A stretch of 64,000 bases of DNA, taken from assembly GCA_018335935.1 (NCBI GenBank), contig JAGXRG010000012.1:124001-188000 (forward strand). The letters are read 5' to 3'. The notes under the pieces are model-generated. The model saw only the letters and a list, made by a program, of their open reading frames with translations, was not told where the DNA came from and did not search any database. The stretch is from Chitinophagaceae bacterium (GTDB taxonomy: Bacteria > Bacteroidota > Bacteroidia > Chitinophagales > Chitinophagaceae). Positions within the stretch are counted from its first letter, which is position 1, and each line of letters opens with the position of its first letter. Below, one piece after another: positions 1-64,000 of this stretch. Both the position numbers and the translations under genes were made by a program.

Positions 1-681
1 TTGCAAAGTATCTGTTTCTATTTCACCATCTTTTAAACGAACAATACGCTTAGCGTGTTTAGCAATATCTTCTTCGTGAGTAACTAAAACTATAGTATTG
101 CCTGCAGCATGAATTTTTTCGAAAATATCCATTACTTCAACAGAAGTTTTACTATCTAAATTTCCTGTGGGCTCATCAGCTAATAATATGGCTGGATTAT
201 TTACTAATGCTCTAGCAATAGCTACACGCTGAATTTGTCCCCCACTGAGCTCATTACTTTTATGGTGACTTCTTTCTGCTAATCCAACTTTTGCTAAGGC
301 TTCTAATGCTCTTTCTGTTCTATCTTTTTTATTGATACCTGCATAAATTAAAGGTAAAGCAACATTTTCAACAGCAGTTAATCGAGGTAACAAATTGAAC
401 TGTTGAAAAACAAATCCAATTTCTTTATTTCTTACTTCAGCTAGATTATCATCGCTCATTTTGCTAACATCTTTGTTGTTTAAAATGTACTTCCCTCCTG
501 TTGGAGTATCTAAACAACCAATAATATTCATCAAGGTACTTTTACCACTACCACTTGGACCCATAAGAGCTACATATTCATTCTTTAAAATATTTAAACT
601 TAACCCTTTTAAAACTTGTACACTTTGTTTACCCATATAATAGGTTTTGTACAATTCTTCTATACTAATTATGGCACTCAT
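1..681 (-). CDS. ABC transporter ATP-binding protein (LolD/MacB-like), 3' end outside window
   Basis: Minus-strand frame reads [55 protein letters not shown]..., with Walker [10 protein letters not shown], signature [15 protein letters not shown] and Walker [13 protein letters not shown]; runs off the left edge. Confidence 0.9.
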
Positions 682-687
682 GAATTC

Positions 688-978
688 TTATTTTTTTATA
701 ACTTTTGGAACGGTGAAAAATTGACCATCGTTACTTGGAGCGTTCATTAAGGCTTTTTCAATTGTTATATTGCCCTTAATTTCATCAGATCTTAAAACAT
801 TCACAGCATCTGTAATGTGTATTAAAGGATCAACATTTGTTGTATCAATTTTTTGTAACTGTTCAATAAAGCCAACCATTTTTTCTAAATCAACTTTTAT
901 AGCAACTTTTTCTTCTTCTGAAAATTGTAATTGTGCTAAATGAGCTAATTTTTCAATAGTTTGATTTGAAATCTCCAT
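688..978 (-). CDS. gatC: Asp-tRNA(Asn)/Glu-tRNA(Gln) amidotransferase subunit C
   Basis: 96 aa with GatC-type N-terminus (IEKLAHLAQLQFSEEEKVAIKVDLEKMVGFIEQL). Confidence 0.9.
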   Translation of the reverse strand: MEISNQTIEKLAHLAQLQFSEEEKVAIKVDLEKMVGFIEQLQKIDTTNVDPLIHITDAVNVLRSDEIKGNITIEKALMNAPSNDGQFFTVPKVIKK

Positions 979-1091
979 TGTTACAAATTTAACTGTATTA
1001 ATTATTTTCTAGGCAGAAAGTGATAATTGGTAAAATTTAAGTAATAAAACAATATGAACATTATATAGGGTAATCTATTAAAAGAAAAATC

Positions 1092-1499
1092 TTAAAAATT
1101 TCTGTTTTGTTTAACCCAATCAGTAATATGTGTAGCAATTTCAGTTGTTGCTGTACCTGGTGCAAACAATTTTCCCACACCCATCTCGTTTAATAACTTC
1201 ATATCATCTTCAGGAATAATTCCTCCTCCTGTAAGTAAAACATCATCCATATTTTTTTCCTTCATTAATTTAATAATTTTAGGAAAAACAGTCATATGAG
1301 CTCCACTTAAAATACTAATTCCAATAGCATCAACATCTTCTTGTAAAGCAGCATTTACCACCATTTCTGGCGTTTGACGCAACCCAGTATAAATAACTTC
1401 CATGCCATGATCTCTTAATGCAGTAGCAATTACCTTAGCACCTCTATCGTGACCATCTAAACCCACTTTTGCTACCAAAACTCTTATTGGACGATTCAT
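1092..1499 (-). CDS. Stand-alone cobalamin (B12)-binding domain protein, methylmalonyl-CoA mutase small-domain-like
   Basis: [38 protein letters not shown]: DxHxxG-type B12-binding motif. Confidence 0.88.
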
Positions 1500-1578
1500 A
1501 AAATGTTTTAATTAAAACAAAAATAAAGAATGAAATTTGTTTATTCATTTTAATATTATGCTTTATTAAACTTGCATT

Positions 1579-2799
1579 ATGAAAAATAAAATCTTTAAAG
1601 GGGTTTCAAGTACAGCTTTACATGCAAATCATCATACTAATTCAGAAGATGCTCATTTAGTACCAATTTATGCAACTTCTACTTTTACTTATGGATCAAC
1701 TGAAGAAGGCATGGAAAGATTTTTGGGTAAGGAAAAAGACAAAATATACTCTCGTTGGGCTAACCCTACCTGCAAAGCTGTTGAAACAACCATTGCTGCT
1801 CTTGAAGCATTTGGTTTAAGCAATGAAAATAATGAGCCACTAGAATTGAAAGCTTTATTGCATAGTAGTGGACAAGCAGCAATGACTACATTATTCTTGA
1901 GTAATCTTAAGGCAGGAGATGCTATATTAACCCATTATTCCTTATATGGAGGAACATACGAATTGTTCAATAAAGTTTTACCAGATACTGGAATTGAGGT
2001 AATAATTGTTGACATGAGGTTATTGAGTGAAGTGGAAAAAGCAATTTCTACAAGTGAAAATATTAAAATGATTCACCTTGAAACTCCTGCTAATCCTACC
2101 ATTCAATGTGTAGACATAGAAGCCATTACTCAACTTGCAAAAGCAAAAAATATTTTAGTTTCTTGCGATAACACTTTTGCTACGCCTTATTTACAGCAAC
2201 CTTTTAAGTATGGAGTAGACTTTGTATTTCATTCAACTACTAAATTTTTAAATGGTCATGGTACAGCTATAGGAGGTGTTTTATTAGGAAAAGATATAGA
2301 ACTAATGAAAACCAAAGTTTGGAAATGGTTTGTTTTATTAGGTGGCAATAGTAATCCTTTTGATGCTTTTCTATTATTGAATGGCATGAAGACATTAGAA
2401 TTAAGAATGCAGCGTCATTGCATTAATGCAAAACATCTGGCTCAATTTTTACAGCAACATCCATTAATAGAAAAAGTAAATTATACAGGCTTAACCTCTC
2501 ACCCAGATCATCAAATTGCTAGTAAACAAATGAAAGATCATGCTCCTGTTTTAAGCTTTGAATTAAAAGGTGGATTACAAGCTGGCATACATTTTCAAAA
2601 TAAATTACAAATGTGTACAAGGGCAGTTTCTTTAGGTACTGTAGATACATTAATTTCTCATCCTGCAAGCACAACACATGTTTCAGTGCCAAAAGAAGAA
2701 CGATTAAAATTTGGCATTACTGATGGATTGATAAGATTAAGTGTTGGAATAGAAAATATTGAAGACATTATAGAAGATATTGAACAAGCATTAAGTTAG
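1579..2799 (+). CDS. Cys/Met metabolism PLP-dependent enzyme (cystathionine gamma-synthase / methionine gamma-lyase family)
   Basis: YSRWANPTCKAVE and FHSTTKFLNGHG PLP-lysine motif; full-length 406 aa. Confidence 0.9.
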   Translation: MKNKIFKGVSSTALHANHHTNSEDAHLVPIYATSTFTYGSTEEGMERFLGKEKDKIYSRWANPTCKAVETTIAALEAFGLSNENNEPLELKALLHSSGQAAMTTLFLSNLKAGDAILTHYSLYGGTYELFNKVLPDTGIEVIIVDMRLLSEVEKAISTSENIKMIHLETPANPTIQCVDIEAITQLAKAKNILVSCDNTFATPYLQQPFKYGVDFVFHSTTKFLNGHGTAIGGVLLGKDIELMKTKVWKWFVLLGGNSNPFDAFLLLNGMKTLELRMQRHCINAKHLAQFLQQHPLIEKVNYTGLTSHPDHQIASKQMKDHAPVLSFELKGGLQAGIHFQNKLQMCTRAVSLGTVDTLISHPASTTHVSVPKEERLKFGITDGLIRLSVGIENIEDIIEDIEQALS

Positions 2800-3779
2800 T
2801 ATCCATTTAAAATCTCTTGAATACTTTGTTCTAAAATTTGATTTTTATGCTCATTGAAAAGAATTTCTTTTTCTTTTGGAACCCTCATCACATATGATTT
2901 TCCTGAGGCAAGTTCTTTATCTAAATTATAATTAATGATTCTAAACTCTTGCAAATTCATTTTAATGAAGTTGCAAATAACACTAGACTTATATCTGCCA
3001 TAAATTTCAATTTTAACTAAACCTGCTAATGTTGAAGAATCTATAGTAAAGGTTTCTGAAGACATGGGTTGTTGATTTTGGTTTTCAGCAGCAGTTTGTG
3101 TGGTTATGCTTCCATCGCCTTCAAATAAATAATGTGTAGCAATAAATTTTTTAACATGAGTTCTAGTTTCTTCGGCTAAGTGATATTGAAGATTCCAAAA
3201 ATCTTTACTGCCACTTTTTCTAATAGCACCTTTTACTCTTCCTGCTCCACCATTATAAGCAGCTACTACTAAAAGCCAATCTCCAAATTCTTTATATAAT
3301 TCCTTCATGAGTTTACATGCTACATGAGTACTTTTAATATAATCTGTTCTTTCATCTACTTTTCCACGAATTTTTAATCCAAATCTTTGGGCTTCATAAC
3401 TCATCAATTGCCATGGACCAACGGCACCTGCCCAACTTACTAAATTACTTCTTAAGTGACTCTCAACTACACTTAAATACTTCATCTCAACAGGAATATT
3501 ATATTCCTTTAAAATACCATCATATAAATTAAAATACCCTTTTCCCCATTGCCTCATTTTTTCTAATTCTCTACTATTCTTCTTGATATAATCATCAACA
3601 AAAGCAATGGCCCTTGGATTTAATTTGAATTCATAATCATTATCTACAACTGATTTATTATTGCTAGAATTAACAACAAGATTACTATCTGTTGCCATAC
3701 TATTGCCCTTCTGAGCAAAAGCATTGACTTCAACATAAATTGAGAAGATAAATAATAATAAATATCGCAGATGTTGCAT
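2796..3779 (-). CDS. Lytic transglycosylase (MltD-like SLT domain)
   Basis: Signal peptide; YLSVVESHLRSNLVSWAGAVGPWQLM and AAYNGGAGRV SLT motifs. Confidence 0.88.
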   Translation of the reverse strand: MQHLRYLLLFIFSIYVEVNAFAQKGNSMATDSNLVVNSSNNKSVVDNDYEFKLNPRAIAFVDDYIKKNSRELEKMRQWGKGYFNLYDGILKEYNIPVEMKYLSVVESHLRSNLVSWAGAVGPWQLMSYEAQRFGLKIRGKVDERTDYIKSTHVACKLMKELYKEFGDWLLVVAAYNGGAGRVKGAIRKSGSKDFWNLQYHLAEETRTHVKKFIATHYLFEGDGSITTQTAAENQNQQPMSSETFTIDSSTLAGLVKIEIYGRYKSSVICNFIKMNLQEFRIINYNLDKELASGKSYVMRVPKEKEILFNEHKNQILEQSIQEILNGY

Positions 3780-3809
3780 TAAAGTGTAAGTTTAATAACT
3801 AAGGCAAAC

Positions 3810-4604
3810 TTACTCTTTATCTAGCTCTTTTTTTACAATTGCCCAATCTTGGTCTGCAGACTTGGTGAAATTTTTCTTTTTTGAAACTCTAATTCTTGCC
3901 ATAATATCCTTAGCTCTTTCTTCAGATTCTGGATGTGTAGAAATCCAGTAAATAGCTTTAGGCATATCTTTTTCAGTTGTGGCCATTCTAAATAAAAATT
4001 GAGCTAATCCTTCTGGATTTATTTCTGCATTCATTAAATAATCAACACCAGTAATATCGGCTTCAGTCTCTAATTTTCTATCGTATGCACTTGAAGTTAA
4101 TAAGTGTAAAATTTCACTAACAGTTCCACTATTGCCAGAAGTTAAACTAATAATAGCTCCCATACCAATTTCTTTAATTAGTTTTTTCATGACATGGTTT
4201 TTTTGCATATGTGCCAATTCATGTGCAATAACACCAGCCACTTCATCTGCATTATCACAATCCTGTAATAAACCAGTATATATAGCTAAATGATTACCAG
4301 GTAATGCAAAAGCATTTACTTCATCTTTTTGAATAATGTGAATTTTAATGGTTGAAGAATCAATGTCATTAGCAGTACAAATTTTATTAACTATACTATC
4401 AATGGCATTAATAACCACATAATTAGTTTCTTCGGTAATTGTTGCACTGTAAGATTTCCAAATTAAATCGCCCAACTTATCTTCAGTTGATTTAGTAAGT
4501 TTATCAACCTTAAATAGTTTCATCCAATTAATTTGCTTGCTCAGTGTAAACACAGCAAAAAAAACGGCAATTAATACAGCAATTTGAAGAATTAATTTTT
4601 TCAT
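3810..4604 (-). CDS. M48 family metalloprotease
   Basis: HELAHMQKNH zinc motif; ETEADITGVDYL. Confidence 0.9.
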   Translation of the reverse strand: MKKLILQIAVLIAVFFAVFTLSKQINWMKLFKVDKLTKSTEDKLGDLIWKSYSATITEETNYVVINAIDSIVNKICTANDIDSSTIKIHIIQKDEVNAFALPGNHLAIYTGLLQDCDNADEVAGVIAHELAHMQKNHVMKKLIKEIGMGAIISLTSGNSGTVSEILHLLTSSAYDRKLETEADITGVDYLMNAEINPEGLAQFLFRMATTEKDMPKAIYWISTHPESEERAKDIMARIRVSKKKNFTKSADQDWAIVKKELDKE

Positions 4605-5029
4605 AATTTAGGCTTACAAATAATTTGTGTTATGTCTCCATAAAACCACCATGAAACATGATGACCTTTTCTGACTTGAATGGCTGAATATATTGTTGCA
4701 ATTAACTCAATTATATTAAATAAGAATACTGAAATAATATATGCAAGATATTTATTAGAAATAGTTTCGGGCCCAAATAAAATAGAAACTGTCCACCAAA
4801 ATCCAAAACTGTTCATAAACAATAAAGAAAGTTGAGAAAGTAATGCTTGTATACAGTGCCAACGAACAAAGTAAGTACCTCTTCTATTTCCTACATAAAA
4901 GAAAAATGTAGCAACCAAATTAATTATAGGTAAGGGCATCCCAGCTATTAAAGCAACTAAAGACATTAAATAACTGTTAGATGCTTTTTCTAATTCATGC
5001 TCACTTGGAGTATAGCTAAATGTGTTCAT
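4601..5029 (-). CDS. DUF4870/Tic20-like multi-pass membrane protein
   Basis: 142 aa, FVRWHCIQALLSQL and several TM segments. Confidence 0.55.
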   Translation of the reverse strand: MNTFSYTPSEHELEKASNSYLMSLVALIAGMPLPIINLVATFFFYVGNRRGTYFVRWHCIQALLSQLSLLFMNSFGFWWTVSILFGPETISNKYLAYIISVFLFNIIELIATIYSAIQVRKGHHVSWWFYGDITQIICKPKL

Positions 5030-5034
5030 GAGCT

Positions 5035-5448
5035 TTATAAGTGTTTAAAAATATTCCAAACCCAATTGATAAATATTAAAGTAAAGAAAGGAATGACAAA
5101 TTTTTTATTACTGAACAAAATATTGAACTTATTTGCAAAAAATTGAATTGTACCTTTTTTCATACACCAATCAAGGACTAATAAAATTGGTACGATCATT
5201 AAAAATAATAGCACAACAATTCCCAATGGATTCATGGATAAAGAAGCTATAACTTTTCCTTGAAGTAATAAAAAAATTGCCCTAGTAATACCACAAGATG
5301 GACAAGGCAAATGTGTAATGTTTTTAAACAAGCAAACTGTATGGCTTGAAGTTTGTTCCCAAAGAAAATAGTTAATTAAAAGCCATACATATCCTGCCAT
5401 GCATGATAACAGTAACAGAATATGTATGTTCTTTTTAATACTATTCAT
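5035..5448 (-). CDS. DUF2752 membrane protein
   Basis: CLFKNITHLPCPSCGITRAIFLLLQGK motif typical of DUF2752. Confidence 0.8.
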   Translation of the reverse strand: MNSIKKNIHILLLLSCMAGYVWLLINYFLWEQTSSHTVCLFKNITHLPCPSCGITRAIFLLLQGKVIASLSMNPLGIVVLLFLMIVPILLVLDWCMKKGTIQFFANKFNILFSNKKFVIPFFTLIFINWVWNIFKHL

Positions 5449-5786
5449 TAATACACATATTGTTTTAGTTTAGCTAAATTCTTTTCTCTGGTAGCTCCTT
5501 GAATCATAAACCAATCTACAATTGCCCAAATGCCCAGACCTCCACAAGTTAAAAGTTTACCAATCCCTAAACCAGTGTCACCAATTAAAAAACGATCAAT
5601 TCCTAAAGACCCTGCTAATAACGAAACTATTAACATAGTGGTAGGGTCTTTAAACTGTAAAGTTTGAATAACGCCCCATTTTGAGTCATCTTCTTGTAAA
5701 AGAACTTCCCTAATTTTTACAACATCATGAGCTTCGAAAAACTTAGAATTTGACATAATGAACATGTCCACTTTTTGTGCTTCCAT
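5448..5786 (-). CDS. TM2 domain-containing protein
   Basis: LLAGSLGIDRFLIGDTGLGIGKLLTCGGLGIWAIVDWFMI TM2 motif. Confidence 0.85.
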   Translation of the reverse strand: MEAQKVDMFIMSNSKFFEAHDVVKIREVLLQEDDSKWGVIQTLQFKDPTTMLIVSLLAGSLGIDRFLIGDTGLGIGKLLTCGGLGIWAIVDWFMIQGATREKNLAKLKQYVY

Positions 5787-5897
5787 AACAGTAGTTTTGG
5801 TTGATTTACTAAATTAATTTTAAAAAAATAAAAAACCAATGTTAGTGAAATATTTAATTAGTTCAAAATATTTGTAAAAAATTACTAATGTAAAGCA

Positions 5898-7328
5898 CTA
5901 AATATCATTATCTAATAAATAATTAGAAAAGCTAAGTAAATCAATTTCATGATGATGTGTTGCCATCATTTGCAAACCAAATGGCATTTGGTTACTGTGT
6001 TTAAATAGAGGAATTGAAATAGCAGGAACACCAACCAAATTTGCTAAAACAGTGTATAGATCTGCTAAATACATTTCAGTAGCATCGTTCTTTTTTTCAC
6101 CAATTTTGAATGCTGTTGAAGGAACAGTTGGAGATATAATAAATTGATAGTTTGAGAATATTTCTTGAACCGATTGAGAAAGCATTTGCCTCACTTGTTG
6201 AGCCTTGGTGTAGTAAGCATCAAAATAACCCTCACTTAAAACAAAAGTGCCCAACATAATTCTTCTATGCACTTCTTTTCCAAAACCTTCACTACGAGTT
6301 TTTTTATACATTTCTTGTAGTGAGCCAAATTCGCCTGATGCTCTATAGCCAAACTTTACTCCATCATAACGAGAAAGATTACTACTTGCTTCAGCAGTTG
6401 TTAAAACATAGTATGTAGGAATGGTTTGGTCTAATAATTCAAAATCAATAGCATCAATTGTATGACCATCAGCTTGTAATTTTTTGATGAATGATTTGAT
6501 GGCCGATGCAATTTCCTGATCTAATGATTGATGTTCTAGAGCTTGTTTAAAGTAAGCAATTTTATATTTTTGGGTAGATGATAATGCCTTAGAATAAGCA
6601 GGAATTTCTTGATTTGCTGCAGTACTATCAAAATCATCTGCACCAGCAATTACTTCTAATACTAAACTTACATCATGAATATTTTTTGCAAAAATGCCTA
6701 TTTGATCAAATGATGAAGCATAAGCAATTAAACCATATCTAGAAATTTTTCCATAAGTTGGTTTAAACCCTACAATGCCACAAAAATCTGCAGGCTGTCG
6801 AACACTTCCTCCAGTATCACTTCCTAAACTCACCATGCTCATGTTCATTTGCACAGCAACTGCACTTCCTCCAGAAGATCCTCCAGGTACTAATGATTCA
6901 TCAAAACCATTTTTTGTTACTCCATAAAATGAGTTTTCACTACTGCTGCCCATAGCAAACTCATCGCAATTGTTTCTTCCTATAATAATTGCACCTTCTT
7001 GTTGTAATCTTTCAACTGCAGTAGCATTATATAAAGAAGTAAAATTGTTGAGCATTTTTGAGGCCGCAGAAACTTTATGATCCTTATAGCAAATTACATC
7101 TTTAATAGAAACTACAACACCATGAAGTTTGCCTAGTGGCTTACCATTCTGTTGTAATTGATCTAAAAAATTGGCACGTTCAATAGCATCATCAAACACT
7201 TCTACAAATGCGTTCAAGTGTTTATTTTGATGTATTTGCTGAAGATAAAAGTTTACGGCAGACAAGCAATTGGTTTGCCTGTTTTGCAAAGCCAAATGAT
7301 AGTCTTTGATAGATGAAAAAGGATACAA
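5898..7328 (-). CDS. gatA: Asp-tRNA(Asn)/Glu-tRNA(Gln) amidotransferase subunit A
   Basis: Amidase signature GGSSGGSAVAVQMNMSMVSLGSDTGGSVRQPA; TTG start with an in-frame stop just upstream. Confidence 0.93.
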   Translation of the reverse strand: MYPFSSIKDYHLALQNRQTNCLSAVNFYLQQIHQNKHLNAFVEVFDDAIERANFLDQLQQNGKPLGKLHGVVVSIKDVICYKDHKVSAASKMLNNFTSLYNATAVERLQQEGAIIIGRNNCDEFAMGSSSENSFYGVTKNGFDESLVPGGSSGGSAVAVQMNMSMVSLGSDTGGSVRQPADFCGIVGFKPTYGKISRYGLIAYASSFDQIGIFAKNIHDVSLVLEVIAGADDFDSTAANQEIPAYSKALSSTQKYKIAYFKQALEHQSLDQEIASAIKSFIKKLQADGHTIDAIDFELLDQTIPTYYVLTTAEASSNLSRYDGVKFGYRASGEFGSLQEMYKKTRSEGFGKEVHRRIMLGTFVLSEGYFDAYYTKAQQVRQMLSQSVQEIFSNYQFIISPTVPSTAFKIGEKKNDATEMYLADLYTVLANLVGVPAISIPLFKHSNQMPFGLQMMATHHHEIDLLSFSNYLLDNDI

Positions 7329-7358
7329 AGGCTATTGAATATGTATGTTAAAGAGGAA

Positions 7359-7553
7359 TTATTTAGATTCGGGTTTTTCTTCTTTTTCGTTAATACCTTT
7401 CTCTATTTCGTTTCTAACATTATTTTTTGCATCGTTAAACTCACGAATTCCTTTTCCTAAACCACGCATTAATTCAGGGATTTTTTTACCACCAAATAAT
7501 AAAAGCACTACTAAAAGAATCATGATAATTTCTGGCATTCCTAAACTTCCCAT
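7359..7553 (-). CDS. tatA: Sec-independent translocase TatA/TatE family
   Basis: [34 protein letters not shown]. Confidence 0.93.
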
Positions 7554-7611
7554 AATAATAAATTTAAAGTGTAAAAGTAAACTAATTTAATAATGTACTG
7601 ATAAATTAAAA

Positions 7612-7647
7612 TAAAAAAGCGGAAGTTTAACAAAGTAAACTTCCGCT
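7612..7647 (-). terminator. Intrinsic terminator of rplS
   Basis: Inverted repeat gcggaagttta/taaacttccgc followed on the minus strand by a T-run, just after the rplS stop. Confidence 0.88.
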
Positions 7648-7667
7648 GTATAAAATTTTGAATAATA

Positions 7668-8021
7668 CTATTTAACTCTTTTTTCTTTAATACGAGCACT
7701 TTTACCACTTCTTTCACGTAAGTAAAACAATTTAGCTCTACGAACTTTACCTACTTTGTGTAATAAAATGCTATCAATGTTTGGAGACATATAAGGAAAT
7801 AATCTTTCTACTCCAACGCCATCAGAAATTTTACGAACTGTAAAAGTTGCAGTAGCTCCAACACCTTGAGTTTTTAAAACATCTCCTCTAAAACTTTGGA
7901 TACGTTCTTTTCCGCCCTCAACAATTTTATAGTTAACAGTAATATTATCTCCTGCTTTAAATTTAGGATATTCTTTTTTTGCTGTAAGTTGATCGTGTAC
8001 AAATTTTACTGCAGTGTTCAT
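7668..8021 (-). CDS. rplS: 50S ribosomal protein L19
   Basis: VNYKIVEGGKERIQSFRGDVLKTQG...GKVRRAKLFYLRERSGKSARIKEK; true start is the internal Met (MNTAVKFVHDQL), since the promoter lies inside the longer ORF. Confidence 0.95.
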   Translation of the reverse strand: MNTAVKFVHDQLTAKKEYPKFKAGDNITVNYKIVEGGKERIQSFRGDVLKTQGVGATATFTVRKISDGVGVERLFPYMSPNIDSILLHKVGKVRRAKLFYLRERSGKSARIKEKRVK

Positions 8022-8054
8022 AACAAATATTTTAAATCCGATTTTTTCGGACGG

Positions 8055-8085
8055 CAAAAGTAGGGTTTTACTGATAAATAACAAA
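8055..8085 (-). promoter_or_regulatory. Bacteroidota-type promoter of rplS (TTTG-N19-TACTTTTG)
   Basis: Minus strand: TTTG (8085-8082), 19-nt spacer, TACTTTTG (8062-8055), followed by CCGTCCGAAAAAA. Confidence 0.8.
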
Positions 8086-8104
8086 TAAAAATCAAATATT
8101 ATTT

Positions 8105-8482
8105 CTAATTTATGGCAATCATGCTAATTTCAATATTCACGCCTTTAGGTAAGCCTTTTACCGCAAAAGTTTCTCTTGCAGGATATTCTTTCTCAAAATA
8201 AGATCCATAAACCTCATTTACAGTAGAAAACAAACTCATATCACTCAATAAAATGGTAGTCTTAACCACATGTTCAAAACCTAATTTAGCCTCAGTTAAT
8301 ATTGCTTGCAAATTTTTCATTACTTGATGGGCTTCTGATTGAGTATTACTCATTTCTAACTCACCTGTTTCAGGCACTATGGCAATTTGTCCACTAATAA
8401 ATAACATTCCATTTTGTAAGATGGCTTGATTATAAGGGCCTATTGGTGCAGGTGCTTTTGAAGTATTGATAATTGTTTTCAT
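8105..8482 (-). CDS. ridA: RidA family reactive intermediate/imine deaminase
   Basis: MKTIINTSKAPAPIGPYNQAILQNGMLFISGQIA...GVNIEISMIA. Confidence 0.93.
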   Translation of the reverse strand: MKTIINTSKAPAPIGPYNQAILQNGMLFISGQIAIVPETGELEMSNTQSEAHQVMKNLQAILTEAKLGFEHVVKTTILLSDMSLFSTVNEVYGSYFEKEYPARETFAVKGLPKGVNIEISMIAIN

Positions 8483-8552
8483 TTTTCTAATTTTTACAAA
8501 TAACTGAAATTACTTTTATAACTGAACTTACATTTGCATTTTTATTATCATC

Positions 8553-9161
8553 ATGCATATTCAAATTAGAGCTTCAGAAGAACAAAAAGCCGTTTTATTA
8601 GAAAAAAATTTAAATGCTGACTTTAAAATTTCTTGGTATAACAATGAAATTATAGAAGCTGATGCTTATATAGATTTACTTTTTGAACTTGAAAACCCTG
8701 CTTTTGTAGAAGTTAATGAAAAACCAATTATTGTTCATGCATTATTAAAAACTGGAAATCAGCTTCCAAATAAATATGCTAGAATTAATGCTTGGAATGG
8801 ATTTTTAGAAAAAGATAAGATTGAACTTGCTACTATTCACCAAGATTTAAAATTACAACTTGAAACTATTTTAAAAGGATTAGGATTCGAAGTGGTTTTT
8901 GTACCAGATATTATTGGATTAGTTGCTCCTAGAGCTATTAGTATGATAATCAATGAAGCTTATTTTGGTTTAGAAGATGAAATAAGTTCTAAAAAAGATA
9001 TTGATACTGCTATGAAGCTAGGCACCAATTACCCTTTTGGCCCCTTTGAATGGGCTGAAAAAATTGGTTTATCGAATATTGCCAATTTATTAATAGAACT
9101 TGCAAAAACAGATACCAGATACACCCCTTCAACTTTACTACTTAAAGAAGCAAAACTTTAA
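8553..9161 (+). CDS. 3-hydroxyacyl-CoA dehydrogenase C-terminal-domain protein lacking a recognisable NAD-binding GxGxxG
   Basis: GLVAPRAISMIINEAYFGLEDEISSKKDIDTAMKLGTNYPFGPFEWAEKIGL matches HCDH C-terminal domain; N-terminal 90 aa lacks Rossmann motif. Confidence 0.8.
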   Translation: MHIQIRASEEQKAVLLEKNLNADFKISWYNNEIIEADAYIDLLFELENPAFVEVNEKPIIVHALLKTGNQLPNKYARINAWNGFLEKDKIELATIHQDLKLQLETILKGLGFEVVFVPDIIGLVAPRAISMIINEAYFGLEDEISSKKDIDTAMKLGTNYPFGPFEWAEKIGLSNIANLLIELAKTDTRYTPSTLLLKEAKL

Positions 9162-9163
9162 AA

Positions 9164-9844
9164 TTGGCTATTATTTTACATATAGATACTGCAACAGAAT
9201 TTGCTTCAATTTGTCTAAGCAAGGAAAACCAATTATTGGGTGTTGAAGTGAATGAAGACCAAAAAAATCATGCAAGTTTTTTACAACCAGCTATTCAAAA
9301 ATTATTCCATCAAACCAATCTGAAACTTCAAGAAATTGATGCAATTTCTGTAACTAATGGACCAGGCAGTTATACTGGATTAAGGGTTGGCTTAGCATCT
9401 GCCAAAGGGCTATGTTTTGCATTACAAAAACCTTTAATTACGCTTAATACTTTAAACATTATGGCCGTTGCAGCTATTATGCAACATAAAGATAAAGAAG
9501 CATTGTATTGCCCAATGATTGATGCCAGAAGAATGGAAGTGTTTACAACATTGTACACATTTGAGCTCATTCAAGTCACTGATCAAAAAGCAATAATTTT
9601 AAATGAAACCTCATTTGGAGATTATTTGAAAAATAATAAAATTATATGTAGCGGTTCCGGTGCAGAAAAATTTAAAAAGCTCATTAATTCTCAAAATGCT
9701 TTTTTTTCAAATACACAACATAATGCCAAACACATGATTGCTTTAGTTTTAGAAAAATTTGAAAACAAAGATTTTAGTAATTTGGCTTATACAACACCTG
9801 ATTATGGAAAAGCGTTTTACTCAACAGCCAAAAAGTTAGATTAA
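9164..9844 (+). CDS. tsaB: tRNA t6A biosynthesis protein TsaB
   Basis: ILHIDTATEFASICLS...VTNGPGSYTGLRVGLASAKGL; TTG start. Confidence 0.93.
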   Translation: MAIILHIDTATEFASICLSKENQLLGVEVNEDQKNHASFLQPAIQKLFHQTNLKLQEIDAISVTNGPGSYTGLRVGLASAKGLCFALQKPLITLNTLNIMAVAAIMQHKDKEALYCPMIDARRMEVFTTLYTFELIQVTDQKAIILNETSFGDYLKNNKIICSGSGAEKFKKLINSQNAFFSNTQHNAKHMIALVLEKFENKDFSNLAYTTPDYGKAFYSTAKKLD

Positions 9845-10842
9845 TAGCTGTTATCCTTTGCTAAATAATTTCTTACATAATCATCAACCCCTTTTTCTAA
9901 TGAAAAGAAATCATGTGTATAACCAGCAAGTTTTAATTTGTTCATATTGGCTTCTGTAAAGTATTGGTATTTGTCTCTTATATCCAAAGGCATGTCAACA
10001 AATTCTATATTACTTTCTAAATCTAGTCCTTGAAATGTAGCTTTAACTAAATCTTCGAAAGTTCTGGCAGTTCCTGTTCCTAAATTATACAAACCATCAT
10101 TCTGGGCAGACCATTGATTATTTACCATGGTTTCAGACATCCAAAAAATTACTTGTATTAAATCTTTAACATAAACAAAATCTCTCAATTGCTTACCATC
10201 TTCAAAATCTGAACGATGAGATTTAAACAATTTCACTACTCCTTTACTTTTAATTTGATGAAATGCATGCCAAATAACACTTGCCATTCTTAGTTTATGA
10301 CCTTCATTCGGACCATAAACATTAAAGAATTTTAAACCAGTCCAAAATTTAGGAGATGCATTTTGTTGAAGAGCCCATTTATCAAATTCATTTTTACTTT
10401 TACCATAAGGGTTTAATGGTTCAAGTTTGAAGGGTAATTCATGATTATCATCATAACCAAATTCACCATCACCATAGGTTGCAGCTGATGATGCATATAT
10501 TAAAGGAATTTGATGTTCAACACAAAAATTCCAAACTTTTTTCGAGTACTCTACATTCAACATTTCGTGTACAGCATAATCAAATTCAGTGGTATCTGTT
10601 CTGGCACCTAAATGAATAAAAATTGAAGGTGTTACTTTATTTTCCTTTAACCATTCAAATAAACTTAATCTTTCAACAGATTCAGTAAACTGTTTTTGTT
10701 CCCAATTTTTTCTTTTGGCTTCTACACCAAAATCATCTACAATAATAATGTTTGTAAAACCATTATCGTTTAAAAACTGAAGCATACATGAGCCTATAAA
10801 ACCTGCAGCACCTGTTAAAACTATTTGAGTATTTTTATTCAT
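9841..10842 (-). CDS. hldD: ADP-glyceromanno-heptose 6-epimerase
   Basis: TGAAGFIGS; HLGARTDTTE; YASSAATYGDG; NVYGPNEGHK. Confidence 0.9.
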   Translation of the reverse strand: MNKNTQIVLTGAAGFIGSCMLQFLNDNGFTNIIIVDDFGVEAKRKNWEQKQFTESVERLSLFEWLKENKVTPSIFIHLGARTDTTEFDYAVHEMLNVEYSKKVWNFCVEHQIPLIYASSAATYGDGEFGYDDNHELPFKLEPLNPYGKSKNEFDKWALQQNASPKFWTGLKFFNVYGPNEGHKLRMASVIWHAFHQIKSKGVVKLFKSHRSDFEDGKQLRDFVYVKDLIQVIFWMSETMVNNQWSAQNDGLYNLGTGTARTFEDLVKATFQGLDLESNIEFVDMPLDIRDKYQYFTEANMNKLKLAGYTHDFFSLEKGVDDYVRNYLAKDNSY

Positions 10843-10927
10843 TCCATCAAATTAAAGTGCAAATATCTAACAAACTATATAGTTTTTAATAAAGAAAAAA
10901 TTAATCATAACAAATAGTTTATTTATT

Positions 10928-12205
10928 TTGAGGGCATTTAAAATAAACGACTTGCACATTTTTTTATTTATTCTTTACTACGCTGCTGCTGTCTATTTTA
11001 TTATGAATAGCTCTTATTTTAAGGCTAGTCATATTTCTAAATCGATATTAATAACCCTTTTCACCATTAAAATAATAGTAGGTTTTGCATATGCTTACTA
11101 TTTTGCTTTACCCATACACATAAAAAGTAGTGATACCTGGGAATATTTTAAAGAAAGTTTAATTGAAACAGATAAACTACTACAACAGCCCAAACTATTT
11201 TTTAGTGAACTATGGTATAATCAATATGCTACCAATGGAGGTTTTTTTACAGGCGTAAATTCATTTTGGAATGATTTAAAAATGACTGTTTTTGTAAAAC
11301 TGATTGCCCTTTTAAATTTATTTAGTTTTAAAAATTATTACATCAACCTTATTTTCTTTAACCTATATGTTATAGCTGGTGGAGTTGCTTTATATAAACT
11401 TATTAAATACTATTTCAACATTAATCAATGGATACTAATCATAACTGTTTTTCTTTTGCCCAGCTATTTATTTTGGAGTAGTGGTATACATAAAGATGGA
11501 ATTATTTTTACCTCAATTGCTATCAGCTTCTACCTATTTCATAGCTTAATAGAAAAAGGTTTTTTAAAGAGGAAAATAGTATTACTTTTTGTTCATATCC
11601 TCATCATATTCTTAATTAGAAACTATATTCTGCTAGCCATATTCCCCATATTTTTTGCTTGGATTGTTGCTAAAAAATGGAATTTGAATTATGCTAAAAT
11701 TTTTCTTACAACTTTTGTAACTTGTTTTTTAATTTTCATTTTCTCAAGTTCATTTTCTTTAACAAAAAGTATTTCAAATTCTGTTGTACAAAAACATCAT
11801 GAATTTTTATTGTTAGAAGGAAATACAAAAATTGAAACTCCACTGCTAGAAAACACTACACAAAGTATTATTCAATATTTACCATTTGCTGCTAAGACGA
11901 TGCTTTTTCAACCAGTAGCCTTTGAATCTACTAGTATATTCTTAACATTTACTGCTTTAGAAAACTATGCTTATTTAATAATAGCCTTAATAAGTTTGTT
12001 TTTTATTTCCAAACAAAAAATAAATCACCCATTAATTCTGTCTTGTTTCATGTTAACCTTATTTATTTACATTTTCATAGGTTATACTGTTTGTTTTGGA
12101 GGAGCCATTGTAAGATATAGGAGTATCATTCTTCCTTTTACTATTTTACCCTATGTTTTATTGATTTTTGGACAGATAAAACCTCCATCAAAAGACTTAA
12201 TTTAA
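10928..12205 (+). CDS. Multi-pass membrane protein of unknown function (polysaccharide polymerase/glycosyltransferase-like?)
   Basis: About 10 hydrophobic segments; PSYLFWSSGIHKDGIIF motif; TTG start. Confidence 0.5.
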   Translation: MRAFKINDLHIFLFILYYAAAVYFIMNSSYFKASHISKSILITLFTIKIIVGFAYAYYFALPIHIKSSDTWEYFKESLIETDKLLQQPKLFFSELWYNQYATNGGFFTGVNSFWNDLKMTVFVKLIALLNLFSFKNYYINLIFFNLYVIAGGVALYKLIKYYFNINQWILIITVFLLPSYLFWSSGIHKDGIIFTSIAISFYLFHSLIEKGFLKRKIVLLFVHILIIFLIRNYILLAIFPIFFAWIVAKKWNLNYAKIFLTTFVTCFLIFIFSSSFSLTKSISNSVVQKHHEFLLLEGNTKIETPLLENTTQSIIQYLPFAAKTMLFQPVAFESTSIFLTFTALENYAYLIIALISLFFISKQKINHPLILSCFMLTLFIYIFIGYTVCFGGAIVRYRSIILPFTILPYVLLIFGQIKPPSKDLI

Positions 12206-12207
12206 GA

Positions 12208-12237
12208 TTTGATATTTATTGATTAAGCCTATATTTG
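12208..12237 (+). promoter_or_regulatory. Putative promoter of pdhA (TTTG-N18-TATATTTG)
   Basis: TTTG at 12208-12211 and TATATTTG at 12230-12237. Confidence 0.65.
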
Positions 12238-12258
12238 CAACTCGAAAAATTATACAAA

Positions 12259-13254
12259 TTGCCTACAAAATTTTCAAAAGAAACGTATTTATATTGGTAC
12301 GAGTTAATGCAACTCATTCGCCAATTTGAATTAAAAGCAGAAGAGATGTACAAAATGGCTGGAAAAATCAGAGGATTTTTTCATGCTTACATTGGACAAG
12401 AAGCTATTGCCGCAGGTTGTATGACAGCCACTAATCATGACGATCCTTTTATTACAGGTTATAGAGATCATGGTTTAGCTTTAGCAAAAGGTACTTCTGC
12501 CAATGCTTGCATGGCTGAATTATATGGTAAAGCAACAGGTTGTGCAAAAGGCAAAGGTGGTAGCATGCACTTTTTTGATGTTGAAAATAAATTTTTTGGT
12601 GGTCATGGTTTAGTAGGTGCACAAATTGGTACAGGTGCTGGTTTAGCTTTTGCTGAACAATATCGTGGTACAAAAAATGTTTGTTTGTGCTTTTTTGGAG
12701 ATGGTGCTGCACGTCAGGGAATGTTGCATGAAACTTTTAACCTTGCTATGCTTTGGAAATTGCCTGTTGTATTTATTTGTGAAAACAATAATTACGCAAT
12801 GGGTACTTCTATTGAAAGAACAAGTAATGTAATTGACATCTACAAATTGGCAGATGCTTATGAAATGCCAGGCGACAAAGTTGATGGTATGAACCCAGAA
12901 GCAATTCATGAATCAGTTGCAAGAGCTGTAAAAAGAGCAAGAGAAGGAGATGGACCAACTTTATTAGAATTTAAAACATACAGATATAAAGGTCATTCTG
13001 TTTCAGATCCACAGAAATATAGAAGCAAAGAAGAAGTTGAGGAGTATAAAGCTCAAGACCCTATTACACAAGTTACTCAAACCATCTTAAAAAATAAATT
13101 TGCTACTCAAGCAGACCTTGATGCCATTGACAGCAAAATCAACGCAATTGTAGAAGAAAGCGTAAAATTTGCTGAAGAAAGTCCATGGCCAAGTGATGAT
13201 GAGGTGTTAAAAGATGTTTACATTGATGCAAACTACGAATTCATTGTAGATTAA
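12259..13254 (+). CDS. pdhA: Pyruvate dehydrogenase E1 component subunit alpha
   Basis: FGGHGLVGAQIGTGAGLAFAEQYRG...FFGDGAARQGMLHETFNLA...CENNNYAMGTS; start placed at TTG (MPTKFSKETYLYW), because the ORF-track TTG at 12235 lies within the -7 box. Confidence 0.9.
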   Translation: MPTKFSKETYLYWYELMQLIRQFELKAEEMYKMAGKIRGFFHAYIGQEAIAAGCMTATNHDDPFITGYRDHGLALAKGTSANACMAELYGKATGCAKGKGGSMHFFDVENKFFGGHGLVGAQIGTGAGLAFAEQYRGTKNVCLCFFGDGAARQGMLHETFNLAMLWKLPVVFICENNNYAMGTSIERTSNVIDIYKLADAYEMPGDKVDGMNPEAIHESVARAVKRAREGDGPTLLEFKTYRYKGHSVSDPQKYRSKEEVEEYKAQDPITQVTQTILKNKFATQADLDAIDSKINAIVEESVKFAEESPWPSDDEVLKDVYIDANYEFIVD

Positions 13255-13276
13255 ATTTTTCTTATTTAAAAATTAT

Positions 13277-13960
13277 ATGACAAAAACAAGTACAACAAAC
13301 GACAAGGATATTTTATTAAACATCCTAAAATTTTGGGAAACCAACCAAAAAAGAATATTAACCATAATTGGCGGACTAGCTGTTATTATTGGAGGATGGT
13401 ATGCTTACCAAAGTTTTATAGTAGCACCTAAAGAACAAAAAGCTCAAGAGACTTTATATAAAGCTGAAGAATATTTTGCTCAAGATAGTAGCAGAAAAAC
13501 TTTAGATGGTGATGGAACTGCCAAAGGTGTTTTATATGTTATTAAAAATTATAGTGGAACTAAAGCAGCAAATCTTGCACATTATTATGCAGGTATTAGC
13601 TACTTAAAACTAGGAGAATTTAATAAAGCTGTTGAGCATTTAAAAGAATTTTCATCAGACTCAAAACCTATTCAAATGGTGGCATATGGTGCATTAGCAG
13701 ATGCTTATAGTGAATTAAAGAAAAACGACTTAGCAATAGAAAATTATAAAAAAGCTGCTAACACTTTTACCATTGATGAATTAACCAGTGCAGAATACTT
13801 GTGGCGTGCAGGTCAGTTATTAGAAATCATGAATAAACCCACAGAAGCACTAGCTGTATATAAAGAAATTAAAACTAAATTTCCAAAAGCTAAAGCCGGT
13901 GAAATTGATAAATATATTTACCGTTTAAGCATCGAAAAAAATGAATTTAGTGTAAACTAA
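13277..13960 (+). CDS. TPR-containing single-pass membrane protein
   Basis: N-terminal TM (IIGGLAVIIGGWYAY) followed by TPR-like repeats. Confidence 0.7.
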   Translation: MTKTSTTNDKDILLNILKFWETNQKRILTIIGGLAVIIGGWYAYQSFIVAPKEQKAQETLYKAEEYFAQDSSRKTLDGDGTAKGVLYVIKNYSGTKAANLAHYYAGISYLKLGEFNKAVEHLKEFSSDSKPIQMVAYGALADAYSELKKNDLAIENYKKAANTFTIDELTSAEYLWRAGQLLEIMNKPTEALAVYKEIKTKFPKAKAGEIDKYIYRLSIEKNEFSVN

Positions 13961-13980
13961 TATCAACAAATTAAAATTAT

Positions 13981-14010
13981 AAAAAGGCATTCGTTAACGA
14001 ATGCCTTTTT
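13981..14010. terminator. Bidirectional intrinsic terminator, perfect 30-nt palindrome
   Basis: AAAAAGGCATTCGTTAACGAATGCCTTTTT is exactly self-complementary. Confidence 0.9.
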
Positions 14011-14043
14011 ACATTTGTAACCATTACAACAAAATATTCTAGA

Positions 14044-14766
14044 ATGAAAGTCTCCATATTTATCCCTTGTTTTATAGATCAATTATATCCACAAGTTGGT
14101 TTTAATATGGTGAAAGTTTTAGAAAAAGTAGGTTGTATAGTTACATATAATCCCAATCAAACTTGTTGTGGACAACCCGCTTTTAATGCAGGTTTTCATG
14201 GAGAAGCTAAAGACGTTTGTGATAAGTTTATTAAAGATTTTGAAGACGCTGAGTTCATTGTTGCCCCAAGTGCAAGTTGTGTAGGTTTTGTTAGAAATTA
14301 TTATCAAAAATTATTTAATAATTCTATTCAAAAAGATAAAGCACAACAAATAGCAGCAAAAATTTTTGAGTTCAGTGAGTTTTTGGTTGATGTAATGAAA
14401 ATTGAAGATGTGGGTGCTAGTTTTATTGCTAAAATTACCTATCACGATAGTTGTGCAGCCTTAAGAGAATGTAAAATAAAAGATGCACCAAGAAAATTAC
14501 TGGGCAATGTAAAAGGATTAGAATTAGTGGAAATGGATGATGTAGAAACTTGTTGTGGTTTTGGTGGATCTTTTGCAATAAAGTTTGAACCTATTAGTGC
14601 TGCTATGGGCGATCAGAAAATTACACATGCAACTGCAACACAAGCTGAATATCTGGTTAGTACTGATATGAGTTGTTTAATGCATTTGGATGGCTGTATT
14701 AAATTCAAAAAGAATAAACTACAAGTGTTGCATTTAGCTGATGTACTGGCTATGCAAGTTGATTAG
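14044..14766 (+). CDS. lutA: (Fe-S)-binding protein with two CCG domains, LutA/YkgE family
   Basis: CFIDQLYPQVGFNMVKVLEKVGC...TCCGQPAFNAG...YHDSCAALRE...ETCCGFGGSFA. Confidence 0.88.
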   Translation: MKVSIFIPCFIDQLYPQVGFNMVKVLEKVGCIVTYNPNQTCCGQPAFNAGFHGEAKDVCDKFIKDFEDAEFIVAPSASCVGFVRNYYQKLFNNSIQKDKAQQIAAKIFEFSEFLVDVMKIEDVGASFIAKITYHDSCAALRECKIKDAPRKLLGNVKGLELVEMDDVETCCGFGGSFAIKFEPISAAMGDQKITHATATQAEYLVSTDMSCLMHLDGCIKFKKNKLQVLHLADVLAMQVD

Positions 14767-14840
14767 TTTAATTATTAATTTGTTAAATCTTAATGCTCAA
14801 TTATTAAATCGTAAATCTAAAATCACAAATCGTAAATATG
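14767..14840. repeat. Degenerate heptad-period array A (NNNAAAT-like), fills the lutA-EVE spacer
   Basis: TTAATTA TTAATTT GTTAAAT CTTAATG CTCAATT ATTAAAT CGTAAAT CTAAAAT CACAAAT CGTAAAT then ATG of the next gene. Confidence 0.75.
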
Positions 14841-15251
14841 AATTATTGGTTAATCAAATCTGAACCCTTTAAATACAGTTGGGATCAATTTGTAAAAGAA
14901 GGGCAAACTTTTTGGGATGGTGTTAGAAACTATGCAGCTCGCAATAATTTAAGAGCTATGAAAAAAGGTGATTTATTATTGTGGTATCACAGTAATGAAG
15001 GCTTAGAAATTGTGGGTATTGCTAAGGTAGTTAAAGAAGCCTATCAAGACCCAACAACTGATAATGAAGCCTGGGTGGTGGTTGATGTAAAACCACATAA
15101 AAAATTAAAAAAACCTGTAAGTCTTGCTACAATTAAGGAAGATAAAAGATTACAACAAATGGATTTGGTTCGTTTAGGAAGACTTTCTGTGCAAACAGTT
15201 AAAGAAGATGAATGGAAAATTATTATGGAAATGGCTGGGGAGAAATTATAA
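14838..15251 (+). CDS. EVE domain-containing protein
   Basis: MNYWLIKSEPFKYSWDQFVKEGQTFWDGVRNYAARNNLRAMKKGDLLLWYHS. Confidence 0.92.
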   Translation: MNYWLIKSEPFKYSWDQFVKEGQTFWDGVRNYAARNNLRAMKKGDLLLWYHSNEGLEIVGIAKVVKEAYQDPTTDNEAWVVVDVKPHKKLKKPVSLATIKEDKRLQQMDLVRLGRLSVQTVKEDEWKIIMEMAGEKL

Positions 15252-15277
15252 ATTATAAATTATAAATTGTAAATTAT
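15243..15277. repeat. Heptad tandem repeat B, (AAATTAT)x5 with one variant unit
   Basis: AAATTAT AAATTAT AAATTAT AAATTGT AAATTAT; overlaps the EVE stop codon. Confidence 0.9.
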
Positions 15278-15762
15278 AGGAATTCTGGATTTTCTTTAAA
15301 TCTATAAATACTCTCTAATATTTCCGAAGGTTTCTTTGTTTCCAATCCAAGATTTATGTTATCTTATTTAAGTAAACCTTTCATTATTAATTCTAATTCA
15401 TCGACTTTATGTAGATCTTCTTTACTTTTTATGAATTTTAATTTTGAATTAAAATTTTCTATTTGATTTATATAATCTAATCTAAATTTTTGAATACATT
15501 CAAAGCAATATTCATCATTAGAAAAATTAATTTTACACTCTTTACAAGTTTTATTTCCATTTTTCTTTTCTTCTTCAGACAGTTTAAAAGATATATACAA
15601 TCCAATAAAAGCACCAACAATTCCAAATACTTTTGACTGAATAACTTGTTTATTTTCTAGATGAGATTTCTTTGTGTAGATAGAATCAAAAATATAACCA
15701 AATAAAAAACCTATTAAAAATCCTAAAAGTCCACTAATAATATAATTAGTAAGTTTTTGCAT
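15274..15762 (-). pseudogene. Small two-TM protein with CxxC...CxxC ribbon; ORF interrupted by in-frame TAA (15366-15364), possibly a decayed or read-through gene
   Basis: ORF 15364..15762 ends ...ELIMKGLLK*; same frame continues DNINLGLETKKPSEILESIYRFKENPEFL* to 15274. Confidence 0.5.
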
Positions 15763-15794
15763 ACTTAAACTAAATTAGTATTTTCATTTTGAAA

Positions 15795-15830
15795 TAAAAA
15801 ATCCGCTTCAAATATGAAGCGGATTTTTTA
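15795..15830 (-). terminator. Intrinsic terminator of rpsA
   Basis: AAAAAATCCGCTTCA-aata-TGAAGCGGATTTTTT hairpin. Confidence 0.9.
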
Positions 15831-15845
15831 ATATACTCTCAGTAA

Positions 15846-17756
15846 CTATTTTGCTTCATCAGCATTTTCATTACCTTCTAATTTAGCTCTGATATCTGCT
15901 AAAGAACCTAAATCTCCAAGCGTAGCTTTTTCTACTTTAGATTGGATATTTTTTACAGCTTTCTTTGTTTTTTCATTTTCAGCTATAGCTTCTTTTTTTG
16001 CAGTTTCTTTTTCATCGGCCTGAACTTTTTCCCAAATTCTGGTATGACTTAATAGAATTCTTTTTTCGTTTCTATCGAATTCAATCACTACGAATTGAGT
16101 GGTTTCTTCAGCATTAACTTGCTTACCATCTTCTTTAAATAAATGACGAGCAGGTGCATAACCTTCTAAACCATAAGCTAATTGTACTAAAGCTCCTCTA
16201 TCATCTTTCTTAGTAACTGTTCCTTCGTGAGTAGTTCCTATTCCGAAAGTTTCTTCTAAGCTATTCCAAGGATCTTCTTCTAATTGTTTATGACCTAATT
16301 GAAGTTTACGATTTTCTTTATCGATAGACATAATAATGGTATCGATAGTTTCTCCAACTTTAGTGAATTCACCAGGGTGATTTAAACGCTTCATCCAACT
16401 TAAATCACTAATATGAATCATACCACCAATGCCAGATTCTAATTCAACAAACACGCCATAAGGAGTTATGTTTTTAACTGTTCCTACATGTTTGCTTGCT
16501 TCTGGGAATTTATTTTCAATAGTTTCCCAAGGATCTTCTGTCATTTGTTTGATAGATAAACTCATTTTACGAGCTTCTTTATCAAGAGTTACAATCTTAG
16601 CTTCATGCTCTGCTCCCATTTTAAAGAACTCTTTAGCATTAATTGGTGTATTAGCCCAAGTAATTTCACTTACGTGTACTAAACCTTCAACACCTGGTTG
16701 AATTTCTAAGAATGAACCGTAATCTTCAATATTTACTACTTTACCTTTAACAATAGCACCTTCAACTAAAGTTTCTGGTAACACATCCCAAGGGTGTGGA
16801 GTTAATTGTTTTAAACCTAAGCTGATACGTTTTTTATCATCATCAAAATCTAAAACTACTACTTGTAATTTTTGATCCATTTTCAACACCTCTGCAGGGT
16901 GAGAGATTCTTCCCCATGAAATATCTGTAATGTATAATAAACCATCTAATCCACCTAAATCCATAAAGGCACCAAAGTCAGTAATGTTTTTAACAATACC
17001 TTCTAATACTTGGCCTTTCTCTAATTTACCCATGATTTCTGCACGTTGTGCTTCGATATCACTTTCGATTAAAGCTTTATGACTTACAACAGCATTTTTA
17101 ATTTGCTCATTAACTTTAACTACTTTAAACTCCATGGTTTTACCCACAAATTGGTCGTAGTCTGTTACTGGTTTCACATCAATTTGAGAACCTGGTAAGA
17201 AGGTTTCCATACCAAATACATCTACAATAAGTCCACCTTTAGTTTTGTTAGTTACAATACCTGTAACTACTTCGCCTGTTTTGTGTAACTCAAGAATACG
17301 TTCCCAAGCACGTTGTAAACGAGCCTGACGACGACTTAAATGTAAATGACCTTGACGATCTTCTTTTTCAACTACTAATACTTCTACAACATCGCCAATA
17401 GATAAAGAAGGCAAATCTCTAAATTCATTTAAAGAAATTAAACCATCACTTTTAAATCCAATGTTAATAACAGCATCAGTTTTAGTTAAACCCACTACAT
17501 CTCCATTTAAAATTTCACCATCGTTAATTGTAACGAATGTGGCATCATAAACTTTGTCGTAGTTTGCTTTTTGTTCTTCACTGTAATGACTAACATTACG
17601 TTTGTCAACAGTCCAGTCAAAATCATCATGAGAAGTAGCAATTACTTCCGGTTGAGGTGCTTTTGTTGTCGCAGTAGTTTCTGTAGCTTCTGTAGTTTCA
17701 GCAGCAACAGCATTCTCCTCAGCATCTGCGTTTAATTGTTTAAAAAATAAATTCAT
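15846..17756 (-). CDS. rpsA: 30S ribosomal protein S1
   Basis: Multiple S1 RNA-binding repeats (GVFVELESGIGGMIHISDLSW etc.); internal Met start MNLFFKQLNADAEE downstream of the promoter. Confidence 0.95.
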   Translation of the reverse strand: MNLFFKQLNADAEENAVAAETTEATETTATTKAPQPEVIATSHDDFDWTVDKRNVSHYSEEQKANYDKVYDATFVTINDGEILNGDVVGLTKTDAVINIGFKSDGLISLNEFRDLPSLSIGDVVEVLVVEKEDRQGHLHLSRRQARLQRAWERILELHKTGEVVTGIVTNKTKGGLIVDVFGMETFLPGSQIDVKPVTDYDQFVGKTMEFKVVKVNEQIKNAVVSHKALIESDIEAQRAEIMGKLEKGQVLEGIVKNITDFGAFMDLGGLDGLLYITDISWGRISHPAEVLKMDQKLQVVVLDFDDDKKRISLGLKQLTPHPWDVLPETLVEGAIVKGKVVNIEDYGSFLEIQPGVEGLVHVSEITWANTPINAKEFFKMGAEHEAKIVTLDKEARKMSLSIKQMTEDPWETIENKFPEASKHVGTVKNITPYGVFVELESGIGGMIHISDLSWMKRLNHPGEFTKVGETIDTIIMSIDKENRKLQLGHKQLEEDPWNSLEETFGIGTTHEGTVTKKDDRGALVQLAYGLEGYAPARHLFKEDGKQVNAEETTQFVVIEFDRNEKRILLSHTRIWEKVQADEKETAKKEAIAENEKTKKAVKNIQSKVEKATLGDLGSLADIRAKLEGNENADEAK

Positions 17757-17786
17757 AATAAAACCCGATTTTTTTAATTCGGGGTG

Positions 17787-17794
17787 CAAAAGTA
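17787..17794 (-). promoter_or_regulatory. Putative -7 element TACTTTTG of rpsA
   Basis: Minus strand TACTTTTGCACCCCGAATTAAAAAAATCGGGTTTTATTATG. Confidence 0.6.
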
Positions 17795-18012
17795 TGTGTT
17801 TTAAACTAAAGATTGAGGAATTTTGACGTAAATTTGAATGATAATAAAACAAATAATCTCTTGTAAAAGATTATTAAAAAATCATTCTACGAGCAATTTC
17901 GTAAAAATAATGTTAAATGCTTTTAAAAGATGACTGTCGTATTATCATATTCATTTACTTGCAACTATAAAGGCACAATATTTGAAAACCTAATATTAGA
18001 AAAAATAGAATT

Positions 18013-19530
18013 ATGAAACTAAAACAAATTTTATCGATTGCAGCCATTAGTGCCACTACAGCAATTATAAGTGTTTGGGCTTTTGGTAAATTTTCGCAAA
18101 AAAGATTTACAGGTGAGCAAGAAGCTGGTAAAATTCCAGCTAATTATGTGAGATATGATGGTAATAACAAAGTTCCTGCAGCTATTGACTTTACTGCTCC
18201 TGCAACATCAGCAACACCAGCAGTAGTGCACATTAAAACAAAAACTAAAGCAAAACAAGTAAGCAATAATCTTCCACGTCAACGAAACCCTTTCAGTGAC
18301 ATGTTTGGCGGAGAAATGTTTGATGAATTCTTTAATGGTCCAAGAATGTCTATCATTCCTGAGCAAAGAGCAAGTGGTAGTGGAGTAATTATCAGTGATG
18401 ATGGATTCATCATTACCAATAATCACGTGGTTGCTGGTGCTGACGAAATAACAGTTACTTTATCGAACAAAAAAAATTACAAAGCATCAATTATTGGTAC
18501 CGATCCTAATACAGATTTAGCAGTCATTAAAGTTGAAGCAACAGGTTTACCCTATTTAATTTATGGTAATAGTGATGAGGCTAAATTAGGACAATGGGTT
18601 TTAGCAATTGGTTATCCTTTAAATCTTGATGTTACCGTAACAGCTGGAATAGTTAGTGCAAAAGCAAGAAATATAGGTATTATCAATCCTAATAATAATG
18701 CTGAAGCTAAAAATCCTGTAGAATCTTTTATTCAAACTGATGCAGCAGTAAATCCAGGAAATTCTGGTGGTGCATTAATTAATTTAAATGGAGAAGTTAT
18801 TGGTATTAACTCTGCTATTGCTTCTCAAAATGGAAGTTATATTGGTTATTCTTATGCTATTCCTATCAACATTGCCAAAAAAGTGGTGAACGATATTATA
18901 AAATATGGTACTGTTCAAAGAGCTTATTTAGGCATTACTTATGTAGGTGAAAATGTATCAGAAGAACAAAAGAAAGCCGAAGGTATAAAAGATGGTGAAG
19001 GTGTTTTTGTAACAGGTGTTACAGAAAATGGTGCAGCTGAAACTGCTGGATTGAAGAAAGGTGATTTTATTACTAAGCTTAATGGAGTTTCTGTTAAAAC
19101 AGGACCGGAAATGGTTGAACAAATTGCTCGTTACAAACCAGGTGATAAAATTTCTATCACGTATACTCGTGATGGAAAAGAATTGGTTACTAATGCCGTG
19201 CTTAAAAACAAAATCAATACAACAGCTATTGTAAAAGGTAGTTCTCTAATTGAAAAATTAGGTGGCGAGTTTGCTACAGTAGATAAAAAAACAGCTCAGG
19301 CTAATGAAATTTCAGGCGGTGTAGTCATTAAAAAAATTAATGGTGGAGCTTTAAAAAATTCTAGAATACAAGAAGGGTTTGTAATCACTAGTGTTAATGG
19401 CGATGAAGTTAAAAATCTTGATGAATTCAATGAATTAATGAAGAACATTAAAGGCAATATTTATTTCGATGGTATTTACCCTGGTTTTACAGAAACATAC
19501 AGATACCCAATTCGAATAAACGATAATTAA
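18013..19530 (+). CDS. Do/DegP (HtrA) family periplasmic serine protease with PDZ domains
   Basis: GSGVIISDDGFIITNNHVVAGA; TDLAVIKV; NPGNSGGALINLNGEVIGIN. Confidence 0.93.
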   Translation: MKLKQILSIAAISATTAIISVWAFGKFSQKRFTGEQEAGKIPANYVRYDGNNKVPAAIDFTAPATSATPAVVHIKTKTKAKQVSNNLPRQRNPFSDMFGGEMFDEFFNGPRMSIIPEQRASGSGVIISDDGFIITNNHVVAGADEITVTLSNKKNYKASIIGTDPNTDLAVIKVEATGLPYLIYGNSDEAKLGQWVLAIGYPLNLDVTVTAGIVSAKARNIGIINPNNNAEAKNPVESFIQTDAAVNPGNSGGALINLNGEVIGINSAIASQNGSYIGYSYAIPINIAKKVVNDIIKYGTVQRAYLGITYVGENVSEEQKKAEGIKDGEGVFVTGVTENGAAETAGLKKGDFITKLNGVSVKTGPEMVEQIARYKPGDKISITYTRDGKELVTNAVLKNKINTTAIVKGSSLIEKLGGEFATVDKKTAQANEISGGVVIKKINGGALKNSRIQEGFVITSVNGDEVKNLDEFNELMKNIKGNIYFDGIYPGFTETYRYPIRINDN

Positions 19531-19545
19531 TTTCAATAAGTTTTT

Positions 19546-19577
19546 AAATGCCGAGTAACTCACTCGGCATTTTTATT
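19546..19577 (+). terminator. Intrinsic terminator of the degP-like gene
   Basis: aaATGCCGAGT-aactc-ACTCGGCATttttat. Confidence 0.88.
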
Positions 19578-19611
19578 TTCATCGGCTTATTTTTACCACA
19601 AAATAATTTTC

Positions 19612-21129
19612 ATGCAATTTTTAAAAGACTTACATATTCAACAAAACAATCAAGGTGTTTCTACAGGAATAAAATGGATTACCACCTCTGGCACATCCAT
19701 TCAAAGCTACTCTCCTGTTGATGGAAAATTGATTGGTTCAGTTGAGAGTGCAGATGAAACATCTTTCAACAAAGTAATTAAAGTTGCTCAAGAGGGTTTT
19801 ATTCAATGGCGACAAATACCAGCCCCACAACGTGGAGAAATTGTTCGTCAGGTTGGTGAAGCTCTTAGAAAATATAAAGAACCATTAGGGAAATTAGTAA
19901 GCTACGAAATGGGCAAAAGCCTACAAGAAGGTTTGGGTGAAGTACAAGAAATGATTGATATCTGTGATTTTGCAGTTGGGCTATCCAGACAATTATATGG
20001 CCTAACCATGCATAGTGAAAGACCCAATCATAGAATGTACGAACAATGGCATCCATTAGGAATTGTTGGCATCATTTCAGCATTTAATTTTCCTGTTGCT
20101 GTTTGGAGCTGGAATGCATCATTGGCTTGGGTTTGTGGCAATGTTTGTATTTGGAAGCCTAGTGAAAAAACACCATTATGTGGCATTGCTATTCAACATA
20201 TTGTTGCAGAAGTTTTCGAGAAAAACAATGTTCCTGAAGGCGTGAATTGTTTGGTTCAAGGTGGAAGAGAAGTTGGTGAATGGATGAGTAATAACACCAA
20301 CATTCCATTAATAAGTGCAACTGGTAGCACAAGAATGGGAAAGGCTGTAAGTGCCGTTGTTGCTGCTCGTTTAGGCAAAACCATTTTAGAACTTGGAGGA
20401 AATAACGCCATCATCATTTCTCAACATGCTGACTTAGACATGGCTTTAATTGGTGCTTTATTTGGTGCAGTTGGCACTGCTGGTCAGCGTTGTACAACAA
20501 CTCGAAGATTAATTGTTCATGAAGAAATCTATGAAGTGTTTAAAGAAAAATTAGTTAAAGCCTATCGGCAAATTAAAATTGGGGATCCTTTGGATTCTAA
20601 CAATCATGTAGGCCCATTAATAGATAAAGATGCAGTAAACATGTATTTAAACTCAATTGAACAATGTAAACAACAAGGTGGTAAATTTATTGTTGAAGGA
20701 AAGGTTTTAGAGAATTTTGAAAGTGGTTGTTATGTTCAGCCATGTATTGCTGAAGTAACTAATGAATTACAAATTGTTCAATACGAAACTTTTGCTCCTA
20801 TTTTGTATATCATGAAATACAAAACAATTGATGAAGCAATAGCTATGCAAAATAATGTGCCACAAGGCTTATCTTCTAGCATATTCACTTTAAATATGAG
20901 GGAAGCAGAACAATTTTTATCTTGTACTGGAAGTGATTGTGGTATTGCTAATGTAAATATTGGTACTAGTGGTGCAGAAATTGGTGGTGCTTTTGGTGGA
21001 GAAAAAGAAACAGGTGGTGGCAGAGAAAGTGGTAGTGATGCTTGGAAAGCTTATATGAGAAGACAAACCAATACTATTAATTGGGGAAGCAGTTTACCTT
21101 TAGCACAAGGAATTAAATTTGATTTATAA
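19612..21129 (+). CDS. Aldehyde dehydrogenase, ALDH7-type (aminoadipate-semialdehyde / piperideine-6-carboxylate dehydrogenase-like)
   Basis: [72 protein letters not shown]. Confidence 0.9.
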
Positions 21130-21139
21130 AAATATTTTC

Positions 21140-21820
21140 ATGAAAATTACTTATTACGGTCATGCTTGTTTTTTGGTTGAACTTAAAGGCAAAAAAATAT
21201 TATTCGATCCATTTATTTCTGGTAATGAATTGGCTAAAGAAATTGATGTTAATAGTATTGAAGCTGATTTTATTTTACAATCTCATGGTCATGCCGATCA
21301 CATACTAGATACAGTTTCAATTGCAAAAAGAACAGCTGCTAAAGTGGTTACCAATTGGGAAATTCACGAGTGGCTTAACAAGCAAGGCGTCAGCAATACA
21401 CATCCTATGAACATTGGTGGCAAATGGAATTTTGATGGCATAACTATTAAATGTGTAACTGCAATACACAGTAGTGGGCTACCAGATGGAACTTATGGTG
21501 GAAATCCAATGGGATTTCTAGTAATGACAGATGAAGCCAATATTTATTATGCTGGTGATACTGCACTTACTTATGATATGAAACTCATTCCTTCTTGGTG
21601 CAATGTAGATGTAGCTTTTTTACCTATTGGAGATAATTTTACTATGGATGCCCAAGATGCTTTAACTGCCAGCAATTTTATAGAATGTAATAAAATTGTT
21701 GCTATGCATTTTGACACTTTTGGATTTATCAAAATAGATCACAAGGCAGTAATTAAATTATTTGAAGGAAATAATAATACCATAAAGCTTCCTCGAATTG
21801 GAGAAAGCTTTACTATTTAG
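21140..21820 (+). CDS. UPF0173-type metal-dependent hydrolase (MBL fold)
   Basis: MKITYYGHACFLVELKGKKILFDPFISGN...LQSHGHADHI; internal Met start preferred. Confidence 0.9.
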   Translation: MKITYYGHACFLVELKGKKILFDPFISGNELAKEIDVNSIEADFILQSHGHADHILDTVSIAKRTAAKVVTNWEIHEWLNKQGVSNTHPMNIGGKWNFDGITIKCVTAIHSSGLPDGTYGGNPMGFLVMTDEANIYYAGDTALTYDMKLIPSWCNVDVAFLPIGDNFTMDAQDALTASNFIECNKIVAMHFDTFGFIKIDHKAVIKLFEGNNNTIKLPRIGESFTI

Positions 21821-21823
21821 GCA

Positions 21824-22480
21824 TTATTGGTTTTTCTTCAGTTTATCTTTAAATACTTTTTTAAATTTTTCAACTTTAGGCGTTATCACAATTCTGCAAT
21901 AACCATTAGTATTTTCATTATTATTATAATAGTTCTGATGATAAGCTTCAGCACTATAAAAATTTGTAAAAGGCTCAATTGCAGTTACAATGGGGTTTGC
22001 ATAAATTCCTTCATTATCAAGTGCTGTTTTATATAATTCAGCTTTTTCTTTTTGTTCTGTAGAATGATAGAATATTACACTTCTGTACTGAGGTCCAATA
22101 TCTGCACCTTGTTGATTTAATGTTGTTGGATCATGAGTCTTCCAAAATACTTCTAATAACTCATCAAAGCTGATTATAGCTGAATCGTATATGATTTGCA
22201 AAGCCTCTGCATGACCAGTTTGCTTTCCACAAACTTCCTCATAGCTAGGTTCAATAACATGGCCTCCACTGTATCCACTAGTTACTTTAATTACTCCATT
22301 CAGTTGCTGAAAAATGGCTTCAGTACACCAAAAACAACCATTAGCAAAAGTGGCTACAGATTCATTTTGTTGAAGAATAATTGAAGTTTTAGGTAATTGT
22401 TGGTTCATATTTTTTTGTTGTTGTGCACAGGAATAAAAACTTAGAATTATAAATTGAGAGCAAATTAAAATCAGTTTCAT
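21824..22480 (-). CDS. msrA: Peptide-methionine (S)-S-oxide reductase, exported/lipoprotein
   Basis: ATFANGCFWCTEAIFQQLNGVIKVTSGYSGG; lipobox-like LSFYSCAQQ. Confidence 0.93.
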   Translation of the reverse strand: MKLILICSQFIILSFYSCAQQQKNMNQQLPKTSIILQQNESVATFANGCFWCTEAIFQQLNGVIKVTSGYSGGHVIEPSYEEVCGKQTGHAEALQIIYDSAIISFDELLEVFWKTHDPTTLNQQGADIGPQYRSVIFYHSTEQKEKAELYKTALDNEGIYANPIVTAIEPFTNFYSAEAYHQNYYNNNENTNGYCRIVITPKVEKFKKVFKDKLKKNQ

Positions 22481-22594
22481 AGTTAAAATAGTTAAATATC
22501 TGAAATAGTAAACCTTAAACTTTTTCTTAAAATTCAAAGCAAAATCTTCAATAACCAATGCTAAGTCGCAAATTTGTGTATAAGATTTTTTTTC

Positions 22595-24250
22595 ATGAGA
22601 CAATTATTGTGCCTAGTTTTCCTAATCATTTTTTCTACAACCTCATCCTATGCTCAACTAGTTCCTAAAAACTGGTATCACTTAGATGTTGAACAAGATT
22701 CTTTCTATGGAATTAGTCTACAAAAAGCATATCAATTTCTTCAACAAAAAAAGATTGTAGCAAAGCCAATTGTAGTAGCTGTTTTAGATTCTGGTATTGA
22801 TACTTTACATGAAGACTTAAAAAATATACTTTGGCATAATCCAAAAGAAATTCCTAGTAATAATATTGATGACGACAATAATGGTTATATTGATGATGTT
22901 TTTGGTTGGAATTTTTTAGGAAATATAAAGGGGGAGAATATATCAAAAGCAAGTAGCGAAAAATCGAGAATCTATTATCGCTATAAAGAAAAATTTAATA
23001 CCCCTAATTTAGATACAACTTCTTTTTCGCAAATTGAAAAAACTAATTTTCAACTTTGGTTAAAAGCATCAAAATCTTTAAACTATTCTGCAGATGACGA
23101 AATGGAGTTGAGTTTAATCAAAGGAACACTAAAAATTATTAGAAGGTTTAACGATGTTATTCAAAAGGAAATGGGTATAGATACTTTCACTGCACATGAG
23201 TTAGAAAAATTTGAACCCAAAACGCCCGAAGCTAAACAATGCAAATATGGATATTTAACTAGTTTAAGATTATTAGAAATTAATGCAGATGAAAAAAATA
23301 GCACAGTATTATCTCAACTAGAAGAATATGTAGAAGCTAAAGAAAGTGATGTAGCATCAAAAAATGAAGAACCTTACAATTATAGAAAAAATATTGTTGG
23401 AGATGATGAAAATAATATCAAAGACAAATCTTATGGTAATGCTGATGTTATGGGCCCCACTCCCAATCATGGTACACATGTATCTGGTATAATTGCTGCT
23501 GATAGAAATAATAAAAAGGGGATGGATGGAATTGCTGATCATGCAAAAATTATGTTGTTAAGAGTTGTACCCGATGGAGATGAATACGATAAAGATGTTG
23601 CACTTGCAATTTTTTATGCTGTTGATCATGGTGCTAAAGTCATAAACATGAGTTTTGGCAAAGAATTCTCTCCGCAAAAACATTGGGTGGATAGTGCTTT
23701 ATTATATGCACAACAAAAAGATGTTTTAGTTGTTCATGCTGCAGGCAATGATGCTAAAAATATTGATAGCATAGCTTCATATCCAAGTCCACATTTATTG
23801 AACAATAAAAAACTATATAACTATATTACAGTTGGAGCAAGTTCTGATTTTAATATTTCAGCATTTAACTTAATTGCAAATTTTAGCAATTATGGTAAAA
23901 GTACTGTAGATGTTTATGCTCCAGGAGTAAAAATATACTCAACCCTACCAGGTGGTAATCAATATGGCAATCATCAAGGCACAAGTATGGCTGCACCAGT
24001 TGTTGCTGGTATTGCAGCAGTATTAAGAAGTTATTTTCCAAGTTTAACAGCAGCACAAACCAAAGAAATTATATTACAAAGTGTTACAATACCCGATGAA
24101 TCAATAACACTTCAACTTAGAAAGAATAGTAATACAGAACCTCTACTTATTAGAAATACTTGTGTTTCTGGAGGAATTGCAAATGCAGCAAATGCAGTTA
24201 AACTTGCTTTTACTATAGACCAGAACAATAAAAAAAATATGAAGCAATAG
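22595..24250 (+). CDS. S8 family subtilisin-like secreted peptidase
   Basis: VAVLDSGIDTLHEDL; NHGTHVSGIIAADRN; QGTSMAAPVVAGIAAVL. Confidence 0.93.
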   Translation: MRQLLCLVFLIIFSTTSSYAQLVPKNWYHLDVEQDSFYGISLQKAYQFLQQKKIVAKPIVVAVLDSGIDTLHEDLKNILWHNPKEIPSNNIDDDNNGYIDDVFGWNFLGNIKGENISKASSEKSRIYYRYKEKFNTPNLDTTSFSQIEKTNFQLWLKASKSLNYSADDEMELSLIKGTLKIIRRFNDVIQKEMGIDTFTAHELEKFEPKTPEAKQCKYGYLTSLRLLEINADEKNSTVLSQLEEYVEAKESDVASKNEEPYNYRKNIVGDDENNIKDKSYGNADVMGPTPNHGTHVSGIIAADRNNKKGMDGIADHAKIMLLRVVPDGDEYDKDVALAIFYAVDHGAKVINMSFGKEFSPQKHWVDSALLYAQQKDVLVVHAAGNDAKNIDSIASYPSPHLLNNKKLYNYITVGASSDFNISAFNLIANFSNYGKSTVDVYAPGVKIYSTLPGGNQYGNHQGTSMAAPVVAGIAAVLRSYFPSLTAAQTKEIILQSVTIPDESITLQLRKNSNTEPLLIRNTCVSGGIANAANAVKLAFTIDQNNKKNMKQ

Positions 24251-24316
24251 ACTAATAAAATTCATATTAGTAATTACTCGTATAAATATATTTTCTTTGT
24301 AATAAGTTATTTAAAA

Positions 24317-25504
24317 ATGAAGCAATTTGATGTTCCACATATTTACAAAAGCAGTTTATTAAGCAGTATAAAAGAACAGCGAAAACAGGATGATCGATTA
24401 AAAAAAGATTTTACACCTACACTTTTAAATTATGGTAGTTTACAAATTTATTTAGCCCGACATTTTGGCTTTTGTTATGGTGTTGAAAATGCCATTGAAA
24501 TTGCTTTTAAAACTATTGAAGAAAATAAAGGAAAGAAGATTTACTTATTGAGTGAAATGATTCACAATCCAAAAGTTAATGCAGATTTAAAAAACTTAGG
24601 AGTCATTTTTTTACAAGATACTTATGGCAATCAATTGATTTCTTTTGATGAAATTACAAGCGATGATGTTGTTATTATTCCTGCATTTGGCACTACATTA
24701 GAGATTGAATCAATTTTAAAAGAAAAAGGTATTACTATTGAAAAATACAATACTACTTGCCCTTTTGTTGAGAAAGTTTGGAATCGTGGCGAACAAATTG
24801 CAAAAAAAGGATACAGCATAATTGTTCATGGAAAATCGAGACACGAAGAAACCAGAGCTACATTTTCACAAGTATCTATTTATACACCAACAATTGTAAT
24901 TGAGAACATGAAAGAAGCCATGAGATTGGCTTTATACATGACTAAACAATTACCTCATGCTAGTTTTTATAGAGAATTTGCCGGAAGATTTTCGAAGAAT
25001 TTTGATATTCAGAAAGATTTACAACGATTTGGTGTGGTAAACCAAACCACTCAATTAGCAACCGACACACAAGCCATTTCTGATTATTTAAAAAATTATA
25101 TCATGAAATTTTATCAGCTTACCCCAGAAACAATTTCTGAAAAATTTGCTGATACTAGAGATACTTTATGTTATGCCACAAACGATAACCAAAGTGCTGT
25201 AATAGGCATGTTAGAAACTGAAGCTGATATAGCCATTGTTGTTGGAGGAAGAAATAGTAGCAATACTTCTCATTTAGTTGAATTGTGTGAAGTTAAACTA
25301 CCAACTTATTTTATTGATGAAGCAAGTAAACTAATTAGTGCAACTGAAATAATACATTGTGATTGGAAAACAAAAGAAGAATCAATCATAGAAAACTATC
25401 TTCCCAAAAAAGAACAAACAAAAATTTTAATCACGAGTGGAGCAAGTTGCCCAGATGCTGTTGTTGAAAAAGTAATCAATAGATTAGTTTCATTTTTTAA
25501 TTAA
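24317..25504 (+). CDS. ispH: 4-hydroxy-3-methylbut-2-enyl diphosphate reductase (long form)
   Basis: ARHFGFCYGVENAIEIA; TTCPFVEKVW; ITSGASCPDAVVEKVI. Confidence 0.92.
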   Translation: MKQFDVPHIYKSSLLSSIKEQRKQDDRLKKDFTPTLLNYGSLQIYLARHFGFCYGVENAIEIAFKTIEENKGKKIYLLSEMIHNPKVNADLKNLGVIFLQDTYGNQLISFDEITSDDVVIIPAFGTTLEIESILKEKGITIEKYNTTCPFVEKVWNRGEQIAKKGYSIIVHGKSRHEETRATFSQVSIYTPTIVIENMKEAMRLALYMTKQLPHASFYREFAGRFSKNFDIQKDLQRFGVVNQTTQLATDTQAISDYLKNYIMKFYQLTPETISEKFADTRDTLCYATNDNQSAVIGMLETEADIAIVVGGRNSSNTSHLVELCEVKLPTYFIDEASKLISATEIIHCDWKTKEESIIENYLPKKEQTKILITSGASCPDAVVEKVINRLVSFFN

Positions 25505-25508
25505 TGAT

Positions 25509-26384
25509 ATGTCTAATTATGTTCTTGAAAATGATATTTTAACAATTATCATTTCTAGCTTTGGTGCAGAATTACAAAGTATTTACAATAAAGAAAATAA
25601 ACTTGAGTATTTATGGCAAGCCGATCCTGAATTTTGGGCTAAAAAAAGTCCAGTATTATTCCCAATTGTGGGTGGACTAAAAAATAATCAATACAATTAT
25701 TTAGGAAAAAATTATTCATTAAACAGACATGGCTTTGCAAGAGAAAAAGAATTTAATGTTATTCAAGTTTCATCAACAATTATTCAATTTGTTTTTGAAT
25801 CAAATGATGAAACATTAAAAGTTTATCCTTTTCATTTTAAACTTACCGTTGAATATTCTATTAACAATAATCAACTTTTTTGTAGTTATTTTATTGAAAA
25901 TAAAGGGAATGATGAAATGTATTTTTCAATTGGAGCTCATCCAGCATTTAAAGTTCCATTAACAGAAAGTTCAAGTTATGAGGATTGGTTTTTAGAGTTT
26001 AATAAAATTGAAGATGCTGGAATTTATCCTTTAACCAATGAAGGTTTACTAGAAGTAAATCCAATTCCTTTTTTAAAAACAACAAATCAACTGCAATTAA
26101 AAAAAGAATTGTTCTATAAAGATGCACTTGTATTTAAAAATTTACAATCAAACAAAATTTCAATAAAAGGTAATTCATCAAAGCATGGTTTAACAATGCA
26201 ATTTTATGACTTTAAATATTTTGGAATTTGGAGTGCAAAGAACGCCAATTTTGTTTGTTTAGAACCTTGGTGTGGTATAGCAGATGCAGAAGATACAAAT
26301 TCAGAACTCACATCAAAAGAAGGCATTCACGAACTAAAAGTCAACAATAATTTTAAACGAACATGGAGTGTAGAAGTGTTTTAA
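25509..26384 (+). CDS. Aldose 1-epimerase family protein
   Basis: SFGAELQSIYNKENKLEYLWQADPEFWAKKSPVLFPIVGGLKNN; FSIGAHPAFKVP. Confidence 0.88.
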   Translation: MSNYVLENDILTIIISSFGAELQSIYNKENKLEYLWQADPEFWAKKSPVLFPIVGGLKNNQYNYLGKNYSLNRHGFAREKEFNVIQVSSTIIQFVFESNDETLKVYPFHFKLTVEYSINNNQLFCSYFIENKGNDEMYFSIGAHPAFKVPLTESSSYEDWFLEFNKIEDAGIYPLTNEGLLEVNPIPFLKTTNQLQLKKELFYKDALVFKNLQSNKISIKGNSSKHGLTMQFYDFKYFGIWSAKNANFVCLEPWCGIADAEDTNSELTSKEGIHELKVNNNFKRTWSVEVF

Positions 26385-27628
26385 GATTTTTCTTCCCAAA
26401 CCTTTACCAATTCTACTAAAACCTCAACAGACTTTTCCATATCACTTACACCAATCCATTCGTGCTTGCTGTGTATGGCTTGCATTCCAGTAAAAATATT
26501 CGGGCAAGGCAATCCCATAAAACTTAATTTACTACCATCTGTTCCGCCTCTAATTGGCTCTTTAATTACTGTAAGTCCAACTCTTTTATAAGCTTCAATT
26601 GCATGATCAACCACATGAGGATGCTGATCTAAAATTTCCTTCATATTTCTATACTGTTCTTTAACAACAAAATCTATAGTTGCTTTAGGATGATGTTGTA
26701 AAACTGTTTTAGTAATTTGTTCTAGCTTGTTTTCGTGTTCTTTTAATTTAGAAGTTTCAAAATCACGAATAATAAATTCAACACTTGCTTTTTCTGCTAA
26801 ACCTTCTATTCTTACAGGATGCACAAAGCCTTCTCTTTTATTAGTAGTTTCAGGACTCCAAGAATCTTTTGGTAAAGCAGCTACTATTTCACTTACAATT
26901 TTTAAAGCATTAACCATTACCCCTTTTGCTGCACCAGGATGTGCAATAACACCATTAACAGTTATTGTAACTGCATCTGCACTAAATGTTTCATCTTCAA
27001 ATGTGCCTAATTCTCCCCCATCTAAAGTATAAGCATAATCTGCTGAAAGCTTTGCTATATCTAGCTTTGCAGTTCCCATACCAATTTCTTCATCTGGAGT
27101 AAATAATATTTTTATGCATCCATGTTCAAACTCTGGATGAGTAATTAAATAATGAGCCATATCCATAATAATGGCAACACCAGCTTTATCATCTGCACCT
27201 AATAAAGTTGAACCACTTGCTGTAATAATATCTTTTCCAATATGATTTTTTAGATAAGGATACTTTGATGTTGATATGATTTGTGAATTATCATGAGGCA
27301 ATACAATATCATTTCCATCATACTCTTTATGCAAAATGGGCTGTACATGAGTTCCACTGCAGTCTGGTGCAGTATCAACATGACTACAAAAACATATAGT
27401 TGGAATATTTTTTTTACTGTTGGAAGGAATAGTAACATACACATAACCAAACTCATCTAGCTCAACGTTTTTTATACCCATTTCAATTAACTCCTCAACT
27501 AATATTCTAGATAAGTCTTTTTGTTTTTGAGTTGATGGTTGACTATTACTTTGTGGATCACTTTGAGTGTCAATTGTAACATATTTTAAAAAACGTTTAG
27601 TTACTGTATGCTGATAATTCTGAATCAT
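26381..27628 (-). CDS. pepT: Peptidase T
   Basis: FLKYVTIDTQSDPQS; CFCSHVDTAPD; LGADDKAGVAIIMDM; FTPDEEIGMG; PIRGGTDGSKLSFMGLPCPNIFTG. Confidence 0.94.
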   Translation of the reverse strand: MIQNYQHTVTKRFLKYVTIDTQSDPQSNSQPSTQKQKDLSRILVEELIEMGIKNVELDEFGYVYVTIPSNSKKNIPTICFCSHVDTAPDCSGTHVQPILHKEYDGNDIVLPHDNSQIISTSKYPYLKNHIGKDIITASGSTLLGADDKAGVAIIMDMAHYLITHPEFEHGCIKILFTPDEEIGMGTAKLDIAKLSADYAYTLDGGELGTFEDETFSADAVTITVNGVIAHPGAAKGVMVNALKIVSEIVAALPKDSWSPETTNKREGFVHPVRIEGLAEKASVEFIIRDFETSKLKEHENKLEQITKTVLQHHPKATIDFVVKEQYRNMKEILDQHPHVVDHAIEAYKRVGLTVIKEPIRGGTDGSKLSFMGLPCPNIFTGMQAIHSKHEWIGVSDMEKSVEVLVELVKVWEEKS

Positions 27629-27707
27629 AAAAACAAATTGAATAGCAAATTAACAAATAGTTTTTTCAATTGAAGATTAAGAATCTATTTTTGAGTAATT
27701 CTTATTT

Positions 27708-28469
27708 ATGAACACACCAATCATTTCTGTAAAAAATCTTACTAAAAAATATGGCGATTTTGTTGCCGTTTCAAATATTAGTTTCGATGTATATGAAGGC
27801 GAAATATTTGGATTACTTGGTCCGAATGGTGCAGGCAAATCAACTACTTTAGAAATTATTGAAACACTGAGAACCAAAACTTCTGGAACCGTTACTGTTA
27901 ATGGGTTAGACTTAGATTCTCAAGCCAATGAAATCAAAAAAATTATTGGTGTTCAATTGCAAAGCAGTGGGTTTTACCCTGGTTTAAATTTAATAGAGCT
28001 GATTAATTTGTTTAGTGGTTTATATAATGAAGAAGTAGATGCATTGGAATTATTAGAACGTGTTAACTTAAAAGATAAAGCAAAAGCAAAATATAAGGAA
28101 TTAAGTGGTGGACAAAAACAGCGTTTTTCTATTGCAACTACTTTAATTAACAAACCTAAAATTATTTTTTTAGACGAACCTACAACTGGCTTAGATCCTC
28201 AGGCAAGAAGAAATCTTTGGGACTTAATTCAGCATATAAGAAATCTTGGAACAACAGTAATTATAACTACGCATTATATGGATGAGGCTGAATTGCTTTG
28301 TGATAGAGTTGCTATTATTGATCATGGTAAAATAATTACTATAGATGCTCCTGATACTTTGATAGACAATTTGGTTTCGAGTGGTTTTGAAAAACCAAAA
28401 ATTGTAAAAAATGCAAACCTTGAAGATGTATTTATAAACCTTACAGGACATGCCATTAGAGAAGAATAG
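27708..28469 (+). CDS. ABC-2 type transporter ATP-binding protein (no adjacent permease)
   Basis: LLGPNGAGKSTTLEII; LSGGQKQRFSIATTLINKPKIIFLDEPTTGLDPQARR. Confidence 0.92.
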   Translation: MNTPIISVKNLTKKYGDFVAVSNISFDVYEGEIFGLLGPNGAGKSTTLEIIETLRTKTSGTVTVNGLDLDSQANEIKKIIGVQLQSSGFYPGLNLIELINLFSGLYNEEVDALELLERVNLKDKAKAKYKELSGGQKQRFSIATTLINKPKIIFLDEPTTGLDPQARRNLWDLIQHIRNLGTTVIITTHYMDEAELLCDRVAIIDHGKIITIDAPDTLIDNLVSSGFEKPKIVKNANLEDVFINLTGHAIREE

Positions 28470-29139
28470 AACTAAACAATTTATAAAAGAATTAAGAGAA
28501 GCACTTGAATTTGTTTCAGACAAAGAACATGCTTTAGGTGCTGCGACTTACATGAAAAATAAGTTTATTTTCTTTGGCATTTATACTAATCAAAGACGAG
28601 TTATTAGCAACTCAATAATTAAACAGTTTGGCATTTTTTCTGAATCAGAATTAAATATTCTCGTAAAAGAATTATACAAACAACCTGAAAGAGAATTTCA
28701 ATATGTGGCCATTGAACTCATTGCATTTCATAAAAAATATTGGACCAAAGAGCTTATTGAATTAACAGAACATTGCATAGTAAATAAAAGCTGGTGGGAT
28801 TCTGTAGATCATATTGCTTCACTAATACTTGGACCATACTTTAAAAAATTTCCAGAACAAATTATTCCAATTACAAACAGATGGAATAATAGTGAGAATT
28901 TTTGGTTACAACGCAGCAGTATTATGTTTCAGAAAGCTTACAAAACAGAAACTGATACTAATTTACTAGGTAAGTATATTCTAAATGTTAGAAACAATAA
29001 AGAATTTTTTGTTCAAAAAGCTATTGGCTGGGCTTTAAGAGAATATGGTAAAACCAATCCTTCTTGGGTTAAAAATTTTGTACAACAAAATCAACTTACA
29101 GGTTTAAGTGCCAGAGAAGCATTAAGAAGAATTGTGTAA
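28450..29139 (+). CDS. DNA alkylation repair protein, AlkD-like HEAT-like repeat
   Basis: KSWWDSVDHIASLILG; FWLQRSSIMFQKAY; FFVQKAIGWALREYGKTNPSWV; overlaps upstream CDS by 20 nt. Confidence 0.88.
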   Translation: MPLEKNRTKQFIKELREALEFVSDKEHALGAATYMKNKFIFFGIYTNQRRVISNSIIKQFGIFSESELNILVKELYKQPEREFQYVAIELIAFHKKYWTKELIELTEHCIVNKSWWDSVDHIASLILGPYFKKFPEQIIPITNRWNNSENFWLQRSSIMFQKAYKTETDTNLLGKYILNVRNNKEFFVQKAIGWALREYGKTNPSWVKNFVQQNQLTGLSAREALRRIV

Positions 29140-29201
29140 TTACATTTGTTTGGTCAATATCTTTTTCCCTTAACTTCAACCACTCAAAAACTAACTCGTT
29201 T

Positions 29202-30458
29202 ATGAATATTAAATTTCGATTAACCATTATGAGCTTTCTACAATTGTTTGTTTGGGGAGCTTGGTTAATAACTATTGGAACTTATTGTGTAAATGCTAAG
29301 CATTGGTCGTTCCCAGAATTTGGTGCTATTTTTTCAACACTTGCTATTGCCTCTATTTTTATGCCTCCCATTATAGGCATCATTGCAGATAAATGGATGA
29401 ATGCTGAAAAGCTTTATGGCATTCTACACATTTTGTATGGACTAGTTTTATTTTATGTGCCTTTTGTTGATGACCCTAATACTTTGTATTATGTAATTTT
29501 AGTAGCAATGATTTTTTATATGCCAACCATTTCATTGTCTAATTCTACTTCATACATCATTCTCAAAAATTTTAATTACGATGTAGTAAAAGTGTTTCCA
29601 CCCATTAGAGTTTGGGGTACAATAGGTTTTATAGTTGCTATGTGGTTAACTAATTTAACAGGTAGTAAAGCCAATGCCAATCAATTTATAATAGGTGGTG
29701 TTGGTGCTATTGTTTTAGGGCTTTACGCTTTTACATTACCTAAATGTCCTCCTTTAAAATCTATAACAAAAGATTCAAAATGGACAGAACAATTAGGCTT
29801 AAATGCTTTTAAATTATTTGCCAACTATAAACTAGCCTTATTCTTTATTTTCTCAATGCTTTTAGGTGCTGCCTTACAACTAACCAATATGTATGGAGAT
29901 CAGTTTTTAGATAGTTTTCAAAAAGTACCAGAATATGCTAATTCATTGGTAGTAAAATATTCTACCATTATAATGTCTATTTCTCAAATTTCAGAAACCT
30001 TATTCATTTTAACCATTCCATTTTTCTTGAAAAAATTTGGTATTAAAAAAGTAATGTTATTCTCTATGTTGGCATGGGTACTTCGCTTTGGTTTATTTGC
30101 TTATGGTAATCCAACAGATGGTTTATGGATGATTATTTTATCTTGTGTAGTGTATGGAATGGCTTTTGACTTCTTTAATATATCAGGTTCTTTATTTATT
30201 GAAACGAGCACAGATGCAAAAATTAGGTCTAGTGCACAAGGCATGTTTATGATGATGACTAATGGCTTTGGTGCATACTTAGGAAGCATAGTTAGCAGTT
30301 ATATTATTGGCAAGTATTTTATTTTACCAGATCAATCTACAGATTGGAATGGTACTTGGCTAGCATTTGCCATCTACTCTTTAGTAGTAGGGGTTTTATT
30401 CTTAGTATTATTTAAACACAAACACGACCCCAAAGTAGTAGAACAATACACTCATTAA
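29202..30458 (+). CDS. Nucleoside:H+ symporter family / MFS transporter
   Basis: 12-TM protein; FLQLFVWGAWLITIGTYC; VFPPIRVWGTIGFI. Confidence 0.82.
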   Translation: MNIKFRLTIMSFLQLFVWGAWLITIGTYCVNAKHWSFPEFGAIFSTLAIASIFMPPIIGIIADKWMNAEKLYGILHILYGLVLFYVPFVDDPNTLYYVILVAMIFYMPTISLSNSTSYIILKNFNYDVVKVFPPIRVWGTIGFIVAMWLTNLTGSKANANQFIIGGVGAIVLGLYAFTLPKCPPLKSITKDSKWTEQLGLNAFKLFANYKLALFFIFSMLLGAALQLTNMYGDQFLDSFQKVPEYANSLVVKYSTIIMSISQISETLFILTIPFFLKKFGIKKVMLFSMLAWVLRFGLFAYGNPTDGLWMIILSCVVYGMAFDFFNISGSLFIETSTDAKIRSSAQGMFMMMTNGFGAYLGSIVSSYIIGKYFILPDQSTDWNGTWLAFAIYSLVVGVLFLVLFKHKHDPKVVEQYTH

Positions 30459-30464
30459 ATAGGC

Positions 30465-30500
30465 AAAGCTGTAAGAAATAATTCTTACAGCTTTTTTTTG
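30465..30500 (+). terminator. Intrinsic terminator of the nucleoside transporter gene
   Basis: AAAGCTGTAAGAA-ataa-TTCTTACAGCTTTTTTTT. Confidence 0.92.
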
Positions 30501-30516
30501 ATCTTAAATTTAAATT

Positions 30517-31731
30517 TTAAGAAACAAATGCTTTATATAATTCGCAGTTACCAGACGAACTGATACTATAATTTTCATTTGGAAAAACAATAAAACTATC
30601 TCCACGCTTTACAGAGAAATTTACCCCATTTCCGTTTACAACAGCACCCCCATCCATAACTATAAAAATTTCGGGAGATGCAGATAATGCTGTATAACTG
30701 TTATTGACATTCAAATTAATTTTAGCAATATCAAAATCATCAACAGGGCAATCATATAATCTTTCTACTCCTGCTCTAACAGAACCTTTCAAAATTTTTG
30801 GAACCACTGGTTCAAATATGGTATGTTTTAATAATTCTGTTACATCAATATGTTTAGGGGTTAACCCTCCTCTTAAAACATTATCACTATTGGCCATGAG
30901 TTCAATATTTTGGCCTTCTAAATAAGCATGTGGTATACCTGCTGATTGAAAAATTCCTTCTCCCTTTTGCAAACAAACAATATTAAAAAGGTAAATAGAA
31001 AATACCCCTTTATCTACATTTTTAATCTCATCACCTTCCTTATACAGTTTAGAAACCCACCAACCAGGTTGAGATTTATCAGTATCTCCATTTTGTTTTT
31101 TACGCATTTCACGTTTTACCAAACTCACTAATATACTATCCACTTCTTCCTGTGTCATTTCCATTAAGAACTGGTATAATGATTTTAATCCTTCACGTTT
31201 ATATATATGAAGTAAGACATTAAATTCTTTGATTTCTGTAAGTCTTCTTTCAATTTCTTCTAAACTTAAAAAACCATGTAATAACCAAAACTCACCTAAA
31301 GCAATCATAACCTCAGGCTTGTGATTTTTGTCTTTATAATTTCTATTTGCTGCATTTAATGGAATATCAGCAGCTTCTTCTCTTTCAAATCCCTTTATAG
31401 CTTCTTCTTTTGAGGGATGAACTTGAATAGATAGCATATCTTTTACATCTAAAACCTTATACAAGTAAGGTAGTTCTCCAAATTTATTTTGAATAGATTT
31501 TGAGAGAATTAAAGAAGAATATTGTTGAATGAGCTCATGAAGATTTTTTGATTCGCCTTCAATATGCAAGGTTGAAGGTGCAGATGGATGGGCCCCTAAC
31601 CAATATTCAGCACAAGGCTTATTTTCAGTATTTTCGATATGTAAAAGTTCAGGTATAAATCTATCACCTCCCCAGGCATAGTGCTGAACTTTACCAGTTA
31701 GCTTATATATTTTTTTTTGAAGTAAACTCAT
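30517..31731 (-). CDS. manA: Mannose-6-phosphate isomerase, class I
   Basis: KLTGKVQHYAWGGDRFIPELL; PYLYKVLDVKDMLSIQVHPSKEEA; AGIPHAYLEGQNIELMANSDNVLRGGLTPKH. Confidence 0.92.
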   Translation of the reverse strand: MSLLQKKIYKLTGKVQHYAWGGDRFIPELLHIENTENKPCAEYWLGAHPSAPSTLHIEGESKNLHELIQQYSSLILSKSIQNKFGELPYLYKVLDVKDMLSIQVHPSKEEAIKGFEREEAADIPLNAANRNYKDKNHKPEVMIALGEFWLLHGFLSLEEIERRLTEIKEFNVLLHIYKREGLKSLYQFLMEMTQEEVDSILVSLVKREMRKKQNGDTDKSQPGWWVSKLYKEGDEIKNVDKGVFSIYLFNIVCLQKGEGIFQSAGIPHAYLEGQNIELMANSDNVLRGGLTPKHIDVTELLKHTIFEPVVPKILKGSVRAGVERLYDCPVDDFDIAKINLNVNNSYTALSASPEIFIVMDGGAVVNGNGVNFSVKRGDSFIVFPNENYSISSSGNCELYKAFVS

Positions 31732-31734
31732 AGT

Positions 31735-32103
31735 ATGTTGAATAAAAAAACAAGCCATCAGCATAAAGGTGATTATGGAGAAAGCTTAGCTTACGACTAT
31801 TTACAGCAGCAAGGTTTCGTTGTTCTAGAACGTAATTGGAGATATAAACATTGTGAAGTAGATATTATTTGCAAAAAAAATAACGTTTTGCATTTTGTAG
31901 AAGTAAAAACAAGAACCAATCAAAAATTTGGAAATCCTGAGGAAAGCATCAACAGTAAAAAGATGAATGCACTAAAAAAAGCTGCAGAAGAATATTTAAT
32001 TCAACATACAGAATTTATTCAAATTCAATTTGATGTAATAGCAATAAAACTAAAAAACAATAAGATTGAAGAAATTCTTTTTATAGAAGATATATTTTTT
32101 TAG
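31735..32103 (+). CDS. YraN/UPF0102 family nuclease-fold protein
   Basis: KGDYGESLAYDYLQQQGFVVLERNWRYKHCEVDIICKKNNVLHFVEVKTR. Confidence 0.92.
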   Translation: MLNKKTSHQHKGDYGESLAYDYLQQQGFVVLERNWRYKHCEVDIICKKNNVLHFVEVKTRTNQKFGNPEESINSKKMNALKKAAEEYLIQHTEFIQIQFDVIAIKLKNNKIEEILFIEDIFF

Positions 32104-32107
32104 GCAA

Positions 32108-32132
32108 GAAAAAAGCCACTCAAAAGTGGCTT
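32108..32132 (-). terminator. Intrinsic terminator of the DUF2795 gene
   Basis: AAGCCACT-caaa-AGTGGCTT with T-run on the minus strand. Confidence 0.8.
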
Positions 32133-32142
32133 GTATTTAGAA

Positions 32143-32364
32143 TTAGTATTCGTCTTCGTTAAACATAAAATCATCCTGACTAGGATAATCTGGCCAGATG
32201 TCTTCAATGCTTTCATAAATCTCGTCTTCTACATCTAGTTCCTGTAAGTTTTCTACAACTTCAATAGGAGCTCCACTTCTGATAGAGTAATCAATAAGTT
32301 CGTCTTTAGTAGCAGGCCAAGGTGCCTCTTCTAAATAACTAGCAAGTTCAAGAGTCCAAAACAT
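32143..32364 (-). CDS. DUF2795 domain-containing protein
   Basis: 73 aa, LASYLEEAPWPATKDELIDYSIRSGAPIEVVENLQEL. Confidence 0.85.
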   Translation of the reverse strand: MFWTLELASYLEEAPWPATKDELIDYSIRSGAPIEVVENLQELDVEDEIYESIEDIWPDYPSQDDFMFNEDEY

Positions 32365-32535
32365 ATTTAAAAAAATTTGTGCAAATGTAATAGTATAAAC
32401 GAGAAAACCAAATGCAATATTTTTTAAAATAGATTTTAATTTAAAAATATGCCCCTTTTAGCACAAAATGTTAATATTCATAAGCACTCTACAGTAAAAA
32501 AGTAAAATCAATACTTTTACAGCAAACAAAGCAAA

Positions 32536-35205
32536 TTGATGAAAAAAGCAATTAAAATAGCAGGAATTACAATAATATCTCTAATAACAGTAGCTTTTGC
32601 AACACCTTTTTTATTCAAAGGGAAGATTGTAGAATTGTTAAAATCAAATATTAACGAGTCAATAAATGCAAAAGTAGAATTTGAAGATATTGATATTTCC
32701 TTGTTGAGACATTTCCCTAAAATTGCTCTTGGTATCAACAACATTTCAGTTGTTGGAATCAATGAATTTGAAAAAGACACTTTATGCTCTGCCCAAAAAT
32801 TAGATTTATCGCTAAACTTTTGGAGTGTTGTAAAAGGCAATGAGATTGGCATTTATGCAATTGATATTGAAAGTCCTAATATTCATACTATCATTAATCA
32901 ATATGGCCAAGTAAATTGGAACATCTTAAAATCAACTGCTTCTGATTCTATTAAAAAAGATGAAAGTAAAACACTCAAATTAAAACTTGATCATTACTCT
33001 ATTAAAAATGGCGTTTTTAAGTTTTCTGATTTTGAAGGCAATAAGTTTTTTAGTTTAGAAAATATTGAACATATTGGCAAAGGCAATTTTGAAGCTGCAA
33101 TATTTACACTAGCTACAACAACTGCAGTTGATAAATTAAATTTTAGCATGAATGGAATTAAATTCATTCATGATGTTTCAACAAATGCAGATATAGATGT
33201 ACAAGTAAACACAGAAGAATCTAAATTTTCTTTTAATACCAATAAAATTAATTTAAACAATCTAAATCTTGCTACAAAAGGATTTTTTCAAATTGTAAAT
33301 GATTCTACCTATGGAATGGATATTGACTTTAAAGCTTCATCAACTGACTTTAAAAATATCTTATCCTTGATTCCTGTCATATATCAAAATAATTTTAATA
33401 CTGTTAAAACAAGTGGCCAAGCTATTTTCAATGGTTTTGTAAAAGGCCATTACAATAACACACAGTTGCCTGCATACCAACTTAACTTACAAGTTAAAGA
33501 TGGTTATTTTCAATACCCAGATTTACCATTGCCAGTAAAAGATATTCAGGCTGATATGAAAATTGACAACCCAGATGGCATAACAGATCATACTATCATT
33601 AACATTTCAAAAGCTCATTTAAATATAGCTAATGAGCCATTTGATTTCAGATTATTGGTTAAAAACCCAATTACAGATTTATATGTAGATGCTTCTGCTA
33701 AAGGAAATCTTGATTTAAATAAAGTTACACAGTTCATTAAAATGCCGTCCATCACCAAACTTAATGGCATTTTAAAAGCTGATTTTTCAGTTAAAGGAAG
33801 TTCATTAGCTATTCAGAAAAAGCAATTTGAAAAATTTAATGCTACTGGCTCTATAGACTTAAATAACTTTTTTTATGCATCTAAAGATTATCCAGAAGGT
33901 GTTGCTTTAACAAATTTAAAAATGACATTCAATCCAAAAAATGTATCTATTAATAATGTTGAAGGAAAATTTAAGCAAACTCATTTTTCAGCAAATGGTT
34001 ACATCAATAATATTTTCCCGTATTTAATACAAAATCAGGCACTAGAAGGCTTATTCACGTTAAAAGCTGACCAACTGAATTTAAATGATTTTTTAGGTGT
34101 AGAAACCGATTCTACTAAACCAAAATCAGCTGAAAGTAAACCTTTCATTGTACCCAAAAATCTTAACCTAACACTAAACGCAACTTTAGATAAAGTTCAT
34201 TATGACAAATTAGATTTAGAGAATATCTCTGGCTCTTTACTAGTTGCAAATGAAACTGTGAAAATGAATGCAGTTAAAGCTAATGCTTTAAATGGTGAGT
34301 TAGCCTTAACCGGTTATTACTCCACCAAGCTCGATGCAACTAAACCAGATATTGCACTGAATTATAATGTTGTAAATGTTGATGTTCAAAAAGCATTTTA
34401 TGCTTTTAATACTATGGAAAAAATTATGCCTATTGGCAAGTTCTTAGCAGGAAAAATTTCCTCACAATTAAGTGTTACAGGTAAACTTGGAGAAAACATG
34501 ATGCCTGATTTGAGTTCATTAACTGGTAATGGAAATTTATTACTCATTGATGGATTATTAAACAAGTTTAAACCAGTAGAAAAAATTGCTCAAACACTCA
34601 GCATAAAGCCACTTCAAGAAATTACACTTAAAGATATTAAAAGCTATTTTGAATTTACAAATGGAAAGGTTTTTGTAAAACCATTTCAAGTTAAAGTAAA
34701 AGATATTGATTTAGAAATTGGTGGAACACACAGCTTAAATCAAATATTAGATTATACCATTAATATGAAAATACCACGATCTTTTATTGGGCAAAATGGC
34801 AATAATTTAATCAATAATTTAACATCTAAAGCTTCAGAAAACGGATTACCAGTAAAGGTTTCAGAGATTGTAAATTTACAATTAAAGTTAAATGGAAGCA
34901 TTGCAAACCCAACTGTAAAAACAGATTTAAAACAATCTTCAAATTCGCTAGTGCAAGATTTAAAACAACAAACAAACGATTTTGTACAACATAAAATTGA
35001 TAGTACTAAACAAGCTGTTACCAGTGCAATAAAAGATTCTTTTAATTCTGCTAAGCAACAAGCTATAACTAACATAAAAAATCAGGCATTGAATCAATTA
35101 TTAAATTCGAAAGATTCTACAAAAACAGATTCTACAAAAAATCTTGAAGAGGCTGGTAAAAATTTATTAAAAAAAATTAACCCTTTTAAAAAGAAGGAAA
35201 ATTAA
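32536..35205 (+). CDS. AsmA family protein
   Basis: N-terminal TM + FKGKIVELLKSNINESINAKVEFEDIDISLLRHFPKIALGINNISV; 889 aa. Confidence 0.88.
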   Translation: MMKKAIKIAGITIISLITVAFATPFLFKGKIVELLKSNINESINAKVEFEDIDISLLRHFPKIALGINNISVVGINEFEKDTLCSAQKLDLSLNFWSVVKGNEIGIYAIDIESPNIHTIINQYGQVNWNILKSTASDSIKKDESKTLKLKLDHYSIKNGVFKFSDFEGNKFFSLENIEHIGKGNFEAAIFTLATTTAVDKLNFSMNGIKFIHDVSTNADIDVQVNTEESKFSFNTNKINLNNLNLATKGFFQIVNDSTYGMDIDFKASSTDFKNILSLIPVIYQNNFNTVKTSGQAIFNGFVKGHYNNTQLPAYQLNLQVKDGYFQYPDLPLPVKDIQADMKIDNPDGITDHTIINISKAHLNIANEPFDFRLLVKNPITDLYVDASAKGNLDLNKVTQFIKMPSITKLNGILKADFSVKGSSLAIQKKQFEKFNATGSIDLNNFFYASKDYPEGVALTNLKMTFNPKNVSINNVEGKFKQTHFSANGYINNIFPYLIQNQALEGLFTLKADQLNLNDFLGVETDSTKPKSAESKPFIVPKNLNLTLNATLDKVHYDKLDLENISGSLLVANETVKMNAVKANALNGELALTGYYSTKLDATKPDIALNYNVVNVDVQKAFYAFNTMEKIMPIGKFLAGKISSQLSVTGKLGENMMPDLSSLTGNGNLLLIDGLLNKFKPVEKIAQTLSIKPLQEITLKDIKSYFEFTNGKVFVKPFQVKVKDIDLEIGGTHSLNQILDYTINMKIPRSFIGQNGNNLINNLTSKASENGLPVKVSEIVNLQLKLNGSIANPTVKTDLKQSSNSLVQDLKQQTNDFVQHKIDSTKQAVTSAIKDSFNSAKQQAITNIKNQALNQLLNSKDSTKTDSTKNLEEAGKNLLKKINPFKKKEN

Positions 35206-35816
35206 TCTTTCTTATAAAAATTTTTCATATCATCAGCTAGAGGATTTTTATCATTTTCTAATTGTTGTATAACCTTTTTTTTAGTTGCTTCATCTTTATT
35301 TTGGCTCAATTTAAATACATGATCTAATGCAGTAACTTTAATTTCAAATGCCACTATAGCTTTTAACATGGGCTGAATATACTCTGGTTTCATTTTTTCA
35401 ACAAGTGCAGGAGATTGTTCATTATTTTCAAAATGCTTGGTTAGTTTAGTTAATAAATTTAATAGGGCTGCTTCATCTAAAAATTTCAAGTTTCCGCTAG
35501 CATGTACAGCTTTGTAATTCCATGTACTAGCAGTATTTTGTTCTGCATAATTAGTAGCACTTACATAAGAGTGATGTCCAGAAAAAATGACCAAGACTTG
35601 ATTGTTTTTTTCGAATATATTGGTATGATCTTGCTTTCGCATTATATGCCCTAATAAAAACAATTGATCGTTTCTCCATTCTATTAATATTGGAACATGG
35701 GTTGCTACAGGTTGCTGATGTTCATTTACTCCACAAATAACAACAAATGGATTTTGCTCCATGAAATCAAAAACTTGTTGTTCGTGCTCAGCTTTAAAAT
35801 GAGGTACTTGATACAT
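35202..35816 (-). CDS. FMN-binding negative transcriptional regulator (PaiB-like)
   Basis: MYQVPHFKAEHEQQVFDFMEQNPFVVICGVNEHQQPVATHVPILIE; TWNYKAVHASG. Confidence 0.9.
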   Translation of the reverse strand: MYQVPHFKAEHEQQVFDFMEQNPFVVICGVNEHQQPVATHVPILIEWRNDQLFLLGHIMRKQDHTNIFEKNNQVLVIFSGHHSYVSATNYAEQNTASTWNYKAVHASGNLKFLDEAALLNLLTKLTKHFENNEQSPALVEKMKPEYIQPMLKAIVAFEIKVTALDHVFKLSQNKDEATKKKVIQQLENDKNPLADDMKNFYKKD

Positions 35817-35919
35817 ATTTTACTTTATAGAGCTAATATTAATTGTAAATAAATGTAAAATAATTCATAAATGTATAAACGGTCAATCGAATTCGTCAGG
35901 TGAAGAGTATTTTCGTTAG

Positions 35920-38373
35920 ATGAAGCAATTTATACTTATCCTATTCATACTCAATTTAAGTACAGCAAAAGCAGTTGTAATAAAGGGCAAGGTTACCGAT
36001 AAAAATAATGTTCCATTAGCTTATACTTCAATACTAATTAAAAATACTGGTATTGGAACATCTACCAATGTTCAAGGCATTTTTCAATTGAATGTTTCAG
36101 ATGGTAATTATACTATAGTTTGTCAGCATATTGGATATAAAACTGTAGAGAAAAAGATAAAAGTTAAAGATGAAAACCATAACATTGATTTTGTTTTAGA
36201 AGAACAACAATATACTTTAAGTGAAGTTGTAGTGAGCAATAATGGTGAAGATCCTGCCTATGAAATTATTAGAAATGCCATTAAAAAAAGAGAGGAACAT
36301 TTGAATGAGTACAACAAATTTGAATGTGAAGTTTATATAAAAGGTCAAATTCAATTAAGAGATTATCCCAAAAAGTTTTTAGGAGAAAAAGTTGATTTTG
36401 AAGATGGAGATACCAGTAAAAGAAAAATGATTTTTCTTTCTGAAAGCATTGCAAATTATTATGTTGATGGAAAGGATAAAAGAAAAATTGATGTTGTATC
36501 AACACGTGTAAGTGGCAGTAGTGATGGTTTTGGCCTGGCTAACCCTCAAATTGTAACTTTCTATGAAAACATTATAAATGTTGGTCGTGGTTTAAACCCT
36601 AGAGGTTTTATTTCTCCTATATCTAACAATGCTTTGCATTATTACAAGTATAAATATGAAGGAAGTTTTGTAGAAAACAATCAACTCATTAACAGAATTA
36701 AAGTCATTCCAAAAAGAACTTATGAGCCTTTGTTTACAGGCTATATCAACATTATTGAAGATGAATGGAGAATTCAAAGTACAGATTTAAAACTATTAAA
36801 AAATCAACAATTACAATTTTTAGATACATTAATCATACAACAACTATATGTTCCCATAAATAAAAAATGGATCATTAAACAACAAGTTATCTATCCTGCT
36901 GGTAAATTCTTCGGTTTCGATTTTTTTGGAAGCATTGCACAAGTGTATAGTAAGTTCAACATGAACCCCAATTTTTCAAAAGACTTTTTCAATAACACCA
37001 TTCTCAAATACACGGATAGTAGTAACAAAAAATCTATTAATTATTGGGATAGTGTAAGACCACTTCCATTAATTGAATCAGAAGCGGCCGATTATATTAA
37101 AAAAGATAGTTTAGAACAGGTAAGAAAAGATCCCAAATATTTAGATAGTATTGATAAAAAAAATAATAAGCTAAATGTTTTCAAACTATTGTTAACGGGC
37201 CAAACCTTTAGTAATAGCAAGAAAAAAGAAACTTTTAGAATTGATCCTATACTATTATCTGCACTTCAGTTTAATACTGTTGAAGGATTAGTTTCTAAAC
37301 TTGATCTTAATTATGTAAAACGCTATAACAACAGAAAAACCTTACAAATAACACCGAGTTTTAGATATGGATTTAGCAATAGACATTTTAACCCAAGCAT
37401 GGCTACAACATATACATTTGGAAAAAAATATTTTAATTCAATTAATCTAAGTTTAGGAAGTAATGTTTTTCAGTTCGATAATAATAATCCTGTTGATCCT
37501 TTCTTTAACACTTTTGCTACACTTAATTTAACTAATAATTTTCTTAAAATATATGAAGCCAGATACTTTAAAATTAGTCAAAGTAGTGGCTTGGGAAATG
37601 GATTAACACTACAGACAAAAATTAACTACCAACATAGGTTACCACTAGAAAACACTTCTGATTTTTATTGGAAAAAAGTTGATGGAAGAACCTACACGCC
37701 TAATTTTCCTCAAACTATTGTTAATACAAATATTCCAGAACATAAAGCTTTTAGTATAACTGGAGAGCTGACTTGGAGACCAGGTGGCAAATATGTTGAG
37801 TTCCCAGATAGAAAAATTAGCATTGGTTCAAAATACCCAACATTTGGCTTTGCCTTCACTCAAGGTATTCCTAATCTTTTAGGAAGCGATGTTAATTATA
37901 GCAAATGGCAGTTTTCAGTAAGTGATAATCTTAATTTAAAACTCTTGGGTAGAATAAATTATAAAATCAATACTGGTGGTTTTGCACATGCTGATAAATT
38001 GTTTGTACCAGACATGAATCATATTACAGGAAATCAAATGTCGTTTTCAAGCAATTATTTAAACAGTTTTCAATTATTGCCATTTTATACTTTCAGCAAT
38101 ACTGCTAAGCTGTATTCAACTGCACATGTGCAATATCATTTAAATGGATTTTTAACCAATAAAATTCCAGGGTTTAAAAAACTCAATTGGTTTTTTGCCT
38201 TAGGTGGAAATGCTTTTTACAACTACGATAAAAAAGAAGGGTATTACGAAGCTATGTTTTCAATAGAAAATATTTTAAAAGTTATTAGAGTTGATTTTAT
38301 AAAAAGTTTTTCAACGCCTAGTACAGCATCGAACTTTGGAATTAAGTTAAGCACAACTTTTTTAAACAGATAG
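35920..38373 (+). CDS. DUF5686 / carboxypeptidase-like regulatory domain outer membrane protein
   Basis: VVIKGKVTDKNNVPLAYTSILIKNTGIGTSTNVQGIFQL; EDPAYEIIRNAIKKREEHLNEY. Confidence 0.88.
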   Translation: MKQFILILFILNLSTAKAVVIKGKVTDKNNVPLAYTSILIKNTGIGTSTNVQGIFQLNVSDGNYTIVCQHIGYKTVEKKIKVKDENHNIDFVLEEQQYTLSEVVVSNNGEDPAYEIIRNAIKKREEHLNEYNKFECEVYIKGQIQLRDYPKKFLGEKVDFEDGDTSKRKMIFLSESIANYYVDGKDKRKIDVVSTRVSGSSDGFGLANPQIVTFYENIINVGRGLNPRGFISPISNNALHYYKYKYEGSFVENNQLINRIKVIPKRTYEPLFTGYINIIEDEWRIQSTDLKLLKNQQLQFLDTLIIQQLYVPINKKWIIKQQVIYPAGKFFGFDFFGSIAQVYSKFNMNPNFSKDFFNNTILKYTDSSNKKSINYWDSVRPLPLIESEAADYIKKDSLEQVRKDPKYLDSIDKKNNKLNVFKLLLTGQTFSNSKKKETFRIDPILLSALQFNTVEGLVSKLDLNYVKRYNNRKTLQITPSFRYGFSNRHFNPSMATTYTFGKKYFNSINLSLGSNVFQFDNNNPVDPFFNTFATLNLTNNFLKIYEARYFKISQSSGLGNGLTLQTKINYQHRLPLENTSDFYWKKVDGRTYTPNFPQTIVNTNIPEHKAFSITGELTWRPGGKYVEFPDRKISIGSKYPTFGFAFTQGIPNLLGSDVNYSKWQFSVSDNLNLKLLGRINYKINTGGFAHADKLFVPDMNHITGNQMSFSSNYLNSFQLLPFYTFSNTAKLYSTAHVQYHLNGFLTNKIPGFKKLNWFFALGGNAFYNYDKKEGYYEAMFSIENILKVIRVDFIKSFSTPSTASNFGIKLSTTFLNR

Positions 38374-38432
38374 CTTAAGACTAAGTTTACTTCAAAAACA
38401 TTGATTCAATTATCTTTACACAAATATCAAAT

Positions 38433-39137
38433 ATGTCTGAAGTTATTATAGAATTACAAAATGCAAATATTTATCAAGGCAATGTACTCATTTTAAAAGA
38501 TGTAAATTTTAAAGTAGAGAAAGGTGAGTTTGTGTATTTAGTAGGTAAAACAGGAACTGGAAAAAGTAGTCTTTTAAAAACTTTATATGGGGAATTGAGC
38601 TTTAATGAAGGTTCAGCAAATGTTGTTGGGTTCGACTTAAAAAATATAGATTGGAAAACAGTACCTTTTTTAAGAAGAAATTTAGGTGTAGTGTTTCAAG
38701 ATTTTCAGTTGTTAACCGATAGAAATGTTTATGAAAATTTAAAATTTGTTTTGAAAGCTACGGGTTGGAAAGATGAAAAATTAATGGAAGAAAAAATTAA
38801 TGAAGTACTAGATCAAGTGGGTTTAAAAACCAAAGCTTATAAAATGACTTATGAAATGAGTGGTGGAGAACAACAAAGAGTGGATATAGCTAGGGCTTTA
38901 TTAAACTCTCCTAAACTTATTTTAGCCGATGAACCCACAGGTAATTTAGATCCTGAAACCAGTGATGAAATTATGCAACTCTTATTCAATATTGCAAAAA
39001 ATTATGGTACTGCTATTATTATGGCAACACATGATTTTATTGTTATTAATAGATATCCATCTAGAATGTTAAAAACAGAGTTTGGAAAGCTTATAGATAG
39101 CAATAACAAGGCTTCGGCAACTTCTTCAGCACTTTAA
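38433..39137 (+). CDS. ftsE: FtsE-like cell division ABC ATPase
   Basis: [79 protein letters not shown]. Confidence 0.85.
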
Positions 39138-39263
39138 TTTACTGTGGATAAGCTAAAACTTTTTATTTATTTTATCCACTCAACAGTTAAAAATACTATA
39201 ACATTAATGTAGTGCTATATTTTCACACCTGCTTACCTGTCCGCTACCTATGATGATCTTTTA

Positions 39264-39294
39264 TAATGCATTCATTTTTATGAGTGCATTTTTG
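39264..39294 (+). terminator. Hairpin with T-run in the ftsE-lptF intergenic region
   Basis: aatgcaTtcat-tttt-atgaGtgcattttttg (one G-U pair). Confidence 0.7.
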
Positions 39295-39377
39295 TTTCAA
39301 ATAGTTTTGATTTTACTAGCAATCATTTTCAAGTTTATATTTGCTGTTAAAGGCAACCATTTCACCCAACTTAATTA

Positions 39378-40481
39378 ATGAAAAAATTAGACTGGTATAT
39401 CGTAAAAAAAATTTTAACCACTTTTTTCTTTGCCATTTTTTTATTTGTTGTGATAAGTGTTGTGATTGACATGAGCGAAAAAGCAGAAGATTTTGTTCGT
39501 TCTAAGCTAAGTACAGCTCAAATTTTTTATCAATATTATTTAGGTTTTATTCCACACATTACGGCATTACTTTTTCCATTATTTGTTTTTATTTCTGTTA
39601 TATTCTTTACTTCAAAAATGGCCACAAGAAGTGAAATAGTAGCTATTCTGGCAAGTGGTGTAACTTACAATAGATGGCTAAGACCTTATTTTGTTGGAGG
39701 TATATTTTTAGCAACAATTTTATGGTTTGCAAGTATGTATACTGTTCCATTAGCCAATAAAAAAAGAACAGCATTCGAAACTGTTTATATAGATGCTAAT
39801 TCATCATACGAAAGAACTATAAGCACTATAAATAATAGAGGCAACAGCATGTATTTAAAAGTAGATTCTTTTACATATGCTGTTATCAATAATTATGATA
39901 CTACCACAAAATCAAGTAACGGATGCTATTTATATAAAGTTATCGACAACAAACTTGTTGAAAACAAAAAAGCTGATAGAATGTTTTGGGATGCCAAAAA
40001 AAGAAAATGGATGCTACAATCTATTATTATAAGAGATTTAGATACCATAAGAGAAACCCTTTATCAACTTCCCGAATCTGCTCTTAATTTTACAGCCACC
40101 CCAAGAGACTTATTAAGAGGTAAGTACACAAAAGATATTCTAACTTCTCCTGAACTTAGCAGATTTATTGATCTTGAACGAAAGAAAGGTTCTGAAAATA
40201 TTAATGAATTAAGGGTCGAATATGGAAGAAGAAATGCCACTCCGGTTTCGGTTATTATTTTAACGCTAATGGGTGCCATAATTGCTGGAAGAAAAATAAG
40301 AGGAGGAAGTGGGGCTCATTTGGCTATGGGCGTTTTAATTGCTTTCATGTTTATTTTAACCGATAAATTTTCTACAATATTTTCTACCAAAAGTAATTTT
40401 CCACCAATACTTGCTGTTTGGACTCCTAATATTATTTTTAGTTTTGTGGTATGGTATCTTTACAAAAAAGCCCCTAAATAA
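39378..40481 (+). CDS. LptF/LptG family permease
   Basis: MKKLDWYIVKKILTTFFFAIFLFVVISVVIDMSEKAEDF. Confidence 0.9.
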   Translation: MKKLDWYIVKKILTTFFFAIFLFVVISVVIDMSEKAEDFVRSKLSTAQIFYQYYLGFIPHITALLFPLFVFISVIFFTSKMATRSEIVAILASGVTYNRWLRPYFVGGIFLATILWFASMYTVPLANKKRTAFETVYIDANSSYERTISTINNRGNSMYLKVDSFTYAVINNYDTTTKSSNGCYLYKVIDNKLVENKKADRMFWDAKKRKWMLQSIIIRDLDTIRETLYQLPESALNFTATPRDLLRGKYTKDILTSPELSRFIDLERKKGSENINELRVEYGRRNATPVSVIILTLMGAIIAGRKIRGGSGAHLAMGVLIAFMFILTDKFSTIFSTKSNFPPILAVWTPNIIFSFVVWYLYKKAPK

Positions 40482-40483
40482 TT

Positions 40484-40939
40484 ATGGAAATAACATTTAC
40501 AACACCAGCATTACTTTTCCCTGCTATTACATTCTTGATGTTAGTATATGGAAATAGATTCTTGGCTTTATCTAATTTAATAAGAAGCTTACACGATAGA
40601 TATAATAAAGAAGAAGAAAGTAGACCAAGCATTATAAGGCAAATAAAAAATTTAAGAACTAGACTTACTATGATTCGATTAATGCAAGCACTTGCTGTTT
40701 TTAGTTTTTTGATTTGCTTAATATGCATGTATGTCATTTTTAGAAACCACCAATCCTATGCATATTTATTATTTGCTATTAGTATGGTTTGTTTAATGAC
40801 GTCAATGGTAATTTCAATATTAGAAATTCAGATTAGTACAAGAGCTTTAGAACATGAACTAAGCGATATGGAAGATGAATTAGGAAATAGTAATGTAATT
40901 GTAGATTATTTAAAAACCACATTCGATAAAGAGCATTAA
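40484..40939 (+). CDS. DUF2721 membrane protein
   Basis: TTPALLFPAITFLMLVYGNRFLALSNLIRSLHD. Confidence 0.85.
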   Translation: MEITFTTPALLFPAITFLMLVYGNRFLALSNLIRSLHDRYNKEEESRPSIIRQIKNLRTRLTMIRLMQALAVFSFLICLICMYVIFRNHQSYAYLLFAISMVCLMTSMVISILEIQISTRALEHELSDMEDELGNSNVIVDYLKTTFDKEH

Positions 40940-41625
40940 TTAATTACTCTACCACAACCAGCAAACTTATCGTTCCAATAAGCTTCTCTTAAGTCGCTAA
41001 TCATTACTCCCTGACTGGTAGATGCATGAACAAATTTGTCGTTAGCAAGAAATATACCAACATGATTGATATAATTTTTTTTAGTTTTAAAAAAAACTAA
41101 ATCACCTTCTTGAAGACTATCTTTTTCTATTCTTAAACTCGCATTAAATTGTTCTGCTGCAGTTCTGGGTAAGTTAATCTGATATATATCTCTAATGATA
41201 GTACTTGTAAATGCCGAACAATCTATACAAGTTTTCGAATTTCCACCTAAACAATAACTAGTTCCCCACCACTCGTCAATATTTAAATATAGTTTAATAT
41301 TATTTAGAGCTTCTACATAGGTGTCTAGTATTAATGCATACTTAAATTGTAAACTACTAGCTTTTTCAATGTCATAATTTGTTAGGCTATTTAAATGATT
41401 TGGCACTTCATAGTTTAAAGACTTGCTTTTTGTTGTTGCAGGTTTATGTGTTGACTTTACAATTGTGCCTGGAGTTATTTCAATGCCATCTATAAAAACA
41501 ATAGATCTATTACTCCTGTCCTTTTGCATATTATTACTGCTATTATCTTTACTAGTAATATTTCTTACTGTTTTACACGAAGTAAGCATTACGCCTATTA
41601 ATATAAAATAACCAACTCTTTTCAT
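40936..41625 (-). CDS. C40 family (NlpC/P60) peptidase lipoprotein
   Basis: LTSCKTV lipobox; YCLGGNSKTCIDCSAFTSTIIRDIYQINLPRTAAEQ...GDLVFFKTKKNYINHVGIFL. Confidence 0.9.
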   Translation of the reverse strand: MKRVGYFILIGVMLTSCKTVRNITSKDNSSNNMQKDRSNRSIVFIDGIEITPGTIVKSTHKPATTKSKSLNYEVPNHLNSLTNYDIEKASSLQFKYALILDTYVEALNNIKLYLNIDEWWGTSYCLGGNSKTCIDCSAFTSTIIRDIYQINLPRTAAEQFNASLRIEKDSLQEGDLVFFKTKKNYINHVGIFLANDKFVHASTSQGVMISDLREAYWNDKFAGCGRVIN

Positions 41626-41722
41626 GCTTATTGCAAAGTAAACCTCATTTCAAGAACTACAAAAAAGGAATTTTATTTTATAGTTTGGTGCATTTAACTA
41701 AATTCACAAAAAAATTTTAATT

Positions 41723-43081
41723 ATGAGAATTATTGTTGTAGCCTTAGGTTTTTTGCTTTTATGTAGTTGTAAAACTCAAAATGATTCATCGAAGCTTGAT
41801 GAATCTACAACTGATAGTCACCCTTCATGGATTATGCAAGGAAATATTTATGAAGTTAATACGCGTCAATACACACCAGAAGGTACTTTCAACGCCTTTG
41901 CAAAACATTTAGATCGTTTAAAAGAAATGGGTGTTCAAACACTTTGGTTTATGCCTATTAATCCTATTAGTTTAAAAGATAGAAAGAGAGATAGTACACA
42001 ATTAGGTAGTTATTATGCAGTTGCAGATTACAGAAAAATTAATCCGGAATATGGTAATATGGACGACTGGAAAAATTTAGTAAAAACTGCTCATGAAAAG
42101 GGTTTTAAAGTTATTATTGATTGGGTACCTACTCATAGTGGTGCTGACCATTATTGGTTAAATACTCAACCAGATTTTTATGAAAAAGATAGTTTAGGAA
42201 ATCCTATTAGCCAATTTGATTGGACAGATACCAGAAAATTAAATTATAAAAACCCTGCTTTAGTAGATAGCATGATAGAATGCATGAAGTTTTGGATTAA
42301 AGAAACTAATATAGATGGTTATAGATGTGATGTTGCAGGCGAAGTACCTAATGAGTTTTGGGCTAAATGCATTCCTGAACTTAGAAAAATGAAAAATGTT
42401 TTTATGCTTGCCGAAGGCGATAAACCAAGTTTACATGAAGTTGGTTTTGATGCCTCTTATACTTGGGAAGAATTTGATATGATGAAGCGTATTGCTCGTG
42501 GTGAAAGAAAAGCAGTTGCTATTGATTCAATTCTTGCTAAACATGATACTTTATTTCCAAAAAATAGTATTAGAATGTACTTTACTTCTAACCACGATGA
42601 AAACAGTTGGAATAAAGCAGATTTTGGTACAATGCCAGGTGAAATACATGCCCCATTTGCCGTAATTACACAAACACTTAAAAGAACAGTTCCCTTAATT
42701 TATGGCGGACAAGAAGAACCATTTTTAGATAGTTTGAAATTCTTTGTGAAAGACACCATTATTTTCGGAAATTATAAAAGACAAGAATTTTATAAAAAAT
42801 TATTAACTCTAAGAAAAGAAAACGATGCATTAGCAGCAAATGCTAGTTATACCAGAATTAACACTAATAACGATGCAAATATTTTTGCATTTGTACGTGA
42901 AATGAATAAAAATAAAGTGGTTGTAATTACAAACCTTTCAGCAGCTAATCAAAGCTTTAGTTTAAATAACAATAAAGTAAATGGAGAAGCTAAAGAGTTA
43001 TTTTCGGGTAAAAAAGAAAAAATTACATCTGATCAAATGATGAGTTTACCAGCTTGGGGATATACAGTATTAGTGTATTAA
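41723..43081 (+). CDS. GH13 alpha-amylase family lipoprotein
   Basis: LLCSCKTQ lipobox; GFKVIIDWVPTHSG; DGYRCDVAGEVP; FTSNHDENSW. Confidence 0.92.
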   Translation: MRIIVVALGFLLLCSCKTQNDSSKLDESTTDSHPSWIMQGNIYEVNTRQYTPEGTFNAFAKHLDRLKEMGVQTLWFMPINPISLKDRKRDSTQLGSYYAVADYRKINPEYGNMDDWKNLVKTAHEKGFKVIIDWVPTHSGADHYWLNTQPDFYEKDSLGNPISQFDWTDTRKLNYKNPALVDSMIECMKFWIKETNIDGYRCDVAGEVPNEFWAKCIPELRKMKNVFMLAEGDKPSLHEVGFDASYTWEEFDMMKRIARGERKAVAIDSILAKHDTLFPKNSIRMYFTSNHDENSWNKADFGTMPGEIHAPFAVITQTLKRTVPLIYGGQEEPFLDSLKFFVKDTIIFGNYKRQEFYKKLLTLRKENDALAANASYTRINTNNDANIFAFVREMNKNKVVVITNLSAANQSFSLNNNKVNGEAKELFSGKKEKITSDQMMSLPAWGYTVLVY

Positions 43082-43104
43082 TTAGTCAATTCTAAATTAT
43101 ATGA

Positions 43105-44262
43105 ATGCTGGTTCGTTTTCTTAATTTAAAAACTATTCTTGCTACTATAGCTATATGTATTGTGAGTGGAACCATTTTCTACTCACAATACATTGCTCGT
43201 AAAATAGCTGCAGAAGAAACAAGGAAAATTGAACAATGGGCCGAGGCTGTAAAGAATAATAGTAATCCTAATGTAACCATTTCAAATCTTACTACAAAGG
43301 TTTTGTCAGAAAACAGTGTTGATATTCCTATACTTTTAGTAACAGAAAACCACGAACTATTAGACCATAGGAATATTGATACTATTGGATTGTACAACAC
43401 ACAAAATTTTGTTCAACAAAAAATAAATGATTTAAAAAAATATCATGATCCTATTGTTTGGAAGAATCCATTAGACTCAACTCAGATTAATAAAGTGTTT
43501 TATGGAGAATCTAAATTATTAAAGGAAGTTAGATATTATCCTATAATACAACTCATTATTGTAATACTTTTCATCATTATTGTGTTAATTGCTTTACAAA
43601 CTAGTTATAGAAGTACCCAAAATCAAGTGTGGGCAGGCTTAGCAAAAGAAACAGCCCATCAACTAGGCACTCCTGTAAGTAGTTTAGAGGGTTGGTTAGA
43701 AATGCTAAAAGATATTAAGGGCAATGAAAGTATTGTTCCTGAAATGGAAAAAGATGTAAATAGGCTTTTACTGATTTCTGATCGCTTTGGGAAAATTGGC
43801 AGCACCCCACATTTAGAAAAGAAAAACATAGTTGAGCAAATTTTAACCATGATGGAGTATATCAAAAAACGTGCTGGCCATCATGTAAAGTTTAATCTTC
43901 AATCAAAAGAAAAAGAAATATTTGCATTAATTTCTCCACCATTATTTGATTGGGTTATTGAGAATTTATTGAAAAATGCATTAGATGCCATGGAAGGAAA
44001 AGGCAATATTAATATTGCAATAAAAGAAGAGCATCAAAAAATTGAAATTGAAATTAATGATGATGGAAAAGGAATTAGTTCAAGAAACATTTCTAAAGTT
44101 TTTAAACCGGGTTTCACTACAAAAAAGCGTGGCTGGGGTTTGGGGCTAACCTTAACCAAGAGAATTGTTGAACAATTTCATAAAGGAAAAATATTTATTA
44201 AACATAGTGAAATTGGTAAAGGCACTACATTTAAAATTGAACTCAATTCTATTTCATATTAG
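43105..44262 (+). CDS. Sensor histidine kinase (no adjacent response regulator)
   Basis: ETAHQLGTPVSSLEGWLEML H-box-like; NALDAMEG N-box; DDGKGIS; GWGLGLTLTKRIVE. Confidence 0.88.
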   Translation: MLVRFLNLKTILATIAICIVSGTIFYSQYIARKIAAEETRKIEQWAEAVKNNSNPNVTISNLTTKVLSENSVDIPILLVTENHELLDHRNIDTIGLYNTQNFVQQKINDLKKYHDPIVWKNPLDSTQINKVFYGESKLLKEVRYYPIIQLIIVILFIIIVLIALQTSYRSTQNQVWAGLAKETAHQLGTPVSSLEGWLEMLKDIKGNESIVPEMEKDVNRLLLISDRFGKIGSTPHLEKKNIVEQILTMMEYIKKRAGHHVKFNLQSKEKEIFALISPPLFDWVIENLLKNALDAMEGKGNINIAIKEEHQKIEIEINDDGKGISSRNISKVFKPGFTTKKRGWGLGLTLTKRIVEQFHKGKIFIKHSEIGKGTTFKIELNSISY

Positions 44263-44774
44263 GGTTTAATAAACAATGCTTTTAACTCATTAGCATCATC
44301 GGGTTTTAATTTTCCGCCTAGAATTAAACGAAGTTGTCTTCTTCGCAAAGCACCATCGTACAAAGCAATTTCTTCTTCTGTCTCAGGAATTACAGGTGCA
44401 ACCAAACGTGGTTTGTTATTGGGATCTAAAGCTACAAAAGTAAAATAAGCTTCATTACTCACATACCTATATTGTTGTAAACTATCTTCTCCCCAAACTT
44501 TTAAATGAATTTCCATAGAAGTATTAAAAGCTCGGGTAATCTTAGCTTCTATACGAACTAAGTTGCCTAATTTAATAGGTGTTTTAAAACTTAAATTATC
44601 TACACTTGCAGTCATGCAAGGAGCATTGCTATGCCTAACAGCTACAATACCTGCAGCAATATCCATCCAATACATTAATCTTCCACCCATTAAATTTCCA
44701 AATGTGTTAGTATCGTTGGGTAATACCAATTCATTCATAATGGTTAAACTATCTGCAACTTTTTTCGATTCCAT
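44259..44774 (-). CDS. Acyl-CoA thioesterase (hotdog fold)
   Basis: NELVLPNDTNTFGNLMGGRLMYWMDIAAGIVAVRHS. Confidence 0.92.
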   Translation of the reverse strand: MESKKVADSLTIMNELVLPNDTNTFGNLMGGRLMYWMDIAAGIVAVRHSNAPCMTASVDNLSFKTPIKLGNLVRIEAKITRAFNTSMEIHLKVWGEDSLQQYRYVSNEAYFTFVALDPNNKPRLVAPVIPETEEEIALYDGALRRRQLRLILGGKLKPDDANELKALFIKP

Positions 44775-44828
44775 AAATATATTTTAAGCTAGTTGCAAAA
44801 GTAGTTGTTAGGCTATTGCAAATAATTA

Positions 44829-45680
44829 CTAATTCGTTAAAAGCATATTATCAATTAATCTAACTTCACCCATAAATGCTGCAACAAGAGCAACTAAAGG
44901 TGTTTCACCATCCCAAAATTCAATTGGTTCAAGTGTTTTGGCATTAGCAAAACTGAAATAATCTATTCTATCAAATCCGTTATTCAATAATATTAATTTG
45001 GCTTGTTCAATAAGATGAATAGCATTTTGTTGAGTAAGATTATCTTTAATATAAATAAATGACTGATAAATTGTAGCAGCTTGTGCTAACTGAATTTCAT
45101 TGAGTCTTCTATTTCTACTACTCATGGCTAATCCATTTGCCTCTCTTTGAGTAGAAGAAATTTTTACACTAATATCAACTTGCATAATTTCAATTAATTT
45201 TTTAATGACAATGCATTGCTGATAATCTTTTTGGCCTAAAAAAAGTTGATGAGGTTGAACAATACGTAACAATCTTTCCACTACCATACAAACTCCATTA
45301 AAATGGCCTGGTCTATGTGCCCCTTCAAAAACTGTTTCCACAAATCCTAAATCATACTTTTTTTCAGTATCTGATGGCTGAGGATACACTTCTTGATATG
45401 AAGGAAGAAATAACACATCGCATCCTGCTTCTTCTAATAATAAAATATCTTGTTCTATGGTAATAGGATATTTATCAAAATCTTTTACATCATTAAACTG
45501 AGTAGGATTTACAAAAATGCTGCAAACTGTGATAGTGTTTTTTAGTTTGCATTGTTCTATTAAAGAAATATGACCCTTATGCAAAGCACCCATAGTTGGC
45601 ACAAACCCAATTTGCTTATCTTTAATTCGAAGGGGTTGTAAATAATGATGTAAGTCTGAAGCTATTTTAAAAATGACCAT
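44829..45680 (-). CDS. panC: Pantoate--beta-alanine ligase
   Basis: IGFVPTMGALHKGHISLIEQ; SIFVNPTQFN; FLGQKDYQQ; MSSRNRRL. Confidence 0.95.
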   Translation of the reverse strand: MVIFKIASDLHHYLQPLRIKDKQIGFVPTMGALHKGHISLIEQCKLKNTITVCSIFVNPTQFNDVKDFDKYPITIEQDILLLEEAGCDVLFLPSYQEVYPQPSDTEKKYDLGFVETVFEGAHRPGHFNGVCMVVERLLRIVQPHQLFLGQKDYQQCIVIKKLIEIMQVDISVKISSTQREANGLAMSSRNRRLNEIQLAQAATIYQSFIYIKDNLTQQNAIHLIEQAKLILLNNGFDRIDYFSFANAKTLEPIEFWDGETPLVALVAAFMGEVRLIDNMLLTN

Positions 45681-45738
45681 TTTCGATATTTAGAATAATT
45701 CAAAATTGATATAAATAGAATTAATACTAGGAATATTT

Positions 45739-46260
45739 TTGCAACAAATAATTAAAATGATAACACCACAAGAACTAATACAAGAATATAAATTAGCACC
45801 ACACCCTGAAGGAGGTTATTACAGAGAATCGTACAGATCAGAAACTATAATTCCAAAATCGGCATTACCAAAGGGTTTTGGAGGAGATAGACCTAGTTCA
45901 ACTGCAATATATTTTTTACTAGAGCAAGGAAATTTTTCTGCTTTTCATAGAATTAAGAGTGACGAAAGTTGGCACTTTTACTCTGGCGATCCTTTACACG
46001 TTTACGTGATAGACAATGCAGGCGATTTAATTACTTTTACTTTAGGAGCAAACATAAAACTTGGACAATATTTCAATTTTACTGTGCCTGCAAATTGCTG
46101 GTTTGCAAGTAGACCATTAAAAGAATCTTCTTTTTCTTTTGTTGGATGTACAGTTGCTCCTGGATTTGACTTTGAAGAATTTGAATTAGCTAAAGCTGAT
46201 GAACTTTGCAAAGAATATCCACAACATGAAAGTATTATTAGAGAGTTGTGTAGGGAATAG
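45739..46260 (+). CDS. DUF985 cupin domain protein
   Basis: LAPHPEGGYYRESYRSE; STAIYFLLEQGNFSAFHRIKSDESWHFYSGDPL. Confidence 0.9.
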   Translation: MQQIIKMITPQELIQEYKLAPHPEGGYYRESYRSETIIPKSALPKGFGGDRPSSTAIYFLLEQGNFSAFHRIKSDESWHFYSGDPLHVYVIDNAGDLITFTLGANIKLGQYFNFTVPANCWFASRPLKESSFSFVGCTVAPGFDFEEFELAKADELCKEYPQHESIIRELCRE

Positions 46261-46263
46261 ATG

Positions 46264-46343
46264 GCTAGAAGCTAGTAGAAAGTAGTAAGTAGTGAGTAGT
46301 AAAAAATGATTTTAAAATTTGCAATTTAACATTCACAATTACC
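46264..46343. repeat. Degenerate heptad-period array C, fills the DUF985-glgB convergent spacer
   Basis: GCTAGAA GCTAGTA GAAAGTA GTAAGTA GTGAGTA GTAAAAA ... AATTTGC AATTTAA CATTCAC AATTACC. Confidence 0.75.
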
Positions 46344-48306
46344 CCAATACCACTGCTCCTAAAGCAGGTAATTGAACATTAATTTTATACCACTTAGATT
46401 TTTTATCTACTTTTTTCCCAACAATTAAATCAGGATTAAAAACATCGCCAGTACCCCAAAATTCTTTGCTATCGCTGTTAAAAATTTCTTTCCATTTGTA
46501 TTTTCCTTGAAGTGAAATTTCCCAATCGTTTCTTACAATTGGTGTAGTATTTAAAATGATTAACACATCATCCTTCGGCTTTAAACCTTTTCGCTTATAC
46601 ACCATTACTCCATCAGCTCTATGATTTAAATCAATCCATTCAAAACCATCTGTATTAAATTGATTGATGTATAAAGCTGGATAATTTTTGTACAGTTCAT
46701 TCAACTTTTGAACACAATATTTCATTCCACCATGACTCACAAAGTCTAACAATTCCCATTGCAACTCACTTTTATAATTCCATTCGTTCGTTGCTCCAAA
46801 TTCATTACCCATGAACAATAGTTTTGCTCCAGGATGTGTGAACATGTATGTATACAGCAACCTAAGATTTGCAAATTTTTGCCAAGTGTCGCCTGGCATT
46901 TTATAAATCATTGGACTTTTTCCATGAACCACTTCATCATGACTTAAAGGCAACATAAAATTTTCATCATAATAATACATCATACTAAACGTAAACTTAT
47001 CCTGATGAAATTGCCTGAACAAAGGATCCATTTTAAAGTAATCTAGAGTATCATGCATCCAACCCATCATCCATTTCATTCCAAAACCTAAACCTCCAGC
47101 ATGTGTTGGATTACTAATGCCAGGCCAATCTGTTGCTTCTTCAGCAATAGTTTGAATATCTGGAAAATCTCGATATAAAGTTTCGTTTAAATCTTTTACA
47201 AATGCAATAGCTTCAAGATTTCCATTGCCACCAAATTCATTAGGCTCCCACTGTCCTTCATTTCTGCTGTAATCCAATCGTAGCATAGAACTTACAGCAT
47301 CAACACGAATACCATCGATATGAAAAACATCACACCAAAATCTTGCACTACTTATTAAAAAACTTTTTACTTCTCCCCTTTTATAATTAAAAATATAACT
47401 GTTCCAATCGGGGTGATAGCCTTTTCTCATATCAGCATATTCGTAAGTATGTGTTCCATCGAACATAAATAATCCATGTGCATCATAAGGAAAATGTGAA
47501 GGCACCCAATCGAGAATAACACCAATATCATTCTGATGAAAAGCATCTACTAACGCTGCAAATTCTTGTGGTGTTCCAAAACGAGAAGTTGAAGCAAAAT
47601 ATCCAACCCCTTGATATCCCCAGCTGCCATCGAATGGATGTTCCATAACAGGCATAAACTCTACATGAGTAAAGCCCATTTCTTTAACATATGGCACTAA
47701 TTTATTTTGAATTTCATGATAAGATAAATAAGTTTCTTCATCATCTTTATTTGGTCGTCTCCAACTGGCTAAATGAACTTCATAAACAGAAAATGGAGCA
47801 TTTAATGCATTTGCTTTTTTTCTTTTCTTCATCCAAATATTATCTTTCCAATCATAATTAGTTTGCCAGGTAATTGAAGCAGTTTGAGGTCTTTTTTCCC
47901 AAAAATGACAATAAGGATCTCCCTTATCTAATTTCAATCCTTGATAACCATGAATATGATATTTATAAGCTTCGCCAGATTTTAAATGAGGAATAAATCC
48001 TTCCCAAATTCCACTACCGTCTTTTCTTACAATTAAAGGATGAGTTGAATTATTCCATTCATTAAAATTTCCTATAACACTCACGTAGGTAGCATTTGGA
48101 GCCCAAACAGCAAAATATGTTCCCTCAGTATCTACAACTTTAATTTGCTTATTTCCTAAAAAATTATATATGGAATAATGAGTGCCTGCTTGAAAATTTT
48201 TTACATCTTCATCAGAAAACAAACTATAATTCCAAACAGATTTTGAAGTATCAATAAAATGAAGTTCTTCGTATTTTTTTTGTTTTGGAATATTCTGTTT
48301 ACTCAT
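46339..48306 (-). CDS. glgB: 1,4-alpha-glucan branching enzyme
   Basis: TYFAVWAPNATYVSVIGNFNEWN; VEFMPVMEHPFDGSWGYQGVGYFA; DGIRVDAVSSMLRLDY; LLFMGNEFG. Confidence 0.94.
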   Translation of the reverse strand: MSKQNIPKQKKYEELHFIDTSKSVWNYSLFSDEDVKNFQAGTHYSIYNFLGNKQIKVVDTEGTYFAVWAPNATYVSVIGNFNEWNNSTHPLIVRKDGSGIWEGFIPHLKSGEAYKYHIHGYQGLKLDKGDPYCHFWEKRPQTASITWQTNYDWKDNIWMKKRKKANALNAPFSVYEVHLASWRRPNKDDEETYLSYHEIQNKLVPYVKEMGFTHVEFMPVMEHPFDGSWGYQGVGYFASTSRFGTPQEFAALVDAFHQNDIGVILDWVPSHFPYDAHGLFMFDGTHTYEYADMRKGYHPDWNSYIFNYKRGEVKSFLISSARFWCDVFHIDGIRVDAVSSMLRLDYSRNEGQWEPNEFGGNGNLEAIAFVKDLNETLYRDFPDIQTIAEEATDWPGISNPTHAGGLGFGMKWMMGWMHDTLDYFKMDPLFRQFHQDKFTFSMMYYYDENFMLPLSHDEVVHGKSPMIYKMPGDTWQKFANLRLLYTYMFTHPGAKLLFMGNEFGATNEWNYKSELQWELLDFVSHGGMKYCVQKLNELYKNYPALYINQFNTDGFEWIDLNHRADGVMVYKRKGLKPKDDVLIILNTTPIVRNDWEISLQGKYKWKEIFNSDSKEFWGTGDVFNPDLIVGKKVDKKSKWYKINVQLPALGAVVLG

Positions 48307-48408
48307 GTTTTATTTTTAGCAACGCTTGCATCAGTGATTTGTAAAACTGTTTTGCTAAAAATATAATAATATTGTCATTCTCATTACAAACATTTTTATT
48401 TTATTTAA

Positions 48409-49692
48409 ATGAAAAAAACAATACTTCTTTTTTGTACATATTTTTTAATCATTAATTGTACAACTGCTCAATCAAATAACTATGAAAATGTTGTAGCAGC
48501 AATTATGCCTAAAGTTGTTGAATGGCGTAGAGACTTTCATCAGAACCCTGAACTTTCAAACAGAGAATTTAAAACTCAAGAAAAAATTTATAGTTACTTA
48601 CAAACTTTAGGATTAGAGGTAACCAAAATTGCAAAAACAGGGGTAAAAGCAGTTTTAAAAACCAATAAACCTGGACCCATTATTGCTCTAAGAGCTGATA
48701 TAGATGCCTTACCTGTTGAGGAAAGAAATGAATTAAGCTTTAAATCTACTTTAAAATCTACTTATAATGGAGCAGCAGTTAGTGTAATGCATGCTTGTGG
48801 TCATGATGCACATATAGCAATGCTAATGGGCACTGCAACTGTATTAACTCAATTAAAAAATGAAATTTCCGGAACAGTAGTTTTTCTATTTCAACCAGCA
48901 GAAGAAGGAGCTCCAAGTGGTGAAGAAGGTGGTGCTTCTTTAATGATAAAAGAAGGTGCTTTAGAGAATCCAAAACCTGATGCCATTTTTGGTATTCACA
49001 TAGAAAGTTTTGGAGATAACGGAAAAATTTATTACAAACCTGAAGCTTTTATGGCAAGTGCAGATTTGTTTTCAATAAAAGTAAAAGGCAAACAAAGTCA
49101 TGGTGCATATCCTTGGGATGGGGTTGATCCTATATATGTAAGTGCACAAATTATTCAAGCTTTACAAGGTATTGTGGGTAGACAAGTTGATTTAAGCAAA
49201 GCACCAGTTGTAATAACTGTTGGTAAAATACAGAGTGGTGTTCGATTTAATATCATTCCTGAAGAGGCCTATCTAGAAGGAACAATAAGAACTCTTGATG
49301 CAAAAATGAGATTGGCTGTATTAGACAAAATTAAACATACCGCAACTTCAATAGCTGCTGCAAGTGGTGCAACAGTTGAAGTAAATTTTGAAAACAAAAC
49401 CTTAGTTACTTATAATCATCCAAAATTAGTTGAAGCATCACTAAGTTCTTTACAAAAAGCTGCAGGAGGTAAAGAAAATGTTGTTCCATGGACATGGGTT
49501 ATGGGTGCAGAAGATTTTTCTTTTTATGGAGAAAAAGTTCCTGCATTCTTCTTTTATTTGGGGGCAAGAAACCCAAAATTGAAAATGGAAGAAGCTCCAA
49601 GTCATCATACACCAGATTTTTATATAGATGATAGTAAATTGGATGTAGGTGTAAAAGCATTTTGTCAGTTAGTATTCGATTTTAAAAAATAG
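48409..49692 (+). CDS. M20 family amidohydrolase, exported
   Basis: EWRRDFHQNPELSNREFKTQ; ALRADIDALPVEE; MHACGHDAHIAMLMG. Confidence 0.93.
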   Translation: MKKTILLFCTYFLIINCTTAQSNNYENVVAAIMPKVVEWRRDFHQNPELSNREFKTQEKIYSYLQTLGLEVTKIAKTGVKAVLKTNKPGPIIALRADIDALPVEERNELSFKSTLKSTYNGAAVSVMHACGHDAHIAMLMGTATVLTQLKNEISGTVVFLFQPAEEGAPSGEEGGASLMIKEGALENPKPDAIFGIHIESFGDNGKIYYKPEAFMASADLFSIKVKGKQSHGAYPWDGVDPIYVSAQIIQALQGIVGRQVDLSKAPVVITVGKIQSGVRFNIIPEEAYLEGTIRTLDAKMRLAVLDKIKHTATSIAAASGATVEVNFENKTLVTYNHPKLVEASLSSLQKAAGGKENVVPWTWVMGAEDFSFYGEKVPAFFFYLGARNPKLKMEEAPSHHTPDFYIDDSKLDVGVKAFCQLVFDFKK

Positions 49693-49698
49693 TAGACA

Positions 49699-50952
49699 AT
49701 GAAAGTTTTTAAGTTTGGTGGTGCCTCTGTAAATAGTATTGAAAGAATTAAGAATATTCCAAAAATTATTCAAGAGTTTGCTCATGAACCCTTAGTGGTT
49801 ATTATATCTGCAATGGGTAAAACCACGAATGCATTAGAAAAAGTTGTAGATGCTTTTTATGAAAACAAGCAACAGCAAGCATTAGTACTTTTTGAGGAAA
49901 TTAAACAAAAACATATTCAATTAGCACAGGAAATTATTCAAGAACATTCAGCTTCTTGTTTAGCTGATTTAAACGATTTATTTACAGAAGTTGAATGGCT
50001 TTTACACGATAAACCAGTAAGGAGTTACGATTATTATTACGATCAAATTGTAAGTATTGGAGAACTACTCAGTACAAAAATTATTAGTTCTTTTTTACAA
50101 GAACTTGAAATAGAAAATACATGGTTAGATGTAAGAGATTTTATTAGAACTGATAATAATTTCAGAAGTGCAATAATTGATTGGAAAATTACAAGAGAAA
50201 AAATTCAGTCTCTACAATTTTCTGCAAAAACCATTTATATAACACAAGGTTTTATTGGGGCCACTGATGAAAATGAAAGTACCACTTTAGGAAGAGAAGG
50301 AAGTGATTTTAGTGCTGCCATCTTTGCTAATATTTTAAATGCAAAAAGCTTAACGATTTGGAAAGATGTTGAAGGCGTGATGAATGCTGATCCTAAAGAA
50401 TTTTTAAACGCAGAATTAATAGAAGAACTCAATTTTGAAGAAGTAATTGAAATGGCATTTTATGGTGCACAGATAATACACCCTAAAACCATAAAACCAT
50501 TGCAAAACAAGAAGATACCCCTTTACGTAAAATGTTTTTTAAATACAAGTCTAAAAGGCACTATTATTAAGGATGGAAAAATGAATAATCTACCTCCGAT
50601 TATCATCATTAAAAAGAATCAAGTGTTAATGAATCTAAAAACCAAAGATTTTTCTTTTGTTGGAGATAAGCCAATGAAATTTTTATACAATTTGTTTGGC
50701 TCACTAAAATTGAAACCCAATTTAATTCAAACTGGTGCCATTAATGTTCAATTATGTATGGATGAGAATGAAATAAAAAATCAGGAATTAGCTCTGAAAG
50801 CTGAAGAAATATTTAACGTTGAAGTACAAAAAGGACTAACACTAACCACAATTAGGCATTATAATGAAACCATAATAGATACCCTTCTAACTAATAAATT
50901 ATTTCTTCTAAAACAACAAACTCAAGAAACCATTCAAATATTAAACTTTTAA
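49699..50952 (+). CDS. Aspartate kinase
   Basis: MKVFKFGGASVNSIERIKNIPKII; STTLGREGSDFSAAIFANILNAKSLTIWKDVEGVMNADPK. Confidence 0.93.
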   Translation: MKVFKFGGASVNSIERIKNIPKIIQEFAHEPLVVIISAMGKTTNALEKVVDAFYENKQQQALVLFEEIKQKHIQLAQEIIQEHSASCLADLNDLFTEVEWLLHDKPVRSYDYYYDQIVSIGELLSTKIISSFLQELEIENTWLDVRDFIRTDNNFRSAIIDWKITREKIQSLQFSAKTIYITQGFIGATDENESTTLGREGSDFSAAIFANILNAKSLTIWKDVEGVMNADPKEFLNAELIEELNFEEVIEMAFYGAQIIHPKTIKPLQNKKIPLYVKCFLNTSLKGTIIKDGKMNNLPPIIIIKKNQVLMNLKTKDFSFVGDKPMKFLYNLFGSLKLKPNLIQTGAINVQLCMDENEIKNQELALKAEEIFNVEVQKGLTLTTIRHYNETIIDTLLTNKLFLLKQQTQETIQILNF

Positions 50953-51651
50953 ATACTTAACAAATCCACTTACCAACAATAAGTAACCAAATCCTTGTGT
51001 TAAAGTAATTACTGCAGGTAAAAAATCAACATCCGGAATTAGAAATTTATACACAGCTATCAACCCTAATGATAGAGCCAAACTTACAGAACCGGGTATA
51101 TAATTTTCATAAGCAATTGATTTTTTAGCTTTATCACCAAAAATATTTGTAGCTAAAGCTATAACTATTACCATAATTAACATGGCAATTAAAATAGAAT
51201 ATTTATAGTTTCCTAATTCAACAACATTTAAAAACTTGAATAACACTAAAGCCAAGGGAATTGTAACTAAAGATATAATAAATGCTTCTGGACATTTTGA
51301 AATTTTAAGCTTTTTGATGTGATTAAAAATATAACCAAATACTAAATTAGCAACTAACAAAAGGCAAATTCTTAAAACAAATAGCCATTCAAGTGTATTT
51401 TTCAACACAAAATTGTTTATCAAATAAATAATATCGCTAGCAAATACTAATATAAGAGCAACTAAAACATTTGTGAAGGTTATTGACTTTTTACTTCTTT
51501 TAGAATTCTTATAGTAATAAATAATTATCAGTGGCATTAATATAGAGATGGTATACACTCTAAATTTACCTAGTCCATAAATAACAAAAAAACTATCCAA
51601 GAAGAGTAAACATGAAACAATGTACAAACCGTACTTCTTAATCAAACGCAT
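50941..51651 (-). CDS. Multi-pass membrane protein, possibly YhhN/lysoplasmalogenase-like
   Basis: About 7-8 TM segments; kPL-like SILMPLIIIYYY and ASDIIYLI. Confidence 0.45.
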   Translation of the reverse strand: MRLIKKYGLYIVSCLLFLDSFFVIYGLGKFRVYTISILMPLIIIYYYKNSKRSKKSITFTNVLVALILVFASDIIYLINNFVLKNTLEWLFVLRICLLLVANLVFGYIFNHIKKLKISKCPEAFIISLVTIPLALVLFKFLNVVELGNYKYSILIAMLIMVIVIALATNIFGDKAKKSIAYENYIPGSVSLALSLGLIAVYKFLIPDVDFLPAVITLTQGFGYLLLVSGFVKYLKV

Positions 51652-51723
51652 TATTATAAAGTATTAAGTAACGAAAATATGCATGTTTTTATTATTTACA
51701 TCAGTAAATAATAAATTTGCAAT

Positions 51724-52056
51724 ATGCTAGATATACAAGAAGAAAAATTTATAAAATTTTGGTCAGAAAAAAGAAATGAATCTAAACTCAACCCCTTTTT
51801 TTTTATTAAAGGCTTTGCTGGTGGATTAATTATAGGACTTCTAGTGTTTATATCTATTCTAGCCGGTTGGTATAAAAGAGCTAATATGGATGCAAGCAAT
51901 AAACTAAGTCCAACAATATTATTCATTTGCATTTTATCTATTAGCTTATTTATTGCTATTTTTTACAACTATTTTAAATACGAGCAAAACGAACAGTTGT
52001 ACCAAGAATTAATAAAGCGAAAAGAAAAAAATCAAAAAAAAATTCAAGAAAACTAG
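51724..52056 (+). CDS. Hypothetical two-TM protein
   Basis: 110 aa ORF with two TM segments and a charged tail; no family recognised. Confidence 0.6.
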   Translation: MLDIQEEKFIKFWSEKRNESKLNPFFFIKGFAGGLIIGLLVFISILAGWYKRANMDASNKLSPTILFICILSISLFIAIFYNYFKYEQNEQLYQELIKRKEKNQKKIQEN

Positions 52057-52125
52057 ATTAAATCCCCAATTAATCAACAAATACATTAAAAACTAATCTT
52101 TTTTATATAATTTTCTTATATAATT

Positions 52126-52156
52126 TTTGGTAGTTCCACTACATTATATACTTTTG
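52126..52156 (+). promoter_or_regulatory. Bacteroidota-type promoter of rpsL (TTTG-N19-TACTTTTG)
   Basis: TTTG 52126-52129, 19-nt spacer, TACTTTTG 52149-52156, then CCGTCCGAAAAAAA. Confidence 0.82.
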
Positions 52157-52183
52157 CCGTCCGAAAAAAATATACAGAGGATA

Positions 52184-52564
52184 ATGCCTACAATACAACA
52201 GTTAGTAAGAAAAGGACGCGAAATCATTCGTGCAAAAAGTAAATCTAGAGCTTTAGACGCTTGTCCACAACGCCGTGGTGTTTGTACAAGAGTTTATACA
52301 ACAACACCTAAAAAGCCAAACTCGGCTTTACGTAAAGTTGCTAAAGTTAGATTAACCAACAAAACAGAGGTTATTGCTTACATTCCAGGTGAAGGTCATA
52401 ATTTACAAGAGCACTCCATCGTTTTAATACGTGGTGGTCGTGTAAAAGATTTACCAGGTGTACGTTATCATATTGTTCGTGGTAGTTTAGATACTGCTGG
52501 TGTAAAAGATCGTAAACAATCTCGTAGTAAATACGGTACTAAGAAAGAAAAAGCTAAGAAGTAG
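52184..52564 (+). CDS. rpsL: 30S ribosomal protein S12
   Basis: [12 protein letters not shown]...[33 protein letters not shown]; start at internal Met, since the promoter covers the longer ORF start. Confidence 0.97.
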
Positions 52565-52589
52565 TTAGTATCTAGTATTTAGATGTTAG
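52562..52589. repeat. Degenerate heptad-period array D (NNNNTAG x4) starting on the rpsL stop codon
   Basis: TAGTTAG TATCTAG TATTTAG ATGTTAG. Confidence 0.7.
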
Positions 52590-52676
52590 CAATCAATTAT
52601 AAAAATCATAATCCAAAATAGGTTGAGTAAAGTTTTAATACTTGAAGAATTTCAACCCAAATCTTAAAAATTAAAC

Positions 52677-53144
52677 ATGCGTAAATCACAACCAAAGAAA
52701 ATTCCTTTAGCACCAGATAGTAAGTATAACGATAAAATGGTGACTCGTTTCGTTAACAACTTAATGTGGCAAGGTAAAAAGAGTACAGCTTTCACCATTT
52801 TTTATGATGCAATTGACAAAGTATCAAAAGTAACAGGAGAAGATGGATATGAAATTTGGAAAAGAGCCATCAGCAATGTAACCCCAAGTGTTGAGGTAAA
52901 AAGCAGAAGAATTGGTGGTGCAAACTTCCAAATTCCTACTGAAGTTAGACCAGATAGAAAAATTTCTTTAAGCATGAAATGGTTAATTCGTTTTAGCAGA
53001 GAAAGAAATGGTAAAACAATGGCAGACAAATTAGCTAATGAAATTATGGCTGCTAGTAAGGGTGAGGGTGCTGCTTTTAAAAAGAAAGAAGATACTCACA
53101 GAATGGCTGAAGCTAACAAAGCTTTCTCTCATTTCAAATTCTAA
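52677..53144 (+). CDS. rpsG: 30S ribosomal protein S7
   Basis: [39 protein letters not shown]. Confidence 0.96.
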
Positions 53145-53166
53145 TTAAAATAGTAATAATACATTT

Positions 53167-53198
53167 GTCCCTCTCGAATTTTCGGGAGGGATTTTTAT
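53167..53198 (+). terminator. Intrinsic terminator after rpsG
   Basis: TCCCTCTCGAA-tt-TTCGGGAGGGATTTTTATTT (one G-U pair). Confidence 0.9.
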
Positions 53199-53206
53199 TT
53201 AACCAC

Positions 53207-54070
53207 ATGAATCAAACTTATACATCTCATTTAGAACATTTAATTCAACAAGCCCTTGCAGAAGATGTTGGTTCTGGAGATCATAGTTCATTATGTTGCA
53301 TAAACCCCAATCAGAAAGGTAAAGCAATGCTTAAAGTAAAAGAGAATTGCATAATTGCAGGAGTTGAGGTGGCTAAGAAAATTTTTGAAAATGTTGAAAA
53401 TAGTTCAATATTCAAGGCATCCCTAAAAGATGGTGATTCTGCAGTTGAAGGTCAAGAAGCTTTTGAAGTTGAAGCAAGTATATTAACCATTTTAAAATGT
53501 GAAAGACTGGTACTTAATATTATGCAAAGAATGAGTGGTATTGCAACGCTAACCAAAGAGTATAGCAAAATCATCTCAAAGTATAACTGCAAAATTTTAG
53601 ATACAAGAAAAACAACTCCAAATTTTAGATTATTAGAAAAAGAAGCTGTTAGAATTGGTGGTGGCAATAATCATAGGTTTGGGTTATATGATATGATTAT
53701 GCTAAAAGATAATCATTTAGATTATTGTGGAGGAATTTCAAAAGCTATTGAGTTGGCCTTTGACTATAAAAAGAAAAACAATCTTTCAATTCATATAGAA
53801 ATTGAAACTAGATCAATTGAAGAAGTTAAAGAAGTTTGTTTAAATGGAAAAGGAAAAGTTGATAGAATTATGCTCGATAATTTTTCTCCAGATCAAATAA
53901 GTGAAGCATTAAGTATAATTAATAAAGAATTTGAAACTGAAGCTAGTGGTGGTATTAATAAACAAAATATTGAAACTTATGCTGCTACTGGAATAGATTT
54001 TATAAGTGTTGGTGCTTTAATTCACCAAGCTAAAAGTGTAGATTTAAGTTTGAAAGCTAAATTGGTATAA
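53207..54070 (+). CDS. nadC: Nicotinate-nucleotide pyrophosphorylase (carboxylating)
   Basis: ALAEDVGSGDHSS; LNIMQRMSGIAT; DTRKTTPNFRLLEKEAVRIGGGNNHRFGLYDMIMLKDNH; Met start after the terminator. Confidence 0.95.
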   Translation: MNQTYTSHLEHLIQQALAEDVGSGDHSSLCCINPNQKGKAMLKVKENCIIAGVEVAKKIFENVENSSIFKASLKDGDSAVEGQEAFEVEASILTILKCERLVLNIMQRMSGIATLTKEYSKIISKYNCKILDTRKTTPNFRLLEKEAVRIGGGNNHRFGLYDMIMLKDNHLDYCGGISKAIELAFDYKKKNNLSIHIEIETRSIEEVKEVCLNGKGKVDRIMLDNFSPDQISEALSIINKEFETEASGGINKQNIETYAATGIDFISVGALIHQAKSVDLSLKAKLV

Positions 54071-54080
54071 ATTAATCATC

Positions 54081-54419
54081 ATGAGTAAAAACAAATTAAA
54101 TACAACAGGAATTGTTTTTAGCACAAATCCTGATTTTAAAATTGAAGAAGATGCTGCATCTATAATAACACTTCCTAATAAGGAGCAACCTTTAAAAATA
54201 ATACTAGATAAAAAACATAGAGCTGGTAAAATTGTTACCATTGTTTATGGATTTGTTGGCTCTGAAGAAGATTTACAAACACTAGGTAAGCAACTTAAGA
54301 CTTCTTGTGGAACAGGTGGTTCAGTTAAAGATGCTGAAATAATTATTCAAGGAGATCACAAAATTAAAATTCATCAATGGCTATTAAAAAAAGGATATAG
54401 CTTAAGCAAAATGTGCTAA
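54081..54419 (+). CDS. SUI1/eIF1-like (YciH) translation initiation factor family protein
   Basis: KHRAGKIVTIVYGFVGSEEDLQTLGKQLKTSCGTGGSVKDAEIIIQGDHKIKIHQWLLKKGY. Confidence 0.93.
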   Translation: MSKNKLNTTGIVFSTNPDFKIEEDAASIITLPNKEQPLKIILDKKHRAGKIVTIVYGFVGSEEDLQTLGKQLKTSCGTGGSVKDAEIIIQGDHKIKIHQWLLKKGYSLSKMC

Positions 54420-55636
54420 AATACTTCCCCAAGATTTACAAAGATTCCTCCAGATCCATCAATACCAAAACCATAATCAATTGCTAAGTTGGTTCTAGAA
54501 TCTTTATTAAACTTTAATCTGATTCCTGTACCAAAGCCAGGAATAATTCTTTCAAATTTTTTACTGCCTATTTCAGTAAATGATTGTGCATTTGCAAAAA
54601 CAACAGCTCCCAGAAACTGGTTTCTAGTAATATTAAATCGAAGTTCAGATTCTAAATAAATTAAATTAGGACTTCGAAATCTACTTTGAATATAACCTCT
54701 GCCCAAATTATTATTGGTATCCCAACCTGTACTTGGTAAATCTAAATAAGGTGGATTTCCACTTAAGGTTAACCAATACATATTCCAAAAAGCAAGGGTT
54801 GTATGTTTATGATCTAACTTAAAATACTTTCTATAATCTAACATAAAAGAGGTCCAATCACTATCACTTCCTAAAAACTTTTTATTAAATCTTAGTATTG
54901 CATTAGAGTAAAACCCTTTTTGAGAATTAATAGGATTATCTCTTGTATCTGCTAAAATATTAATATTAAATCCAGATGAATTTGAGGTACTCCTATATCC
55001 ATATTTATCATAATCACTAATAAAGTTATGTGGAGATTGCACTATATTCCATCTTTTATCAAGCATATAGCCCAAACCAAAATAAAGGTTGTGTTTAATT
55101 TTTCTGAAAACTGTCCCATAAAACCTAATAAAGGAAAAGTTCACTAAAATAGCTTCATGCTCCTTTGAAAATCCTCCTAATCCATATGTGTCTTGAGGAT
55201 AAATGTAAAAACGCAAGTCGCCATTAAAATTCCATTTATTATTTTTCGACCATATTTCTGATTGTAAATAAAATTCTAACTGATTATATTCACTATACGA
55301 AATACCCTGAACTAAAGCAGAAGTGTTAGTAGAGTCATTGGTTCCATTTTTAAAAACAACATTACCAGAAACATTTGCAACTAATCCACTTTGTAAAGTA
55401 TAACCAATTACTGGCAACACTGAAAACTCAAATTTTTTTTCGGGTTTTATTTTTTTTACAGCTCCCTGCTGCTGCTTTCTAAATATTTTTTTTGATAAAT
55501 CAATCAAGTCTAATAATTCCGTAGAATCATCTAAATTAAGTGTATCATAATTTGATTGTTGTTGATTCAGACCTTTAAGAGATATGAGTAATCCAATAAT
55601 AAATAAATAGTTTTTTAATTTCAAAGAAAAATGCAT
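54416..55636 (-). CDS. BamA/TamA-type outer membrane beta-barrel protein
   Basis: Signal peptide; NILADTRDNPINSQKGFYSNAILRFN; C-terminal barrel pattern. Confidence 0.85.
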   Translation of the reverse strand: MHFSLKLKNYLFIIGLLISLKGLNQQQSNYDTLNLDDSTELLDLIDLSKKIFRKQQQGAVKKIKPEKKFEFSVLPVIGYTLQSGLVANVSGNVVFKNGTNDSTNTSALVQGISYSEYNQLEFYLQSEIWSKNNKWNFNGDLRFYIYPQDTYGLGGFSKEHEAILVNFSFIRFYGTVFRKIKHNLYFGLGYMLDKRWNIVQSPHNFISDYDKYGYRSTSNSSGFNINILADTRDNPINSQKGFYSNAILRFNKKFLGSDSDWTSFMLDYRKYFKLDHKHTTLAFWNMYWLTLSGNPPYLDLPSTGWDTNNNLGRGYIQSRFRSPNLIYLESELRFNITRNQFLGAVVFANAQSFTEIGSKKFERIIPGFGTGIRLKFNKDSRTNLAIDYGFGIDGSGGIFVNLGEVF

Positions 55637-55823
55637 GAAAAAGATTACATTTAATGAATTGTTGTGTTGTCTAAATACAAACGAGTTTTAACTCAAAAAA
55701 TTACTCTGCGGAAAATTTAGAGAAATGTAAAAAAATACAAAAAACAATCATTTTTCATAGTTTTAGCTATATATTGCACCACTTTTTGAAGAATTTCATA
55801 ATTTTTTAACCAAAACAGCAAAA

Positions 55824-56309
55824 ATGGACTTAAAGCAAATTCACGAATTAATTAAAATAGTTAATAAAAGTAATATTGGTGAAATCAGCATCGAGGATAA
55901 AGATGGCAAGGTAACCATTAAACAAAAAGAAGAACAAGTAGTAACCGTGGCAGCTGCACCTCAAGTTTACAATGTTGCACCTCAACAACATACAGCAGCT
56001 CCAGCTCCTGCTCTTCCTGCAGCACCTGCTTCAAAATCTGAAGCAACAGCAGCACCTGCACCAAGTAATACCATAACTATTAAAAGTCCAATGATTGGAA
56101 CCTTTTACAGAAAGGCTTCACCAGATAAACCTCCATTTGTTGAAGTGGGCACTATGATTGAACCAGGTAAAGTGCTTTGTGTTATTGAAGCCATGAAGCT
56201 TTTCAACGAAATTGAAAGTGAAGTAAAAGGAAAAATTGTAAAAGTATTGGTAGATGATAATAGCCCTGTTGAATACGACCAACCTTTATTTTTAGTAGAA
56301 CCAAGTTAA
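55824..56309 (+). CDS. accB: Acetyl-CoA carboxylase biotin carboxyl carrier protein
   Basis: Ala/Pro-rich linker; KSPMIGTFYRKASPDKPPFVEVGTMIEPGKVLCVIEAMKLFNEIESE. Confidence 0.96.
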   Translation: MDLKQIHELIKIVNKSNIGEISIEDKDGKVTIKQKEEQVVTVAAAPQVYNVAPQQHTAAPAPALPAAPASKSEATAAPAPSNTITIKSPMIGTFYRKASPDKPPFVEVGTMIEPGKVLCVIEAMKLFNEIESEVKGKIVKVLVDDNSPVEYDQPLFLVEPS

Positions 56310-56312
56310 GTA

Positions 56313-56385
56313 AAAATTCAAAAGTCAAAACCCTAAACTATTATTTGGGTTGAGTTTTTAATTTTTAATTTTTAATTTTTAATTT
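56313..56385. repeat. Heptad-period array E in accB-accC spacer, incl. perfect (TTTTTAA)x4
   Basis: AAAATTC AAAAGTC AAAACCC TAAACTA TTATTTG GGTTGAG TTTTTAA TTTTTAA TTTTTAA TTTTTAA TTT. Confidence 0.82.
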
Positions 56386-56392
56386 ACAGATT

Positions 56393-57733
56393 GTGTTTAA
56401 AAAAATATTAATTGCAAATAGAGGAGAGATTGCCTTAAGAGTTATTAGAACTTGTAGAGAAATGGGTATTAAAACTGTTGCCGTTTACTCTACAGCAGAT
56501 AAAGATAGCTTACACGTTAGATTTGCCGATGAAGCAGTTTGCATAGGTAAGCCAGCAAGTACAGATAGTTATTTAAATATTCCACATATTATGGCTGCTG
56601 CAGAAATAACAAATGCAGACGCTATTCATCCAGGATATGGTTTCTTAGCAGAAAATGCTAAATTTTCTCAAATCTGTGCCGATCATGGAATAAAGTTTAT
56701 TGGCCCAACTCCATATATGATCAATAATATGGGCGATAAAATTACAGCTAAAGAAACAATGATTAAGGCTGGAGTGCCTGTTGTTCCTGGCTCTGGTGGA
56801 TTACTAGAAAGTATTGAGCAAGCAAAAGATTTAGCAAAAAATGTTGTAGGATATCCTGTAATCATAAAAGCTACAGCTGGTGGTGGTGGTAAGGGAATGA
56901 GAATTGTTTGGGAAGAAAGTGAAATGGAACGTTCTTATAATTCAGCAAAAGCTGAAGCAGCTGCTTCTTTTAAAAATGATGGTTTATACATGGAAAAATA
57001 TGTTGAAGAACCTCGACATATTGAAATTCAAGTTGCAGGCGATCAGTATGGAACAGTATGCCATTTAAGTGAAAGAGATTGCTCTATTCAACGTCGTCAT
57101 CAAAAATTAGTAGAAGAATCGCCTTCACCTTTCATGACACCAGAACTTAGAAAGGCAATGGGTGAAGCTGCTATTAAAGCTGCTCAAGCTATCAATTACG
57201 AAAGTGTTGGAACTATTGAATTTTTAGTTGACAAACATCGTAATTTCTATTTCATGGAAATGAATACACGTATTCAAGTAGAACATTGCGTTACAGAAGA
57301 AGTAATCAATTTTGATTTAATTAAAGAACAAATTAAAATAGCTGCTGGCGAAAAAATTTCTGGTGCTAATTACGAACCAAATATGTGTGCCATTGAATGC
57401 AGAATAAATGCTGAAGACCCTTACAACGATTTTAGACCATCTCCAGGAAAAATTACTTACTTAAACACTCCTGGTGGTCATGGTGTACGTGTTGATAGTC
57501 ATGTGTATGCAGGTTATGTAATTCCTCCATATTATGATAGTATGATAGGTAAATTAATTACTGTTGCCAGAACCAGAGATGAAGCTATTGATACTATGTA
57601 TAGAGCATTGAGTGAGTATGTAATTGAAGGTATAAAAACAACCATTCCTTTCCATTTACAACTTATGCAAAACGAAGATTTTAGAAGTGGAAACTTTACA
57701 ACTAAGTTTTTAGAATCATTTAAAATGAGTTAG
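56393..57733 (+). CDS. accC: Acetyl-CoA carboxylase biotin carboxylase subunit
   Basis: [29 protein letters not shown] start; [18 protein letters not shown]. Confidence 0.96.
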
Positions 57734-57757
57734 ATTTTTTTCTAACCTAATATGTGC

Positions 57758-57802
57758 AATGTGTAATAATTTCTAAAAACAATTATTACACATTATTTTT
57801 TT
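57758..57802 (+). terminator. Intrinsic terminator of accC
   Basis: AATGTGTAATAATT/AATTATTACACATT perfect 14-bp stem followed by ATTTTTTT. Confidence 0.88.
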
Positions 57803-57820
57803 ATAGTTAAATTGTGGCTA

Positions 57821-60166
57821 ATGGAAAAGAAATTAGAAAGATTAAAACAACAAGCTTTAGAATATCATAGCAAAGGCAGACCGGGAAAAATTGAAGTCGT
57901 ACCCACTAAAGAAGCTAAAACACAAAAAGATTTATCACTTGCTTATAGTCCAGGCGTAGCTGAACCATGTTTAGAAATAGAAAAAAATCCAGAAGATGCT
58001 TATAAATACACAGCCAAAGGAAATTTAGTGGCTGTAATTTCTAATGGTACTGCAGTATTAGGTTTGGGAGATATAGGTGCACAAGCAAGCAAACCTGTAA
58101 TGGAAGGTAAAGGGGTATTATTCAAAATTTTTGCAGATATAGATGTTTTTGATATTGAAATCAATGAAAAAGATCCTGTAAAATTTGTAGAAATTGTAAA
58201 AGCACTTGAACCCACTTTTGGAGGAATTAATTTAGAAGATATTAAAGCTCCAGAATGTTTTTATATTGAGAGAGAATTAAAAAGACTCACCAATATTCCT
58301 GTAATGCACGATGATCAGCATGGTACAGCTATCATTAGCTCTGCTGCTTTATTAAATGCATTAGAGTTACAAAAGAAAAAAATCGACAAGGTAAAATTTG
58401 TAGTTAATGGTGCTGGTGCTGCTGCAATGGCTTGTTGCAAATTGTATGTGGCCCTTGGTGCCAAATATGAAAACTTTATTTTATTCGATAGAAAAGGTGC
58501 TTTGCATGAAGGCAGAACAGATTTAGACGAAAGAAAACCATTCGGCTGTTCTAAATCTAAAGCAGATTGGGATTTAACCGCTGCTTTAAAAGATGCTGAT
58601 GTTTTTATTGGACTTAGTGTTGGTAATGTAGTTACTAAAGAAATGGTGAAATCCATGGCAAAAAATCCAATTGTTTTTGCAATGGCTAACCCAAATCCTG
58701 AAATAACTTATGAAGATGCTATTGAAGCAAGAAAAGACGTAATTATGGCAACTGGAAGAAGTGATTATCCTAATCAAGTGAATAATGTTTTAGGATTCCC
58801 TTTTATTTTCAGAGGTGCACTCGATGTTCGTTCAACAGCTATCAATGAACCCATGAAACTGGCTGCTGTTAAAGCTTTAGCAGCTTTAGCAAAAGAACCA
58901 GTACCAGATATTGTAAACTTGGCTTATAACAATAAAACATTATCCTTTGGAAAAGATTATATTATTCCTAAACCAGTAGATCCAAGATTAATCTCAACAG
59001 TTTCTCCAGCTGTTGCAAAAGCTGCTATTGAAAGTGGCGTTGCCCAAAAAGTAATCACCAACTGGGATAATTATGTAGTTGAATTAAACAAAAGATTAGG
59101 ACTAGATAATCAATTACTACGTGTGCTAGCTAATAAGGCAAAACGTGATCCAAAGAGAATTGTATTTACTGAAGCTGATAATTTTAAAATATTAAAAGCT
59201 GCTAGCAATATTTATGAAGAAGGCATTGGTTACCCAATTCTTTTAGGAAATGAAAAAAAGATTCAATCTATAGCAGAAGAAAATAATATCGACATAGCTG
59301 ACCTCCCTATTATAGATCCTAGAAATGAGGAATATGATGCTAAAAGAGCTCAGTATGGAGAACTATTTTTCAGTAAACGTCAACGTAAAGGTTTTAACCA
59401 TTACGAGAGTTTAAAAATTATGAAGGATAGGAACCATTTTGGAGCAATGATGGTTGAAACTGGCGATGCAGATGCTATGATTAGTGGTTTAACTAGAAAT
59501 TATGCAGATGCAATAAGACCTGCAATACAAATTATTGGCAAGGAAGAAGAAATAAAAAACATTGCTGGTATGTATTTGCTCATCACTAAAAAAGGACCAC
59601 TTTTTTTAGCCGATACAACAGTAAATTTTAATCCAAGTGCAGAAGAACTTGCAGATATTACATTATTAGTGGCCCGACAAGTAAAAAACTTTGGCATCAC
59701 TCCTAGAATTGCCATGTTAAGCTATAGTAATTTTGGAAGTAGCGATGGTGCAGAAGCTAAACTTGTTGCCAAAGCAACTGAAATAGTGAAAGAGAGAAAT
59801 CCATCATTGATTATTGATGGTGAAATACAAGGTTCCCTTGCATTTAATAAAGAGATTTTAAAGGACAACTACCCATTCAGCACTTTGGTAGATAAGGATG
59901 TTAATATTCTCATCTTCCCAAATCTTACTGCAGGTAATATTGCATATAACTTATTAAAAGAAGTTGCAGAAGCAGAAACAATTGGACCCATTTTATTAGG
60001 AGTTAAAAAACCTGTACATGTTTTACAATTGGGCAGTACAGTAAGAAATATTGTTAACATGGCTTATGTTGCTGTTTTAGATGCACAACAAAAATGTACT
60101 GGAGACAGTAATAAAGAAATTGAAAAAGCTCCTTGGTGGAAGCGAATGAAAAAAAGAAAAAAATAA
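57821..60166 (+). CDS. maeB: NADP-dependent malic enzyme with C-terminal phosphate acetyltransferase domain
   Basis: [60 protein letters not shown]-terminal Pta-like half. Confidence 0.93.
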
Positions 60167-60173
60167 TAACATT

Positions 60174-60821
60174 ATGGCATTAATAGCACCATCATTATTG
60201 TCGTGTAATTTTTTACATTTAGAAGATGAATGTAAAATGATTAATGAAAGTCAAGCCGACTGGTTTCATTTAGATGTAATGGATGGAAGATTTGTACCCA
60301 ATATAAGTTTTGGTTTACCCATTATTGAACACATAAAAAGAGTAGCTACAAAAACTTTAGATGTACATTTAATGATTGAAGAGCCAGAAAAATATGCTGA
60401 AGATTTTAAAAAAGCAGGTGCTGATATTCTTACAGTGCACATAGAAGCTTGCCAACATTTACACAGAAATATTCAACAAATTAAAAGTTTGAATATGAAA
60501 GCAGGTGTTGCTGTAAACCCACATACTTCAATTCAGCTTTTAGACGATGTTTTAGTAGATATTGATGTAGTTTGTTTAATGAGTGTTAACCCAGGTTTTG
60601 GCGGGCAAAAATTCATTCAAAATACACTTCATAAGATTTCTAAACTAAAAGATAGAATTCTTCAACGAAACTTAAATGTTTTAATAGAAATTGATGGAGG
60701 AGTTACTTTAGAAAATGCATCTACCATTATAAAAGCTGGTGCAGATGTTTTAGTTGCAGGCAATACCGTGTTTAAATCATCTAACCCAAAAGAAAGTATT
60801 GCATCTTTAAAAGCTTTATAA
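60174..60821 (+). CDS. rpe: Ribulose-phosphate 3-epimerase
   Basis: IAPSLLSCNFLHLEDE; FHLDVMDGRFVPNISFG; MSVNPGFGGQKFI. Confidence 0.95.
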   Translation: MALIAPSLLSCNFLHLEDECKMINESQADWFHLDVMDGRFVPNISFGLPIIEHIKRVATKTLDVHLMIEEPEKYAEDFKKAGADILTVHIEACQHLHRNIQQIKSLNMKAGVAVNPHTSIQLLDDVLVDIDVVCLMSVNPGFGGQKFIQNTLHKISKLKDRILQRNLNVLIEIDGGVTLENASTIIKAGADVLVAGNTVFKSSNPKESIASLKAL

Positions 60822-60901
60822 TCTTCCTTTATTCATAAATTAAAAATTTATTTTCTTAGGTTCAATTAAGTAGCTACTTTCTTATATTCGCAACTACTAT
60901 T

Positions 60902-61441
60902 TTGACAGAGACAGCAACACATAATATTCAGGTATCTATTACAGCTATTAAAGCAAAAGATAAAAAAGCATTTGCGGATTTATATGATAAATATTCCGGT
61001 GCTTTATTAAATATTATTCTGAGAATAGTGAATAATCAAGAATTAGCTGAAGATGTTTTACAAGAGGCTTTTTTAAAAATATGGAGAAACATAGATCGAT
61101 ATGATGAAGATAAATCAACCATCTTCACATGGATGTTAAATATTAGTAGAAACACTGCAATTGATGCCCTCAGAAAAAAAAGTACAAGACCAACAATCCA
61201 AACAGACACAGAAGACGTATATGTTAGTAGTTCAAACACTATAGAAACCAATGTGAACTTAATTGGAGTGAAAAATTCTTTAAAATATTTAACTACTGAA
61301 CAGAGCTTAGCTATTCAGGCTGTGTATTTTAGTGGACTCACACACGATGATGCAGCAAAATATTTAGATATTCCATTAGGAACTTTAAAAACAAGAATAA
61401 GAATGGGTTTAGCTACCTTAAAAAAAGTATTTGTGCAATAA
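60902..61441 (+). CDS. ECF-type RNA polymerase sigma factor
   Basis: QELAEDVLQEAFLKIWRNIDRYDEDKSTIFTWMLNISRNTAIDALRKK; TTG start. Confidence 0.93.
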   Translation: MTETATHNIQVSITAIKAKDKKAFADLYDKYSGALLNIILRIVNNQELAEDVLQEAFLKIWRNIDRYDEDKSTIFTWMLNISRNTAIDALRKKSTRPTIQTDTEDVYVSSSNTIETNVNLIGVKNSLKYLTTEQSLAIQAVYFSGLTHDDAAKYLDIPLGTLKTRIRMGLATLKKVFVQ

Positions 61442-62248
61442 ATGAATGTAAATGATTACATATTATCCGGAATTCTAGAACAATATGTTTTAGGCGATGT
61501 TTCTCCTCAAGAAAAGCAAGAGGTCGAGTGCATGAGCCACATATATCCAGAAATTAAAGAAGAACTTATTAAAGTTGAAAAAGCTTTAGAAGGTTTTGCT
61601 ATGGATAATGCTGTAACTGTTCCATATCATATCAAGAAAAATATTTTTGATTTAATAGAGCAAGAAGAAAAAAGTGAATCAAGAAATGAATCTTCAAGTA
61701 AAGTAGTTCCGATTAATACAGATAAAGAAGTAAAAGTTGTTGGCTTTAATTATAAAAAATATTTAGTAGCTGCATCTGTATTATTTATAATTAGCTTATC
61801 TGGTTTATACTTGTTCATGAATGCCAACAAAAAATCTACAGAGCTGGCTATGAGTCAACAAATTGAAAATTTAACTCAAGATAAAATTGCTTTAGAAGAG
61901 AGTTACAAAAATCAACTTGCTGCATTATCTATTCAAAACAATAAAATTTTTGTTTTACAAGGTAATACAAAAGCTCCTGGTAAAACCATGGTGGTGGCTT
62001 GGAATACAGTAACTGGAAATGTTTATGTTAATAATATTCAGTTACCATCTACCCCAGCCGACAAACAATATCAACTTTGGGCTTTAAAAGATGGCAAACC
62101 TATAGATTTAGGTGTTTTTGATGTAAATACCAATTTACAAAACATGAAGAACGTTCAAGGGGCACAAGCTTTTGCTGTTACACTTGAGAAAAAAGGTGGA
62201 AGTCCTACTCCAAATTTAGAAGAGCTTTACGCTATAGTAAATATTTAA
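61442..62248 (+). CDS. Anti-sigma factor (RskA-like)
   Basis: LEQYVLGDVSPQEKQEVE; single TM; PADKQYQLWALKDGKPIDLGVFDV. Confidence 0.9.
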   Translation: MNVNDYILSGILEQYVLGDVSPQEKQEVECMSHIYPEIKEELIKVEKALEGFAMDNAVTVPYHIKKNIFDLIEQEEKSESRNESSSKVVPINTDKEVKVVGFNYKKYLVAASVLFIISLSGLYLFMNANKKSTELAMSQQIENLTQDKIALEESYKNQLAALSIQNNKIFVLQGNTKAPGKTMVVAWNTVTGNVYVNNIQLPSTPADKQYQLWALKDGKPIDLGVFDVNTNLQNMKNVQGAQAFAVTLEKKGGSPTPNLEELYAIVNI

Positions 62249-62264
62249 TCTTAAATTTTTTATT

Positions 62265-63560
62265 TTGAAACATAGAATTATCGTACATGCTATGATAGTT
62301 TTTGTCATGATTTCTTGTGGCAAAAAACAATCTTTAATTGAAAAATCTTTAATAGACTCTTCCATTGCTAATTATTCAAGAGATTTTAATAAAATCGCTA
62401 AATTTTTAGAGAATGATTTAAATTTTTGGAAGAACAGAACTATTGGCCAACCTGCTGATATAGTTAACTCAGTAAAATATGCTGCATTATTAATAAGTAA
62501 GTTTCAGATTACTGGAGATGTGAATTACATACATCAATCAGATAGTATTTTGTTCGAAGTTTCAAAAAATTATAATCATAAAGAATCTTCCATTTTTTCA
62601 TCCTTAAGTAACCATTACATTTTACAACATCGATTTCATGAAGCTGATTCGTTGTTTAAAAAAGCAGATTCTTTAGGATTAAAAACTTACAATAAACTTA
62701 GCCAAGCTTTTGACATTTATTTTGAGTTAGGGCTATTTCAATTAGCAGAAAAAAGTCTTCTTAAATTAAATCAAACCAACGATTTTGGCTATCAATTTAG
62801 AATATCGAAGTTGATGCATTATAAAGGAGATTTAGATTCATCTATCAATGCAATGACAGCTGCAACACAATTGGTGAGTAAAAATGAAACTTTATTGCAA
62901 AATGCTCAATCGAACCTTGCAGATTTGTATTTGCATGATAATGATGTTAAAAATGCATACTTCAATTACAAAGTATGCTTACAAAAAAATGCTTCAGATT
63001 TACATTCATTGATGGGATTGGGCTGGTTAGCCCTAGTGCATGATGGAAACGATTCTTTAGCGAAACACATTTTTGAATTTGCAGCTACAAAAACTTTATT
63101 ACCAGATCCTATTTTCAAATTAGTTTCTTGGGCTCAATTTAATAATGATACTATTAATGAATTACACTTTGCACAATTATTTGAGCAAAAAGCAGCTCAA
63201 AATATCTATGGCAATATGTACAACAAATATTTAATTCTGTTGTACACTCAAATTTTAAACAATCCTTTAAAAGCTGTTGAATTGGCAAGAAAAGAAATTA
63301 TAAATAGAGCAACACCACAAACTTATAGTTGGTTGGTTTATTCTTTGGCCTTTAACAAAGAATTTGATGAGGCCGATAAATTATACAAGGAATTTGTTGA
63401 AGGAAAACCACTTGAGGGTTTGGAACTGTATTATATGGGAAAATATATGTTGGCAAAAAATAAAATTTATAATGCTAAACAATATTTTAAAGAAGCAGCA
63501 AAAAATAAATACGATTTATCTCCAAGAATTATGGATGATATAAATAAGCTTTTGAATTAG
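62265..63560 (+). CDS. TPR-repeat lipoprotein
   Basis: TTG start; MISCGKKQ lipobox-like; TPR-like helical repeats. Confidence 0.75.
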   Translation: MKHRIIVHAMIVFVMISCGKKQSLIEKSLIDSSIANYSRDFNKIAKFLENDLNFWKNRTIGQPADIVNSVKYAALLISKFQITGDVNYIHQSDSILFEVSKNYNHKESSIFSSLSNHYILQHRFHEADSLFKKADSLGLKTYNKLSQAFDIYFELGLFQLAEKSLLKLNQTNDFGYQFRISKLMHYKGDLDSSINAMTAATQLVSKNETLLQNAQSNLADLYLHDNDVKNAYFNYKVCLQKNASDLHSLMGLGWLALVHDGNDSLAKHIFEFAATKTLLPDPIFKLVSWAQFNNDTINELHFAQLFEQKAAQNIYGNMYNKYLILLYTQILNNPLKAVELARKEIINRATPQTYSWLVYSLAFNKEFDEADKLYKEFVEGKPLEGLELYYMGKYMLAKNKIYNAKQYFKEAAKNKYDLSPRIMDDINKLLN

Positions 63561-63563
63561 ATT

Positions 63564-64000
63564 TTATATTCTTTCAAATATCCAATAAATAGAAACCAGC
63601 CCTATTATAATAGATAATGGAATTACAATTCTTGATTTATAAAACCAAGCATTTCTTACCCACTTAATCAGAGTAAAATATAATGCTGCAATAACAGCAA
63701 TTTGTCCAAATTCTACTCCAACATTAAACATCAATAAAGAAGAAATAAATTTATTTTGTGGCAATCCTATATCTGAAAGTACTGCAGCAAAACCTAATCC
63801 ATGTATTAAACCAAAAACAAATACCACAGCTATTCTGCTGGGTTTTACTTTACTAGAAAAAATGTTTTCAATAGCAACATATAAAATTGAAATAGCAATA
63901 ATAACTTCTACAATTGCAGTTGGTGCTTTAATAATTTGAAACATACTTAAACCTAAGGTTATGGTATGAGCAATGGTAAAAGCAGTTGCTTGAATGAGTA
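63564..64000 (-). CDS. HupE/UreJ-like membrane protein, 5' end outside window
   Basis: FTIAHTITLGLS (upstream in-frame) and VFGLIHGLGFAAVLSDIGLP; 5' end runs off the right edge. Confidence 0.82.
   Translation of the reverse strand, partial: LIQATAFTIAHTITLGLSMFQIIKAPTAIVEVIIAISILYVAIENIFSSKVKPSRIAVVFVFGLIHGLGFAAVLSDIGLPQNKFISSLLMFNVGVEFGQIAVIAALYFTLIKWVRNAWFYKSRIVIPLSIIIGLVSIYWIFERI

Follow-up and report, generated by a model that had tools for sequence, protein, structure and literature searches.

In E. coli, the promoters of rRNA, tRNA, and ribosomal protein genes have GC-rich discriminators and are stringently controlled, and the rrn promoters form unstable open complexes that are tuned by ppGpp or by the initiating NTPs. 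That stable-RNA promoters have GC-rich discriminators is an old idea. In the Bacteroidota, the housekeeping promoter (sigma-ABfr) consists of TTTG at -33 and TAnnTTTG at -7, as described in PMC6847099, PMC9723704, and PMC7366714. Subtle variants of the sigma-A motif, SM1-3, are mentioned for F. psychrophilum in PMC9723704. Leaders of ribosomal protein genes are also described from Bacteroidota, for S15, S16, S4, and L13, together with an L19 leader (PMC7247131).

We analyzed a stretch of 64,000 nucleotides ("the window", ~31% GC) from the 2.86 Mb genome of a member of the Chitinophagaceae, in which rplS and rpsL share a sequence near their predicted transcript starts. Like the sigma-ABfr promoter, both sites have the -7 box, the -33 TTTG, and a spacer of 19 nucleotides, but unlike the general sigma-ABfr promoters of this genome, they add a fixed C-NNN-CC after the box. 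The shared sequence precedes the same set of genes as the E. coli discriminator, occupies the same interval from the -10 region to the start, and is likewise GC-rich in an AT-rich setting. It differs in the sigma factor and the -7 box, in having a defined C-NNN-CC, and in a predicted start at or beside the CC. Like the described leaders (PMC7247131), it lies upstream of ribosomal protein genes in the same phylum; but those leaders are structured RNAs inside the 5' UTRs of single operons, while the C-NNN-CC block lies on the promoters of several classes of genes.

A promoter element shared by rplS and rpsL

A first-pass annotation of the window had proposed that the similarity of rplS and rpsL extends past the core promoter. 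We found the 21-mer TACTTTTGCCGTCCGAAAAAA as exact copies at 8042-8062 (minus strand) and 52149-52169 (plus strand). There is no third copy in the window, even with up to 3 mismatches allowed, and there was none in 100 dinucleotide shuffles of the window. The similarity that the annotation described is real. The arrangement TTTG-N19-TACTTTTG was likewise confirmed at both genes, each with an exact TAnnTTTG box. A third member in the window, which the annotation overlooked, precedes rpsA, whose product has S1 domains (PF00575) by family search (Table 1).

Table 1. Coordinates of the promoter elements and genes in the window
Feature	Position	Strand	Basis or remark
rplS promoter, -33 element TTTG	8082..8085	-	sequence; 19 nt 5' of the -7 box
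rplS promoter, -7 box TACTTTTG (TAnnTTTG)	8055..8062	-	consensus from PMC6847099 and PMC9723704
rplS discriminator/start-site element CCGTCCGAAAAAA	8042..8054	-	C1 = 8054, C5C6 = 8050-8049
rplS leader, potential short 5' hairpin GTCCGA...TCGGAT	8035..8052	-	weak, unconserved in the family
rplS, ribosomal protein bL19, 117 aa	7668..8021	-	PF01245, E 4.9e-43
rpsL promoter, -33 element TTTG	52126..52129	+	sequence
rpsL promoter, -7 box TACTTTTG	52149..52156	+	sequence
rpsL discriminator/start-site element CCGTCCGAAAAAA	52157..52169	+	sequence, orthologue comparison
rpsL, ribosomal protein uS12, 126 aa, then rpsG	52184..52564	+	PF00164, E 1.2e-42
rpsA (bS1) promoter, third member in the window, TACTTTTG + CACCCCGAA (also given as CACCCCGAATTAAAAAAATCGG)	17765..17794	-	

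The conserved core

The bases that follow the box at rplS and rpsL are C1 C2 G3 T4 C5 C6 G7 A8. Among rplS promoters from 30 genera of Chitinophagaceae, this segment reads CCGTCC, CAGTCC, CCCTCC, CAATCC, CACTCC, CATCCC, CAGACC, and others, but C at positions 1, 5, and 6 is present in 30/30. The same three bases are present in all 29 of the Chitinophagaceae rpsL promoters with a box, most of which have CCGTCC (the commonest version in the family), and a TTTG-like -33 block is conserved at rpsL across the family as well. A GC-rich block between the -10 region and the predicted start is thus present, with C1, C5, and C6 invariant in 59/59 promoters of the two genes combined. The conserved core is TAHHTTYG-C-NNN-CC-N-AA, in which the -7 box of the Bacteroidota is followed by a C as the first base and by CC as the fifth and sixth. 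An A-rich run follows C5C6 in the rplS orthologues, and the TTTG of the box can be TTCG, as at rpsO, rpsP, and rpsU of the source genome.

In the general promoters of the source genome, positions 2-8 carry ~0.1 bit of information and position 1 carries 0.5, as compared to 2.7 bits at C1, C5, and C6 of the element; C is already at position 1 in 49% of ordinary promoters. At Flavobacteriaceae rplS, the CC pair is at positions 4-5 instead (CATCC, CAGCC).

The conserved unit is not the literal CCGTCCGAAAAAA of the first-pass annotation but is shorter and more widely distributed. We rejected that string as the functional unit because orthologues vary everything but C1, C5, and C6, and because the exact string TANNTTTGCCGTCCG was not enriched over its reversed control in 396 genomes of the phylum taken as a whole. 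This implies that the literal wording is one lineage's version of a looser rule. A search for TANNTTTGCCGTC with one mismatch did no better (40 hits versus 46 for the reversed control).

In Flavobacterium johnsoniae, mapped starts lie 4-5 nt past the -7 box (PMC6847099), and in F. psychrophilum the box spans -12 to -5 (PMC9723704). With starts 4-5 nt past the box, C1-A8 would correspond to about -4 to +4, with C5C6 at +1/+2, so at rplS the bases 8050-8049 are predicted to cover the transcript start. As it would be unusual for transcription to begin at a C, G7 or A8 may be the actual first base.

Specificity for ribosome-building genes

Because the signature was defined on rplS orthologues, rpsL and the genome-wide comparisons are independent tests of it. 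Across the source genome, TAHHTTYGCNNNCCNAA matches 28 places, whereas its reversal matches 4. Translation units lie downstream of 20 of these 28 sites, so that rRNA, tRNA, and ribosomal protein promoters carry the element together. The units are the rRNA operon (its 16S gene, confirmed by Rfam, begins ~290 nt downstream); six tRNA units (tRNA-Val, -Gly, -Met, -Asn, the tRNA-Thr operon, and -Lys); and 13 protein units (rpsU, rplK, rplY, rplS, rpsA, rpsL, rplU, rpsF, yceD-rpmF, rpmB, infA, prfA, and rpsT). The other eight precede a C4 zinc-ribbon protein, hppA, secDF, lspA, a CN-hydrolase, an M28-type peptidase (divergent from yceD), a methyltransferase-like frame, and a Skp-like protein, where the peptidase, methyltransferase, and Skp names were assigned by eye rather than by family search. 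About four non-translation carriers among the 28 are expected by chance. Partial matches only were seen at rpsO, rpsP, tRNA-Leu, and tRNA-Trp.

We also compared promoters with a recognizable box in selected stretches totalling 836 kb of the source genome. C1 and C5C6 are present at 10/14 translation promoters and at 5/140 others (Fisher p 1.7e-9), and this contrast is if anything understated, because the 14 omit three tRNA genes without a detectable box and one of the 140 others is rpsA, which was recognized later as a translation gene. The five others with C1 and C5C6 include glnS. Among genes that neighbor the Chitinophagaceae loci, 5/138 have C1 and C5C6, and three of these five are EF-G, S16, and TypA, which are translation genes themselves. 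The first-pass annotation had considered that the sequence might be absent from other ribosomal protein promoters or equally common at unrelated ones; it is found at many of the former and is rare at the latter. The proposal of a coordinated start-site element for ribosomal proteins holds in that many of their promoters share it, but the element is not restricted to them, as rRNA and tRNA units carry it too.

Several features near the element may be of separate interest. A boxA-like AGTTCTT(TAAC) lies ~5-20 nt past the element at the tRNA-Thr operon, tRNA-Gly, rplK, and rRNA operons, as would be expected for Nus-type antitermination. The C4 zinc-ribbon coiled-coil protein (PF02591) carries the signature at several loci (L012/L378, L104, and L154) and has a conserved leader of ~105-145 nt with ACTAATCCTGTAA; this gene may be ribosome- or growth-linked. 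Two distantly related Bacteroidota have the signature at hppA, the gene for the membrane H+-pyrophosphatase, and this points to co-regulation of hppA with ribosome synthesis. Bacteroidota normally lack Shine-Dalgarno-like sites. A strong one, AAGGAGG, is present at rpsU (~8520-8550 of locus L158), and AAGG or GAGG is often close to the ATG of rpsL in Chitinophagaceae.

Distribution across the phylum

A GTDB-wide scan with the long form, TANNTTTGCCGTCCGAAAA, gave at least 120 loci, of which 100 were from Bacteroidota and 20 from other phyla. Among the matches listed, translation genes follow the long form at 77 of the 100 Bacteroidota loci: 61 proteins (which, as classified, include two copies of the zinc-ribbon protein), 14 tRNA units, and 2 rRNA operons. 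Another 2-3 of the listed matches are at locus ends or outside the classifier, such as one at an L31-like protein. The other phyla serve as a built-in control for chance, and among the matches listed, 0/20 of their loci precede translation genes. In three genomes of Flagellimonas/Muricauda, the long form, here TAAATTTGCCGTCCGAAAA, lies ahead of the gene for a MarC-like membrane protein, which is apparently a conserved non-translation member.

RNA structure at the 5' ends

The first-pass annotation noted that rplS could fold as TCCGA/TCGGA. The complementary arms are there, but the hairpin is weak (-3.8 kcal/mol, z -0.5) and is not kept, as just 3 of 30 orthologues show it clearly. In Chitinophagaceae, the hairpin mean for rplS orthologues equals the shuffled mean, and pattern-selected rpsL sequences fall below it. 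In swap tests, 1992/5000 swaps reached the native pairing score for rpsL and 89/5000 for rplS, and a few genomes account for the rplS figure. We discarded a hairpin shared by Chitinophagaceae rplS and rpsL, as pairing was no better than in shuffled controls, and the conserved covarying structure of ribosomal protein leaders was not found at these two genes. No Rfam family matched at rplS or at the rpsL leaders that we tested. Within the source genome, 5 of the 28 elements pair well, including those of rplS, rpmB, and rpsA, while ~1 is expected, so in some mRNAs the CC may have a second use as one arm of a hairpin.

Flavobacteriaceae rpsL is a separate case. There we found a covarying 5'-terminal hairpin of 3-7 bp, such as CCCTC-AAAA-GAGGG, which begins at the predicted transcript start or close to it. 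It exceeds the score threshold in 66% of sequences, versus 3% of shuffles, and 0/5000 swaps reached the native pairing score. The tested leaders had no Rfam match, and this hairpin is a candidate for a new mRNA-stability or S12-operon leader element. Upstream of rpsL in family f18, there is a conserved TACATTGG-TTG-TCC-TTAT-GGAT block, which looks like a version of the shared promoter element in which the -7 box is shortened and a small hairpin is present. At Flavobacteriaceae rplS, what looks like an L19-type leader (compare PMC7247131) lies apparently downstream of the element.

Function of the element

The element lies at a constant distance from the -7 box, is nearly restricted to rRNA, tRNA, ribosomal protein, and translation factor units, and is deeply conserved. 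We propose, with a probability of roughly 0.6, that ribosome-building genes share it as an extended signature of their housekeeping-sigma promoters, which would act as a discriminator or start-site element so that these genes are tuned together. We infer that it acts at transcription initiation rather than as an RNA leader because it is shared with rRNA and tRNA units, its register is fixed, half of it is predicted to be untranscribed, and there is no common fold.

The first-pass annotation also offered a leader motif as an option. In that case, ribosomal protein mRNAs would carry a 5' hairpin that binds a protein or affects stability. A hairpin can form at rplS, rpmB, and rpsA of the source genome, and the Flavobacteriaceae rpsL hairpin outscored all of its swaps. 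But the same block precedes tRNAs, rRNAs, and more than 12 protein units, instead of being confined to the operons of a bound protein, and the 5' leaders of tRNAs and rRNAs are removed. The register to the box is rigid, positions 1-4 are predicted to lie ahead of the transcript, pairing at Chitinophagaceae rplS and rpsL is at the level of shuffled controls, and Rfam has no matching leader for rplS or the tested rpsL sequences. Known autoregulatory leaders are separate and lie downstream, as for the L19-type leader of Flavobacteriaceae rplS. We consider an RNA leader improbable as the explanation of the shared element. It seems highly improbable that the element is an operator, overlapping the start site, to which a dedicated regulator binds: conservation does go beyond GC content (most Chitinophagaceae rpsL promoters have CCGTCC), but the sequence drifts to CACTCC, CAACCC, CATCCC, or CAGACC while C1, C5, and C6 stay constant, it lacks dyad symmetry, and it keeps a fixed register to the -7 box.

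C-rich discriminators generally destabilize open complexes in the polymerases that have been studied. This speaks against another account, in which the C-rich bases past the box only add strength, by speeding initiation or promoter escape at the most active promoters, with no shared regulation. High expression is expected of all members, and other growth genes match partly (atpD, with CAGCCG) or fully (hppA), as this account would have it; but we found no such promoter at groESL, a classic highly expressed operon, in the source genome. We think that strength by itself is an unlikely explanation.

If the element is a joint discriminator, as we favor, then control by growth rate or nucleotide sensing is plausible given the set of genes. 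Where the surrounding genome has ~31% GC, a C-rich non-template strand from about -4 to +2 would be expected to give a short-lived open complex. With such a complex, ppGpp (with a DksA-like protein), initiating NTPs, or both would set the output of each promoter, as with the GC-rich discriminators of E. coli, and all of the ribosome-building promoters would be set together by ppGpp or NTP levels. The source genome does encode a zinc-finger protein of the DksA/TraR type. A bolder version, which we regard as doubtful, is that C-NNN-CC is a dedicated Bacteroidota start-site code on +1/+2 of divergent-sigma promoters that defines the ribosome-building regulon. The rRNA, tRNA, and ribosomal protein transcripts would then have cytosines at or beside their first base, and they would be throttled jointly by CTP/GTP level or by ppGpp, via a polymerase with a sigma factor that has no region 1.1. 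If true, this code would correspond, at the level of the promoter, to the 5'-oligopyrimidine rule of eukaryotes.

Novelty and significance

In the literature that we searched, we found no earlier description of a ribosomal protein, rRNA, or discriminator promoter element from Bacteroidota. The SM1-3 variants of F. psychrophilum (PMC9723704) may contain part of the element. What appears to be new is the form that it takes in Bacteroidota, with its consensus and the set of genes that carry it.

The Bacteroidota are a dominant phylum in the gut and the environment and have a divergent housekeeping sigma factor, and how they coordinate ribosome synthesis seems little described. With a short, fixed signature that can be read from genomes and is shared by rRNA, tRNA, and ribosomal protein promoters, reporters can be used to address the question directly. 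The signature would also allow growth-controlled genes to be predicted from any Bacteroidota genome, and it may guide the choice of parts for growth-coupled synthetic promoters.
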